DNA of 64,000 nucleotides from Larus michahellis. Lineage: Eukaryota > Chordata > Aves > Charadriiformes > Laridae. Made by a program: the position numbers and the translations under genes. The notes beneath the pieces were generated by a model. It made no database searches. It saw only the letters and a list, made by a program, of their open reading frames with translations, and was not told the DNA's origin. This document shows, piece after piece, positions 1 through 64,000 of this stretch. Location: NCBI RefSeq assembly GCF_964199755.1, contig NC_133913.1:5744201-5808200 (forward strand), in the 5' to 3' direction. How positions within the stretch are numbered: position 1 is the stretch's first letter; each line of letters begins with the position of its first letter.

Positions 1-3000
1 ACCAACAACTTCAGCCAGACAACGTGAAGAAAGAGCCATGAGCAACGGAGGAGAAAACTAAGTTTGCAAATCACAAAGCAAATACATTTCAACGTAGTAT
101 GTCCATTAACGATTCAGGTTGAAAGAAAGGACTTTTCCTCCTGTTTCCTTGAAAGCATGTCAGGGCAGGAAAAGCTTCCCACTTTTTGGGGATAGACTTG
201 GCTCAGGTTTGTTGTGGGACTTTTTTCCTTGTATTTGCTGTTTTGTACTGGAAAAACTTCATGTTACCTAATGGCAATCTGAACCAGAAGTGCAGTGAAA
301 TCCCCTCTTCACCATCTCTCGGTCTCTCCCCTGGTAGCAAGAATGAAGCGGCCGGCACCCTGGAAGACAAACCCTCAAGCCCTACAGACATGAGATTACG
401 TACGCGTATCAGTGCTGAAAAGGCTAGTAAATACACGAGGGTTTTTTTTCCAATAAAAGAGCAATTAATATTACACAGAAAGTTTGGTTTAGAAAGAAAG
501 GGGTTTTTTTACTACAGCCAAGTAAAGCGCTTTCAGTCAAAACCATGAGCGTGACTGACCTGGCAGATTCAGCATCTGGATCTTTTTCCCCTCTGACTGA
601 AAGGACAACCTCAAAAAGGGAAGAGGAGGAGGAATACATGGAACTCTTCCTTGTGGATATGGAAGTGCAGGGTAGGATAGGCAAAGATTAGCAGATGAAT
701 TTGCACAACAGTCTTAAGTACTTCACTTTCCATTCTTTGAATAGAAAAACAGCTGAGCAGTAGGAGTACTGTTATTTATGCATTCATCATTCATTGCAAA
801 AGGAGTGAATTTCTAAATGCCAACTGTACTGAGTTGTTAAACAATGAAAATGCAAGGGGAGCATTAGCAATATGGAAAAGGACTTAAATGGTTTGATTAT
901 TAAAACAGATTACTTGATTTACATGCTGCTTGTTTTATCTTTTTAAATTATCACCGGAAAGATTGTGTTCATTTACTTCCTTTAGATTTTACATATTTTT
1001 TTTCTGCCAAGATAGCTCCAACTTGGAAGCTGAAAGACTATTCAAATAATATTGTGAAAGAACACAAATACCACTCAGAATTAATATGCAGTTAACCTGT
1101 AAAAGATCTACAACGCACCTTTCACGAGCCGAGATGACTTTGACCATGCCGTCGCATTTTTAATTCTCAGCCAGTGGAATTCAGAGCCTTGTGAAATTAT
1201 TTAAATGGGATCTTTTCAGACAACGTATCAGCCCAAGAATTCAGGCAGGCTGCTACGTCTGTAAAGTATTGTTTGTTAGGTAGCGAGTAGTTAGTGACAA
1301 TCCCCAAAAGTCAGGGCAATGCTACTCTGTTTATCAAAAAGTTAAATAACAAAGTTTTCAGCCACTAATTATTTACTGAAAGCACAACTGTAGCCTAGAG
1401 TGGTGGTCAAGCGCATACGCACAGCTTGGGCAGATCTAATTACACTCCAAACCAGCAGCACAGAGTAAAACTGCACCGCTGCTTATTTCCAGGATTATCA
1501 CATTCATTTTCGACACAGGTAACAAAGCCGTTGGCCTGGTGTAAAGCAGGGCGTCAGATGAAACGGCTTCCGCAGGGCCCTTCCAAACAGCACTGCTCCA
1601 TGGCTGTGACACACACTGGGCAGCTGAAAGTAACAGCTGAAAGTAACTGTTATTTCCAATAATAGCAGCAAAATTAATTTGACAACCTGGGCTATCAGCC
1701 TTATTTAGATTAATCTTTTTTTTTTTTTTAGAAATCAGTTTAATTAACAGTTCAGAGCTATGACACATCCTCCTCCTCTTTTCCTCCTGTGAGCGATCGG
1801 CTCCTAAAGCCTTGCAGAACAGACACATACTGCAATGAAACACAAGGAAATACACTTTGCATTGACAAGTCTGGCAGTCACAAACTGTCAACCTTCTTAA
1901 AATACACGTAAAATCATCTGTCAGATAGGAAAAATCACATAGAAGAGTATTTGTCTATGTTTTTTAAGTTACGAAGCTTGTATTATCCCTCCCACGTTCA
2001 TCCCATTATGTCTTCTGCAGCAAGGATATCTCATAAATACTTGTACAGTGGGAATAACATAGATGGTACTAAATTACTAATAATTCAAAACTGAGAAACG
2101 TTCACCTGTCAGCTCCCCAACACACTTCGCGATCATCTTCCAGCAGGCAGTAACAAATGAGGGAAATGGAGCCATTGCCAGTTTTCCAAGGACATCAGCA
2201 ACAGTCACTGCTACATCATTCTGTGTGTACATAAAGGGTACACACCGAGTATAGTATTTTCACGGTCTTTTATATATCTATATTAATAAACTAACCATTA
2301 AGGGTCACATTTACACAAGGTTCCTCCTAGCAAATATGGCACGCACTCTTCTGGCCTGTTCTTTTAACTGATTCTGATGAATAAAATGATCATTCACACG
2401 ATCCAGTAAGAAAACCCATCTATAGCTCTGGGATACAATGAAAGGGTTTGATGGACTTGCAGATAAGGGCAGGGTTCGAGTGTTTCATTCGCAGCACTTT
2501 CATGCGGTGCCAATAAAATTAATACAAATCCTGGTTTTGTCAAAAGGAGAGTGGAATGTATTTATGAAATGACTCTTTTCCTCCTAAATATATTCAAGAG
2601 AGACTTGCAGGAAAAGAAATAAAGCTTAGTTATTTCCTGTTCGCATCTTTGTCCTTTGAGAAAGAGAACAAAGGAATTTGACACTTCAGATCAGCACTCA
2701 TTTGAGCACTCGTTCTTTGGCCTTTTAGCTGGAGTACAGACTCACATTAACAGTTAAGGAAATGGTCCTACATGGAGAGAAATCCGAAGCTTTGATAAGT
2801 TGCTGCTACGGTGCACAGGTCATTAATGCTGATAAGCCAACGCCAGGAAATAAGGACAGTTATTAACACCGTATCTTCACTTCTCTCAAAGTCACAGGTC
2901 AGAGTAGATAAAATCCACCTAATTATTTTTTCTACTTTTCTCTCATGCGAGCAAGCTTCATCTTTTGAAGCTACTTGCTTGCATAGTGAAATTTCTGTCT

Positions 3001-6000
3001 CAGTCCTAAAAGAATTACAGTCCAGCAGTGAAAATGCCAATGGTCCTAGGAAACAGGCCACTCAAAACCCCTTCTAAACTCTCCAGTAACCTGATACAAG
3101 AAAAACCCTTTCCTTAGTCCAAATCTGTTGATGCAACCTCAAGCAAGACAAATCAGGGATCGAAAACAGTTTAACACCACTTGAAGCATCGGTTCATCCT
3201 GAAATATCTCATCTGGGCTGCGGTTCATCCGATCCTGGAGCAGAGAACAATAGATACCCACTGGCCAAAGCAGCGTGCCAGGACCCAGGATTCCTGCACG
3301 GCCTCTGCAAACACTCAGTGGAAGCCCTAAAACACAGGGTCGATACGTTCAAACCAACCAACCTGTGCGAACAGCCAGCAACGATAGCTCACGATGTCCC
3401 CTCTACCACCTAGCGCTGCTTTACCAGTGTTATTCCTTAAATTCTTTCTCTTTGCCCTTTTTTCAGTGGGGATAGAAGGGAGTGAGGAGAAGCAGGGAGA
3501 AAAGGAAGAACGGAGGGAGAGGAGATAACAGAAAAAGTGTAATTCCATCAGCTTAGGTTTGGTGCTTTGTTTCCACTTTCAGTTTAAACAAGTCAAACTT
3601 GTCCTTCCACAAGCCTCTAGTAACTATTCATCACAATAACCATCTCTGTTTCTTCTAATTTATCCTATTTTAAGTACAAAGCAACAAAACTGTTTGTAGT
3701 TATTAAAACAAAAGCCTGCTAATATTTTAGGAAGTCATGCCAACATTTCCTTGTCTTTACTGACTGCATCTCCTCCCAGCACATCCTTGAGCCTCATGAA
3801 CGTTTTCTAGAAGCACACTGGTATCACGCAGCATAGCAGTGGCCTCTAATCCTCCTCTCCCACTGATCCATGACCTTGCAATTTACAGCACATTACTCGT
3901 CTGTAAATGAATGGCTCAGCGTTTTGTATAATGGGATTTCATCCGCGAGGTGATCCAGGAGGAGCACCGCCTCCCCCATTCGTGCCGCCACTGATGTTAT
4001 GAATCTTGCTTTTACACAAAGGCAACCTCAGCAACATCTGTATCATCTTTGTGATCCGCTGCAGGGAGATTCGTGTTCCACAGGCCAGTTGATGCAGGGC
4101 GGCTCACAAGCACAGCGTCCTCGCTCGCTGCTCTTCGAGCAGAGGTTTCGCCAACCGCGCTGCATGGCATCTGCAGCAGCCCTGGGAGAGGGATCTTTCT
4201 CAACAGGTCTTTGCGCATCCGCACTCCCAGAGCTCTCCAACAGACCACATTCTGCGCCACACACCACGACTGCTCCCACAGGAACAGGACAGGTTACATT
4301 TTTTTCATTTGAGTAGCCCTGCAGGACAAAGCCAGCTTGCCAAACCCCTGTAGAGACCAGCCCTTGCATTTCCAGCCGGCAGCTGGGTTAACCAGCACAC
4401 TGACACAAGCCTTCCACTAGGTACGTACATTCAGGCAGGTGAAATTTTGGGGTTGATTTATCAACTGCATTGACCAGGTTTCCACTGGAGAAACATACAA
4501 AGATCTTAACATCACTAGCTGCTGTATGGTGTCCACGTCGCAGAAGTGGGTTCACCTCCTGCAAGGAGATCTCTGCAGCTTCTTCCCTGGGGTCCCTGCT
4601 CTGAGAATACGGTGGTAAAAGGCAAAAGCCAGCTCTGCATAGAACCACCTCGGCTCCACGGCTTTGTGAGCTGGAGCTCCACAGGGTGAAAAGCCAGTGC
4701 CAGGACCCCCAGCCCGAAAGCAGCACGAGTGCATTCCCCCAGCACCACACCTCAGCTACTGGGCTCTGCCGGGACGGAGCTGCTTCTGAATGGAGCTTTA
4801 TCAATGGTGTGGTTAATTTGCAACCAGATCATCCACTCCAGGGCAACTGAGGATTGAAGGTACAGCAAATAAAACTAGTATTACTAAAACTAAACATTAA
4901 CTTACTGCTGCTTGACTATCTTGATTTCAAGCCCCCCATCTCCCGCTTTAAGTAGGGAAAGAAGGCGGTGCTAACGCCCAGGGAGGAGTTACTGACAGGG
5001 GTTACTAAAGCATCATTTCAGTTTCAAACAGTGTAACAGTACACACAACAACGTAAAACATTACCTCCACAAACTAGGGAGCCTTTCAGAAATTTGGGAT
5101 TCTTTTGGATCATTTATTGCTGGCCTCCTTGACCACTGATGAGGCCCTTACAAACGAGGGCAGTTCATACTCCTGTTTTAACTGGGCTGGTTCAGATCGC
5201 TTTGCTCCCGAAGTCCCTCCTTGACCATCTGCTTTAGCTCTGTTTCCAAAGAGATCTCAAAGGAGAATACGGAACTAAGCGGGATTGGCACGAGCAGCAA
5301 GGTGAGACTGCACTGACTGCGCAACACACTTCTTTCTTCAACAATTCATAAACAGACGGTTCTTTCTTCTTGTTAACAGCAGTCTCTGTAGGGTAAACTA
5401 ACACAACCATACGATACCATGGGCTTCATGATGCACTGACCAACTGTTACTACACAAACTAACACACATCACGCACCAGATGGCACGTTCAAAAACTGCA
5501 CAGAAGTGTGCGACTGGTTATTTAAACACAGGCCCTTGCTGCACTTCTCAGCTTCTCCACAGCATTGATTGCTGTGTAAATGTGTAATTATAACGCAAAG
5601 GCTAGGAAGATGGGCACGTGTGATGTTTTCATCACATGCTAATCAGATATAAGCAGCATATAACAAAACAAAGGTATTAGCAGGTAGTATTTTAAAAGCT
5701 TCTGAACTATACCACCGCATTGGCCAAGCAGTGGTACCCGTTTTCAAATTACAGCTTGCTGGATGACAATTACTTCACCACCACTGCAATTCCTGAGGCT
5801 GTTATCTTCATAGGTTGATCAGAAATAGCAGCGTGCTGTGCAGCTCAGTGTTATTTGACAGGTCTTGCAACTATTAAAATGACCCAAAGAAATAATCAAA
5901 AATTCACAAGGGACCAATTCATCATATTCAAGCTGAAAGGACTGTCAAAATATCTAAACAGATTAAAGAACCGTTATTAAATCGATGGTATCAACCCAGT

Positions 6001-9000
6001 AACCTACATTAGCAGATTGCAACCCTTTACAAGCCATTGCTCATTTATAATAGCATCTTTATTGCTGCTTCATGAACCCTGGAATTCGTTCGTGGCCCCC
6101 TTGTGTTCCTCTCTCTCCCTCACGTTGTACCCATCCGTATTAAAAAAAAAATAAAAAAAAAAATAAAAGGAGAGGGAATATTGTTAGACACAACTGTCTT
6201 CACACCACAATCCCAAGCAAGGAAGAGACAAGTCCATCTAGGCTGTGATTTTTAGCCATGGTCAGACAAAAGTCAGGCAGGTGGTCTGCACTGGCCGTTC
6301 CCATCGTTAAAACCCCTGGAAGCTCACAGCTCCACAAAAAACATTGGAGGAATGGGATAACCCTGAGCGTAGACAGACTGGGGCTCAGGACAGCAGAGCA
6401 AGCAGTTGTTTGTATACATTACATTAATCGGTGACTAACCCAATTCGGCCAGATCTACAGCAGAAAGGGCAATTCAGGAGCAAAACGTGCTGCAGCCTGA
6501 GCAAAGACCGTTTATTAGCTGTGATGGTGGAACCAGCCAGACGAGCAAGCAGGATTTCTGGCAGCACCACTTATTCTGGGATCAAGGTATTATTTCAGCT
6601 ATTGACAGATTATTCAGTGAGGCATCCAAACAAAAGTCTGTTTCAAATAAAGAAGTCTGCCATTATAGAAAGACACATGCTGCCAGGCACTCCCAGGCAG
6701 AATTTAATTACAGGCATTGCCTCCTTCACAGCTGGCACTCACAATCTATAATCATAATAAAAAGTAGGACGTTAAAACAACAAGCATCTTGTATAGATCC
6801 GAAGGAAACAAATACAATAAAAATAGCTGTAAACTAGTTCCAGTGACCTGTGGACCACAAAACCCTCCAGCAGAAAGACCTGTACCTTTCTCCATAGCAA
6901 AATACGTCTGTGCCAGGCTGGTACCTTCAGTAAAAGGGGCATAACCTTAAAAATCAAAGCCTTGTCCAAGGCTTGTGCAGCCGGTCTGTCAGCAACTCAT
7001 TGACTTGTTTCATCCCTTTAGTGCCTGATAAACCTGTAGTAAATACATGACAAATATTTTGACCATGTAATACAAATCTGATCTTTCCCAAGATGCCAGT
7101 TAACGCCACCTTGCAGAATGAGTACCATAAAAGCCTTAAACAGGAAAAACATTTTTCCTCCACCACTGATAACATTCCCTTCATTTTCTTAGGGCTGAGA
7201 AGCTCAGGGAAACTTTCACACAGAGATCAAACTCGAAGGCTGGACTGTTCTTACTTCTTAGGACAGAGGGATCTTCGTGCCAGAGCACTGTTCGTGATTG
7301 CTCCTGCCACGCTCTCCTGAGCCAGGGAGGGAGGTGGCACAGACGGGGCAGGAGGGGTTGGGTGGGATGAGCTGCCTCTGGTGCAGATGCCCCTGGCTAC
7401 AAAGAGAGCAGTGACTGAGCCCCAGGAATGCCTCCAATCCCTGTTCACCAGTGTGGACATCAACGCTGGAGAACTCAGGGGAAACTAAAGTTTATGTTCA
7501 ACACAGTAGTGAAACATCATCTGAACAGTTTGTACGAACCATAAAGTGAGTTAAGAGGAGGTAAAGGAAGTCAGTTTCCGAAACTGGATTAGACACTAGC
7601 GTGAAGCTCCAAGATGCACTGACAAGCACAGGCACAGCCTTAGCTGCTCCTGATACAGTCTGGGTCCCAGCAAGCTTTGCTTTCCCAGACTTTGAATGTA
7701 CAAGGAAGAGCTCAAGAATGACCCAATGAGGAGCTGCTCTCCAGAACCTTCCCTGGTGCTGCACTAAGGCACAGTTTCTCCAAAAAATGTGCCCGGGATC
7801 TTGAGAAATCCTGCATCTCCAGCATACTTCAGGGAACACAGAACATTTTCAGCGCCAGAGCTTTTCTCTTCTCTCCTGCTGCAGCTGAGCAGGAGATGAG
7901 CAGGGCACCAGCCGTCACCTGCTGCTGTGCTCAGAATGTCCCCCCTCTCACCCCACGAGCTGCTTCTGCTGCCGTCTCTGCTGCCCCCTCTCCAAAAGCA
8001 GTCCAGATTATAGTATTTTCTGTATAAAGCTTTGGAGGACACACAAGAAGGCAATTTACTATCAGGAAACAAACATTCAAAATTCTGATTCTATCTAGCC
8101 CTTCCCCCCTCCCCCCCAATAATATCAAGCAGTTTACGGATTCCCTAAATGGAAATGCAAGTAACACAAGGCTTAAAGGTCATCTCAAAGGAAAAGTGTA
8201 TGCAGCAAAAAATGGCCTGTCGATTCCACACACACGTTATTCCAGACTGCCTTGACTCCATTTAGGGCAAAGAAAAAAACCCAAGGAAAATGAAGTAGCT
8301 GGTTAAAGGGAATTTAAGGAGGTTCTTAACAATTCTTTTCAATATCAGGAAAAAGGATTTAAAAACACCTGAGCTGTGGCTACTGAGCCAGCAGTACTAG
8401 ACCTCTTGGATCCTCTGAACACGTCTGACAACAGGCTTGACCCCAGCTCATTCCGGGTAATGCCACACAAAATACTCCTCCTGGGCCGCACCCCTGCTCC
8501 GCAGGGTCCACGCTCACTGTGGCACCTCTTGGAGCTTTTCCACAGGATGACGACACACAGGAGTTGCAAGCTGCAGCCTCAAAGCACTTTGGATAACATG
8601 AACACAGAAGCCTTTTCTGGTTGTTTTCTCATTTTCCCAACTGTTGGCACTCAGGACAGTCACCGATCTGCAAGGTAACTGGAGGGAAATGAGACACAGC
8701 TATTGTGATATAGTAAATAAGGAAACTGTGCCTTTATAAACATACCTCACCGGTGTCTCACTCCTGCGTGCACTGACACTTTGAATGTTACTGCCACAAC
8801 ACAGACCACATCAAGCTTTAAACTTTTTCCCTGTTAAAATCACTACTTGGATGCCAAATAATTATATCTTACATAATAATGGCCTCCATCCAAACTAACA
8901 AAAGCTTTCTGAAGAAATCAACATGCCTTAAATTAGGGTTGCTTTAAGAATTTAAGTAAACTTAAACTCTTTAAGCCATACCAGTCTCTCAGCTGTTTTA

Positions 9001-9580
9001 GATGTGTGTTATGCCTTCATACCTTATTAAAAAAAACAAGTAAAAGCATCTGCCAGCTGGTTCTTTGCACCATGAGCTACAACCGTCATATGTTGCCATA
9101 AAATATGACTTTGAAAACTATGTACATATGGGCCTATACTTTTAGTATTTTTAAGTTGTCTTGATAGACTGCCTTTACTATCGATAAAAAGCAAATCACA
9201 ATCTTTTCACAAATATCCGTCCCTTGAATTACTCAAAAAAGTACCTTAGCATCCACATCAATTCAGCACAAGACTGGTGACGAGCTTAAGCACACACAAG
9301 CCAAAAGGAAATCAAACTACTAAGGAAAAAGGAATTACATCCTGCCAGACTAACAACTTGACTGTTTGCAGAAAGACTAACTGTATAAAGTATACGCTAT
9401 TATTTTTTTTACAAGGAAAACACTTACTCTAACACATGGTCTTCGGTGGCTGTGTAGTTCCCTGTCTGCTGACTACTCTCAGTAGAGCGTTGGTAAGAAA
9501 ACAGCATACATGTTACCACTTCTGCTGGTTAAAGAAAGAATTAAGAACACGGGGCAACACCATAACCAAAATTAGTGCTG
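1..9580. other. Unique intronic sequence, no gene seen
   Basis: The stretch is AT-rich single-copy-looking DNA. Open frames here are short (up to about 150 codons) and have no family resemblance. The only low-complexity feature of note is an A-rich tract near 6141-6167, where A runs are broken by single Ts. I see no CR1 element, tRNA or other RNA gene. Confidence 0.5.
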
Positions 9581-9586
9581 CATGGA

Positions 9587-10425
9587 ATAGAATCATAGGG
9601 TTGGCAGGGCCCTCTGGAGATCATCCCCTCCAACCCCCGGCCAGAGCAGGGTCACCCAGAGCAGGTGGCACAGGAACGCGGCCAAGCGGGGTTGGAATGG
9701 CTCCAGAGACGGAGACTCCCCCACCTCTCTGGGCAGCCTGTGCCAGGGCTCTGCCACCCTCACAGCAAAGAAGTTCCTCCTCCTGTTGAGATGGAACTTC
9801 CCAGGGGCAAGTTTGTGCCCGTTACCCCTTGTCCTGTCCCCGGGCACCACTGAGAAGAGCCTGGCCCCATCCTCCTGACACCCCCCCTTTCAGTATTTAT
9901 CAGCGTTGATAAGATCCCCCCTCAGCCGTCTTTTTTCCAGGCTGAAGAGACCCAAATCCCTCAGCCTTTCTTCATCAGAGAGGTGTTCCAGTCCCCTCAG
10001 CATCTCGGTGGCCCTTTGCTGTCCCCTCTCCAGCAGTTCCCTGTCCTTCTTGACCCGGGGAGCCCAGCACTGGCCCCAGTGCTCCAGCCGTGGCCTCCCC
10101 AGGGCAGAGCAGAGAGGGAGGATGAACCTCCCCCCACCTGCTGGCCACGCTCTTCTCAATGCCCCCCAGGATGCCATTGGGCTTCTTGGCCACAAGGGCC
10201 CATCGCTGGCTCGTGGTCACCCTGTTGCCCCCCAGGACTCCCAGGTCTCTTTCCCCAGAGCTGCTCTCCAGCAGGTCACCCCCAGCCTGTCCTGGTGCGG
10301 GGGGTTGTTCCTCCCCAGGTGCAGCACCCTGCGCTCACCCTTGTTGAATTTCATAAGGTTCCTCTTTTCCCAAATCTCCAACCTATCTAGGTCTCTCTGT
10401 ATGGTGGAATGACTGTATGACTGCA
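9587..10425 (-). mobile_element. CR1 LINE, 5'-truncated, about 840 bp
   Basis: This is a CR1 non-LTR retrotransposon fragment, reverse orientation. Its 3' end lies at the left (tagaatcatagggttggcagggcc...) and the end of the reverse-transcriptase frame at the right. Read on the minus strand, the frames carry the typical CR1 polymerase C-terminus: [20 protein letters not shown] (about 9890-10000) and [17 protein letters not shown] (about 10300-10370). They are split between frames, so the copy is dead. It is 5'-truncated in the usual way. It belongs to the same subfamily (gatcatcccctccaaccccc 3' block) as the copies at 40.6 and 43.7 kb. Confidence 0.93.
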
Positions 10426-10439
10426 GGTTGCGTATATCT

Positions 10440-13400
10440 TGCATCTCAGGCAATAACAACATTATATAAACGTTCAACAGTCATTTTAGTCCCCCATTAC
10501 AAGCTGAGAGAGGCTCAAAGTTTTCTAGAGCATAGAAAATTTAGGTTCAGTTAGGTGCTTTCTGCCCTGAACAGTGCCTCAGTAAAATAAACAAACTTCC
10601 ATGAAATTTATAGATGACCCAACAATAACTCTTGTTGGCCCACAAGGAGAGATTAAAAAAGAGAAACACCAGCAACCTATTCCTGAAGTCAAAACTAAAT
10701 TCCTGTTCAAAATAAAATAAAACAGCAGAGCTGCTGAGAATGTGGAGCTTTTGAATCAAAAATAATTCACATATCGAATGTTGCTAAAATTATCAATCAA
10801 TTCTCCCTTATCACTTGCTTCTCAAGGATCTTTTAAATGTGGGCTACTGTCTCACTAAATCTAAAAAGCTCCAATCTTAATACACTAATAAAGAAATCTC
10901 TCGGAGGAACCAAGTTACTTTTTCACCTTCAGAAAGAATATTACAAGAATATTTGAAAAATTCCGTCTGGGAGGCTTTAGCCCATCCAGTCTCACAGAAG
11001 ATATTCAGTGCTATTTGCAATGCCAGTTCATATGCCTTGAAAAGCCAAACTTTAGAACAAAGCTATAGCTGTCACGATGTCAATTCAGAAGGGTATTTTA
11101 TTCTTTATCCATTAAGTACGTGCATTGCATTGTTTGAAGAAAGAAGCAATGGTACTTCCATGATTAGTGAGGGTCTGAAAAAAAGGTCATTCCACATTCC
11201 CGCATGGATGGCAAACATGTTAGAAAGATTTCTGTAAAAAAGGAGATTTCGATACTGAAGCTCTCGCTACAGTAAAAGTTTGAGACAGGAGACAGCATGA
11301 GAGAGTGCTGTGGCAGATAAAATGTGGCTCTAACCCTTCAGAGTAACACTCCACTACATGGCAGCAATGACTTTCTCAGTCTCCACCTGCCAAAATAAAT
11401 TTACTGCCATTTAAGGTTGTTAAAATTTTTCCCCGATTAATCACGGCTTCACTGCAGCATCTGTCCAAGAGGGCTGTTTTGCTAAAGCTGGTCAGCCCAT
11501 GCGGTAGGTTATGCAAGCGCAGGCCGTGCCGACGCGCTGGCGTAACGTCAGTCCCTGCCAGCCGCCGAGGGACGAGCAGCAAAAGGAGTGGGAGCTCCCA
11601 AGGGTGGAGTATTTCTAATCATCACGGGGCTGAAAAGCACCATCCCGCCCCGTGACACAACCAACCCCCATCCAGGGAAGCTGGACCACCGCTGAGCAGA
11701 CAGGATCCTGCTAAAAACATTTCCCTATCCAAAGAGTTATTCCTGTTTTGACAGAAGGAATTTAAATTGTGAAGAATGAACCTGTTTAGGTTTCCTACAG
11801 GTCAGCCTGTTGTTGAAGCCCCGAGGGAGCACTAAAGCCTTGATAACCATCTCCTTTTAGGAAGTAATACCTGTAAATACTAGGAAGTCATTCTGTAAAT
11901 TATGGAACCCCAAAAGAAGCATCCTAACAAGGCTAATTTCATCCTGGAAATAAAAAGCTCACACTTTTATTTAGGCCCCAGTGTTTAGCTTTGCTCATTT
12001 AATCTGTAAGTGGAGACAACTGCCTCCCATTTAACCTTCTCATTAATTTCAAAGGCAATTCCTCCTGAAACACCTGTCTGATACACAGACAGCAAAGACT
12101 GCTCCTGGCTCCAAATAAACTGTTCATCAACAGTTTGATCTTTAAGGTCCCTTCCAACCCAAACCATTCTATGATAAAGGACAAGACAGGCCAGAGGACA
12201 AAGGTGTGAGCAACATAATGCTGGGAAACGGAAAAGAATGAGAAATAGCGTCTTGAGCAGACAAAAACCATGAAACTACAAATCTTTTTTAACTTCTTCT
12301 ATTCCAGTTGTGTGTTGAAGTCCATCACACCAGTATTTGAGAACTGCCACACAAGACTCAACTGCAGATGCTGCTATTGGTGATAAATTTTCTGGCAGGA
12401 AGATCTTGCTTTGGATAAAGCATTAGGAACTTTTACCTTCCTCCTGGATGCTCCAGTAGATGATGCTCTGGGATGAGATCTCAATGCTAGGAGCTGGGGC
12501 GCTGTTTTCTGTACCTGATCAGCCCAGTCGCTTGCTCTCTGGGGAATCTGCACAGCACAACTTCCAGATTAAAAGTGTTTTCCCCTAGTTCTCTCCTGCC
12601 CCATCCCATCAGCTCCGAGATCTGCACAGCCCCTGAGAAACGCAGCTACACAGCAGGTCACCGATACAAAACCTGGCCCTTGATGCAGCTGTAGTTTTGC
12701 AACAGCGAAACTATCATTGAAATGGAGATTACCCAGGGACTATCTAGGAAATTAAAAACCGGGACTGGCGTGGCTCACGCCAATTAACCACCAATACTCC
12801 CACAGGCTGCTGCAAGCAGGAGTCTGAGGTCTACAGAAACCAGCCAAGAGGTAGAGTCAGCGGCAGGAATAACACGTTATTGCTCCCTGAAAGATGACCT
12901 TGGGCAATTTCCACTCCCAGTCAGAAAATCAGGGCAGATGGGAGGGCAGGGTAGCTGCAAAAACATTAATGGAGACACACTCCAAATTCACCTGGGGCTT
13001 TTGTTTGTCTTTAGGTGGACAAATGGGGGAAGAAAAAGCAAGCTCATAGACAAAGGCTACCAGTTAAAGTTCAGTGACTACTGGACAAAATATTAGGTAG
13101 CGTAAATAATACACATTGTAATGGCACGTCCTATTTTTGCTATACATGGATCTGGCAAATATGAGTCATCTTTGGAGGAAATCCCAAACTGCTCTCCTAG
13201 CACCGTCCTATCTGTGGACAGAAAAGAAGGAACTAAGTCCATAACAAAAAAGCCACCTCCACATTAACACTGGTGTTGGCCAAATTCGTCAGGGAATTGC
13301 TGTCTGGACAATTTTAAAGCAAATGTTGATTAAGATCACAGAAAGGTTATATTTGGAATAAGAGAAACAATCTCATACACTATCTTCACAGGTATGATCT

Positions 13401-16385
13401 AATAAATAAATTTTCTTGAGATCCCAAAATACATTTGGTAAGAAAGCAAGTCGAGCCAAGACAAGTAGATGCTATCTACTTAATAGGAAGGTGATTTAGT
13501 ATTACTATTTCAGCTTCTTCTCTATGAAGTAATGCAAGGCAAATCTAGCAAGAAAAACCCAAGCCACATGCAGAATGGCTAGTTACACTCTGCAAATGTG
13601 AAATCCAAAAGCAAGAGTGACAAACACTGCAGTGGGATCCAGAAGCAGCAGAAAATTATCGATAGCATGCATAATGACCGAATGGAACAGCACCAGGGTA
13701 ACAGGAGTGATGCTTCAGTGGAGTCAAGCACTGGCTAAACAGCAAGGCTCTTAGGAACATTTCTGAAGACTGACATGTAGATAACTATTCCAGAAAGAAA
13801 AATGGAATACAAATATGCTCAGAAAAGAGCGTTTCAAGTGACACCCCCTATGAGCTCTCTTATGGGGCAGGCTGAAGCCGGGGGGGCGGGGGCAGTGAGC
13901 AGACGGTGGGAATCGAGTGCTGAGGAAGGGGTCTGTCACCCCGAGTGAGCAGGAGGCCCAGGACCCCCAGCATCACCTTCTGCCAGCAGTTCCCACCCTG
14001 GAAAGCTCTTGGGGATCCTGAGCAGAGAAGCAACAGATCCTTTTTCCAGACAAATCAGTTCCCAGGCATTAGCACCCGCACCCGAAAGCGCCTGAGGGCT
14101 GGGACATCCCCACTGCAAGCCCTCAATTCTTGCATCACATTAGAGTTCTGTGAAGGGGAATTCAGACATCACCTGCTCCACAAAATCCTTCTGTTGCCAA
14201 TACCTTCTCTGCGTTTACTCGAAATTCCAGTGAAACTGAAAACTACTCCACTCTTCCACTCTGAGTGCAAAATGCAATTTTGAAGGCAAAATCCTTGGTG
14301 CAAAAACGCTATGGCAGGACAAGTTAATACAAGTTAATACCGGAAAACCCAAAGGGTTGGTGGCAGCGACAGCAGCACTAAGAAGGGAGGTAAACACAAG
14401 GCAAGATTACAGGCTAAGAAAAAATATTCACCACTGGCACTTGTGATCATGGGTCTTATGATAACTATTGTTCTTCTTAAAATACACCCTCCTAGAGTAA
14501 AAAGAATACAACCGTCTTCACTCTTATTAAGAGAGGGTTTTAGCTCTCATCACTGAAAAGTTTGAAAGCGACCACAGCACATCCCGCAGGCTTAAGTGTC
14601 AGAAAGCAGAAAACAAAATCTGTGAATGGTTGAGTTTGTCAGTGCTGCTCACTCACCACTTACACACAGCGCGTGTCCTTACTGAGAGATGGACGGTTTG
14701 CACACGACATGAGATAGGATGTTTTTTCATGTTATTTCCTCCCCACATTAAAAAAAAAAAAAAAAAGGGGGACTATTTGGCACTCGTACCACTGGAGAGC
14801 ACAAGTACCAAAACCCAGGTCAAAACTACAAAGAAACTGCTGTCTTCAGCGATAGGAATTTTTAGTTTGCAAAATATCCATTGCACTCTATTACTCAGAG
14901 AACGATAAAATGAGAGTATCAAAGGCTCCCACTATCCATGTGGACACCCAGTGGTGACCAGATGGGTGGGCATAATTGTGCAATTTTCCTACACACTGTT
15001 ACACGGCAAATTACTTGGGATCTGGCCATTAGCGCTATAGGCTTCTACATCAAATGCCTCATTAAGATAATCGGAGGCTGCTCATTTATCTTAAACTGTT
15101 TTGGACTAAGACAAGCCAATACATCTACATATGAAAGGTTTGAGGGTTGGCTTTTTTTTTTTTTCCACCGAAAGGTTTCCCAGATTGGTTATGGGGTTTA
15201 CCATGCTCATCAAGAGAGCCAAGAATTTGGCACCTGAGGTGAAAAATACTTTGGAACTGCACAAAGGATGTGAAAGTGGTGTGGGAATTACTATTAGAAA
15301 AAAGATTTCTGACACATAATCAACCTACAGGTATGGAGGAGCCTTCAAAAAGGCAGAATCATCTTGATAAAAAACCAAAACCCACCACACTACTGATCCT
15401 GACTACCTAAACGTCTGAGCTCTCCGAAGTCTTCCCACATCCCTAGTACAACATAAACCAGACCTGGTGACCAAGCCAGTCTTTCTGTAAGAACCTGTTA
15501 ATTTGTTCCATCCTGCAATTTATTGTGGTTTAATGGTCTACATTAGTAAATGTAACCCTAGCAAATATTTTCCTTTAATTTAGTCAAGGCGCTACAAAAT
15601 GTCTTCAAAACTCACCCAAGTTTACTGTATTTAACTTATCTTCATTTTTTCTAGATACAAGGAGAGTAAAGGAAAGGCAGAAGATTAAAATGTCATATAT
15701 CAGATGGAGTTTAACATTCTAAAAGATTATGGCCTAATTCAACAGCTTCCATGATTCAACTACAATGTTTACTACCCAATACATTTTTACTGCTCCCAAG
15801 CTAGTTCGTACAATAAAACAAGTGAAATTACTCTGATCTGTCCATCTGTACAGGGTCTACTCACTAATTTTAGTAAACAGCCTCTCGGCAAAGCAGCTGA
15901 ATTCCCAGTTACGAATCAAGTATGGAAAAAACCTCTTGGGAGGAGACTGAGATCAACTAAAGAGACCAAGATCAACAAAAGTTTTCTCCCCAAATTCAGT
16001 AGCAACAAATCGGGATTGGCCTCTTCAGTTAATCATGGCCTATGGTGTGTCACCAGAGCCCCAAAACAACGTCATCACCTCAGAGAAGTCATGGAAACAG
16101 GGAAGATCTAAACCAGCTTATTTGATTGTTCCTGCATACAGCAAGCAGCTGGTGCCACCTTGGCTCCTTCATGAGAGGATCACAGATTCAGAAACCCAAC
16201 AGAAAAGCAGGAAAAAAAATAATCATGCATTTTTTAAGTAAATGAAAACGTTGAGAGTTCCATTGCTACTTGTTTACTGCATGACGTGGGATGATACAGA
16301 TAGCAAGATGAGTGTCCACCATCACACTTTCCTGGCTTTCATACTTCTACCTACCAGCTGGAAGCCCAGCACCCCTCTGCTCCTC
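10440..16385. other. Unique intronic sequence apart from a short CR1 end
   Basis: Between the 9.6 kb CR1 and the 16.4 kb minisatellite I see no gene. Two small features stand out: a poly(A) run at about 14750-14766 and a 10-bp direct duplication (aagttaatac twice) at about 14320-14340. Open frames are short and featureless. Confidence 0.45.
12129..12176 (+). mobile_element. CR1 LINE 3'-end fragment, about 48 bp
   Basis: Only the terminal CR1 block is present (ttaaggtcccttccaaccca followed by aaccattctatga), in forward orientation. It is a severely 5'-truncated insertion in the MYO1D intron. Confidence 0.85.
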
Positions 16386-16402
16386 AGGGCAGGAGCACTC
16401 AG

Positions 16403-16870
16403 CACCCAAACCCCACAACGCCCATCGCTTCAGGCGCCCGGGGTGACCGACTGGCACCCAAACCCCACAACGCCCATCGCATCAGGCGCCCGGCGTGACC
16501 GACTGGCACCCAAACCCCACAACGTCCATCGCTTCAGGCGCCCGGGGTGACCGACTGGCACCCAAACCCCACAACGCCCATCGCATCAGGCGCCCGGGGT
16601 GACCGACTGGCACCCAAACCCCACAACGCCCATCGCTTCAGGCGCCCGGCATGACCGACTGGCACCCAAACCCCACAACGCCCATCGCTTCAGGCGCCCG
16701 GGGTGACCAACTGGCACCCAAACCCCACAACGCCCATCGCTTCAGGCGCCCGGCATGACCGACTGGCACCCAAACCCCACAACGCCCATCGCTTCAGGCG
16801 CCCGGCGTGACCGACTGGCACCCAAACCCCACAACGCCCATCGCTTCAGGCGCCCGGCGTGACCGACTGG
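16403..16870. repeat. 52-bp minisatellite, nine tandem copies
   Basis: Nine head-to-tail units of exactly 52 bp begin at 16403, 16455, 16507, 16559, 16611, 16663, 16715, 16767 and 16819. A tenth starts at 16871 and diverges after four bases. Each unit begins cacccaaaccccacaacgcc and ends gtgaccgactgg. Variation is confined to a few sites: cgctt versus cgcat, and ggggtg, ggcgtg or ggcatg before the accgactgg end. There is also one gtcc in copy 3 and one accaactgg in copy 6. The unit is GC-rich and sits in AT-rich intron. Since 52 is not a multiple of three, the open frames across it are not a repeat protein. Confidence 0.97.
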
Positions 16871-16872
16871 CA

Positions 16873-19168
16873 CCAGCCACCCCTCCACTACCCCAGCAAT
16901 GGAGTGACAGTCCCTAAAAAGAAAGAAGGCAGCCAAAATGTTTTGGTTAAAAACAAGACTCATTTTGACAATAAGCAGCCCCCCTTTAAGTCTCAAAAAA
17001 TGTAAGCCCTTAATGGAAAACATGTTTTCTATCAAGTGACTGGAAAATTAAGCAAAATATTCCCAATTATTTCAAAACTGGTCAACTTGCCTTCGGTTTC
17101 CTATCAAGCCCAGCTTGTATAGTTTTATACCAGGCTTAAAAAGGTTTACACGTATCTACTTTTTCTTGGCATTTCCTCAAAGGGGTCTATAAAGACTCAG
17201 AGAATTAGCTGCCAGAGCCTGAAGATGTCTAGCTTAGGAATGTCTGCATCCCTGAAAGCCAGGATGCACTATGGCCCAAAAAACAAGAACAAACGAAGAC
17301 AAGATTTCTATTGTTTGTTTTGCTAGAGACATAAATGCTACATTTAATAGGAAAAAAAAGGGAAACAAATATACTCCTTTTTATATACCCATGCCTGCGG
17401 GCATACACAAACATCGTTAGTGTTCTCTTCACCTAAAACAGGTCAGTACATAAACCACATAAAGCAAAGTTACTTTCTTACTGCGACACAGACGAAACTC
17501 AAAAAAGGAAACACTTTATTATCAAGAAGCATCGTCCACAAAGTTATACATCTAACCCTCAGTCTTATTTTAGAAAGTCTCCCTGGTAATTTGCCTGTGC
17601 TTTTGAAAAGCAAGTAATATGTTTTGAATTATAAGAGGTTACAGGGACATTTTTGTGGTAAATTTGGACTTTCGTTTGCAAAAAAAAAAAACCTTCAGTG
17701 CTACAGAAATCCTTTCGGAAATAACATTTTTTTGTCATTGCTAAGCACTTTTCAACAAAGTTTAATAGCTACCGTTCCAAGGAGCTGTTTACATCCAGCT
17801 TTAAAAGAATACTGGGGTACTTAGGTCCCTGCAAGCAAAAGGAAAAGCAGCACGGTGTCTTTCCGATCGTTTGAGAAGCAAACAAGAGAGAGTATATCCT
17901 CTGCAGTACGCAGGGGCAACAAGCTTTCTAAGCAAGTTCACTCACAGCCTCCTGCTGCTCAGGGTCTGGTATTCTGGGATTTTTCTGGAGGCCTAAGTTA
18001 TACTGAGACCTCTTTGAGTCTTCTTTCATTCGTTCCCCTGGTCTTCACACCCAGGATCAAGAAGGAACAAAACGCCAAATCAGCTGGTATTAAGAAGTGG
18101 AAGGCACTATTTCTAGCCTCGGAAGTTTATAAACTCAATATCCAGTTGCTTTATAAACAGTGCATGGGAAGAAAGGCCTTCAAACAACAGTAGCTCGATT
18201 TTCCTTTGAAGGTGGAACTTACTTTATCATTCATTCTTGTAAACAAAATAACCTATTTAGTTGACGTTTAGCAATATGAATAAAAGCAAAAGTTTTACTG
18301 TAAACATCTAAAAGATGTCTAGCCACATGAAAGCTTCATTGTGCTCTTGATAACCGTGATGTAAAGGCTTTTATAACCACCAGAGTTTTTGCAGGCTGAC
18401 ACACCAGATTTTACCACCTCAATATACCATAGAGAAGCTGTGCCAAAAGAAAGCCATGCTGTTCATACAGTGGGAAGAGAGATTTTTTGTTTTGTTTTAG
18501 TTTGTTTTTCTTTGCTATTCATTGTGAGACAGCCTTTGCTGACATCCAGTGAGCTGTTAAAATATGGGTTCTCATTGGTCTTTGGCTGTTTTGCTTTCTG
18601 CACAGAACCGTGCAGTAAATTGCTCGAGCCCCCTTTAGTTTCCCTACTGCGAGTTTGTCCTGGGCACCATAAATAAATACCCAGTATAATGATGAAGGCA
18701 CTGACCAGCCTGATGCTTATAATAGAAGACAGATATTAAAAGGGGACTTTTTCAGGAAGTTTCAGCTGGTGCTTCAAAGTATAATTTATTTGAGGGACAG
18801 CGATGTACACCTGCTCTACAGCAGAAAGAGACCGAAAACCTTTTCATCAGGAGCCCCACTCCAGAAGACTTATTCAAAGGTCGTCAGAAATTCCAACAAA
18901 ACACTGCTTAAGTTGGCTTGCTCTAAATAAAGTGTGCGAGATTGCATGTCTACAGGGAAAGACACAAAAATACAAACATAAAACATTATGCTTTGGAGAT
19001 GGAGTTAGATGCACTACCCTAAACTAAACATCACCTCTTGCAGCACATTATATACCACAGATTGCAGAGTCCTGCCACAAAGCTCCATTTTTTTTTTTAT
19101 TTTTTTTAATTTCCCAGGAAGATGTAGTGAGCCTTCAGGCTTCACAAATTAAGTTACGTCAACCTTAA
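16873..19168. other. Unique intronic sequence, no gene seen
   Basis: The DNA is AT-rich, with several short A or T runs (for example the A run near 17680). No open frame shows a recognisable domain. No repeat longer than about 20 bp was seen. Confidence 0.45.
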
Positions 19169-19171
19169 ATG

Positions 19172-19268
19172 GGAACAGATCATGACCCTGTCCCTGCTTA
19201 CTGCAGGGGGGTTGGACTAGATGAGCTTTAAAGGTCCCTTCCAACCCAACACATTCTATGATTCTATG
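19172..19268 (+). mobile_element. CR1 LINE 3'-end fragment, about 95 bp
   Basis: A forward-oriented CR1 terminal block is recognisable: ggttggactagatgagcttt, then aggtcccttccaaccc and two copies of the attctatga terminal repeat. It is strongly 5'-truncated. Confidence 0.88.
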
Positions 19269-20592
19269 ACACTATAATCAAATCATTCTCTACCTGAACA
19301 ACCTCAGACAGGATAGCGTCGGGCCAGGCTCTGTCCAGACCCAAGAGAACACGAACTCCCCCAGGCATACATCTAGTATGGAACCGGGAAACTACTTGAA
19401 GAGATCAACACGATAATCAGTGGTTACAGCATACCAAACCTCCTACCATGACAAAGTTTGTGTAGGCTTCATAAATTAGACATTTAAGGAGGAGGCAGTG
19501 TCTTTGTTGAAATTTATATGGCGTTTCTTCCATGCCAAAAGGAGCAACTGAGGGAAAAGTACACAAAATGCTCGTCAGAAAGTTCTCAGACAAACATGTT
19601 AACAGATCAGTGCTGCGGGAGAAACTGATAAACATTGGAAGGAGATATGCTGTGTTTCTGAGGTTGAACGGGAAAGAGGCACAGAGATAGGTGAAGGAGA
19701 TGAAACAGAAAGCAAAAACAACCTCTATAGTTACACTTTCAACAAGCACATGTGGGAAAGGGGTTTGACAAGGTAAAACAAGGAGCGAGCAGAAAAATCA
19801 GTTTGAAGGTGACTGTAGGCAAGAGATTTAGCTCTGCGTGTAGCTCAGGCTTAGGACTGTTACACTATAGGGGAAATACCAACATTTGACTTTGAATGCA
19901 AAGGCCTAGGAAGGAGCGGGTCAGACGGTGCAGGCAGCACAAGTGAATTGCTGTCCAGGAGAGCTCACTCACGCCAGCCCGAGGGAACTCCAGCTGATTC
20001 ACTGGGCAAGGCTGAAAAGATCACACCAAGATCAGACATCTCCACATTGGGAGAGCTGGAGGCACGTGAACAGGCACTTCAGCAAAGGGGAAGCGCTGGG
20101 CAAAGGTGTCCATCTGTACAAAGAAGGTACAGAAGGCAAGAGAAGAGAGCAAAGTCACCAAGGATGACCAAGAAGCTACTGCAATTATAAAAATATAGCC
20201 AGGCAGTCGGCAGGAGATGAAAGGAAGGGTCAGGTGGGACAACACTTCTCAGAGGGACAGTAAGAGTCAACAATGGACACCCTGGAGTACAGCAAGAGAC
20301 ATCCAAGGATGAGAAATGGTATCATAGCAGGTAAGCAGCTCTCTAGGGACCACATAACTGGTTTAATGCCATTTTTTTACCCAACAGCCAATGGTACATT
20401 TTTCTGGAAAGAATGCTCTGGATCAGACCAGCCCAACAGCCACATACTAACTGTTCTCTGAAGTTTCACACGTCTCAAGGCTGGGATACCAAAGCAGGCA
20501 CATGGCAGCAACAGGACAGACCACTGCCAACTGCTAAATCAGGAAGGGATGGCTTAGCAACGTCACAGCGACCAGGAAATGCGTGCTGCAAA

Positions 20593-20640
20593 ACAGGTAA
20601 ATAGGACAGAACGCAGACAGGTAAATAGGACACAACGCAA
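20593..20640. repeat. 24-bp tandem duplication
   Basis: Two adjacent copies of a unit beginning acaggtaaataggaca start at 20593 and 20617, differing by about two bases. This is a local tandem duplication in the intron. A G run of about 12 bases follows at about 20719. Confidence 0.8.
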
Positions 20641-21446
20641 CAGTGGCGAGACACAACATTACAATACTGCTCAGGGAGAAAATTTAAAGTCTGCACAGAA
20701 AAAATGCTCTGCAATTAAGGGGGGGGGGGGGAAGAATGGAAAGTACCATCACCATCAAGAGTTAAAGCAAGAACAGGCTGGTTATGCCCCAGCACTGCTC
20801 ACACTTCTACTGATGAGCCTGAGAAGTAGAGCACTGCAAGACCATCTATGACAATGGGGGTGGGTCCTCTGGCTTATCTGTTTTATTTAAAAGGTATTTA
20901 CATGATACCCCCTTCTCCTACCTCAGCCTTCCTCATTGCTGGGCTGTGGCAGGATGTTATCTGTTATCTACTCAAACCACTACTCACAAAGAGAACCAGT
21001 ATGCTGTCCCGTGCAGCAGCCGGGCCCCAACACAGGCCAGGTGAGAGGAACATCAGAGCTGAAACAAATCCCAGGAATGAAAAAAAACCACAACTCATTC
21101 CTAGCAAAACATAAAGGTTATCTGAGGAACAATTTAATGGCTTAGATTTGAAGGGGAAAAAATAAAAAAGTATTTTCAACAGGTTACATTTATCTAATGC
21201 CCCTTTTTCACTCCCAAAGATAGAACAGCCTCATACCTAAGCTGTTCCCTTACCATTTGAAAGCACCACAATGAAAAGTTACTTCCCTTCCTGGTCTGTT
21301 TGACAGAGACAGGAACATCGGTACCTGATAGCAGTAGTGTGAGCTGACATCTCATCAGGTCTAATCAAAAAGCCCTGAAAGGAAGAGATATCTTCTAGAA
21401 TTGCATGTCTGCTTCTGAGAACGGGAAACGAGCATTTACACACAGA

Positions 21447-21560
21447 CTCACAGAATGGTTTGGGTTGGAAGGGACCTTAAAGATCAGCTAGTTCCAACCC
21501 CCCTGCCCTGGGCAGGGACACCTCCCACAAATTTGCTTCAAAGGGACACACAGCTCCCTA
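21447..21560 (-). mobile_element. CR1 LINE 3'-end fragment, about 110 bp
   Basis: The block actcacagaatggtttgggt followed by tggaagggaccttaaagatc and the cctgccctgggcagggacac segment is a reverse-oriented CR1 3' end. The right part decays after about 21535. Confidence 0.9.
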
Positions 21561-24500
21561 ATTTAACACTTACAGGTAAATCTGCTTTCTTCTCCACCCA
21601 CCCCGCCCCCCCCAGATTTTTTTCATTCCATAAAAAGATGCAATCATGACCCAGGGACTAAGAAAGAAGAGTGGTGATGTAACAGGCAAATAGCTAGCGA
21701 GATCCGCATCTCCAAAAGGAATTTGAGTAAGTGCGACTAAAGGAGAAACATTCAGGTAGTGTAAAAGCTTGCTCAGCCCAAAAGGAATGCAAGGGGTCGG
21801 TGGAACAGTAGATTAATAAAACAATCTGAAGAGGTAGATTTTTGAACAGAAGTCAGTATAAAGGACTCTTGACTAAAGGGCACCTCGAGACACTTTGGAA
21901 ATATTAGCTAATGTTTACTGTAAGAATTTGGCAGATCTTAAAGTTGACCTTAGCTAGTGAAATTCAGAAGGCGATGATATGATGCAGGTTATACAAGCAT
22001 TGTAGACAAAAACAAGAACAGGATTCTACTTCGTATCACAAACAGATGCACTGCCCACTCTGAGGATCTTCAGGACCCATATTGCATCATCGGAATCTAC
22101 AAAATAATTGCAGAGAAGAGGCAAGGATGAAAGCAAAAAGGCTGCTGAGGAATTCCGAAATTACCAGCTGACTTTTTGTAGATATCCTTTGTATAAATAG
22201 CAGAAAAAAATAATTTATTAAAAAAAGACGCAACAAGGAGCATCTCCTATTGAGCCAATTCAAAATAGTTTTGGTTACAGAACGGATTCTGTAGGGCTTC
22301 ACACCACGTGACATGAATGTTGCTCTTCAGCTTGCTGCTAGCTAGCTACCTACAATTAAATATTGTTATCTGTGCTCTGACAAGTACCATAAATGCAGCT
22401 CAGCATCAGCTGGCAAGCCAGGACCAGCAGGTCTGGTGCACAGCATTACCAGCCTAAGAATTTAAAACTGTAAGGTACCCTGAAAGACTAATCTCATTCA
22501 TAAATCTGACCTCGTATATTATTCAACACCCACGTGTTAAAATTATTAAACACTACCTCACCCACACTGCTATAAAAAGACTACTGTAAAATTTCACTCT
22601 GAGAAAAGAAGGTATTCATAAGTCAGGGGATGTGCAAAAGAAGATTCAGTCAAACTATATAAATTCAGCACATATTGAGGCAAAACAAATTCCATGCGGG
22701 ACATCATCTCATTCAGTGCTTCGTTCAAGGCAACGCTGTCAGGAAAAACAGAGCCCACCTGCAGCAGCTGTCGCTTTCCATGAGCCGACCGGCCAGTCCC
22801 TGCAGAAGTCAGAAAGCTGGCCTTGAGCCCCCCTTTTGCTACTTGTGTAGTTCGGATTTGCTTTTTAAGTGAGATCGATGGCCTTTTCCATCTACGAAGA
22901 TCAAGCTGGACCCTGTCCAAGCTCGTAAGTCATATTTTGATGGACTAAGGGGAATTTTCATTCCATTCATTCCGAATTCTGACACAAGACAGCTCTCTGC
23001 AAGCTGGGCGATTCCGAAGAAGCCAAGAAGAGCTGATGAGACTTAACTGCTGACTGTCCGAGCAGCAGTGAGGAGCCTCCTGCAGCACCCGCAGTGGCAG
23101 GCACCCCTCTCCGGGAAGAAGAAAGCAGACTCTTCCTAGTAGCTTTTTAATTCAACACCACACGAACAATTCAAATATTCATATCTATTTAAAATGAGGA
23201 AATTAAAATGGCTTAAAGGCATGAAAAGCTTGTTTATTAAGCATGAATATTTCATTACCAAAAGCACGAATGAAACCAAGTATTCACATAATATTTCCTC
23301 TGCCAGGATTAAACACACTTCGCTAACTAGTGTGAAGCCAAACCTCTCCCACCACAACTTCAACCAAAAACATGATGTTTAAGATGGTGCTCAAAAGGTA
23401 AGAAAGCCGGTGTAAAAACATCAATACAATATAGACAGCACCCCTTTGCTACGACACTTTAAGTAAGATAAGTCAACGGAAAAGCAGAAAGGGTGTTATA
23501 CAGATGAAGAATCAAATGCTACCAACGATGCACAACTCTGCTGAGAAAGAATTGTTTCTAATGTATTTATGGGGACACTGATCCCCTGAAGACGGGAACA
23601 AAATCAAGTGTTTGGTCAGCCCCAGACCTTGTGCGTGTTTTGCCAGACCTGTTGAGGGCAGATAAAAGGAAAATAACCCAGTCTCCAGATCTAGAGGAGA
23701 CTAAATTGCAGAAGAGGAGTTTGGCCTTTCAGAGCTGCGAGATGAGTAAATATCTGTATATTTACAAACAAAAAACCCCACCCTTTGGTATCCCCTACTG
23801 AAAGGGGCTGCTAACAACTGGATGATAGCTTCTTTTCAGGTCACCTGGGCAATTACGAGGTCTATACATTTTCAGCACCATCTTCAGCTGCTTGTATCCA
23901 AAAGGAGCCTGCTGTAAAGCCAAGAGGCTAACAGCTATTCACACCAGTCATCCAAAACACAACCCAGATTATTTTAAAGACTGAGAGATACTACAGACTC
24001 AACCCACTGCATCATCCAGAAGAAAAAGAGGTTCGAACGATACAGCCTACACGCAGCCCTCTCAAGAAACTCCCTTCCAGATAGCCCTCTGCAGCATTTG
24101 AAGCCAATTCCCTGTTTCAGTGTGCTACAACCTTTTTACAGGACTACAGCCTACACCTCGCCCTGGCCTGCACTGCAAACGCTTACAGAAAATTTTCAAA
24201 GGAGAAACAGCTTTTCTTTACAGATTCTTGATAACAAAAATATTATTAATCATAACAACTATTATCTTTCAACAGTATCTGCAATAAATAGGAATTTAGC
24301 ACTGTTGCTTTTATTTAGGATAGCTTTGAAAATGCTGGCGTTTGCACTGTAAGAAATAGTTGAGAAACAGTACAAAAACCACTTTTGCGTATTTTAACTA
24401 AATGCAGAACTGTGTTTTTATTACGTGTTTGCTTTAAGAGCTCAGAAATCACAATGTGTGCAAGGAGACAACTGCAAGGACGATTAAACTGTAGCTCTTC

Positions 24501-27500
24501 ACACCACATCCTCAGACTCAGGCGGGCTGGGATGACCAGGAGCTATCTGAGCAGCAATACAGCCTTCCACATCGTGTTTCATGCTGGAACTAGTCAAAAA
24601 AAGAGGAAAAGAACCCAAAATTCTTTTAACGATCATTACACCTTACCGTGTGCTTTCACAGTCTTCCTTTCATGCGTCCTTGAATTCTTTAATAACAGTG
24701 ACAAAGATCTATTATGTTCCCAGGAGGGGATTTGCACAATGCTTATGAAAAATGAGCAACTCGCCAGAAATCAGGAAAAGATGAGTCAAGTAGCACCTGC
24801 TCACGAGTTAGATGTGAGAACAGGAAGACCTTGAGCACACAGCTCATACGGGACTACCCCAAACGCTACCCTGCATTGCAATACATCATTGTCTACTTTC
24901 CACTTACAGTTATTAAGAGGCATTGGGTTTATCCACAGGCGGGCCCCCACATCACCTCACCGCCCGGCACGGCGGGGATCACCTCTTACTCCCCTGCAAA
25001 GCGTTCGAGACCTTGCGAGGAGAAGCCAGTCTGAAGTTATTCCTGAAGTAATCACTAAAACAGCAGAACAGATAATTCAAGAAATCAAGCTACCACTTTG
25101 CATGCCGTAAATACCATTTTTAAAACTCTGAGTTTTGATCTGTTTATCGAGATAAATGCTAGTTGTACAGCACAGTAAAATGAGTTGTCTTGGCAGGATA
25201 ATACAAGAAATCATATATAAAATGGAATACTTCATACACGTGAAAAATAACCTCTCGCTCTCTTCCTTACAAGGAAGTAAATTAAAAATGGTAACTTTGA
25301 TCATTTGAAATTTTCATTATGGCGTGATGAAAAATAAGCCGACGTACAGTTGCGTGTTTCTCTCATGCAGAAGTTAACGCCGCAAGTTTCACCTACGCCA
25401 CAATTTCTGCAAAACGTTAGCAACTCCTGCAAGACCGCTGCTCCCTTTCCACGAGCACCAGCTCGCTCCACCTGCTGTGGAATAGTCACAGTCACGTTAA
25501 GTCAAAACCACCCACTGAAATGCAAGTATTTTACCAAGTCCAAAGCGGGACGTTTTCCCTTAGATTACAGGCGAGTAACAGTCAGAGTACAGCTAAATAC
25601 GAGCCCTTGATTGCCAGTGAGGGGACCTGAGAGCTGTTTGACATTAAAAAGATTCCCTGTTTTAAGGAGTCTTTCAATTAATCTCACATCCTGTGATAGG
25701 AACTGAAATGCCAACTACTACTGCAGTAATCAACCTGCCCATAAAGGTTAACGGGGAGCTGATTAAAGGGAATGCCAGACTATCTGCTCAAGTGCAAATT
25801 GCTCAAATACGGCTGTTTATAATAATTCATACTTACAATCACTTAAGGAACAACTGTCTCTTAAAGCTTTGGAGGTTTTCTGTAAAGAAACAAAGCTAGC
25901 TCCTGAATCCACACTAACTGTTCCAATAGTCCTGCTTTTTTTTTTTTTTAAATTATTCTGATGACTAAGAATCACAACCAGACACTGGTACGAAGCCCAC
26001 TCAGAACTAAGGAATTCAAGGACCGGATGACTTTTATTTACAATTAATGTGTAACATGCAGTGCCTGCTTGAGTGTCCGCGTCAAATGGCCAGCTTATTA
26101 AGCAGTTGCAAGACATGGCCGTGAAAAAACACTAACACTATGATATCCTTGCTGAATCACTACACAAAGCTACAAACAACAGGGCATGAAGCGTAGGGCT
26201 TGGGAAATGAGGTAGTAAATTCACACTGCATCCGTCCACCTACCCAAGCGGGTATTCACCTCGACAATCATACCAGCCACACTAATCCAGCCCATGTCAA
26301 CACCACTAAATTCAAATATTAGAGTAATGAAAAGTGCAACTTCACCATTTCTCTTTTTCCCACTAGAGACATCCTTGGGGAAATATCCTTGCATGCACCG
26401 AAACTGGTATGATTTCAATTCCACCCACATCTGGGCTCACTTGGGAACTAAATCCAGCACAACCCGTCTTGGGTCAGCCAGTGACCCCGAACAAAAATAG
26501 CTCTGGCAGAAAGCTGGATTTATGGAATAGGGTGGAGCCCATCCAAGTGTAAACCAAACGAACCCGTCACTTGAAGTTAATGATGGAGAAGCAACAATTT
26601 CTCCATTCTGCTCAGCACGTGACGAGCACAAAGGCGACTCGTGCCACCAACGCAACGTGACAAAACACAACGTGACATAATCAACCCTTGAACAGGTCAG
26701 AATCTCGGGTGTAATTTGGGTCTGACACCATTTAAAATGTATCAGCAGCAGGAGTTAATTACTGTCTCCAAAGCAGTAAAAATAAGAGAAGCAAGTGTTG
26801 CTTGAGACTTGTAATAACACCAGGAGCGAAGCTGGGCGAGCAGGCCAGGGCCACGGCTCTACCAGCGACGTCAATCAGGGCTTAGCAGAGTTTAGCAATT
26901 TTACCGAAAAGCCACACTTCTGGTACATTCAGATTCACTTTCCCAAATGTCCCAGCACAGACAAACCTAAAGTCAGGGGATGACTGCACCAAGGTTAGAA
27001 AAATTAACCACATTAATTTTTTTTAACAAAAGATTATGCTGCCCACAGCACAGACACCAGACAACTTAGAAGTGCAGACAGAACTTTGCCTGCAAACTGC
27101 AGATTACGGCCAAAGTAACACATGCGTTCTCGAGCAAAAGAAACCAGAGTTTGAATCGGTGTCACAAGGAGAGGCCTGGTTTTGAGTACCAGTGACCAAG
27201 GTACCGGAGTTAAAGGGTCACCTGATGATGTATTAGATAGCGCAGGGATGTCCGACAACACCCTTCGGCAGGATCAGCATGCAAAATTAGCAAAGTCTAC
27301 CAGTGCAGGCACCTCTCAATTAACTAATTTGATTCCTAAACGCAACCCATATGCTACATTCATTTTTAAGTTACCTAACAATCCATTTCCAAAACTTCAT
27401 TTCGATTTCTAGTACACATTAACCAAACAATAAAAGCCCCAAGAACAAACTGTTACATGCAAGTTTCCTGCTAGTTACAATGACTTTGTTTGTAAACCCT

Positions 27501-28600
27501 TTGTAATACAATTGAGTGTCATGGCGTGCACAAATGAGAAGCAAATTTAAGCTCTGAGAGGCACTGCAAAATTTATTTAAATCTGACTTTTCCTCATGTT
27601 CAAAGCTCAACTCTTCACATTATGTTTTTCTTAGTATTTATATACAAATGCCCTCCCCACCCAAATAGAAATCTAAAATAGAAAAGAAAAAATAGCATCA
27701 AACGAGCCACTTGTTATTATTATATTTTGCACCCTTAGGATCTGAGCTGCAACCTCGCAGCACCACAGCAGAGGGGTACACACTGGTACTCAGCTGCGTA
27801 GCGCAAAGATCCCTGAGCACTCAGAGGCTGATGCAGCCAGAGCTCAGTATCTACAGATTTTATCCAGAGGAGACATCACAATTGCCTGAAAGTGCTTAAT
27901 TTTCTCCTTCCTCGGTAGTTTTATGCCCGCTGAGGAAGCTTAGCCCACCTCTCCTCCCACGGCTATCGCCAGAGCCGCTCTCGGGTGCATCCCAACGACT
28001 GCAAGGGCTGAGAAGTTACTGATTTCAGCCATCTCCAGAACACAAGTGGCAGGAGAAGAACGGCCAGTAAAGCCCAAGAAAAACTGGGGGGCGAAAGGGT
28101 GGGACACAGTCGATAAGTCCCATTTTTATCCCTTTGGTAATTATCAAATCCTTGCACAAGCAGGGGCATAAGAGTTTATCGGGAAGAGCTCCCATGAATC
28201 TTTTATAACGGAAAGTGAGAGACAGCCGCAGACGTAGGGTCCCCACCGGCTATCCTCTCTATCAGTGCTGCCCAGGATTTACTGCTACTTCAGAGGAAAC
28301 AGGGACGAAAACGCAGATCCTCCCAAAGCCCATCGCCTCTAGAAGGGAAATAAAACCATAAAGATCACAAAATGTTAACGCAGCGACTCTGCACCGGTCA
28401 GCAGCTGTAAACGCTCCTGCGGGGCTGCGGCAACCTTGGACTTGGTGACTTTTATTGCTCTTTTTTTTTTTTTCCTTTTTTTTTTTTTGCTTTTTACCCT
28501 TCTCTCAACTTTGCACGCGGGTCAATGGTGAGGTACCTGTTAGAGGGGTGGCTGAAGGAGGTGAGGAAGAGAAGTCGGTGCGGGCACGAAGGCTGAGCTT
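21561..28600. other. Unique intronic sequence, no gene seen
   Basis: The DNA is AT-rich and non-repetitive by eye until about 28.4 kb, where T runs (28460-28490) mark the edge of the MYO1D CpG island. Open frames up to about 150 codons (for example 24385-24834 plus) show no known domain, signal peptide or membrane pattern. I treat them as chance. Confidence 0.45.
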
Positions 28601-29004
28601 GGTGCTTCCCTGAGAGCGCACCGGGGCTCACTTGGCTCTCTGAAACGTCCCAATTTTATACAAAACGCCCCTCTTTGGTACTGGGATACTCTGCCGTGCT
28701 GTCCGGCCCCCTCACAGCGAGGGCCGGGGAGGGGGGAGCCGAGGCCAGGCGTGCTGAGGGGGCGACCGTCCCCTCAGCTCCGGGCCGCTTCACCTCACTA
28801 AGCCGGCAGCGCGCAGCCCCCTCCCCACACCCCAACCTCATCCGCGACGGGGGGGAGAAGCGCGGGGGAGAAGCGGGAAGACCCCCCCCCCCTCACACGC
28901 CCTGAGGCGATGCGGGATGGGGGGCCGTGTTCCCACCGCCTTTCCCCGCTCCTCGCGCCGCTCCCTCCCCTCAACCCACCCCGCCGCCCCCCTTCAGCGC
29001 TCAC

Positions 29005-29099
29005 CGCAGCCGGAGGTTCGCCATGAACTCGGGCATGGTGACGGCGTCCATCAGCACGAAGTCGGCTTTGCCGAACTCCAGGCTCTCCCGCTCCGCCAT
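29005..29099 (-). CDS. MYO1D: Unconventional myosin-Id, first coding exon (partial gene)
   Basis: This is the first coding exon of a class I (monomeric, membrane-binding, actin-based) myosin. It encodes 31 complete residues plus two bases of a 32nd arginine codon. The peptide starts [20 protein letters not shown] and continues [11 protein letters not shown](R). I recognise this as the extreme N-terminus of the myosin-Id motor domain, which differs from the human protein I remember at only a few positions. The myosin-Ig start is clearly different. The start sits in an ideal Kozak context (gccgccATGg). The exon ends at a canonical donor, CG|GTGAGC, reading leftward, so intron 1 is phase 2. The ATP-binding P-loop, actin-binding loops, IQ motifs and tail must lie beyond the left edge. 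The exon is inside a CpG island, as expected for a promoter-proximal exon. The identification is confident; the transcription start is not resolved. Confidence 0.9.
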
Positions 29100-29172
29100 G
29101 GCGGCGACGGTGACGGTTGGGCTCGCGCTGCCCCGGGGCAGGGGGGGCGGGGGGGGGGGGGAAAGACAGGGG

Positions 29173-29246
29173 GGTGCCCGCCTCGCGCCCGCCGGGCCCC
29201 GCCTCACCTGCGGTGAGGCGGGGCCGGCGGGCGCGAGGCGGGCACC
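29173..29246. repeat. 35-bp near-perfect inverted repeat (hairpin), 3-nt loop
   Basis: The left arm at 29173-29208 (ggtgcccgcctcgcgcccgc...) and right arm at 29212-29246 are reverse complements over 35 of 36 positions. The only difference is one missing C in the right arm; the loop is tgc. The structure lies about 74-147 bp 5' of the MYO1D start codon, in the likely 5' UTR or core promoter. If transcribed, it would form an extremely stable RNA hairpin. A snap-back assembly or amplification artefact is also possible. Confidence 0.9.
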
Positions 29247-29349
29247 GGGCGGCGCCCCCTGCGGGACGGCGGGGAGAACGCACCCCCCCCCCCCGGCGCC
29301 AGCCGCCGGGGGGGTGAAAGGGCGCCCTCTGCCGGCGAGAGGGGTGTAC

Positions 29350-30335
29350 TGCGACCGGGGGAACCCCGGGGGGGGGCATACTGTGTCTGGGGGAGCCCCA
29401 TAGCCCGGGGGGGGGGGGGGGGGCGCATCCTGAAATTGGGGGGACACCCCCGCCGCCCAGCACGGGGGACTGCGTCCTGAAACGGGGGGAACCCCACTAG
29501 TACGGGGGGGCCGCATCCTGCACCCGGGGGACCCCCCCACCACCACCAGCAAGGGGGGGGCACAACCTGCGTCTGGGGGACCCCTATAGCACGGGGGGGG
29601 GGGGGGCTGCATTCTGAAACTGGGGAGAACCCACCCAGCAGCGCGGGTGGGGGGGGGGGGGGAGGCGCATCCTGCATCTGGGGGAACCCCCCCCAAAGAC
29701 GGGGGGGCCGCAGCCTGCACCCGGTGGACCCCCATAGCACGGGGGGTGCATCCTGCACGCAGGGGAACCCCGCTACTACGGGGGGGGGGGCCGCATCCCG
29801 CACCGGGGAGACCCCCCCCCCCCACCACCACCACCAGCACGGGGGGCCACATCCTGAAATTGGGGGAACCCCCCCAAGCACGGGGGGGGCCACATCCTGC
29901 ATCTGGGGAGCCCTATAGCGGGGGGGGGGGGGGGGGGGAGGGAGGGGTCGCATCCTGCACCCGGTGGACCCTCATAGTACGGGGGTCCATAACCTGCACC
30001 AGGGGGACACCCCCCCAGCATGAGGGGCCGCATCCTGCAACTGGGGGGAACACCCCGAAGCGGGGGGGGGGGGGGGCGCAGCCTGCACCCAGGGGACCCC
30101 CATAGCACGGGGGCCGCATCCTGCACGCAGGGGAACCCCACTAGTATGGGGGGGGGCACATCCTGCACCCGGGAGACACCCCCCACCACCACCAGCGCAG
30201 GGGCCCGCATCCTGCACCTGGGGGAACCCCCCAGCAAGGGGGGGCTGCATTCTGCTCCTCATGGGAACCCCACAGGGACGGGGGGGGGGGGACACAGGCA
30301 TCCTGCACCCAGGGGGCAGCCAGGGGACAGCCAGG
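29350..30335. repeat. G/C-run minisatellite with higher-order repeat
   Basis: About twenty degenerate units of roughly 40-55 bp follow one another. Each has a core like catcctgcaccc, then a G run, a C run, an element such as atagcac or accaccaccagca, and a second G run. Units of the same type recur in order. The gcagcctgcaccc...catagcac unit begins at 29710 and again at 30078. The next unit (catcctgcacgcaggggaac) begins at 29749 and at 30117. Both give a spacing of 368 bp, so there is a higher-order repeat. Runs of more than ten G or C are common, and both strands could form G-quadruplex or i-motif structures. Run lengths are prone to sequencing error. Confidence 0.9.
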
Positions 30336-30620
30336 GGACACCCAGCCACCCCGGGACTTCACCAGGCAGGGGCAGATCCTGCAGCTGGGGACCCCCCTCC
30401 AGGACCCCACCGGGCAGGGCCAGATCCTGCAAGCCAAGGCAACCCCCCCCCCCCTCCAGGATCCCACCAGGCACCTGGGGACACACACACCCTCCCCCCC
30501 CCCCCGCCTCCATCCCAGGCGGGGCCAGATCCTGCACCCAGGGGACACCCACCCCCCCAGATCCTGCCCCCAGCACCCCCGGGTGCCCTCCCGCACCCCG
30601 CTCGCTCCGGCGCTTACAGA
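30336..30620. repeat. Second C-rich tandem repeat array
   Basis: Four or so degenerate copies with a core like ggcaggg(g)ccagatcctgca separated by C-rich stretches continue directly from the previous array. They differ in having cagatcctgca instead of gcatcctgca, so they are probably an older or diverged branch of the same repeat. Confidence 0.75.
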
Positions 30621-31180
30621 ACCCCCAGAAACCCCCCAAGAAATGCAGAATCCACCCCCCCCACCCCCCCCCGAGGTCTGGTACCACTCCAGAACCTGCC
30701 ACCACGAGCTAATTAGATTAATGACACTAATTAGGGCAAAAAGGGCAGGGGGAGCCTAGGAGCAGGCACAGCCTCACCCCAAAGAGCGTTTTTGGGCAAG
30801 AATTGCTGGTTTGGGTGTCAGAGCCTGGGCGGGGCGGGGGCTGGGGGGGGGGGGGAGGAGGTGCGAGGTGGTGTGGCCATCCCTGTCCTTGTCCCTTGTC
30901 CCCATCCCCCCACCCCGGTGGGTCTCGGTGGGCCACAGCCCCCAGGTGAAGGCAATGAACCCCCCCTCCAGTTAAAGGCAGCGGCCCCTGCCTGCTCCCC
31001 TGCCTGCTCCTGGGGGAGGCTGGGGCAGCTCTTGGAGGTGAGGGGGGGGGGGGGAAGAGAAAAATACCCCAAAATACCCCAATTTGTGTGTTGCTTTTCT
31101 GGTGTCTTTGGCTCCATGGGGGGTGGGGTGGGGGGTGTTTTCCACTCTGAGACGCCGAGTGGGTTTTGGGTTATTGCGAG
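30621..31180. other. GC-rich spacer between the minisatellite and the H2B gene
   Basis: No gene is seen. The short AT-rich block around 30708-30746 contains two ctaattag cores about 25 bp apart, of the kind bound by homeodomain proteins. Further G runs occur at about 30845 and 31043. Confidence 0.35.
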
Positions 31181-31186
31181 TGCTTA

Positions 31187-31204
31187 ATTTGCAACGATGC
31201 TAAT
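31187..31204 (+). promoter_or_regulatory. Paired octamer-like elements upstream of the H2B variant
   Basis: ATTTGCAA (31187-31194) matches seven of eight bases of the ATTTGCAT octamer typical of H2B promoters. ATGCTAAT (31197-31204) matches seven of eight of its complement. They lie two bases apart and about 125-140 bp before the start codon, a typical octamer distance for H2B genes. No convincing TATA or CCAAT box is seen. Seven-of-eight matches can occur by chance. Confidence 0.35.
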
Positions 31205-31328
31205 TACCTGGGGAGAACGTGGGGGCGGAGGGGCCCCCGGTGTCCTGCTCGCCGGGGCTCACGCTCTGCTCGCCCTCAGCGGTGGGATCGGGACCGCACA
31301 AGCGTGTGTTGAACCGGTGCGGGCAGCG

Positions 31329-32001
31329 ATGATGGACCCCCACGCCCCCGTCCCGCCGAGGAGGAAGGCAGCGGCTGGACACGCCTGGCAGAGCCTCCTC
31401 TGCCTCCGTCCCCGCAGGCAGAAGAAGAAGGTGGCTTATTCCACCTACATCCACAAGCTCCTAAACCAGGTACGTCCAGACTGGGCTTGGGTCACCCCAA
31501 CCTTGGGTCACCCCAACCTTGGGTCACCCCCCTGTTTGCCAAGCTCAGCTTGGTCATCCATGTATCCAAGCTTGACGCAGCCAGCTTCTACCCAAGCTTG
31601 GATGCTCATGCGTTAGCTGAATCTGGAGGTTTTTGACTTAAATTGAAGGTGTGGGGGCTGGGGCTGGGGGGGGATGTCTCTGCCTGACCCACACCTGCAG
31701 GCAGCTAGCTCCCCCAGCTGTCCTGCCCTACAGATGGTTGCTCTCCTTGTAGACGTGGTCTACTGGAGCCTCCTGCCTGGCGGCTGCCGCCCTGGCCTGG
31801 CTGGGCAGCCCCCGGCTGCTCGGGGACGTGGCGCTGGAGGCCACCCGGCTGTCCCGCTGCGCCAGAAGAAGCCACCTCAGCCACCGCGAGGTCCTGCTGG
31901 CCATGAAGCTGGTGCTGCTGCGTGAGCTCTCCAAGCCTCCTCCGGGATCCTCCAGCTGCGAGCTGCTGCCCAAGGGACCCAGCGAGACGGGACAGTCTTA
32001 A
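31329..32001 (+). CDS. Divergent histone H2B variant, two exons
   Basis: Exon 1 is 31329-31469 and exon 2 is 31753-32001, giving 129 residues. The donor is CAG|GTACGT; the acceptor is CTCTCCTTGTAG, phase 0. Residues 1-33 are a short basic tail with RPRRQKKK just before the fold. Helix 1 reads AYSTYIHKLLNQ against YSIYVYKVLKQ of H2B. The intron falls right after that glutamine. Exon 2 then aligns without any gap: 28 residues separate this Q from the next EATRL, exactly as in H2B (EASRL). Helix 2 is otherwise rewritten and alanine/leucine-rich. Loop 2 and helix 3 keep SHREVLLAMKLVLLRELSK against TSREIQTAVRLLLPGELAK, including both acidic-patch glutamates. The C-terminal helix is replaced by a serine/proline-rich end, so the usual ubiquitinated lysine region is missing. 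Either ATG 31329 or 31332 could be used. An expected role is as an H2A partner in specialised, perhaps germline, nucleosomes; this is inference. A recently decayed copy is less likely given intact frame and splice sites. Confidence 0.8.
31486..31531. repeat. 16-bp tandem repeat in the H2B-variant intron
   Basis: Almost three copies of cttgggtcaccccaac follow one another from 31486, 16 bp downstream of the exon 1 donor. They occupy about a sixth of the 283-bp intron. Confidence 0.9.
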
Positions 32002-32025
32002 GAGTATTTTAATGTGGTTTTGGTA

Positions 32026-32031
32026 AATAAA
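32026..32031 (+). terminator. Poly(A) signal of the H2B variant
   Basis: AATAAA begins 24 bases after the TAA stop (31999-32001), giving a very short 3' UTR. It is followed by a T-rich stretch (agtatttattagcattgttt). There is no histone 3' stem-loop with the usual GGCTCTTTTCAGAGCC pattern. The mRNA is therefore probably polyadenylated and replication-independent. Confidence 0.75.
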
Positions 32032-32049
32032 GTATTTATTAGCATTGTT

Positions 32050-34750
32050 TAACGAAGCCTCTTACCTGGGCTGGCAGCTGCCGGCACCGAGAGCAGCAGC
32101 TGGGCTTGGACCGCTGCGGGGCTGGTTACCCGTGTGCCCAAAGAAGGGGTGCAGGAGGGAGGGTGCTCACACACATCCACCCTGATAAATATTTGGGGAG
32201 CCCTGCTGGTGGGTGAGCGGCCCTCGGAGGTCCAAAGGGTCCTGCCTTGCCAGAGAACCCTCTTTGGGCAGCTGGACGCCTCTTTGCACCAGCTTTGGCC
32301 AAGAAAGGGGAGCAGAGGACAGGTGGTGGTTATTCCAAGTCCTGAGGAAACACCAGGCTTGGAGTGCAGCAGCATCCCGTGGTGATGGTATGGTAGGTGG
32401 TGGCACTGAGTGACTTGTTTCCAGGCTCTCCATGGAGCCCCTTCGCATGCCAGTTCCCCCCTGTGCACAGGGATGTCTCCAGGTTCTCCAGCCTTCTGCC
32501 CGCAGCTTCAAATCCAGCCATGGGGATGGTTTGGGTGGCAGTGCTGGGCCACCCCCCTTCCCGTGTAGGGGTTCTTGGTTCCAGCCAAGTGCCGCCAGCT
32601 CCTGGCAGTACTGGAACAACCTCCCTGCATCAGCTTTTCCAGCTGTGGAGTATCTCCTCCCAGGAACGTGGGCCAGGAGGCTGGATGAGGGATGGATCCT
32701 TCCAGAGGGATCTGGCCCTCATCACCTCATGATGCTGGTGTGACCTGAGGGTTGTGAAATGCCTCTTCAGCCGGGTTTGCTGTGGGAGGTGGAGGTCCAT
32801 CTGCCTCTGAGCCACTACCTGTGGCCACCTCAGCTGGTGGGCCACCATCGGTGTTTGGGGGGGGACTTGCTGGACCTGGACTGTGTGGTGGCAGACACGA
32901 TAGTGGGTGTCACTGGTGTGAATCAGCTCATGGTTATGGCTGGTGGTAGCTCTGGCTGTGTCCCCAAGCTGCTCCTCGTTGCTCTCTCCACTCTCCTGTG
33001 TGTCTCTAGGCCAGTGTGGCATGATGGACTGGCACCTACCGATGGCCTTTGGCTCTTTCCATAGTAATACCAGGATAATCCTTGCCTTCAAGGAGCAAGG
33101 ACTACTCAAGGACTGAGGGTTCAGGAGATGCTGTCCACGAGAAGGTTGACTTTTAATGCCCCAACTGCTGTCTCTGATGCCCCATCATCACCCCTATGCT
33201 GAGGGTCTTCAGCTTGCCCCAGCCCTTGTTCTAGTAGCCCTGATTCTTTTGATTAAATAGGGCTGGCTCAAATTCATGGATCTGGGGTCAGCTCCTATAG
33301 GGAAGCTCTTGTAGGAGTGAGAGCTGCAGTTGGCCTGGAGCAAACCCCCGGGCTGTCCCACGGCATTCCTTACAGCATTCCTGCCCCGAAAGCTCAGCAG
33401 AGGAGAAGGAAGATGAGGGTTCCACACCTTTGTGACGCCACCTTGGTTCGGAGCTTCACCATCCCCTGCCAGGGCGTCTCCCTTGTGTTAAGCAAGGAAA
33501 AACCGAGCTGAACAGTTCTCTCACGGCTTTTTGTCCCTGCCGACAGCCCAAACCACTCGCTCTCTTTCTTCTCCGCTTTATTTATGTATCTGGAGCCCTG
33601 GTTGCTGCTGAGGAGCTCCTGGTGTCTCGCAGACCATAGTCAGTGTGATGGCGACGTGTGGGGCCACGCTTCTGCAGCACTGCTGTTTGCTGGAGGGGTT
33701 CAAAGAGTTAATGGCGCAGGTGACGACTCCTGCCTAGAAGCAAAACTGAGCCTAGAGCCATCGCCGGGTCTCTAAAGGAGAGGAGCTGCTAGCAGAAATG
33801 GGCAGGGGACGTTCCTGGCCAGGGCAGGTCAGGAGAGCAGATGTTATCCATGCCGCCTCTTCCTACCTGAGAACCTACAGCTCACCTGGGCTCTAGAGAG
33901 CCAAAATGTGACCCAGGGTGACTACGCCTCAGGCCAAAGCAGCTCAGTGCTGTACCTCGGGGTGGGGGGGGGGGCCTTTGGGCCAGAGGTGGAGATATCA
34001 TCAACTTCAACCGCCCTCTGAATGTTTTTTTTGAAGTTTTCAGATGTATCTCCGGCTCTGCAGCCGAGGTCAGTGATCACCGCAGTGGTGCTCAAATCCC
34101 TGCTCAAATGGCTTGGAGCAAATGTCCTTCCGAATCTCCTCTCAGGCGAAGACTCTCCCCCGTGGAGCGACTGAGGAGTCGTCGTAATAAAACTACGAGA
34201 GTCTTGAGCAGCTCAGAGCTAATGACCCTCAGTTTCCATCACCTTTGGCGCTTGGTGGCCCTGCTCATCTCAATTGTTTTGGCCCCGGTCTATAGAAACT
34301 CGGCCCCATCTCCAGTGAGGTCACTCACAGCGATGCAGCCGAGCTGTCCCCTGGGGGGGGTGGGGGTGGGTGTGGGGGGGTGCAGCTGCCAGATGCTGGT
34401 ATCAAGGCAGCTTCATCCCAGGAGGAGCGGGAGCGGCACGAGGAGCCCTGTGCCGGGATGGTGTCGGCAGCCAGCCCCTGGCCTCACTCAGCCTCAGCGC
34501 TGACGTCGCGGATCCTCAGCTCTCTAGGACCCACGCTTCAGCCCATTTATTTCGTCCTTTTCCCCCCCCCCCCCTTTTATTTTGTCCTTATAGTCCCCCT
34601 GCTTTTGGAATTGAGACTTCTCGTGTTACTAACAGGGACTTGAAGCACAGGGTGAATCAAGTGAGTTCCCCCCCAAAAAAAAAATCTTCTAGAAAGTCTG
34701 GTTTGGGGCAAAAGGGAAACGTGCTCCACCGACCCCCACGGCAGCAGCAG
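32050..34750. other. GC-rich intergenic sequence, no gene recognised
   Basis: Two adjacent minus-strand open frames (32167-32619, 150 codons; 32630-33109, 159 codons) are longer than their surroundings but show no domain. Sequence such as the tggtggcactgagtgac area suggests an old, unidentified interspersed repeat. A G run at about 33962 and C/T-rich tracts at about 34560 are low complexity. Confidence 0.35.
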
Positions 34751-34754
34751 CTTC

Positions 34755-35178
34755 TGGGGCTGGAGCCCCTCTGCTGTGGGGACAGGCTGAGAGAGCTGGG
34801 GGGGTTCAGCCTGGGGAAGAGAAGGCTCCGGGGAGACCTTGGAGCCCCTTCCAGTCCCTAAAGGGGCTCCAGGAAAGCTGGGGAGGGACTCTGGAGCAGG
34901 GAGGGGAGCCATGGGACGAGGGGGAAGGGTTTTAAACTGGAAGAGGGGAGATTGGGATGAGATCTGAGGAAGAAATTTTTCCCTCTGAGGGTGGTGAGCC
35001 CCTGGCCCAGGTTGCCCAGAGAAGCTGTGGCTGCCCCATCCCTGGAGGGGTTCAAGGCCAGGTTGGACGGGGCTTGGAGCAACCTGGGCTGGTGGGAGGT
35101 GTCCCTGCCCAGGGCAGGGGGTGGCACTGGGTGGCCTTTAAGGTCCCTTCCCACCCAAACCATTCCATGATTCTATGT
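34755..35178 (+). mobile_element. CR1 LINE, 5'-truncated, about 420 bp
   Basis: The forward CR1 copy starts in the polymerase tail (ggctggagcccctctgctgt, then the [17 protein letters not shown] frame). It ends in aggtcccttcccacccaaac followed by cattccatgattctatg. It is one of a closely similar group that includes the copies at 37.9, 50.2, 53.1 and 62.3 kb. Confidence 0.93.
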
Positions 35179-37945
35179 ATGGGCAGCTCCTGGCACAGGC
35201 TCACCCCAAGCATGGGCACGGTCCCCCTGTACCAGACCCCGGCAGTTACACATCAAAGTCCACGTTTGTTGTTTCCTCTGCAATGGCGCACTCTGTTCTC
35301 GATCTCCACCTCCTCCTCCTCCAACCTATTAATGGGGAGACATCCAGATGTAAAGCCTTGATTCAAAAATCGAAAGCAATGGTTTATTCCTAGAGGGGAA
35401 GTGCCCCTCGAGGCTGCGCGTGCCACACGGACGCCCTCTAAAAATCCTCTCTGTCGTCCCAAAAAGCCGCTTCGGTAGAAGCAGGAGGATGAAGCCCCAA
35501 GTAACTGGGCCTGAGCGGGCTTTTCTCACGGCGGGCTTTTTTAAAGTGTCATCTTTTTTTTTTTTTAAGCTATGTTGGTGATAGAAACCTAGACAGGCTG
35601 AAGAAATAGAAGGGTTGAACAACAAAAAAAAAAGAAGCGCTTTTTTCAGTCTGTAGATCCAAAATTAACAGAGAAAGACTTCTGTCCTTCAAGAGCTCTG
35701 AAGGAGGACCCGGGGCTCTCACGATTCGCTACTCTAGAGGATGGACTCGTGCCATTTGTGTCGCTTTTGCTCGGGATCAGGGCAGCCTTTCCAAAAACAA
35801 GATCTGAAACCAACCCAAGCCTCTCATCTGCAAAACACAGCTGTGGGTTTTACAGCTCCGGCTGGAGACTTTTGAGTAGACGATCCTAAATTAGGCAGCA
35901 AACAGCTTTTGAAAAAACAAGCGGTGGGGCTGCTTCGCGCTCCGGCGTCGCGCAGCGTGAAAGGACGCCGGGGGGGGGGAAAAAAAAACCATGAGAAGTT
36001 GTTTTTCCTTGTCCCACGCGTAAGGAGGGATGAGCACGCTTCCCCTCGCCGGGGCGCTGCGAGGCGATGAGCTGGAAATTGGCTTCGGAGCGCGTCCCTG
36101 CGCCTGGGCAGGAAAGCCGCCGGGAGTCCAAGCCCTCCGATGGTTTGCCTCCGGATATTTGATTGCCTTTCAGCTAATGACAGGAATAAAGCGGGGCAGG
36201 AGGGGGGCTGTGGTTGCCCTGGGCTCCGGGAGCCGGTGCAGGAGCCGCGTGTGGGCCGTTTCCCTGCTCCAGGTGCCAGCAAAGAGCCCCGTGGCCGGCG
36301 GGACACCGGGGACAGCCAAGGGATGTGGCTTGATGCCACTCTGCCCACGCGAAAGAGACGGGCGCCGGGGAACCCACGTCCCCCATCACCGCGGTGCCCG
36401 GATGGGGGGTCGTGGGGGCTCCAGCATCCCTGCCCACCCCCCCCCACTTCCCCCCCCAGGCTGAATCCAGCCTGAACGTGGCTGGTTTGGGTCCCGGTGG
36501 GGTGAGCTGGGGCTGCAGAGCTCTGCCCGGAGCAGGGACCTGCACTCGCGAGGCCGGGGGCGGCAGCGGTGTGACAGCGCGTATCCGAGTTCCGCCAGGA
36601 CGGCAGCCGTAACGCGGATCCAGGGGGGCGCGGACACTTCAAAGTCACATCTCGGGAACGCACCGGAGACTTGGCAGAGAATTCCCTGAGACCTGGCTTC
36701 TCCCCGAGATGGAAGGATGGAGCTGAGGACAAAACAGATAAATACGGAGATTTCTCTGAAGGATGTTCTCTGACGCCTTAACTAATCATCTGCTCGCTCT
36801 CCCTTTAAAAGCAGGGGGTTTGCTTTTGGTAAACTATATCGATACTTCATTTCTTCTTGCTTAATTTCCTCTGATATTTCTTCCGTTTCATTAGCCAGGT
36901 CACCTTCCTCCTTTCTACAATTTCACTGCTGGTAAATGGCTACCACGGGCCTCCCCAGCATTAGCCGTTTGTGAGTGGGTAACACATGTGCCGCTCCCTC
37001 TTCTCTGGGTTTTTTGGTTGGTGTTTTTTTTTTTTTTTTTCAAAAAGGGAAGTCGAAAAGAAAATCACACATCACTTCAGAATTTCCAGTCTATCACATA
37101 CACAATAATATCATGGTCTCTCGCCAAGGAGGAGGATGCCAAACTGTAAACAAAACTAAATAGTGAGTTCCCAGGTTTTTTGTAATTATATAAAGTGGAT
37201 GCTGTGTTTTCTTTTATGGAGTTTTCCAGGAAACGTTACGAAGACAGAAATGAGACTTCCCAAGTCCCTAATGTGACCGTTGCACAAACACGTAGCAATT
37301 TGTGCCCGGGAGAGCATTATTCACACGGGCGTTCATTAACATCCCCTTTCAGGAGTGAGAGCAACGTCCTGTAAAAGAAAGCAGATAAAGCAGAGTCCAT
37401 AAAGCCTTTGCTCCTAATCAGGGGAAATCTTTCCCAAATGCGTTCCTGAGAATCATCTTGAGGATGTTTTTCCTTCTGGGAGGAGAGGGTGGAGGACCCG
37501 GAGGCAGCACGGTGGGTTACGGGACTGCCTTGTCCCGCAGCAGCACCCGACATTTTTATTTTCTCCCTCCTGGAAAGGAAGGAACTTGCCCCGTGGCAAA
37601 AGTTTTGCTACCAGCCACTTCGTATCTACACGTGTGCTTGTGATTCCCCGAGCTGACGAGAGGTGGGAATCCAGCCAAAACCACCAGACTCGTCTGAACA
37701 GAAAGGAAACATCTTGAGATGTTCACCGGTTATGAGTGCAGCTGATTTTGCAGAAGCCTGGAGAAAAATGTCATCCTTCCTTGCCTGGAGACGTGGTGCT
37801 GAGCCTGGACCAGCCCTAACAACCACAGGAGTGATGGAACCCCAGGCTGACCATTGAAACCCCCGGCTCTTCTCTGACTTCACGGCACAGTGTTGGGGGG
37901 GTTGGTTACCCTGTTACCCCATTGCATGACATCCAAATGGTTCTC
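35179..37945. other. Intergenic sequence with a CpG-rich patch at about 35.93-36.65 kb
   Basis: No gene is recognised. The patch at about 35.93-36.65 kb is CpG-rich and carries overlapping chance frames, including a 302-codon minus frame. T runs lie at about 35556-35570 and 37025-37040. A function as an orphan CpG island or distal element is possible but unsupported. Confidence 0.35.
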
Positions 37946-37947
37946 AT

Positions 37948-38513
37948 GGAATCACAGAATGGTTCGGGTTGGAAGGGATCTTAAAGACCATCTAGTTCCA
38001 CCCCCTGCCCTGGGCAGGGACACCTCCCACCAGACCACGTTGCTCCAAGCCCCGTCCAACCTGGCCTTGAACCCCTCCAGGGATGGGGCAGCCACAGCTT
38101 CTCTGGGCAACCTGGGCCAGGGGCTCACCACCCTCAGAGGGAAGAATTTCTTCCTCAGATCTCACCTAAATCTCCCCTCTTCCATTTTAAAACCCTTCCC
38201 CCTCGTCCCATGGCTCCCCTCCCTGCTCCAGAGTCCCTCCCCAGCTTTCCTGGAGCCCCTTTAGGGACTAGAAGGGGCTCCAAGGTCTCCGCGGAGCCTT
38301 CTCTTCCCCAGGCTGAACCCCCCCAGCTCTCTCAGCCTGTCCCCACAGCAGAGGGGCTCCAGCCCTCCCAGCATCTCCGTAGACCCGCTCCAAGAGGTCC
38401 GTGTCCTCCTTATGTTGGGGGCTCCGGAGCTGGACACAGCACTGCAGGTGGTGCCTCACAAGAGCAGAGCAGAGAGGGAGAATCACCTCCCTCAACCTGC
38501 TGGCCACGTCTCG
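37948..38513 (-). mobile_element. CR1 LINE, 5'-truncated, about 565 bp
   Basis: The 3' end is at the left (catggaatcacagaatggtt, then gggttggaagggatcttaaa). The element runs through the FSLGEEK-type polymerase tail to about the ctggccacgtct boundary. It has a gap relative to the 53.1 kb copy. Confidence 0.93.
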
Positions 38514-40590
38514 TTAAAACTTTTAAAACCAAAAAAAGAAAAGGAAGGTTTTTGGAGTTTGGAGATCTTTAACAAAGCTCAGCCGGCTCCATGATCCCTC
38601 TGCGACGTTCCCAGGACAGTTCTCCACCCCTCAGCCACCCCACCAGGGCCCTGAGGCAGCGCGGCACAGCGCTGCTCCCCCGGGAGTTCACGTCGATGGG
38701 AGTGAAACCTCCTCCAAAAACCCGCTCTGGGAGAGGAGGGTCCGCTCCAGGGCTGGCGGCAGTTAAGCCACTGCGTGAAGCTGCGAGGCTGCTGGAAACA
38801 GAAGTGGAGAAGCAGAGAAAACAGAGCCGGAGCGGCGCCTTGACGAATTGTCTAATCCCCCTGTTCCAACGCGGGACAAGCCCAACTTAAACCCTTCCCG
38901 ATGGATGTTTGCCTAATTTTTCTATTTTTTTTTCCCCGTGAAGCTTCCACTAATGGAGCCTTGACATCAGGCAGTCTGTATTTACATTTAGTCAGTCCCC
39001 AAACGGCTAACGAAAGCTCTTACCGCAGCTTCATCCCACGATTTCTCATCCTCTCCAGGCTGACACCGAGAAGGGTTTATTCCCTTCCCCTTCGTGGCAG
39101 CCTTTTATTTATCGGAGGAGGGTTATGACAGCACTGCAGGAAACGCGGCTGCCGGAGGAGTCCGGAGTTCAGCCGGTCCACAGCTGCCTCGTCTTCCCCC
39201 AGGCTTCGCTTCTCTGGACCAAACAACCCAATTCTTTCATTCTTCCCTCATAGATCATAGTTTCTAGATTTCCGCTAATCCTTGCCGCTAGCAAAAAAAA
39301 CCCAAAACAAAACAAAAACAACACCCAAAAAAACCCAACCAGGAAGGCTTTTCGGGACCAGACGTAGTAAGGAAGGAGCAACTCCCCAGCCCTTGGAGGT
39401 GAGGAAACCCTGCTGCGGGATCTGCTGAGGGATGGCAAACTCGCCCGGCATCGCGGGAGCATGGCCGGGAGAGAAGCCAGCGGCACGGCAAGCAAAGGCA
39501 GCAAAGCAGGAGTTTTGGAAGGACCAACCGCCTTCGCCCAGCCTTCAGAAACCAAAAGGGTCGCGCCACAGAAATATCCAGCTCCATCAGGGCTTCTCGT
39601 CCCTACTGACGTGACCTAAGAGACCCTGAACCCGGTTGCTTTCACGCAAACGGGCGACGTGTTGGATTGCCTTTATCCAGCCGCTCTCCTGCTTTAGCCG
39701 TCAGCGCTCGGAGCACCTTCGCCCCCAGCCTTCCCTGCCCTCCTCTCTGTGAGGGCGGAAGGTGCCCAGACCTCACCATGGTTCCTCAGCTCAGAACCGC
39801 TCATCCTCAGCGTAAAAAAAAAAGAAGCGGCTCCTAATTTACCTATCACAAAAAGGCTTTGATGGCTAATTGCAATGTCCCCCTCTCGCTTTCTCCCTGG
39901 AAGTTAACCCAGCTGCAGCGGGACACAGTTTCCAGGTGGGAATTCTAGTTTAAGGGGCAGGTTTCCAGATATCTAAGATGCAGGGAAATGCCTGGGAAGA
40001 TTCCTCAGAGATACCTGGCCTCCCAATGCCAAAAGAATGTTAAAAATCTGCATAGGTATTTCCCTCTATCTCAAAATCTTAAAAATCCCTGTATCTTAAA
40101 AAAAACCCAAACTGGCAGAGTGCCTCCAGCTGCCTTGCTATCAGCATAACTCAACAGGACGATCATCCGTTCGTCATCAAACATCGTGCCATTCTAGGCA
40201 AAGGACTCCTGAGGGCATGAACTTTCCCCATCAGTCATTAAAAAATGTGTTGCAGCTGTTAAGAAGCTTCCTCCCCACCACGGCAAGGGGAGCAGCCGCC
40301 AGCCTGCAGCTCTCCTGGCTGCGGGAGAACGGTCCCAGACATGAGTCAAGCATGGCCGAGGGCGGCAGAGTCCGCTAGGAGTGACCTTCCGTTCCTCCGC
40401 GCTCCCGTTCCTGGGAAAGCCATGAACGGCGATGTGGGAGAACCAAAAAAAGCCACCCCAAAAGCAAGGACTAGAAGCTGGGTGGAGCTTAGCAGAGATT
40501 CAAGAGAAATGCAACAGCCAAGGGCAGGTCCTGGATGTGCACCCCAGGGGTTTCCAGCTCGGTCGGCATGAAAGAGTTTTCCTTGGACCC
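38514..40590. other. Intergenic sequence, no gene seen
   Basis: Open frames are short and have no recognisable domain. An A-rich, imperfect aaaaccc-type tract lies at about 39294-39345. Confidence 0.4.
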
Positions 40591-40598
40591 TGGAATCC

Positions 40599-41113
40599 CA
40601 GAATCCCAGCCTGGCCGGGGTGGGAAGGGCCCTCTGGAGATCATCCCCTCCAACCCCCGGCCAGAGCAGGGTCACCCAGAGCAGGTGGCACAGGAACGCG
40701 GCCAGGCGGGGTTGGAATGTCTCCAGAGACGGAGACTCCCCCACCTCTCTGGGCAGCCTGTGCCAGGGCTCTGCCACCCTCACAGCAAAGAAGATTTTCC
40801 TCATGCCAAGATGGAATTTCCCGTGTTCCAGCTTGTGTCCGTTGCCCCTTGTCCTGTCCCCGGGCACCACTGAGAAGAGCCTGGCCCCATCCTCCTGACA
40901 CCATCCCTGTAGCTCTTGCTGAGCATTGATGAGATCCCCTCTCAGTCTGCTCTTCTCCAGCTGAACAGCCCCAGGTCCTTCAGCCTTTCCCCAGCGCAGA
41001 GATGCTCCGTCCCCTCAGCATCTCCGTAGCCCCCGCTGGACTCTCTCCAGCAGTTCCCCATCCTTGAACTGGGGAGCCCAGAACTGGACACAGTAGTCTG
41101 GACTTGTCTTGAC
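40599..41113 (-). mobile_element. CR1 LINE, 5'-truncated, about 515 bp
   Basis: This reverse CR1 copy begins with gaatcccagaatcccagcct (terminal repeats mutated to gaatccca), then the gatcatcccctccaaccccc block. It ends near ggacacagtagtctggac. It is nearly identical over its left half to the copies at 9.6 and 43.7 kb. Confidence 0.92.
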
Positions 41114-42704
41114 TTTACTTCTGGCTACCAGAATTTGTGATCAGCAAATCCGTGATGGGCTCAGACAGAGAAGAGTTTTGTGGATTTAAAGAAGTGAAAT
41201 GATTGAGGGGGTGTTGTTTGCCCGAGTCACAGCGAGCCCCGTTGACAGGGAGCTGGGCTGTGCCTCCCCAGCCCCACTGCCCACCTCCTCCATGGCTCCG
41301 TGGGCACGAGGGAGGCAGCCAGAGCTTGCTGTCGTGAGACAAAGCAAGGAGATAAAATTAGGTACAAAAAAGATGCAAGGACGGCAGTTTGGTCTAGAAG
41401 AACCCAAGGGCCAGAGGGAAAACAAAAGAGAAAAGAGACGTTGAACTGCATGGAGCTCCTGTAAACAGCCCGTTTCTCCAGGCCCCTCTGGATGGCAGCA
41501 CGACCCTCCGGTGCATCGGCCACTCGCCCGGGTTTTGTGTCCTCAGTAAACACCGTGTCCCATCATCATGATCGTTAATGAAGATATTTTCTCTGCAGGA
41601 AGCTCCGGGGAAGAGTAGTAGTTAAATGTTTAAGGTAGCAGGAGTCCAGAAGGGTTGATGTGCTCTAAAAAAAAAGCCAGAAACCTCTGAGCGGTGAGTG
41701 AATGAGTCTCACCATCGCCCAGGCAGCAACTCCTACAGTCTCCCCCCCACAACCCCCACTTCTCTTCGGGGTTATGGGGTTGGGAAATGTGGAGCCGAGC
41801 TGGCAGGACAGGCAGGGCGGGCAGCTGACACCGCACGGCCCTCAGCCCTGTACAGGCATCTGCTCCCTGGTGTCCCCGTCCCCATTGACTGCCTTCTACT
41901 GGGGGAACTGCCCTTGTCCTACGACCATGCTCTGATCAGAGCAAGACCGCCCAAAGTGCTTAGGAAGTGATTAGCTCCCGATATTAAACACACGGTAGGA
42001 GCTGATCCCCATACTGCTTTCTTCCTCCCGTCTCCCTTCTCCCAGTCCAACCACACGCAGCAGTGACCAGAAAAGGCCCAGACCCCTCCGCTGCTCCCCA
42101 GCACCCTGCTCTCTCCTCCTCATGCTCTCCCATATTCAGGGAGGCCAGGAGAGTGCGTTGCATGGCTGGTAGCCTTCATCCTTTCTTGAAGAGTCAGGAG
42201 ACGCCTACGCAGCCTCCTCCTCGGCACCAGCGCTCTCTGCCACCCCGTGACGCCTGCAGGGATAGAAATCACAGAGAGCTGAACTTGGACCTTTCGAGGG
42301 GATAAGACCCAGGAGCCGAGCTCTGAACATGGCCTGGCCTGGCCCAGGTCCTCGGCTTGGCCACCCCACCCGGGCAGCGAGCCGGGCTCGGGGTCGCGCT
42401 GTCCCATGGGGCTGAGGACAAGCACTAGATGGAGCCACTCAATCGGGAACGGGGTGTGCTCCTGCCCCCAGCACCCCTGCACCCCCAGCCCGGCCAGAGC
42501 CGGGGGACGGCAGCCTGGGACAGGACTGGGAATAAGGGCATGTGGGGATGGGGATGCCGGGGATCCCTGTCTGGATCTGTGCTACGCCGCAGCCGGAGGT
42601 TGTTAATGAGGCCGGTGCCACCTCCGTCACTTAGGGAGCTGGATGCGAATGAAGAGGAAGTCCTTAAGAGGGTCATGCGTATGTTTGCGTGGCTCAGAAG
42701 TGAA
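41114..42704. other. Intergenic sequence, no gene seen
   Basis: GC-rich single-copy-looking sequence. Its open frames reach about 120 codons and show no family resemblance. Confidence 0.4.
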
Positions 42705-42705
42705 G

Positions 42706-43188
42706 GCCATATAGAACAGAATAGAATATTTCAGTTGGAAAGGACCGAAAATGACCATCTAGTCCTGGCCACTTCAGGGCCCACCCAAAGCTAAAGCGTG
42801 TTATTAAGGGCATTGTCCAAATGCCTCTTAAACAACGACAAGCTTGGGACACCGACCACCTCCCCAGGAAGCCTGTTCCAGGGTTTGACCCCCTCTCGGT
42901 AAAGAAACGTTTCCTAATGTCCAGGCTGAACCTCCCCTGGGGCAACTTTGAGCCTAAACCCTAAGTTTCCCTAAATGCCCGGGAGAAGAGCTCAGCACCT
43001 CCCTCTCCACGTCCCCTCCTCAGGAAGCTGCAGAGAGCTCCAGACTGGACGAGCCCGATGTCCCCAGCTGCTCCTCGTAGCACACTTTCCAGTCCTCTCA
43101 CCAGCTTTGTTGTCCTCCTCTGGACGCACTCAAGGACCTCCACATCCTTCTGAAATGGCGGGGCCCAGCACTGCGCACAGTTCCTATG
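42706..43188 (-). mobile_element. CR1 LINE of a different, older subfamily, about 480 bp
   Basis: The left end reads tagaacagaatagaatattt followed by cagttggaaaggaccgaaaa. This is a distinct CR1 3' end with a gaatagaat-type terminal repeat. The rest follows CR1 structure (aacaacgacaagcttgggac, then cctccccaggaagcctgttc) up to cagcactgcgcacag. It is more diverged than the others in the window. Confidence 0.88.
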
Positions 43189-43690
43189 TACGGAATGGGG
43201 GGGGGGTTACTGTGTAAATGTGACGTCAGATGGGGAAACCGGGTTCTAGAAGGTGGGATGAGGGACCACAGGCTGCCTAGGAGCTCACATCGGCAGGTTG
43301 AGGGATCTGGAGCGGGACTGGGATCCCCCACCCGTGGTGCTGCCCATGGCTCAGGAGGATCCGGATCCCTGGCAGCTCCCATGGGGGAACAGAAGTTTGA
43401 CACTGGAGGGTTCTTCCATCTGGCAGGGAAAAGAAAAACGCAAGCCAGCGCCGTTGGCCAACTGAGGCATATTGAGACTGGAAACACAGCACGCATTTTT
43501 AACAGGGAAGGTAATTAATTGTTGGAGCCGCTCGTTAAGGTATTGGCAGGCTCAGACACTGACAGTCTGAAATAGGGCTGCATACCTTCTCTATAAAACG
43601 TTTTTTCTTCAAACACGACTTAATTCCGGGCTGTCCTGCATCACCCAGATGTCTTCTTCAGAGTCAGTCCTTCTGGGTGTAAGCGTGGTT

Positions 43691-44078
43691 GAGAGCCCTG
43701 GGGCTGTTCAGCTGGAGAAGAGCAGGCTGAGGGGGGATCTCATCAATGCTCAGCGATAGCTGACGGGCCGGGGGCAAGAGGATGGGGCCAGACTCTTCTC
43801 AGTGGTGCCAGGACAAGGGGTAACGGGCACAAACTGGAACATGAGAAGTTCCATCTCAACAGGAGGAGGAACTTCTTTGCTGTGAGGGTGGCAGAGCCCT
43901 GGCACAGGCTGCCCAGAGAGGTGGGGGAGTCTCCGTCTCTGGAGACATTCCAACCCCGCCTGGCCGCGTTCCTGTGCCACCTGCTCTGGGTGACCCTGCT
44001 CTGGCCGGGGGTTGGAGGGGATGATCTCCAGAGGGCCCTTCCCACCCCGGCCAGGCTGGGATTCTGTGATTCTGTGGC
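43691..44078 (+). mobile_element. CR1 LINE, 5'-truncated, about 390 bp
   Basis: This forward copy starts at gttgagagccctggggctgt, continues with the polymerase tail and ends with gggattctgtgattctgtgg. It is the same subfamily as the 40.6 kb copy, in opposite orientation. Confidence 0.93.
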
Positions 44079-46505
44079 CCTTCGTGTTCAGGAGTCACAG
44101 CTGAACGTGATGCTCCTGCCCAAAAGGCATCATGCCTGAAAGCTCAGCGTCCTCCAGTGATGGCACGTGGCCAAATCCATTGCGGAACTCCTTTCTCCAT
44201 CCCTAAGTGAGGGAGTCCTCTTGGGCTCGCACTCAGTCCTGCTGTGGTGGAAGCACGCAAGATCCTGGCCCAGTGGGAGCAGAAGCATCCGCACAGCCAT
44301 CCCCGGAGCACTCTCCTGGTGCCACGTAGTGTGGGCTGTTCCCAACACCACGGCAGCAGCTCTTGGCCACGGCCGCTCAGGCCTGGATTAGCCCCCAGAT
44401 GACATACCAGTTGATGATATACCCGTTTCTATCGTGGTCTCTTCTCCGGTTTGACACCTGCCACCACGCAGATGCTGTCTTTATATTGTCCGTCGTTGGG
44501 ACTGTGTCCAACCATGTGGGACTTCTCAGGGATCAGCCGTCTCCATTCCCAGTCAATGGGCAAGTATCCCCTTCACCCCTCCTTGGTCAGAAAGGTGGGA
44601 AAACCAAAATATAACCTGGTGTTTCAGGGGGGGAGAGTTTTTCTGCATTACCCCCGTCCGAGGTGTTTCCAGCGAACAGCTTCTTTGGGTGAACATCCAA
44701 ACGGCGGCTCGGGGAGGTGAAGCGCGGCTCCCCTCTCCGGCACCCAGCGTCGGTGCCAGGAGGCTGCACCTTGCCAAGTGTTTACAGTAATCCTTGGCAG
44801 GTACCCAGGGTTCCAACAAAGACATCTGCTAATCCGCAGAAACGAACTTTCAGGAAAGAGAAGCTTGAAGGTTTCAGGAAACCCTGCTCCCAGCCGGCCT
44901 CCGCGAGTTGCAAACATGCCTGTCCCGGCTGGGAGAGCACACCTGAGTCTCCCGAGACTGGGATTTGTCTCAGACAACAGTTCCCAGTGGGTTTCCTCAC
45001 TGGGATTAGTTATTCTGCAGCCTTGGCGGCCTCTGGCCTTGTTTCTGCAGCCTCCCGGCTGTGCAGGGATCAAAGGGGACCCTTGTGAGGTGTCCACGTG
45101 GGACCTGAGTCAGGCTCTCAACGCCCGAGCGGAGCTGCTCTGCTCCCCCCTGCGCTTCCCTCTCCCTAATCACGAGGCTGCAGGAAAAGGGGACGAGGCA
45201 GGGAGGAGCAGAGGAGCTTCGTCCTGCTGCCGTGGGCACCGTTTGTCCCGTACGGCCACAGGAGGCGGGCGGTAGGTGCGATATGGTGTACGGGGTTCAG
45301 CAAGCCGAGACGTCCTTGCCACCCCCCCGGCCTTAACACGCTAAAACCAGGCAGGAGCACCCGCTCTGCTCCCACCCAACCTCCCTCTTTGGAAACACGC
45401 ATGGATACTTTCACAGCTCCAAGAGAAATAAGCCGATTTCCCAGGAAACAGGCTCAAAATCGAAAGACGGATGGCAAGTTTGAGGTGTCTTCCCCCTCTG
45501 AGGGCTGCAGCCTGTCCTCCTGCGTGGCGCGTCGGAGGTCCCGTCTCCGAACATCTCGGCGAGCGGATAAAGCCCTTCCTCCTGAATCCCAGCTGGCCGT
45601 CGCGCGGCTCCGCTCCCTCTCCTGGTGAGAGGCTCCTTTCAGTTTCAGGGCTGGGAAATCACATGCTTGATGGCTTCAACATGATGTAATTGTTTTTGGA
45701 GGAGACCTGAGCGCTGGTTGGGTTTGCTTGTTTTTCAGGCGCGCACCGACGCCAGGAAGGGGCAGGCGGCGTGACCGTGACCAGCCTGGCCGTCCCTCCC
45801 GGCGCTGCTGGCGGAGCTGGGTGACCCCGCTGCCTCAGTGAAAACACGCAAGTGCTGTTCGATAATTATAGTTAACAACCGTCTATTTCATATTATTGAT
45901 ATTTAATAATATTAAACAGTATATTCTTAGTATTTGTGTATATATCTAATAGTCATGTAATAATTGCTCTCTGCAGCATTGCTAATTCCTGCAGAGAGGG
46001 AAGGCCCGAGAGCGGCTGGTGTGTGCAGTGACGCTGGAGAACGCTCCGCCGGGGTCACAGAGACCTTGCGGTCCCTCCTGGGCGCTCGTCCCCAAAAGTG
46101 GGAACTCCCACGGAAGGGCGATAAGCTCCAGTCCAGAGACAACATCCAGTTCAGAAAGTCCCAAAGCTGCAAATTGCTGGAAACCAGGAAGGTTTGCTGG
46201 GAAAGGGCCCGTCCTGGGGCTCCTTCCCATCCACCCTGTTGGCTGCCTTGGGCTCTCCCTGTGGCACAGCTGGAGGAGAGGTTCCACGTAGAGCGGCTGT
46301 AGCAAACCCATCCCTCAACTCCAGAAGGCACTTCCAGAGAGCCCTTGCTCCGACACCCGTTGGTGACGAGGTGCTTTGCCAGATGGATCTTCGATCCGCC
46401 TCATTAATAGAACATTTTATTTTTAGCGGTCAAGAACATGAACTGGGGCGCAACCTCCCATCCGCCTCTGCCCGCGGTTCCCCGGGGGTGTTGCATGGGT
46501 TTGTC
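44079..46505. other. Intergenic sequence, no gene seen
   Basis: The GC-rich part ends at an AT-rich island (about 45860-45965). Overlapping open frames of 110-165 codons occur on both strands at 44.6-45.3 kb. None shows a domain or a consistent splice structure. Confidence 0.4.
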
Positions 46506-46508
46506 CTC

Positions 46509-46872
46509 ACAGAATCACAGAATGGCAGGGGTTGGAAGGGACCTTCAGAGATCATAGAATCACAGAACCATAGAATGTGTTGGGTTGGAAGGGACCTTAA
46601 AGCCCACCCAGTGCCACCCCCTGCCCTGGGCAGGGACACCTCCCACCAGCCCAGGTGGCTCCAAGCCCCGTCCAACCTGGCCTTGAACCCCTCTAGGGAT
46701 GGGGCAGCCACAGCTTCTCTGGGCAACCTGGGCCAGTGCCGGTTCCAGATCATCCTGTCCAACCCCCTGCCAGAGCAGGGTCACCCGGAGGAGGTTGGAC
46801 AGGAATACATCCAGGCAGATTCTGAACATCTTCAGAGAAGGAGACTCCACAGCCTCTCTGGGCAGAACCTGC
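46509..46872 (-). mobile_element. Older CR1 LINE, split by a second CR1
   Basis: The outer element has its 3' end at 46509-46555 (acagaatcacagaatggcag, then gggaccttcagagatcat). It resumes at 46747 with agatcatcctgtccaacccc and runs to about 46872. The two parts join precisely in the CR1 consensus. They flank an inserted CR1 at 46556-46746, with agatcat present on both sides. Confidence 0.88.
46556..46746 (-). mobile_element. CR1 LINE inserted inside another CR1
   Basis: This 190-bp reverse CR1 3' fragment (agaatcacagaaccatagaa, then tgttgggttggaagggacct) ends in gggcaacctgggccag followed by a short unmatched tail. A seven-base direct repeat, agatcat (46549-46555 and 46747-46753), flanks it. 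That fits a short target-site duplication. Confidence 0.85.
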
Positions 46873-49800
46873 GCGAGATGTGAAGTGTCAGCACAAGGAC
46901 GGATGGCCTGGCCAGCCATCTGCCGTCGTTCACCCGCTCTCTGCCCCAGCCCGGAGCCATCGCAGTGTCCAGAAACTCAATATCCAGGCCACGAATTGAC
47001 CCCTGCAAGGGTTGACTTAACGCTGCCTGCTCCAGCAGACCTGTGGCTGAGAGCTGGAGACAGCACAGCTCAGGAGCTCGGCTGACTTTCCAGCACCATC
47101 CTGCCCAAAGCTCCCTTGCGCTTTCCCAGCAAGGTAAATCCTCTACAGTTCTCTGAGAAACACTCGAGGCAACCTTGGAACAAGTCCTCGTGCGTGTGGG
47201 GATGGACGATTCAAGTGTCTGTCTCCCAGAGCAGCTCGTGGACCGAACGAATCCAGGTGAGCGACGCTGCATTTGCATCGGGCAAGAGAATACACCCCGC
47301 TGGCTGTCGCTCGTTCGCACGGGCACGGGGGACTCCGCAGTTTGGGTTTCGGTCTGCACTTTTAACTGGATAAATACAGAGCAGGTGACAGAGATGCTGT
47401 TCCCAAAGCCCAGGAGCAAAGGGATTAGTCCTAAAAATGGCATCACTGGCAAAAGTCATCTTGGGATTTTTTTTAAATAGCCAATAGCCTTTGGTGAAGC
47501 GGGCAGAGACACGCTGCTTTCCGTCCGACCCGAGGAACGGGGGAGAACGTGCGGGGCCCCAGCTGACGCAGCCCTGGCCTGGCTGCCAGCTCAGGCTCCT
47601 TTAGCCAGAAGTCCGAGCACGCATACGGCAGGGGGGAGACTCATGAGAGATTCTACCTTCGAAATATATTTTACCTTTTTCAAAGTACATTCTACCTCCT
47701 TAAAGTACATCAGAATGAGCGTCCTGTGGGCAGGAGGGGATGAAAGATGCTTTATATTCTCCTTAGACCTGTTTTTCCTAAGACAGACATCGGTTTCTTT
47801 TTTTTTTTTTTCAGAAGTGACTTTTTAAACTTGTGCATTTATGTCAAAGAAGAACCTATTTCTTACCTTCACAGGGCAGAAGCTGCTTTCTATCTCATAC
47901 GAGAGTTGTTGCTCTTATCTATAATAATTCTTTGATCAGCTAAGACATGCCTAAGCCTGCGTATACGGAGAACAGAACCAGGCTCCCATCTAAACTTGGC
48001 AGAGCAACAACTTTTCCCCGTGACGTCTGTTGCAAGGGTATCTTGGGATCCCATCAATGAATAGGGCTCTTTTCGCATCTGGTGTTACACGAGCCAAAAC
48101 AAAGAGTTTGTCTCCGAGTCAAATCATTTACAGCGTAACACGGCACGGGGCAGGGATGGGACGTAACCATTGGTTTATCTTGCGCTGCAATTCCATGTTG
48201 TGGCAAGAGTCACGTATTTTAACGCAGGAATTGCTGCGGGAGATGGCCAAGCCTGCAGCTTAGACAGACACTTGGTTTGACTTCAGGACTTCACTGATGG
48301 AGAACTGTTGAAGGGGATCCAACAAGCCTTTCCTGCTCTTCGTGCTAGCCTGAAATTGCCTCCTTTCTCCTCCTGGCTGTTGGCACTTGTTATTCTTTTA
48401 TTTCTTAAAACAAATACCCTCTAACATCTGAATATTCATTGGAAACTGCGATTGAGTCAGTCCTTAATCTTTTTTTTAGTTAAACCAACTCAATATAGCA
48501 TTGCTTTGGCCTGTTAGGTGGGTTTGCCCCGTCTCCAAGTCTTTCTGAACCCTTCCCAGTTTGTCTTTTGCAGTGGCGGCAGGAGACCAGCGCCCCCGTT
48601 CCAATAACCCTGGGGCCAGGTCCGGATAGGTCCCTCCTGATGATATTCGCGGGGGAGGCTCAAGCTGTCCGAAGCATCTGACAGTAACAGAAGTTGATCA
48701 CCAAACACACCTTGTCCTCTTTCATGGTCCTGAGCGCACCTGCAAGAACAACCTGCCTTTCCGGACCCAAACAGTGCAGGGATGGGGACGCGGACGGAGC
48801 CGAGGAGGGAGCTCGGGCCACATGGATGCCGCTGCCCGGAAAGCTCTTGTTGACTCCGTTTCCTTTTCCTCCAAAACTTCCTTCCGATTTGATCAACAGA
48901 AATGTATCCATCTGGCCGACAAGGACCGGCTCCATCAGCCAGAGCCCAGCAGGAGTTTCCCTTCCCCTCTTTGCCCGGATTTTGCAGCAGCAGATACGTC
49001 GCATCAAACACGGCAAAGGACTGGGTGGAAAATTTGAAGTTATGGTGATGTCCAGGGAGGTTCCCTAAAGCTCAGCTTCAATCTTCATAAATCCAGCTTT
49101 TAACAGGAATGAATCAAATGCGGCTCCCAAACTTTGCCTGGAGGATTGCGCGGATAAATCCTGGGCACTTTCACTGAGATTGAGAGAATTTAATCGAGCA
49201 GCGCTCCCTCACTTCCCCGCGCGACAGACCAGCGATGTTTGCTGGGAGGGCTTCACCCTCTTTTCAAATATCGATCTTGGATAAAGGACTCCCAGAGAAA
49301 GAAAACCGTGTGGTAACACCAAATGTCTGGGACTACTCGAAGGCTTCTGGTTCGTCGCAGGATGAGCTGACTCATTCCTCACTTTATTTCAGACAGCCTC
49401 GGGATGACAGATGGCCCTACGGGGAACCGTTGTTATAACAAAAGAACCCCCCGGAGAGGAGAGGTTAGTCTAACCAGAAGGACACGGGTTTAGGACAACA
49501 GAAACAGTGTGGGAATGGGTTGGTTGAGCCCCAGCGTCCTCTGAAGAGTGCGAATCTGTTTGTCTGGAGATCCAGCAGATTCACCACGGGGTTTCTTGGT
49601 GTGTTTTTCAAAGCCGTTTTCTTTTTTTGTTGCTCTTGCTCCCGGATTCCTCGAGCGAATAGCATGTTCCAGCAACACCAGCACCTCGGCTTTGCAAAAC
49701 CCAGCGCCAGACAGCGATGTGCGACTTCATCCGTGTGCGCGCGCTGTGGGAAACCAACAACCACTGCTTTGGTTGAAGTCCAGAGGCCGGGTGTTCGGCA

Positions 49801-50098
49801 GGGGCTGGAATGCTGTGGCTTTAACCCTTTCGGCTGTTCTCCGCAGCCAGGACCAGCCCCGAGCTTCCTCTGGAAAACACGACAGGTCACGGAACCACCT
49901 CTCTGGTGCAATCCTGCAGCGAGCGCATTTTGACCTCACCACCAACTCTAACCTGCACCATTGACATCAATGAAAGAACGGTTGGGCGCGCGTTGAGCAG
50001 CGCTCCAAAGAGCAAGCGGAGGAAATGAAAAGGTTTGCAAAGGCTGAGACATTGCACCCGCCTCGTGGGTATTGATCGTGCTGAAACATGCTCAGCCT
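46873..50098. other. Intergenic sequence, no gene seen
   Basis: No recognisable gene or repeat. Open frames up to 206 codons (46832-47452 minus) have no family resemblance. A T run lies at about 47798-47811. Confidence 0.4.
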
Positions 50099-50100
50099 AT

Positions 50101-51045
50101 ATCATAGAATCATAGAATGGTTTGGGTTGGAAGGGACCTTTAAAGGTCATCTGTGGGCCTGTGTGAACCTCATGAAGTTCAACAAGGCCAAGCGCAGGGT
50201 CCTGCGCCTGGGTCGGGGCAACCCCCGGTATCGGCACAGGCTGGGGATGGAGGGATGGAGAGCAGCCCCGAGGAGAAGGACTTGGGGGCGTTGGTGGGTG
50301 AGAAGCTCAACACGCCCCGGCAACGTGCGCTGGCAGCCCAGAAACCCCCCGCAGCCTGGGCTGCATCCCCAGCAGCGTGGGCAGCAGGGCGAGGGGGGGA
50401 TTCTGCCCCTCTGCTCCCCTCGGGGGAGACCCCCCTGCAGCGCTGCCTCCAGCTCTGGGGCACCAACAGCAGAAGGACACGGAGCTGTTGGAGCGGGGCC
50501 AGAGGAGGCCCTGGAGATGCTGGGAGGGCTGGAGCCCCTCTGCTGTGGGGACAGGCTGAGAGAGCTGGGGGGGTTCAGCCTGGGGAAGAGAAGGCTCCGG
50601 GGAGACCTTGGAGCCCCTTCCAGTCCCTAAAGGGGCTCCAGGAAAGCTGGGGAGGGACTCTGGATCAGGGAGGGGAGCCATGGGACGAGGGGGAACAGTT
50701 TGAAACTGGAAGAGGGGAGATTTAGATGAGATCTGAGGCAGAAATTTTTCCCTCTGAGGGTGGTGAGCCCCTGGCCCAGGTTGCCCAGAGAAGCTGTGGC
50801 TGCCCCATCCCTGGAGGGGTTCAAGGCCAGGTTGGACGGGGCTTGGAGCAACCTGGGCTGGTGGGAGGTGTCCCTGCCCAGGGCAGGGGGTGGCACTGGG
50901 TGGCCTTTAAGGTCCCTTCCAACCCAAACCAGTCTGTGATTCTATGATCTAGTCCAACGCCACTGCCATGAGCAGGGACATCTTTAACCATATAAGATTG
51001 CCGAGAGCCCCATCCAACCTGGTCTGGAATGTTTCCAGGACGATA
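50101..51045 (-). mobile_element. Older CR1 LINE, split by a forward CR1
   Basis: The left part, 50101-50152, is a reverse CR1 3' end (atcatagaatcatagaatgg, then tttaaaggtcatct). It resumes at about 50947 as atctagtccaacgccactgc and continues to about 51045. The parts are consensus-contiguous around the intervening forward element. Confidence 0.87.
50153..50946 (+). mobile_element. CR1 LINE, about 790 bp, nested in a reverse CR1
   Basis: This forward copy starts within the polymerase ([20 protein letters not shown] frame) and runs to a clean 3' end (aggtcccttccaacccaaac, then gtctgtgattctatg). A four-base atct is found at both junctions (50149-50152 and 50947-50950). The interior resembles the 53.1 kb copy very closely but in the opposite direction. 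Frames are broken. Confidence 0.93.
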
Positions 51046-53112
51046 TATAGGATATATGGGAGACAGCAGAGGGAGAAGCCCTGGCTCCTGCAGAAGCTGG
51101 GAGCGTGTGAGGTGGGGAACTGCCTGGCTGCAGTGGGGCAGAGCTGCCTCTGCTGCTCGGGGACTCACGGTGCCGGACGGTGCTCGTCCCCGCCGGGGAC
51201 AGCCAGCCGCACCTCAGCCTGCGCCCGCTCCCTCCCCGGGCAGGGGCAGCGAGGCAGAATGTGGGAGACCGGTCTGAAGGCAGGAGCAGGAGGGGTTGGG
51301 GGGTGTCGCTGCTCTCACCATGCCCCACGCAGGGCGCAGGCTGCGGGATCCCCGGTGTGGGGCAGGCAGAGCTGGAGGGGGAGCACGGGGACAGGGCTTG
51401 ATGCCGCCTTCGTCATTTGGCCAGGGTGAATTCTCATTTTATCTAGTGGATGGAGCGCACCTGAAGACAAGACCTCTGTCCTACAGCGTGCATTCAGGGC
51501 TTTTGTTATTTTGCAATAGATTAATACATAACTCACTTTAAAGCATCGCATGCATTTTTCTGTAAGATTAATACCAAATGTCTGATTGAATTTTTAACCC
51601 ATTTATGTAATTTTTTTTTTAACAGTCTGGTTTAATTTGATTAGAAATTCCAGCCCCTGACACTTTTGATTTATCGTAATTAATTTCGTAAGCAAAGACC
51701 GAGCCAGCTGCTTTTGCTGGAGCGCTCCTGCTTTTAGGAAGAAGGTTGTGGGAATTGCGTGAAGACCTTTGTGTTCTGCCCTTGCTCCATCCTGTGGTCT
51801 GTCTAACGAGGATTCTGCCCAATCGTTACTACCAGAATTTCCAAGGCTGGAGCGAAGAGCGGAGGCAAGAGGCGCTGCCTGTTTCCTCCTGCGGGCGCGT
51901 TGAAGAAATCCCATTTACTGGCAGGGAAGCCAAAGAGAGCAAAACCACAAGCCCTGCGTTTATCAGCGCAGATAAACGGTGCCTGCGCACCCCCGGTTTA
52001 TTTTGTACAGGGCACTTTCCGTGTCAGGAAAGCAAAGATAACTCCGGGTGTCGGTTTTTGCATGTTTTGCCAGGTCCTAATATTAGCTGTGGTTTGCCTG
52101 CCTACAACAAACCCTGATTGATCCGTCCGTAAATATTTAGCCAGCGACCCCCCTACCTAGCAGTCAAGCCTGGTGAAAGAAATCTTTCTCCTTTCTAGGT
52201 CTTTTTCTCTCAGGAGGAGGAATGTCATCTTCTTGTCCTGGCCTGTAGAGATGACTTTGGCCATGCCCGTACCGTGTTTGATGCCCAGCTCTGGGCCGCG
52301 GTTGCTCACCCACAGTCGTGCCGGCTCTCCCCTGGGGACAAGCCATGGGAAGGAACCCTGGAGGTGTTTCTCTCCATCTCTCCTCACAGGTGGCAGTAGG
52401 GACGAGGACTGTGCCAAGCTGGGCTCCCTCCACCAAGATCATCCTTCTCCTGGGGATTTAAAAATGAAAGGTATCACAAAGGGGGGTTAAAGCTCTGGGG
52501 TTTGTGAGGGTTATCTTGTCTTACGGGCAGGGTTTTCACTGGGAAATAAAGGGAGGGAGGGAGGGACAGAGGGATGGAGGGATGGAGGGAGGGAGGGAGG
52601 GAGGGAGGGAGGGAGGGATGGATGCATGCATGCATGGAAGAACGGAGTAAGACTTTGAAAGTAGGAGACCCTCAGAGTTGTGGGGGAGAACGCAGATGCC
52701 AATGGAGGTAGCACTGGGCTGAGGAGCTGGGTGGGAGCCTGGGGACATCAGGAGAGGAGAAGGACACCCAGAGTCACAACTGGATAAAGCACTGGAGGTG
52801 AGACGCCTCTAGCTGGGCTGTGGTTGATGGTGTTTGCTTTTTTGCCTTTCGGTCTCTCGGTAGCTGTTCCCACCACGTATGCGAAATAGGAGAAAATATG
52901 TGAATATTTCTAATATTTTATCATATTTCCAATCTCAGAAAATTAGTAACTCCCATTAGAATTGCACGTGGTCATTTTGTTACTTTGCACTACAGCAGCG
53001 CTGAAAGGAGCTGGTGGAGTTCCCAGGGTGGGTGGCAGAGGTGCCTGGGCAGGATGACAGCCTGGAGCGGTGCAAGAACCTGGGTGGGGGAGCGGGATGT
53101 AGCAGCCAAGTA
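51046..53112. other. Intergenic sequence, no gene seen
   Basis: A GC-rich part (51.1-51.4 kb) passes into an AT-rich part. Apart from the simple repeat at 52.55 kb, nothing is recognisable. Open frames reach 153 codons with no domain. Confidence 0.4.
52548..52638. repeat. (GGGA)n simple repeat with GCAT tail
   Basis: A purine-rich microsatellite of gggagggagg units is interrupted by gacagagggatggagggat and ends in gatgcatgcatgcatgg. The open frames through it (poly Pro-Ser on the minus strand) are repeat artefacts. Confidence 0.95.
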
Positions 53113-53113
53113 A

Positions 53114-54050
53114 AGAATCACAAAATCACAGAGCAGTTTGGGTTGGAAGGGACGTTTAAAGGCCATTTAGTCCAAGCCCCCTGCCCTGGGCAGGGACACC
53201 TCCCACCAGCCCAGGTTGCTCCAAGCCCCGTCCAACCTGGCCTTGAACCCCTCCAGGGATGGGGCAGCCACAGCTTCTCTGGGCAACCTGGGCCAGGGGC
53301 TCGCCACCCTCACAGCAGAGAATTTCTTCCTCAGATCTCATCTAAATCTCCCCTCTTTCAGTTTAAAACTGTTCCACCTCATCCTATCACTACACACCCT
53401 CGTAAAAAGTCCCTCCCCAGCTTTCCTGGAGCCCCTTTAGGGACTGGAAGGGGCTCCAAGGTCTCCCCGGAGCCTTCTCTTCCCCAGGCTGAACCCCCCC
53501 AGCTCTCTCAGCCTGTCCCCACAGCAGAGGGGCTCCAGCCCTCCCAGCATCTCCGGGGCCTCCTCTGGCCCCGCTCCAACAGCTCCGTGTCCTTCTGCTG
53601 TTGGTGCCCCAGAGCTGGAGGCAGCGCTGCAGGGGGGTCTCCCCCGAGGGCAGAATCCCCCCCTCGCCCTGCTGCCCACGCTGCTGGGGATGCAGCCCAG
53701 GCTGCGGGGGGTTTCTGGGCTGCCAGCGCACGTTGCCGGGGCGTGTTGAGCTTCTCACCCACCAACACCCCCAAGTCCTTCTCCTCGGGGCTGCTCTCCA
53801 TCTCTCCATCCCTCCATCCCCAGCCTGTGCCGATACCGGGGGTTGCCCCGACCCAGGCGCAGGACCCTGCGCTTGGCCTTGTTGAACTTCATGAGGTTCA
53901 CACGGGCCCCTTTCTCCAGCCTGTCCAGGTCCCTCTGGATGGCATCCTATCCCTCAGGCACGTCCACTGCACCACTCAGCTTGGTGTCATCGGCAAACTT
54001 GCTGAGGGTGCAGCAAAGGTGTTGGTGATAAAGCAGATAAAGAAATCCAT
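53114..54050 (-). mobile_element. CR1 LINE, about 930 bp, longest copy in the window
   Basis: This reverse CR1 has its 3' end at the left (gaatcacaaaatcacagagc, then agtttgggttggaagggacg). It extends upstream through the polymerase tail to the cagcttggtgtcatcggcaa segment, becoming unclear after about 54010. Frames are broken by indels. A 408-codon plus-strand open frame (53014-54240) is simply antisense to it. Confidence 0.92.
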
Positions 54051-54934
54051 TAAGAGGATAGGCAGCATGGTGGCTCCCCGTCACTGCCACGGCTCCTGGT
54101 GGGTCTGGGAGCTGGGAGCTGAGCAGACATGGAGCTGTGGTGACCTTGTTGCAAGGCAGGGGGACGGCCGCTTTGCAGAAACGGGGTGGAAGTGCAACAC
54201 AGCAGGCAGCAGCTGCTGGTTTTTAATTCAGACCATCTGAATGCCTGTAAGAGGAGAGAACTTATCGACTGCTCGGGATTTCTGAAGGTTCAAGTGGAGG
54301 ACAGGGGCTGGGATGAAAGGGGACATTCCAGAAGGGAGGCTGCTCAGCAGCAGCCGCCGACAGCTGAGCCTCCTCGAGGGCTGCCCGTCCCGGTGCTCTC
54401 AGGGCTTCCTCTGCTCTCCCACCGCAGCTCTGGACATGTTCCTCTCACAGGCGGCGTGTCCACGCTACCCACCGTTAGTGGGTGTGATGGCTCCGAATGT
54501 TTCAGCCTCGCAAGAACCCGGAGCAGCTCTTCCCGACATGGTTTGGGACTGCGCAGGGGCAGGGGGAATCCTGAACGCCTCGCCGACATGGACCTCAGGA
54601 TGTTTTGTAACAAGATTCCAAATTATGGCATTCAAGAGCGATTGCAGAGCTGAAATGCCTGAAGCAGAAGTTTGCGTTCAGGCCCACGCTATTTGTCCGT
54701 TTGAGTTTGTTCCAAAGGCTACATCTGCAGCGCTGGGAGCAGAAATGCTTCCAAGCCCCTGGACCGGGAGAGAGCCCGTGTTCTTCACCAAGGCAGGACC
54801 CGAAGGTGACGGCTGTGCTCAGCCTGCCAGGGAAACACGCTGCTGTGCAGGACGAGAGAAGAGGGATGGTGTCCTCTAGTCACGGCACCGGAAAACACCG
54901 CCCATTGCAGCACCCCCTGCCCTGCCTGCCAGAC
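54051..54934. other. Intergenic sequence, no gene seen
   Basis: Two overlapping plus-strand frames (54186-54653 and 54313-54879) have no recognisable domain. No repeat was identified. Confidence 0.4.
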
Positions 54935-54936
54935 CC

Positions 54937-55304
54937 TGCCCGGGTCTTTCTGGAGAAAAGGAGGCTGAGGGGAGACCTTCTCGCTCTCTACAGCTCCCTG
55001 AAAGGAGGGGGTAGCCAGGGGGGGTTGGTCTCTTCTCCCAGGGAACAGGCGATAGGACAAGAGGAAATGGCCTCAAGTTGCACCAGGGGAGGTTCTGGAT
55101 GGATATTAGGAAAAATTTCTTCAAGCATTGGAAGAGGCTGCCCAGGGCAGTGGTGGAGTCGCCATCCCTGGAGGTATCTAAAAGCTGGGCACACATGGTG
55201 CTCAGGGACATGGGTGAGTGGTGGGTTTGGCAGTGCTGTGTTGATGGTTGGACTCCATGATCTTAAAGGTCCCTTCCAACCTGGATGATTCTGATTCTGT
55301 GATC
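54937..55304 (+). mobile_element. CR1 LINE, 5'-truncated, about 370 bp
   Basis: The forward copy contains the [20 protein letters not shown] polymerase end. It then runs through the 3' UTR (ggatggatattaggaaaaat) to cttccaacctggatgattct and a gattctgtga end. It belongs to the same subfamily as its right-hand neighbour. Confidence 0.92.
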
Positions 55305-55569
55305 TCCCACTCACCCAACCGTGCTGCCCACCTCAGCCTCCCCCTGCCCCTCGGCCGAGGCTCTGCTCCAGCTAACACACCAACCCTTCACACCCCCACC
55401 CTTGCTAAAGGGCATCATTTGTTCAGCCTCATTTGGCCTCACTGCCCAGCAGAGATCAGTCCCAGTGTGCTGACAAAACCTTGTCTGAGATGCAGGAGTA
55501 CAGATGCGACGTTGTGTACCTTCCTACCCACCCTACGTACTGAGGAGAGAGGGTAATGGACACGAAAAT

Positions 55570-56447
55570 CAGAGAATCATAGAATGGTCGAGGTTGGAAG
55601 AGACCTTTAAGATCATCGAGTCCACCACCAACCCAACACTGCCCAACCCACCATGGACCCATGTCCCTCAGCACCACGTCTGCCCGGCTTTTAGATACCT
55701 CCAGGGATGGCGACACCACCACTGCCCTGGGCAGCCTCTTCCAATGCTTGATAAACCTTTCTGTGAAGAAATTTCTCCTAATATCCATCCTAAACCTCCC
55801 CTGGCGCAACTTGAGGCCGTTTCCTCTCATCCCATCGCCTGTTCCTTGGGAGAAGAGACCGACCCCCCCTGGCTACCCCCTCCTTTCAGGGAGCTGCAGA
55901 GAGCGAGAAGGTCTCCCCTCAGCCTCCTCTCCAGGCTGAACACCCCCAGCTCCCTCAGCCGCTCCTCACAAGACTCGTGCTCCAGACCCCTCACCAGCTC
56001 CGCTGCCCTTTTCCAGACACGCTCCAGCCCCTCAATGTCTTTTTTTGTGGTGAGGGGCCCAAAAGTGGACACAGCACTCAAGGTGGGGCCTCACCAGTGC
56101 TGAGTACAGGGAGATGGTCACTGCCCCAGTCCTGCTGGCCACGCTGTTCCTGAAACAGGCCGGGGTGCTGGTGGCTTCTTGGCTACCTGGGCACACTGCG
56201 GGCTCATATTCAGCCGCTGTCGACCAACATCCCCAGGTCCTTTTCCGCCGGCAGCTCTCCAGCCGCTCTGCCCCAGCCTGTGGCGTTCATGGGGTTGGTG
56301 TGACCCAAGTGCAGGACCCGGCACTTGGCCTTGTTGACCCTCACACCGTTGGCCTCGGCCCATTGATCCGGCCTGTCCAGACCCCTCTGTGCAGCCATCC
56401 TGCCCTCCAGCAGGTCAACACTCCCACCCAGCTTGGTGTCGGTCATT
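55570..56447 (-). mobile_element. CR1 LINE, 5'-truncated, about 880 bp
   Basis: The reverse copy starts at gagaatcatagaatggtcga, then gttggaagagacctttaaga. It carries the polymerase tail on the minus strand ([20 protein letters not shown] and, further right, GVRVNKAKCRVLHLGHTNP). It ends at cttggtgtcggtca. Frames are broken. Confidence 0.93.
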
Positions 56448-56449
56448 TA

Positions 56450-59400
56450 TAAAGCATTGCAATTTGGGGAGGAGGAAACTTTGAAACACGATTAAGCCAA
56501 TCAGGTTTTGTCTAATTTTGGCCAATCCTATGGACTTCAAAAATTGCTAACTAGATTAATTCTTGTAAATGAAGGCGCTCGTACCCAGAATGCCTTGTGT
56601 CTACGTGCGTTCTCCTGTGGAAAGAGCACACCAGCAGATGTACTGGAATAAAATCAAGGCTTTCAAACGTGAGGAGCACTGCGAAGTGCTGCTGCAACGC
56701 GGCAGTGAAAGGTAAGCCACCAGGTCGCTTGGCTGAACAGTAAAGCCAAATTCTTTTTGCCAGGCGTCATGCTTGCAACAAGCCACGTATTATTTTGGAA
56801 TGACCTGCCCGCCACTGCTCAGAAACCCAGCAAGTCAACGTGGCTCTTGGATTCTGCCTGCCGCTTCTTAGCTTGGGAGCATATAACATAAACCGCCAGG
56901 GATCTAATAATACTTACTAGCATTTTACCTGCATTGTGTCATGTAGTGAAATTACAGCGGGATGTGACAAGACTGGCTATCTAAGAACAAAGTCCTCTTT
57001 ATACACAAAGCAAAACCTGCAGAGCGAATATTGGCTCTGGCTCCTCCTTCTCCCGAACTGCTTCAGTCCTGATCTGCGTTAGCTGCCAGGGACGGGCGTC
57101 TCCGCTCGCTCCTCGGGTACTCATCTCCTCACATCAGGGAAGACAAAGTCCCTCTAGAAGCTAGTCCAGAAATCCAGCACAATTTCTCCCCGCAAAAAAG
57201 CACTGGATATGTAGATCTAAGTGCTAACGAATAAAAGTTGTAGCTGGGAAGTATTTCTGACAAATGGCTACAATGAGTTGAATTAGAGCCAGCTCCCCCA
57301 GAGGAAGCTGTTGCTCATTTTGGGCTAAGGAGTTACCAGTTAAAGCAAGGAGTATTCACTCAGAGTAGTACTGTCAACCTCTCAACTTCTTAGAATCCAT
57401 GAGCTCGAGCTCTCCAATGTATATATAAAGAATTCTTTTTAAGAAAGCAAGATTTGAATTTTTCATTTACTGCTCAACTCTCAGAGCCGAGGCTTAAAAA
57501 AATAAAAACCCACATGGATATTGTAATATCCTGATGAAGATTTTGTGCTTATTTTCTAATATGGCCTTTATGATCTGCGATGCTGTAAGGTTTATGTGGG
57601 TGGCAACTCTGCTTCTGATGCAACCTGTGACTCTCAGAAAAGTGATTTTTAGGGAGCTGAGTCTGGAAACCCTTTAAGCCCCCTGCCCAAAAAGGAGTCA
57701 TCGTTACAAGAGAAATCCTGTAATCTACAAGAAAAAGAACGCTCAAATTTCTTTGAACTGAGCAGCCGAGGCCCAAAACCAGAGGCTGCTTTTAATAATC
57801 TTGGCTTTATCTTTCCAGCGCTCATTTCCCCTTTTTATATGCTAGCGCTGGTGCCTCTGCAGAGAATCTGATGAAGATTCAGCTTCACGGAAGTCGGTTG
57901 GTGAAGTGCTGAAATCCTCAGATGACCTCCACAGCGGAGAGGCAAAAAATCAATGTTTACTCGATATTCCTAACCATAAACGAGCAAACGATAGCTACCC
58001 CTAGCCCTGCTCCGTACACACCCAACTCAGAGCGAGAGCTCGTTCTGAACAGGACACGCAGCTGTTAAAATGCTGACATGTGTTTCCTGATGATAGACCA
58101 GAGCCAAAAAGCAGAACTTGCTCAGAAAGACAAGCAATTTGATCATATTTTGGCAAAGATAAGAGGAAGCTGTACAGAAGCATATTCCCTGCAGGGGCCA
58201 AACTCCGATTAATTGGAACTGCTTGGTATTCAAAAGAGCTGATGAAAAACTTTTGCGAGCCGCTGAGGCTGCTCGTTATTTTTCACCGACACAACCCATG
58301 AATATGCCATTCAGTTGAAAGGAATTACATCAACGTTGTGTAACCGAGATCAGGATCAGACCCATTCTACAAAGGCCTAAATTTGTTTGTTTCTGTATCT
58401 CCCACCCCGGTGAGATAACAAAACCAGCCTATTTATTTCCAGCGTTGGGATTCATTTCTGTGGACCTCTTCTGGTGTCTTTTAACACCAGGGAAAGCCAT
58501 GTGCCAACCTTATACAAGTAAGGGCTTCTAAGGGCTCCGAGACAGGGCTGCAGCGCTAGGCTGCTTTGCTAACCTTGCTCAAGTTCAAGTCTGGCTGTGA
58601 TACAGGGCTTGCTTGAAGTTATGTTATGCAAGAGGATGAGATAAGACGGCACATTAATTTTTAAATCTATCCATCTAGGTGTCTTCATCTCTTCCTCAAT
58701 GAGAAAGGGATATTACAAACCTACTCCTATTGAGATACACATAAGGAGAGAGAGGATATTTATATATTTATGCAGGATATTTATAAAACATCAGCACCTG
58801 AGCACTTCAGTCTGTGCACTCTACAAAGACAGAGCCTACTGTTTGAGTTTCCAGTATATATATGTACACAACATGTAAATAATGAGAGAAAAGTAGTATC
58901 AACTGTTTTACATGGGACTGAAACCAAGGAGCTACGAAATTTGTCAAGGATCATAAATCAGTAGCAGAACTGGAAATTAAAGCAAACTACCTTAAGTAAT
59001 TCTTTTGGTTTGGGCAGGAAAGTGCTCTGAGATCTGTCGATAAGAGCGTGTATAAAGCACTGTTATTCCTAAAGCAACATCTTTGGCTATGTGATATCCA
59101 AAGAGTTGAAGAAGTGAATTTTTCCACATTAAGTGCAATAATTCTGGGTGCAATACTACTCCCCTTTAGTCTACGGCATCCCGCAGCAGCTCGCGGGCTG
59201 CAACACGAGTCTGTCCCGCAGAAGAGGTGGGTTCCTTGCCTTGTGTTTACTCCAAGGCAGCTCAAGGGTTAAGGCCCGGAGTATGCAAGTCACAAAGCAT
59301 GCTGTGTCTCATGTGTGGGAGTAAATGTCATATCCCACTGCACAGGGTATTTATAGAACAGCACTGTTTGGGAAGTGAAACTTTTTAATGGTGAAGTTTT

Positions 59401-62273
59401 CAACCAGTTGCTTCAGGTTTAAGTTCTGAAGAATGAAACAGCTGAGAACCCCGTTTTACGCTTTCTGGCTCAAGTTGGCTCCGAATGTTAAAGCGAAACA
59501 CATGGGGTCTGAGCCCAGTTACCTTGGGTTTAAAGCTCCAGTCTCTCCCACACTAAAGGAGCGTTTCTGCAGCTGACACATCAATCCCGCGTCCCTGCCG
59601 GAGGACAGAGCACTGCTTGCCATCCTTCCCCCCACTACCTGGTGGAGGAGCTCTCCCCACGCAGGAGGTACACCGTGGTCCCCCCGCCAGGGTCACCCTC
59701 AGGCAGGCGTGCAGCTCAGCGTGCCCTTCTCCTGGCAACCTGGCTGGCTTAGCACCCCGAAACCCCCGAGTGACCCCACACGGGTGATCCAGCGTCGCTG
59801 CCCACGGCCTGACACCGAACTTCAACACAAGAGGTGACCCTCTTTTCAAGGGGAGACCTTGAACGGAGAAGAACAGTAACACAGGCTGAAGCTGGGTTGG
59901 TGGGATGAGGCTGAAGATCAGCCAGGGGGGTACGAGCTGTCCCCACCTCTGGATCCAGACTGAAGCTCCCACTGCCAAAGTCCCACCTGGCTCAAGTTCT
60001 TTACAACTCCCTACTTGTAACACACTGCTCTTGACTCGCACGCATGCATCAAGCCCTAAACTTTGAATAACAGATCGAAAACTCCAAGTTAAAAGCTTTT
60101 TTTTTTGATCAGCGGTCACAGAGTAGATCACCATAATTAAGCCAGGCAGGAACAAAAGGCCTTTTGTGAAACCAACTGTGCTCTCTGAGCTGTAACTATA
60201 ATCACAGCACACATTCCGAGAAGTAGGTCTTGACATTATTGGGTCACCCAAAGGAAGGGCTATGCATATTCTTGCACCAATTATTAACGCAGCTATTTGT
60301 GTTAACTCTCCAAATCGAGTAACTGATACACCAATTTACACAAATAGGAACACAGCTACATTTGCATTCGCTCCATTCGTACTCACGTTGAGAACTACTT
60401 GTGGGTTTTATTGCCGCAATAGAAACCGGAGCTTGGCCGTACGTGTCCCTGTCACTACAAAGAACGGGCAGAGCAGAGGTCGGGCAGCCAGCACCCGTCT
60501 CCCAGCCTTGCCTTCACCAGCCAGGTGGGTTCTGCCCCATGGGTCGGACACGCGGGGCTCTCACTACTTCAAACATGCTGTTTCTGCTGGAGAGGTGTCA
60601 GAAGTGCTCTGCCAGATCGGTACGTGCTCCTGTTACTTACAACTAATGGACTTCTCGCATCTTTGAGCTATTACTGTACGCCACGAATACTGCTTGCTTA
60701 CTGCAGCAGTCATCATTACATTATTTACACTTGGTTCGTGCTTTCAAGACATTCTTCACAGCTTCAAGAGTGACAAACTCCTCTACCGGTAAGCTGATTG
60801 AGACCATTGAGTCATTTCACATAACTTAACCACAAAAGAAACGCAGACTATTCTGGATTTCAGTACTGAATCCAGGCTTGTAACAGGTTCCACGTGTGCT
60901 CCTCAAACTCTCAGTCCCGTCCGCCTTCTTCAGACAATAATTACAGAATGGAACTTCAATGGAAATTGCGGCTCATTCAAAACCCACAAAACTAGCATTA
61001 AGGTCCACTGTATTTTGTTAAAAGTTTTATTTGATCTTCTTTCCACTGTGATAAAAATGTTGAGGTCATAAATACCTCTAAAAGCAACCTTATGATAACC
61101 TCAACTACTCTGGCAAAAATAACCTAATGACGTCTCCCTCAGATTTTTAAAAGCAGAACTTGTCAAATTATTTCAACTTCTGAAAAGCACTGCCTTGCCT
61201 TGTAAAAATTTCTCTCGTTGTTCTGTATCTTGACTAGCAGATACCTCACATTCTTTAAGCGAGCATAAACTATCAAGAAAGGCTGAAAAAGCTGTGACCA
61301 GTCATCACCATAACTCCTTCCTCACTTGAGGTTTTCCTACTGCTTGAACACAAGGACGATTCTTTACTCGGGGGATGTTAGAGATCGGGTAGATCTCAGG
61401 TTCTGCCACCGTAATACGTGCTGCACAAGTGCAGGAGCACATAGAACATGACCCCCACCCTGAAGCTCCAGTCTCTCCATACACCCCACTCAGAGCTGAC
61501 CACGGCTCTGCTCTTCCAGGAAGCACTAAAAAACACCTGTAGTAACTGGCTACCTCCATGCGAGAGCTGACCTGATGACAGCATCCCCACCCCCAGCATT
61601 TTCTATTTCCACTTTTAATCATTTCCTATTTCCACTTTTAATCATTTCCAAAAGTATTAGAGTAACCTGCAGAATAGCCTACTGACTGTAACACACCACG
61701 TATGACACTGACCTACTGTGACATGTTCATTTAACTCTGGTTTTGTGCCACAACCGGGCAACAACACGCTATAGCTCTATTCTCTTAGGAAAGAGCTCTC
61801 ATGACTGAGAAGTTCTCTCCAAACTACATGAAGAAGAGACACCTGTATGGAGCCAGTCTGTCCTGAAGGTGAGGGATATGGCATCCTGCTACTGCGAATT
61901 GCAAGACTGCTCCAAGCACCCTCGTGGTGGTTATCATACACAGGCTCTGCCACAACTGGGAGTCATCCTTATGCATGGGGCAAAGCATATAGTACGCCAC
62001 GAGGAGCCCAAACCCAGAGGGAATAAGCAACTATGTCAGAGCCCTTTCTTGACAGTTCTGGAATCATTACTTATGAAATTATTAATTTTCCATGGCCCCC
62101 AGCCCTCAGAGCCAACGGCCAGGAGTTACCCAAACTGACCCCTGCCTTTAATGTCAAAGCAAAAAATGATGCTACTTGGGCAAATTAGAATCTGAAGATT
62201 TAACTATCACTTACTGGGGAGCATCAAAGACTAAATGAGGGGGGGGGGAAAAAAACTATCAAAGTTATCACAA
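56450..62273. other. AT-rich intergenic sequence, no gene seen
   Basis: No CR1 and no recognisable exon occurs. The longest frame (59553-60251 minus, 232 codons) shows no domain. Conserved non-coding elements could be hidden here but cannot be judged from one genome. Confidence 0.4.
61603..61648. repeat. 23-bp tandem duplication
   Basis: The unit ctatttccacttttaatcat plus ttc is present twice, starting at 61603 and 61626, with no difference seen. A recent local duplication. Confidence 0.88.
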
Positions 62274-62275
62274 AT

Positions 62276-62472
62276 CACAGAATGGTTTGGGTGGGAAGGG
62301 ACGTTAAAAATCATCAAGTCCCATCCCCTGCCCTGGGCAGGGACACCTCCCACCAGCCCAGGTTGCTCCAAGCCCCGTCCAACCTGGCCTTGAACCCCTC
62401 CAGGGATGGGGCAGCCACAGCTTCTCTGGGCAACCTGGGCCAGGGGCTCACCACCCTCAGAGGGAAAAAAAT
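62276..62472 (-). mobile_element. CR1 LINE 3' fragment, about 195 bp
   Basis: The reverse 3' end reads aatcacagaatggtttgggt, then gggaagggacgttaaaaatc. The element continues through caccaccctcagaggga, where it stops. A G/A-rich run (gggggggggaaaaaa) lies just left of it. Confidence 0.92.
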
Positions 62473-62879
62473 TACACTGCTCAAAAATATCTCCACAGGA
62501 GGGCTGAAACCCTTCCAGTCACCTCCACAGCGCCTGGGGATGAAGGCTAATCATCCTCATCTCTCCCATGGCCTTGAGGCAGCTCTGATATCAGATGCAG
62601 ACAAGCCTTCTTGCAGCTGGTAAAAGGTAACAGAGCCTTAGAACAGGGAATGAACAAAAAAAAAAAAGCGAACAGAAAGTCTCCGCTTCTTCAGCCAGTG
62701 GCTGTTTAATTTGTAAGAACCAAAAGAGGTAGCTCTGCTCTTCTCATTTAAAGCTATACACCCCTGCAGCACCCTCACAGGCAAAAAAAACTTACTAATT
62801 TCTCTCAGGAAAACCTGTAGAACCGCTACAGCTTTACACCAGCGCCCTTCCTGAAGCAGGGGCCGCAGGGCCTCCCTTC

Positions 62880-62994
62880 CTGAGGCGGCGGCGGGGCCTG
62901 GGGGAGGCGGCCCAGCGTGGGCGGCGGAGCGAAGGTTCCCTCGCTCCACCGATCACGCTGGGCCACCTCCCCCAGGCCCCGCCGCCGCTCTCAG
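62880..62994. repeat. 56-bp imperfect inverted repeat, 2-nt loop
   Basis: The left arm at 62880-62935 (ctgaggcggcggcggggcct...) and right arm at 62938-62994 are reverse complements with about five mismatches and one single-base gap. Only tt separates them. The structure stands at the left edge of the right-hand CpG island, where it could extrude as a cruciform or fold in RNA. Confidence 0.88.
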
Positions 62995-63299
62995 GTCCCC
63001 GGCACCGGTCGCGACAGAGACGACGATCGTGAAACGACCGGCGGCCGCCCAACGGTCGCCCGACGCGCGCGCCCCGCGCCTGCGCACGAGGTGCCCCCCG
63101 CCTCCTTCCCGGAGCCCCGCGCGCATGCGCAGTCGGGAAAAGCGTCGGCGCCGGGAGGAAGCGGGGAAAATGGCTTGTCAGGAAGCCCCGCCCACTTCTG
63201 GGAAACCCAATGGGCGGGGGACGGAGGGCGTGGTCTCACCTCAGGCGGCGCGGCGATTGGCTGAAAGGCGGTGGAAGGGGCGGGGCCAGGGCGGGGAGG

Positions 63300-63377
63300 G
63301 GAGGGGCCGGGCCGGCCGCAGCCTGTCAGTGAGCGGGGTGCCGCTGAGGAGGCCTGAGGGGCTGCCGGGCCGCAGCG
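63300..63377 (+). other. Putative non-coding first exon of the rightward gene
   Basis: The stretch downstream of the last GC box ends at a good donor, CAGCG|GTAGGT (intron from 63378). It has no open frame worth noting, consistent with a 5' UTR exon followed by an intron leading out of the window. The start is a guess, since no transcript evidence is available. The neighbouring intron holds a short duplication of ccgggatcccggggggcc (about 63410-63440). Confidence 0.35.
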
Positions 63378-64000
63378 GTAGGTGCGGGCGGGGGACGCGG
63401 AGCGGGGCCGGGATCCCGGGGGGCCGGGATCCCGGGGGGCCGGGAGCGGTTGGAGCTACGCACCGTTGGGGCCGGGAACCGTTAGGGCGCGTCGGCGCCG
63501 GTAAAGGTCTGAGGGACCCTGCCGGCTCCGCTTCCGCAGCCGCCTCAGGGTGTGAGGGAGCCCGGCTCCGGCGGGAGGGGAGGGCCCCGGGAGTACCGGG
63601 GAGCTTTGAGCGGTACCTCTCGGCTAACGGGCTGGGCTGCCGCCGCTTCCCCCACCCTGCACCCCCGTCCCGCTTCCCCGCAGGGTGCCCGGCGCTGCCC
63701 GTGCGGTGTCGGTTAAAGCCGGGCGCTCCGTTCCCGCTGGGAAGCTCCTCTCCTCCGCACCCCCGCGCTCGCCGGTGCCGCCCCGCTCCCGCAGCAGCCC
63801 CCGGAGAGACGTGGTGAAGCCGCGGAGCTTGGCCTGTGCGAGGGGTCGCTGCCCAGAGGCATCCCTGGCCCTGGAGAGGGGAGAGGGAGACGAATGGGAA
63901 CATACAGCTGAAAAAGAGCCAAAGTTCGGTTCAACTCTGTCCCTCGCCTCTCGCATCCAGCCGTAGCGCTCATCTTTGATGCGACTCTTTTTTTTTCTTT

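Follow-up and report, generated by a model that had tools for sequence, protein, structure and literature searches.

The 64-kb window, by which we mean the whole stretch of Larus michahellis DNA analysed here, carries a two-exon gene for an H2B-like protein beside the first coding exon of MYO1D (Table 1). The histone reading frame opens with an ATG at 31329 and closes with a TAA at 31999-32001; most orthologues start at another in-frame ATG, at 31332. Joined at a donor (CAG/GTACGT, after 31469) and an acceptor (TTGTAG/ACG, before 31753), the exons, which lie in different reading frames, give 129 open codons. A tblastn search of the window with a replication-coupled H2B gave the two exons as its best two matches, in order (E 3e-4 and 6e-4; the third match has E 0.76), and the annotated kiwi protein aligns to both gull exons (E 9e-14 and 1e-28), the split falling precisely at residues 46/47. 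Moreover, the joined protein is identical to an NCBI 'histone H2B-like' model from another gull, Chroicocephalus ridibundus (Laridae, Charadriiformes). Since the exons are the window's top two H2B matches and the kiwi protein breaks at the same point, chance splicing of two open frames is unlikely. The initial annotation had described a spliced, two-exon H2B-like protein of 129 residues with its second exon in another frame than its first, and both statements agree with the coordinates. It had further treated the gene as an intron-bearing, strongly diverged and polyadenylated H2B, for which the intron, the AATAAA signal and the absence of any match to the histone 3' stem-loop in an Rfam scan of the window all speak. 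The proposed position beside MYO1D was also correct, although the annotation had not linked this locus to mammalian H2B.N: exon 1 of MYO1D lies on the opposite strand, ~2.2 kb from the histone gene and head to head with it. A motif scan of the window found no later motor exon of MYO1D.

Table 1. Features of the histone gene and its surroundings in the 64-kb window.
Feature	Position	Strand	Remarks
MYO1D first coding exon, 32 codons	29004..29099	-	tblastn with a human MYO1D query, 29/32 identical, E 8e-12
G-rich minisatellite with long G runs	29334..30551	.	between MYO1D exon 1 and histone gene; repeat families D1-D12, tandem arrays
Putative promoter element	31187..31204	+	H2B octamer ATTTGCAT matched at 7/8 positions twice, 10 bp apart
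Coding exon 1	31329..31469	+	N-terminal tail, basic stretch, helix 1 of histone fold
Intron, 283 nt, phase 0, GT...AG	31470..31752	+	directly after helix 1 (KLLNQ/TW)
Coding exon 2	31753..32001	+	loop 1, helix 2 with inserted residue, loop 2, helix 3, non-αC tail, TAA
Polyadenylation signal AATAAA	32026..32031	+	25 nt past the stop of the histone gene

Minisatellites as rich in G as the one separating the two genes are prone to drop out of short-read assemblies, and this array may account for assemblies in which the MYO1D-histone locus is absent or broken. The window holds 57 such octamer sites, of which only three pairs lie this close together, the present one included, and the surroundings of this pair hold two sites against 0.22 expected per 249 bp. 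The pair overlaps a TAATTA homeobox core, ~130 bp ahead of the ATG.

Compared by phmmer with single solved H2B chains, the joined gull protein matches at 3e-8 or weaker, mostly at ~1e-7 to 2e-6; a profile of 20 birds reaches 4e-14 or weaker, and a turtle relative matches H2B at 1e-21. Pfam PF00125 leaves the gull protein unmatched and the kiwi and emu proteins under its cut-off, and the turtle protein above it (29.2 bits vs 26.4). Identity between the gull protein and replication-coupled H2B is 22/65 across the fold (34%), made up of 6/13 in helix 1, 7/30 in helix 2 and 5/12 in helix 3, among other positions. An alignment without a gap had been claimed for the two; this stands as a statement of net length, which is equal, but gaps do exist, loop 1 being one residue shorter and helix 2 one residue longer in the gull. 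The two proteins have in common the order of the fold, residues of helix 1 and helix 3, and the RE(L/V) and EL.K motifs, and the gull protein keeps the basic stretch, E76, R79, R86, R92 and E105. In contrast to replication-coupled H2B, the gull gene has, besides its low fold identity, an intron, a poly(A) signal, no stem-loop match and no αC helix. Fold searches recovered no clear histone match.

A search with the gull protein passed 30 of 354 candidates at E 1, 21 with bird species names and nine unnamed pieces. Altogether, the searches brought up relatives from one turtle and from 20 more bird species, kiwi and emu among them. The bird profile, built from 20 of the 21 bird proteins (all but manakin model P0016, which carries a long additional N-terminus), passed 40 of 7994 candidates at E 1 and added the turtle protein P0031 of Mauremys mutica (1.8e-24 to the profile, 13 member sequences) as well as weak matches from fish and unnamed pieces of turtle-like or bird-like character. 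A profile of turtle, kiwi and emu passed 32 of 1102 at E 0.001; the additions were two bird fragments, one of them from Cyanoderma ruficeps, and four H2Bs that, on our reading, resemble those of slime moulds and protists. None of the three candidate searches returned a match named as mammalian H2B.N or a chicken or duck protein, which is weak evidence of absence, since candidates were drawn by shared exact 5-residue words and such a search can miss distant orthologues.

The gull and turtle proteins agree at 35/66 fold positions, more than the 22/65 of gull and replication-coupled H2B, and have in common the tail motif CLR.., the helix 2 insertion and the stretch VALEA(A/T)RLS. In a tree of 15 sequences, in which a single stretch represents replication-coupled H2B, the turtle-plus-bird clade is supported at 98.5/100 against that stretch and the fish sequences. 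Four exon-1 pieces (P0029, P0030, P0033, P0034) and six exon-2 pieces (P0022-P0026, P0032), all read-through translations, appear to us to show the same splice break. NCBI's automatic bird models named 'histone H2B-like' and 'histone H2B.2, sperm-like' are the same proteins as those of the gull gene family, but these labels tie the genes neither to each other nor to H2B.N. Short H2B-like proteins of elopomorph fish (P0035-P0039), which lack αC and match the bird profile weakly (E 1.7e-3 to 0.12), were not counted as relatives, their joining of turtle and birds in the tree lacking good support (44.3/81); they may represent another fish H2B variant. A catfish AP-1 sigma-2 record (P0040) is H2B-like over its first 80 residues, probably through the fusion of two genes in the model.

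The insertion common to turtle and birds adds one residue to helix 2, usually with proline; among the aligned birds the inserted region is mostly (L/G)(G/N/D)(S/N)P, and hummingbird P0011 has S for P. The AlphaFold model of the gull protein (mean pLDDT 66.0, pTM 0.46) places helices at 55-64, 67-83 and 91-107, with poor confidence for helix 1 and the first part of helix 2 (59-63) and good confidence for the remainder (81-89). In the turtle model (mean pLDDT 66.2) helix 2 is split into 60-70 and 75-90, and one helix at 98-128 corresponds to helix 3 and αC. Because these are low-confidence single-chain models of a dimeric protein, made with neither an H2A partner nor a control fold of a normal H2B, we treat the predicted split of helix 2 in gull and turtle as a lead only. 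The gull model has no helix past residue 107 and so no αC helix. In H2B residue numbering, the gull protein keeps E105, L106 and K108 and does not keep E113 or K116; the K120 column of the alignment holds lysine in gull and kiwi, but inside a non-helical, gap-prone tail. Seven of seven passerine proteins end at KPPPG plus one residue. Whereas the bird proteins lack αC, the turtle protein keeps it, including the KAVTK motif of the normal helix.

H2B.K (H2BK1), an intron-bearing variant of bony vertebrates, has its intron within the fold, as does the gull gene. It is described as expressed in the ovary, chicken included, and as having a polyglutamine stretch in its tail (PMC8857922); in human it adjoins ABCF2 (PMC9526256) and its fold is reported to be close to that of replication-coupled H2B, with 16 substitutions. 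As an identity for the gull gene we rejected it, given a fold only 34% identical, a translation with no polyglutamine, and MYO1D as the neighbour found. According to the account of Raman et al., 2022 (PMC8857922), H2B.N contains an intron, mostly lacks αC, is expressed in oocytes and has less than 50% fold identity to replication-coupled H2B in mammals; it was found in platypus and marsupials and not in chicken, and hence was considered a mammalian invention. Seal et al., 2022 (PMC9526256) describe human H2BN1 as a gene of two exons, one overlapping MYO1D-DT, and as present only in mammals. Published descriptions place human H2BN1 at 17q11.2 and its intron inside the histone fold. In the open-licence PMC literature, supplements aside, we found no report of H2B.N or H2BN1 outside mammals.

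Going by these descriptions, mammalian H2B.N and the gull gene both lie beside MYO1D, consist of two exons split within the fold, have less than 50% identity to replication-coupled H2B and lack a normal αC; the differences are that H2B.N is mammal-only as described, whereas the sauropsid proteins add a helix 2 residue and the turtle retains αC. Since place, gene structure, divergence and the missing αC all match the descriptions of H2B.N, we believe that the gull gene is probably the bird H2B.N, a replication-independent gene whose place beside MYO1D would date back to the amniote ancestor or earlier, its mammalian counterpart being matched through published descriptions. As the gull gene is most likely the sauropsid H2B.N, H2B.N would therefore be an amniote gene. 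If this orthology holds, H2B.N predates the split of mammals and sauropsids, rather than having the mammalian origin ~177 million years ago that was published, and the main survey, with chicken as its one outgroup from outside the mammals at this locus, would have been misled by an assembly gap or a loss in that lineage. A comparative system would then be available in birds and turtles for a maternal histone, a role in which mouse cannot serve, having lost the gene, and the turtle form would show the variant before αC loss.

Based on these observations, we propose the following role for the gull gene. By analogy with mammalian H2B.N it would be germline-specific, transcribed in oocytes from its own promoter ~2 kb from MYO1D, and its sequence features suggest that the transcript is spliced and polyadenylated independently of replication. 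The protein would pair with an H2A through the retained helix 1, end of helix 2 and helix 3, and enter maternal chromatin, where its nucleosomes would lack both the half of the acidic patch that H2B supplies through αC (E113) and the usual context of the K120 ubiquitin site; the changes in helix 2 would make the particle less stable. The main uncertainty of this explanation is a possible role outside nucleosomes, for instance as an H2A partner. Such a protein might work in the manner of H2B.L in the sperm subacrosome, perhaps as an oocyte storage or H2A-chaperoning factor, and Raman et al., 2022 (PMC8857922) discuss this possibility for mammalian H2B.N as well. The loss of αC, the weak similarity of the DNA-contact loops and the helix 2 split in the gull and turtle models would fit it, but the models are of low confidence and lack H2A, and the basic stretch and the residues E76, R79, R86, R92 and E105 are kept; we consider a non-nucleosomal role possible but rather unlikely.

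A further alternative is that the sauropsid gene is a separate H2B variant, a new class rather than an orthologue, which settled near MYO1D independently of mammalian H2B.N. The three candidate searches yielded no mammalian relative, the chicken MYO1D locus is reported to be empty (PMC8857922), and the helix 2 insertion of turtle and birds goes unmentioned for mammals in the descriptions of H2B.N cited above. However, the limits of exact-word searching noted above apply to the first point, and two intron-bearing H2Bs arriving independently beside MYO1D would be a strong coincidence, so we regard a separate origin as improbable and retain H2B.N as the identity of the gene. If the turtle, bird and mammal genes are orthologues, αC was lost at least twice. 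A fuller history, which we put forward tentatively and as somewhat more likely to fail in some part than to hold throughout, is that an oocyte H2B.N as old as the amniotes gained in sauropsids a helix 2 residue, usually proline, that breaks the long helix, and that birds and mammals lost αC independently. If true, the repeated loss would speak of selection for maternal chromatin, or for an H2A complex, in which H2B contributes neither its part of the acidic patch nor its part of the K120 ubiquitin platform.

The fast evolution under constraint that the initial annotation suggested finds moderate support, and the reading frame survives in relatives: 21 of 21 named birds are open, with length changes that are in-frame only throughout the bird alignment. 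All 21 birds have the same residue in 24 of 107 core columns, with 17/41 in residues 68-108 vs 7/66 elsewhere (Fisher 3e-4). In 200 neutral runs, simulated on a protein tree from the same data with stops forbidden and a uniform mutation model, invariant columns averaged 11.3 (sd 3.2) and reached 22 at most, vs the 24 observed; mean identity was 0.785 vs 0.766 observed, and each run required, on average, the rejection of 10.7 stop-making mutations. Rates vary among sites under both models fitted, the likelihood rising from -1845.6 with LG to -1814.3 with LG+G and from -1754.4 to -1731.9 for JTT. The data point to protein-level constraint concentrated in the end of helix 2 and in helix 3, a conclusion of moderate strength only, because the simulation used a uniform mutation model and a tree derived from these very proteins, and because sampling from annotated proteins is biased. 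That the gene is a decaying pseudogene, by chance still open in the gull, could draw on the fast change, the divergent helix 2, the missing αC, the varied C-termini of birds, the lack of a Pfam match and a bird sample biased by protein annotation, which would leave out broken copies, but with every named bird open, only in-frame length changes, splice sites kept, more invariant columns than any neutral run and stop-making mutations that those runs could only reject, we dismiss it as very unlikely.

Some minor features complete the picture of the locus and its relatives. In an egret-like contig (P0029), the frame read through is one that ATGCTAATTAA would fit. A 24950-25040 call on the reverse strand, tRNA-Ser(cga) by ARAGORN, has no Rfam tRNA match and is probably false. 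One identical peptide is encoded at 40946-40960 and 43712-43726 on opposite strands, probably as remnants of interspersed repeats, and on the MYO1D side a 52-bp minisatellite occupies 16402-16874 in nine copies.
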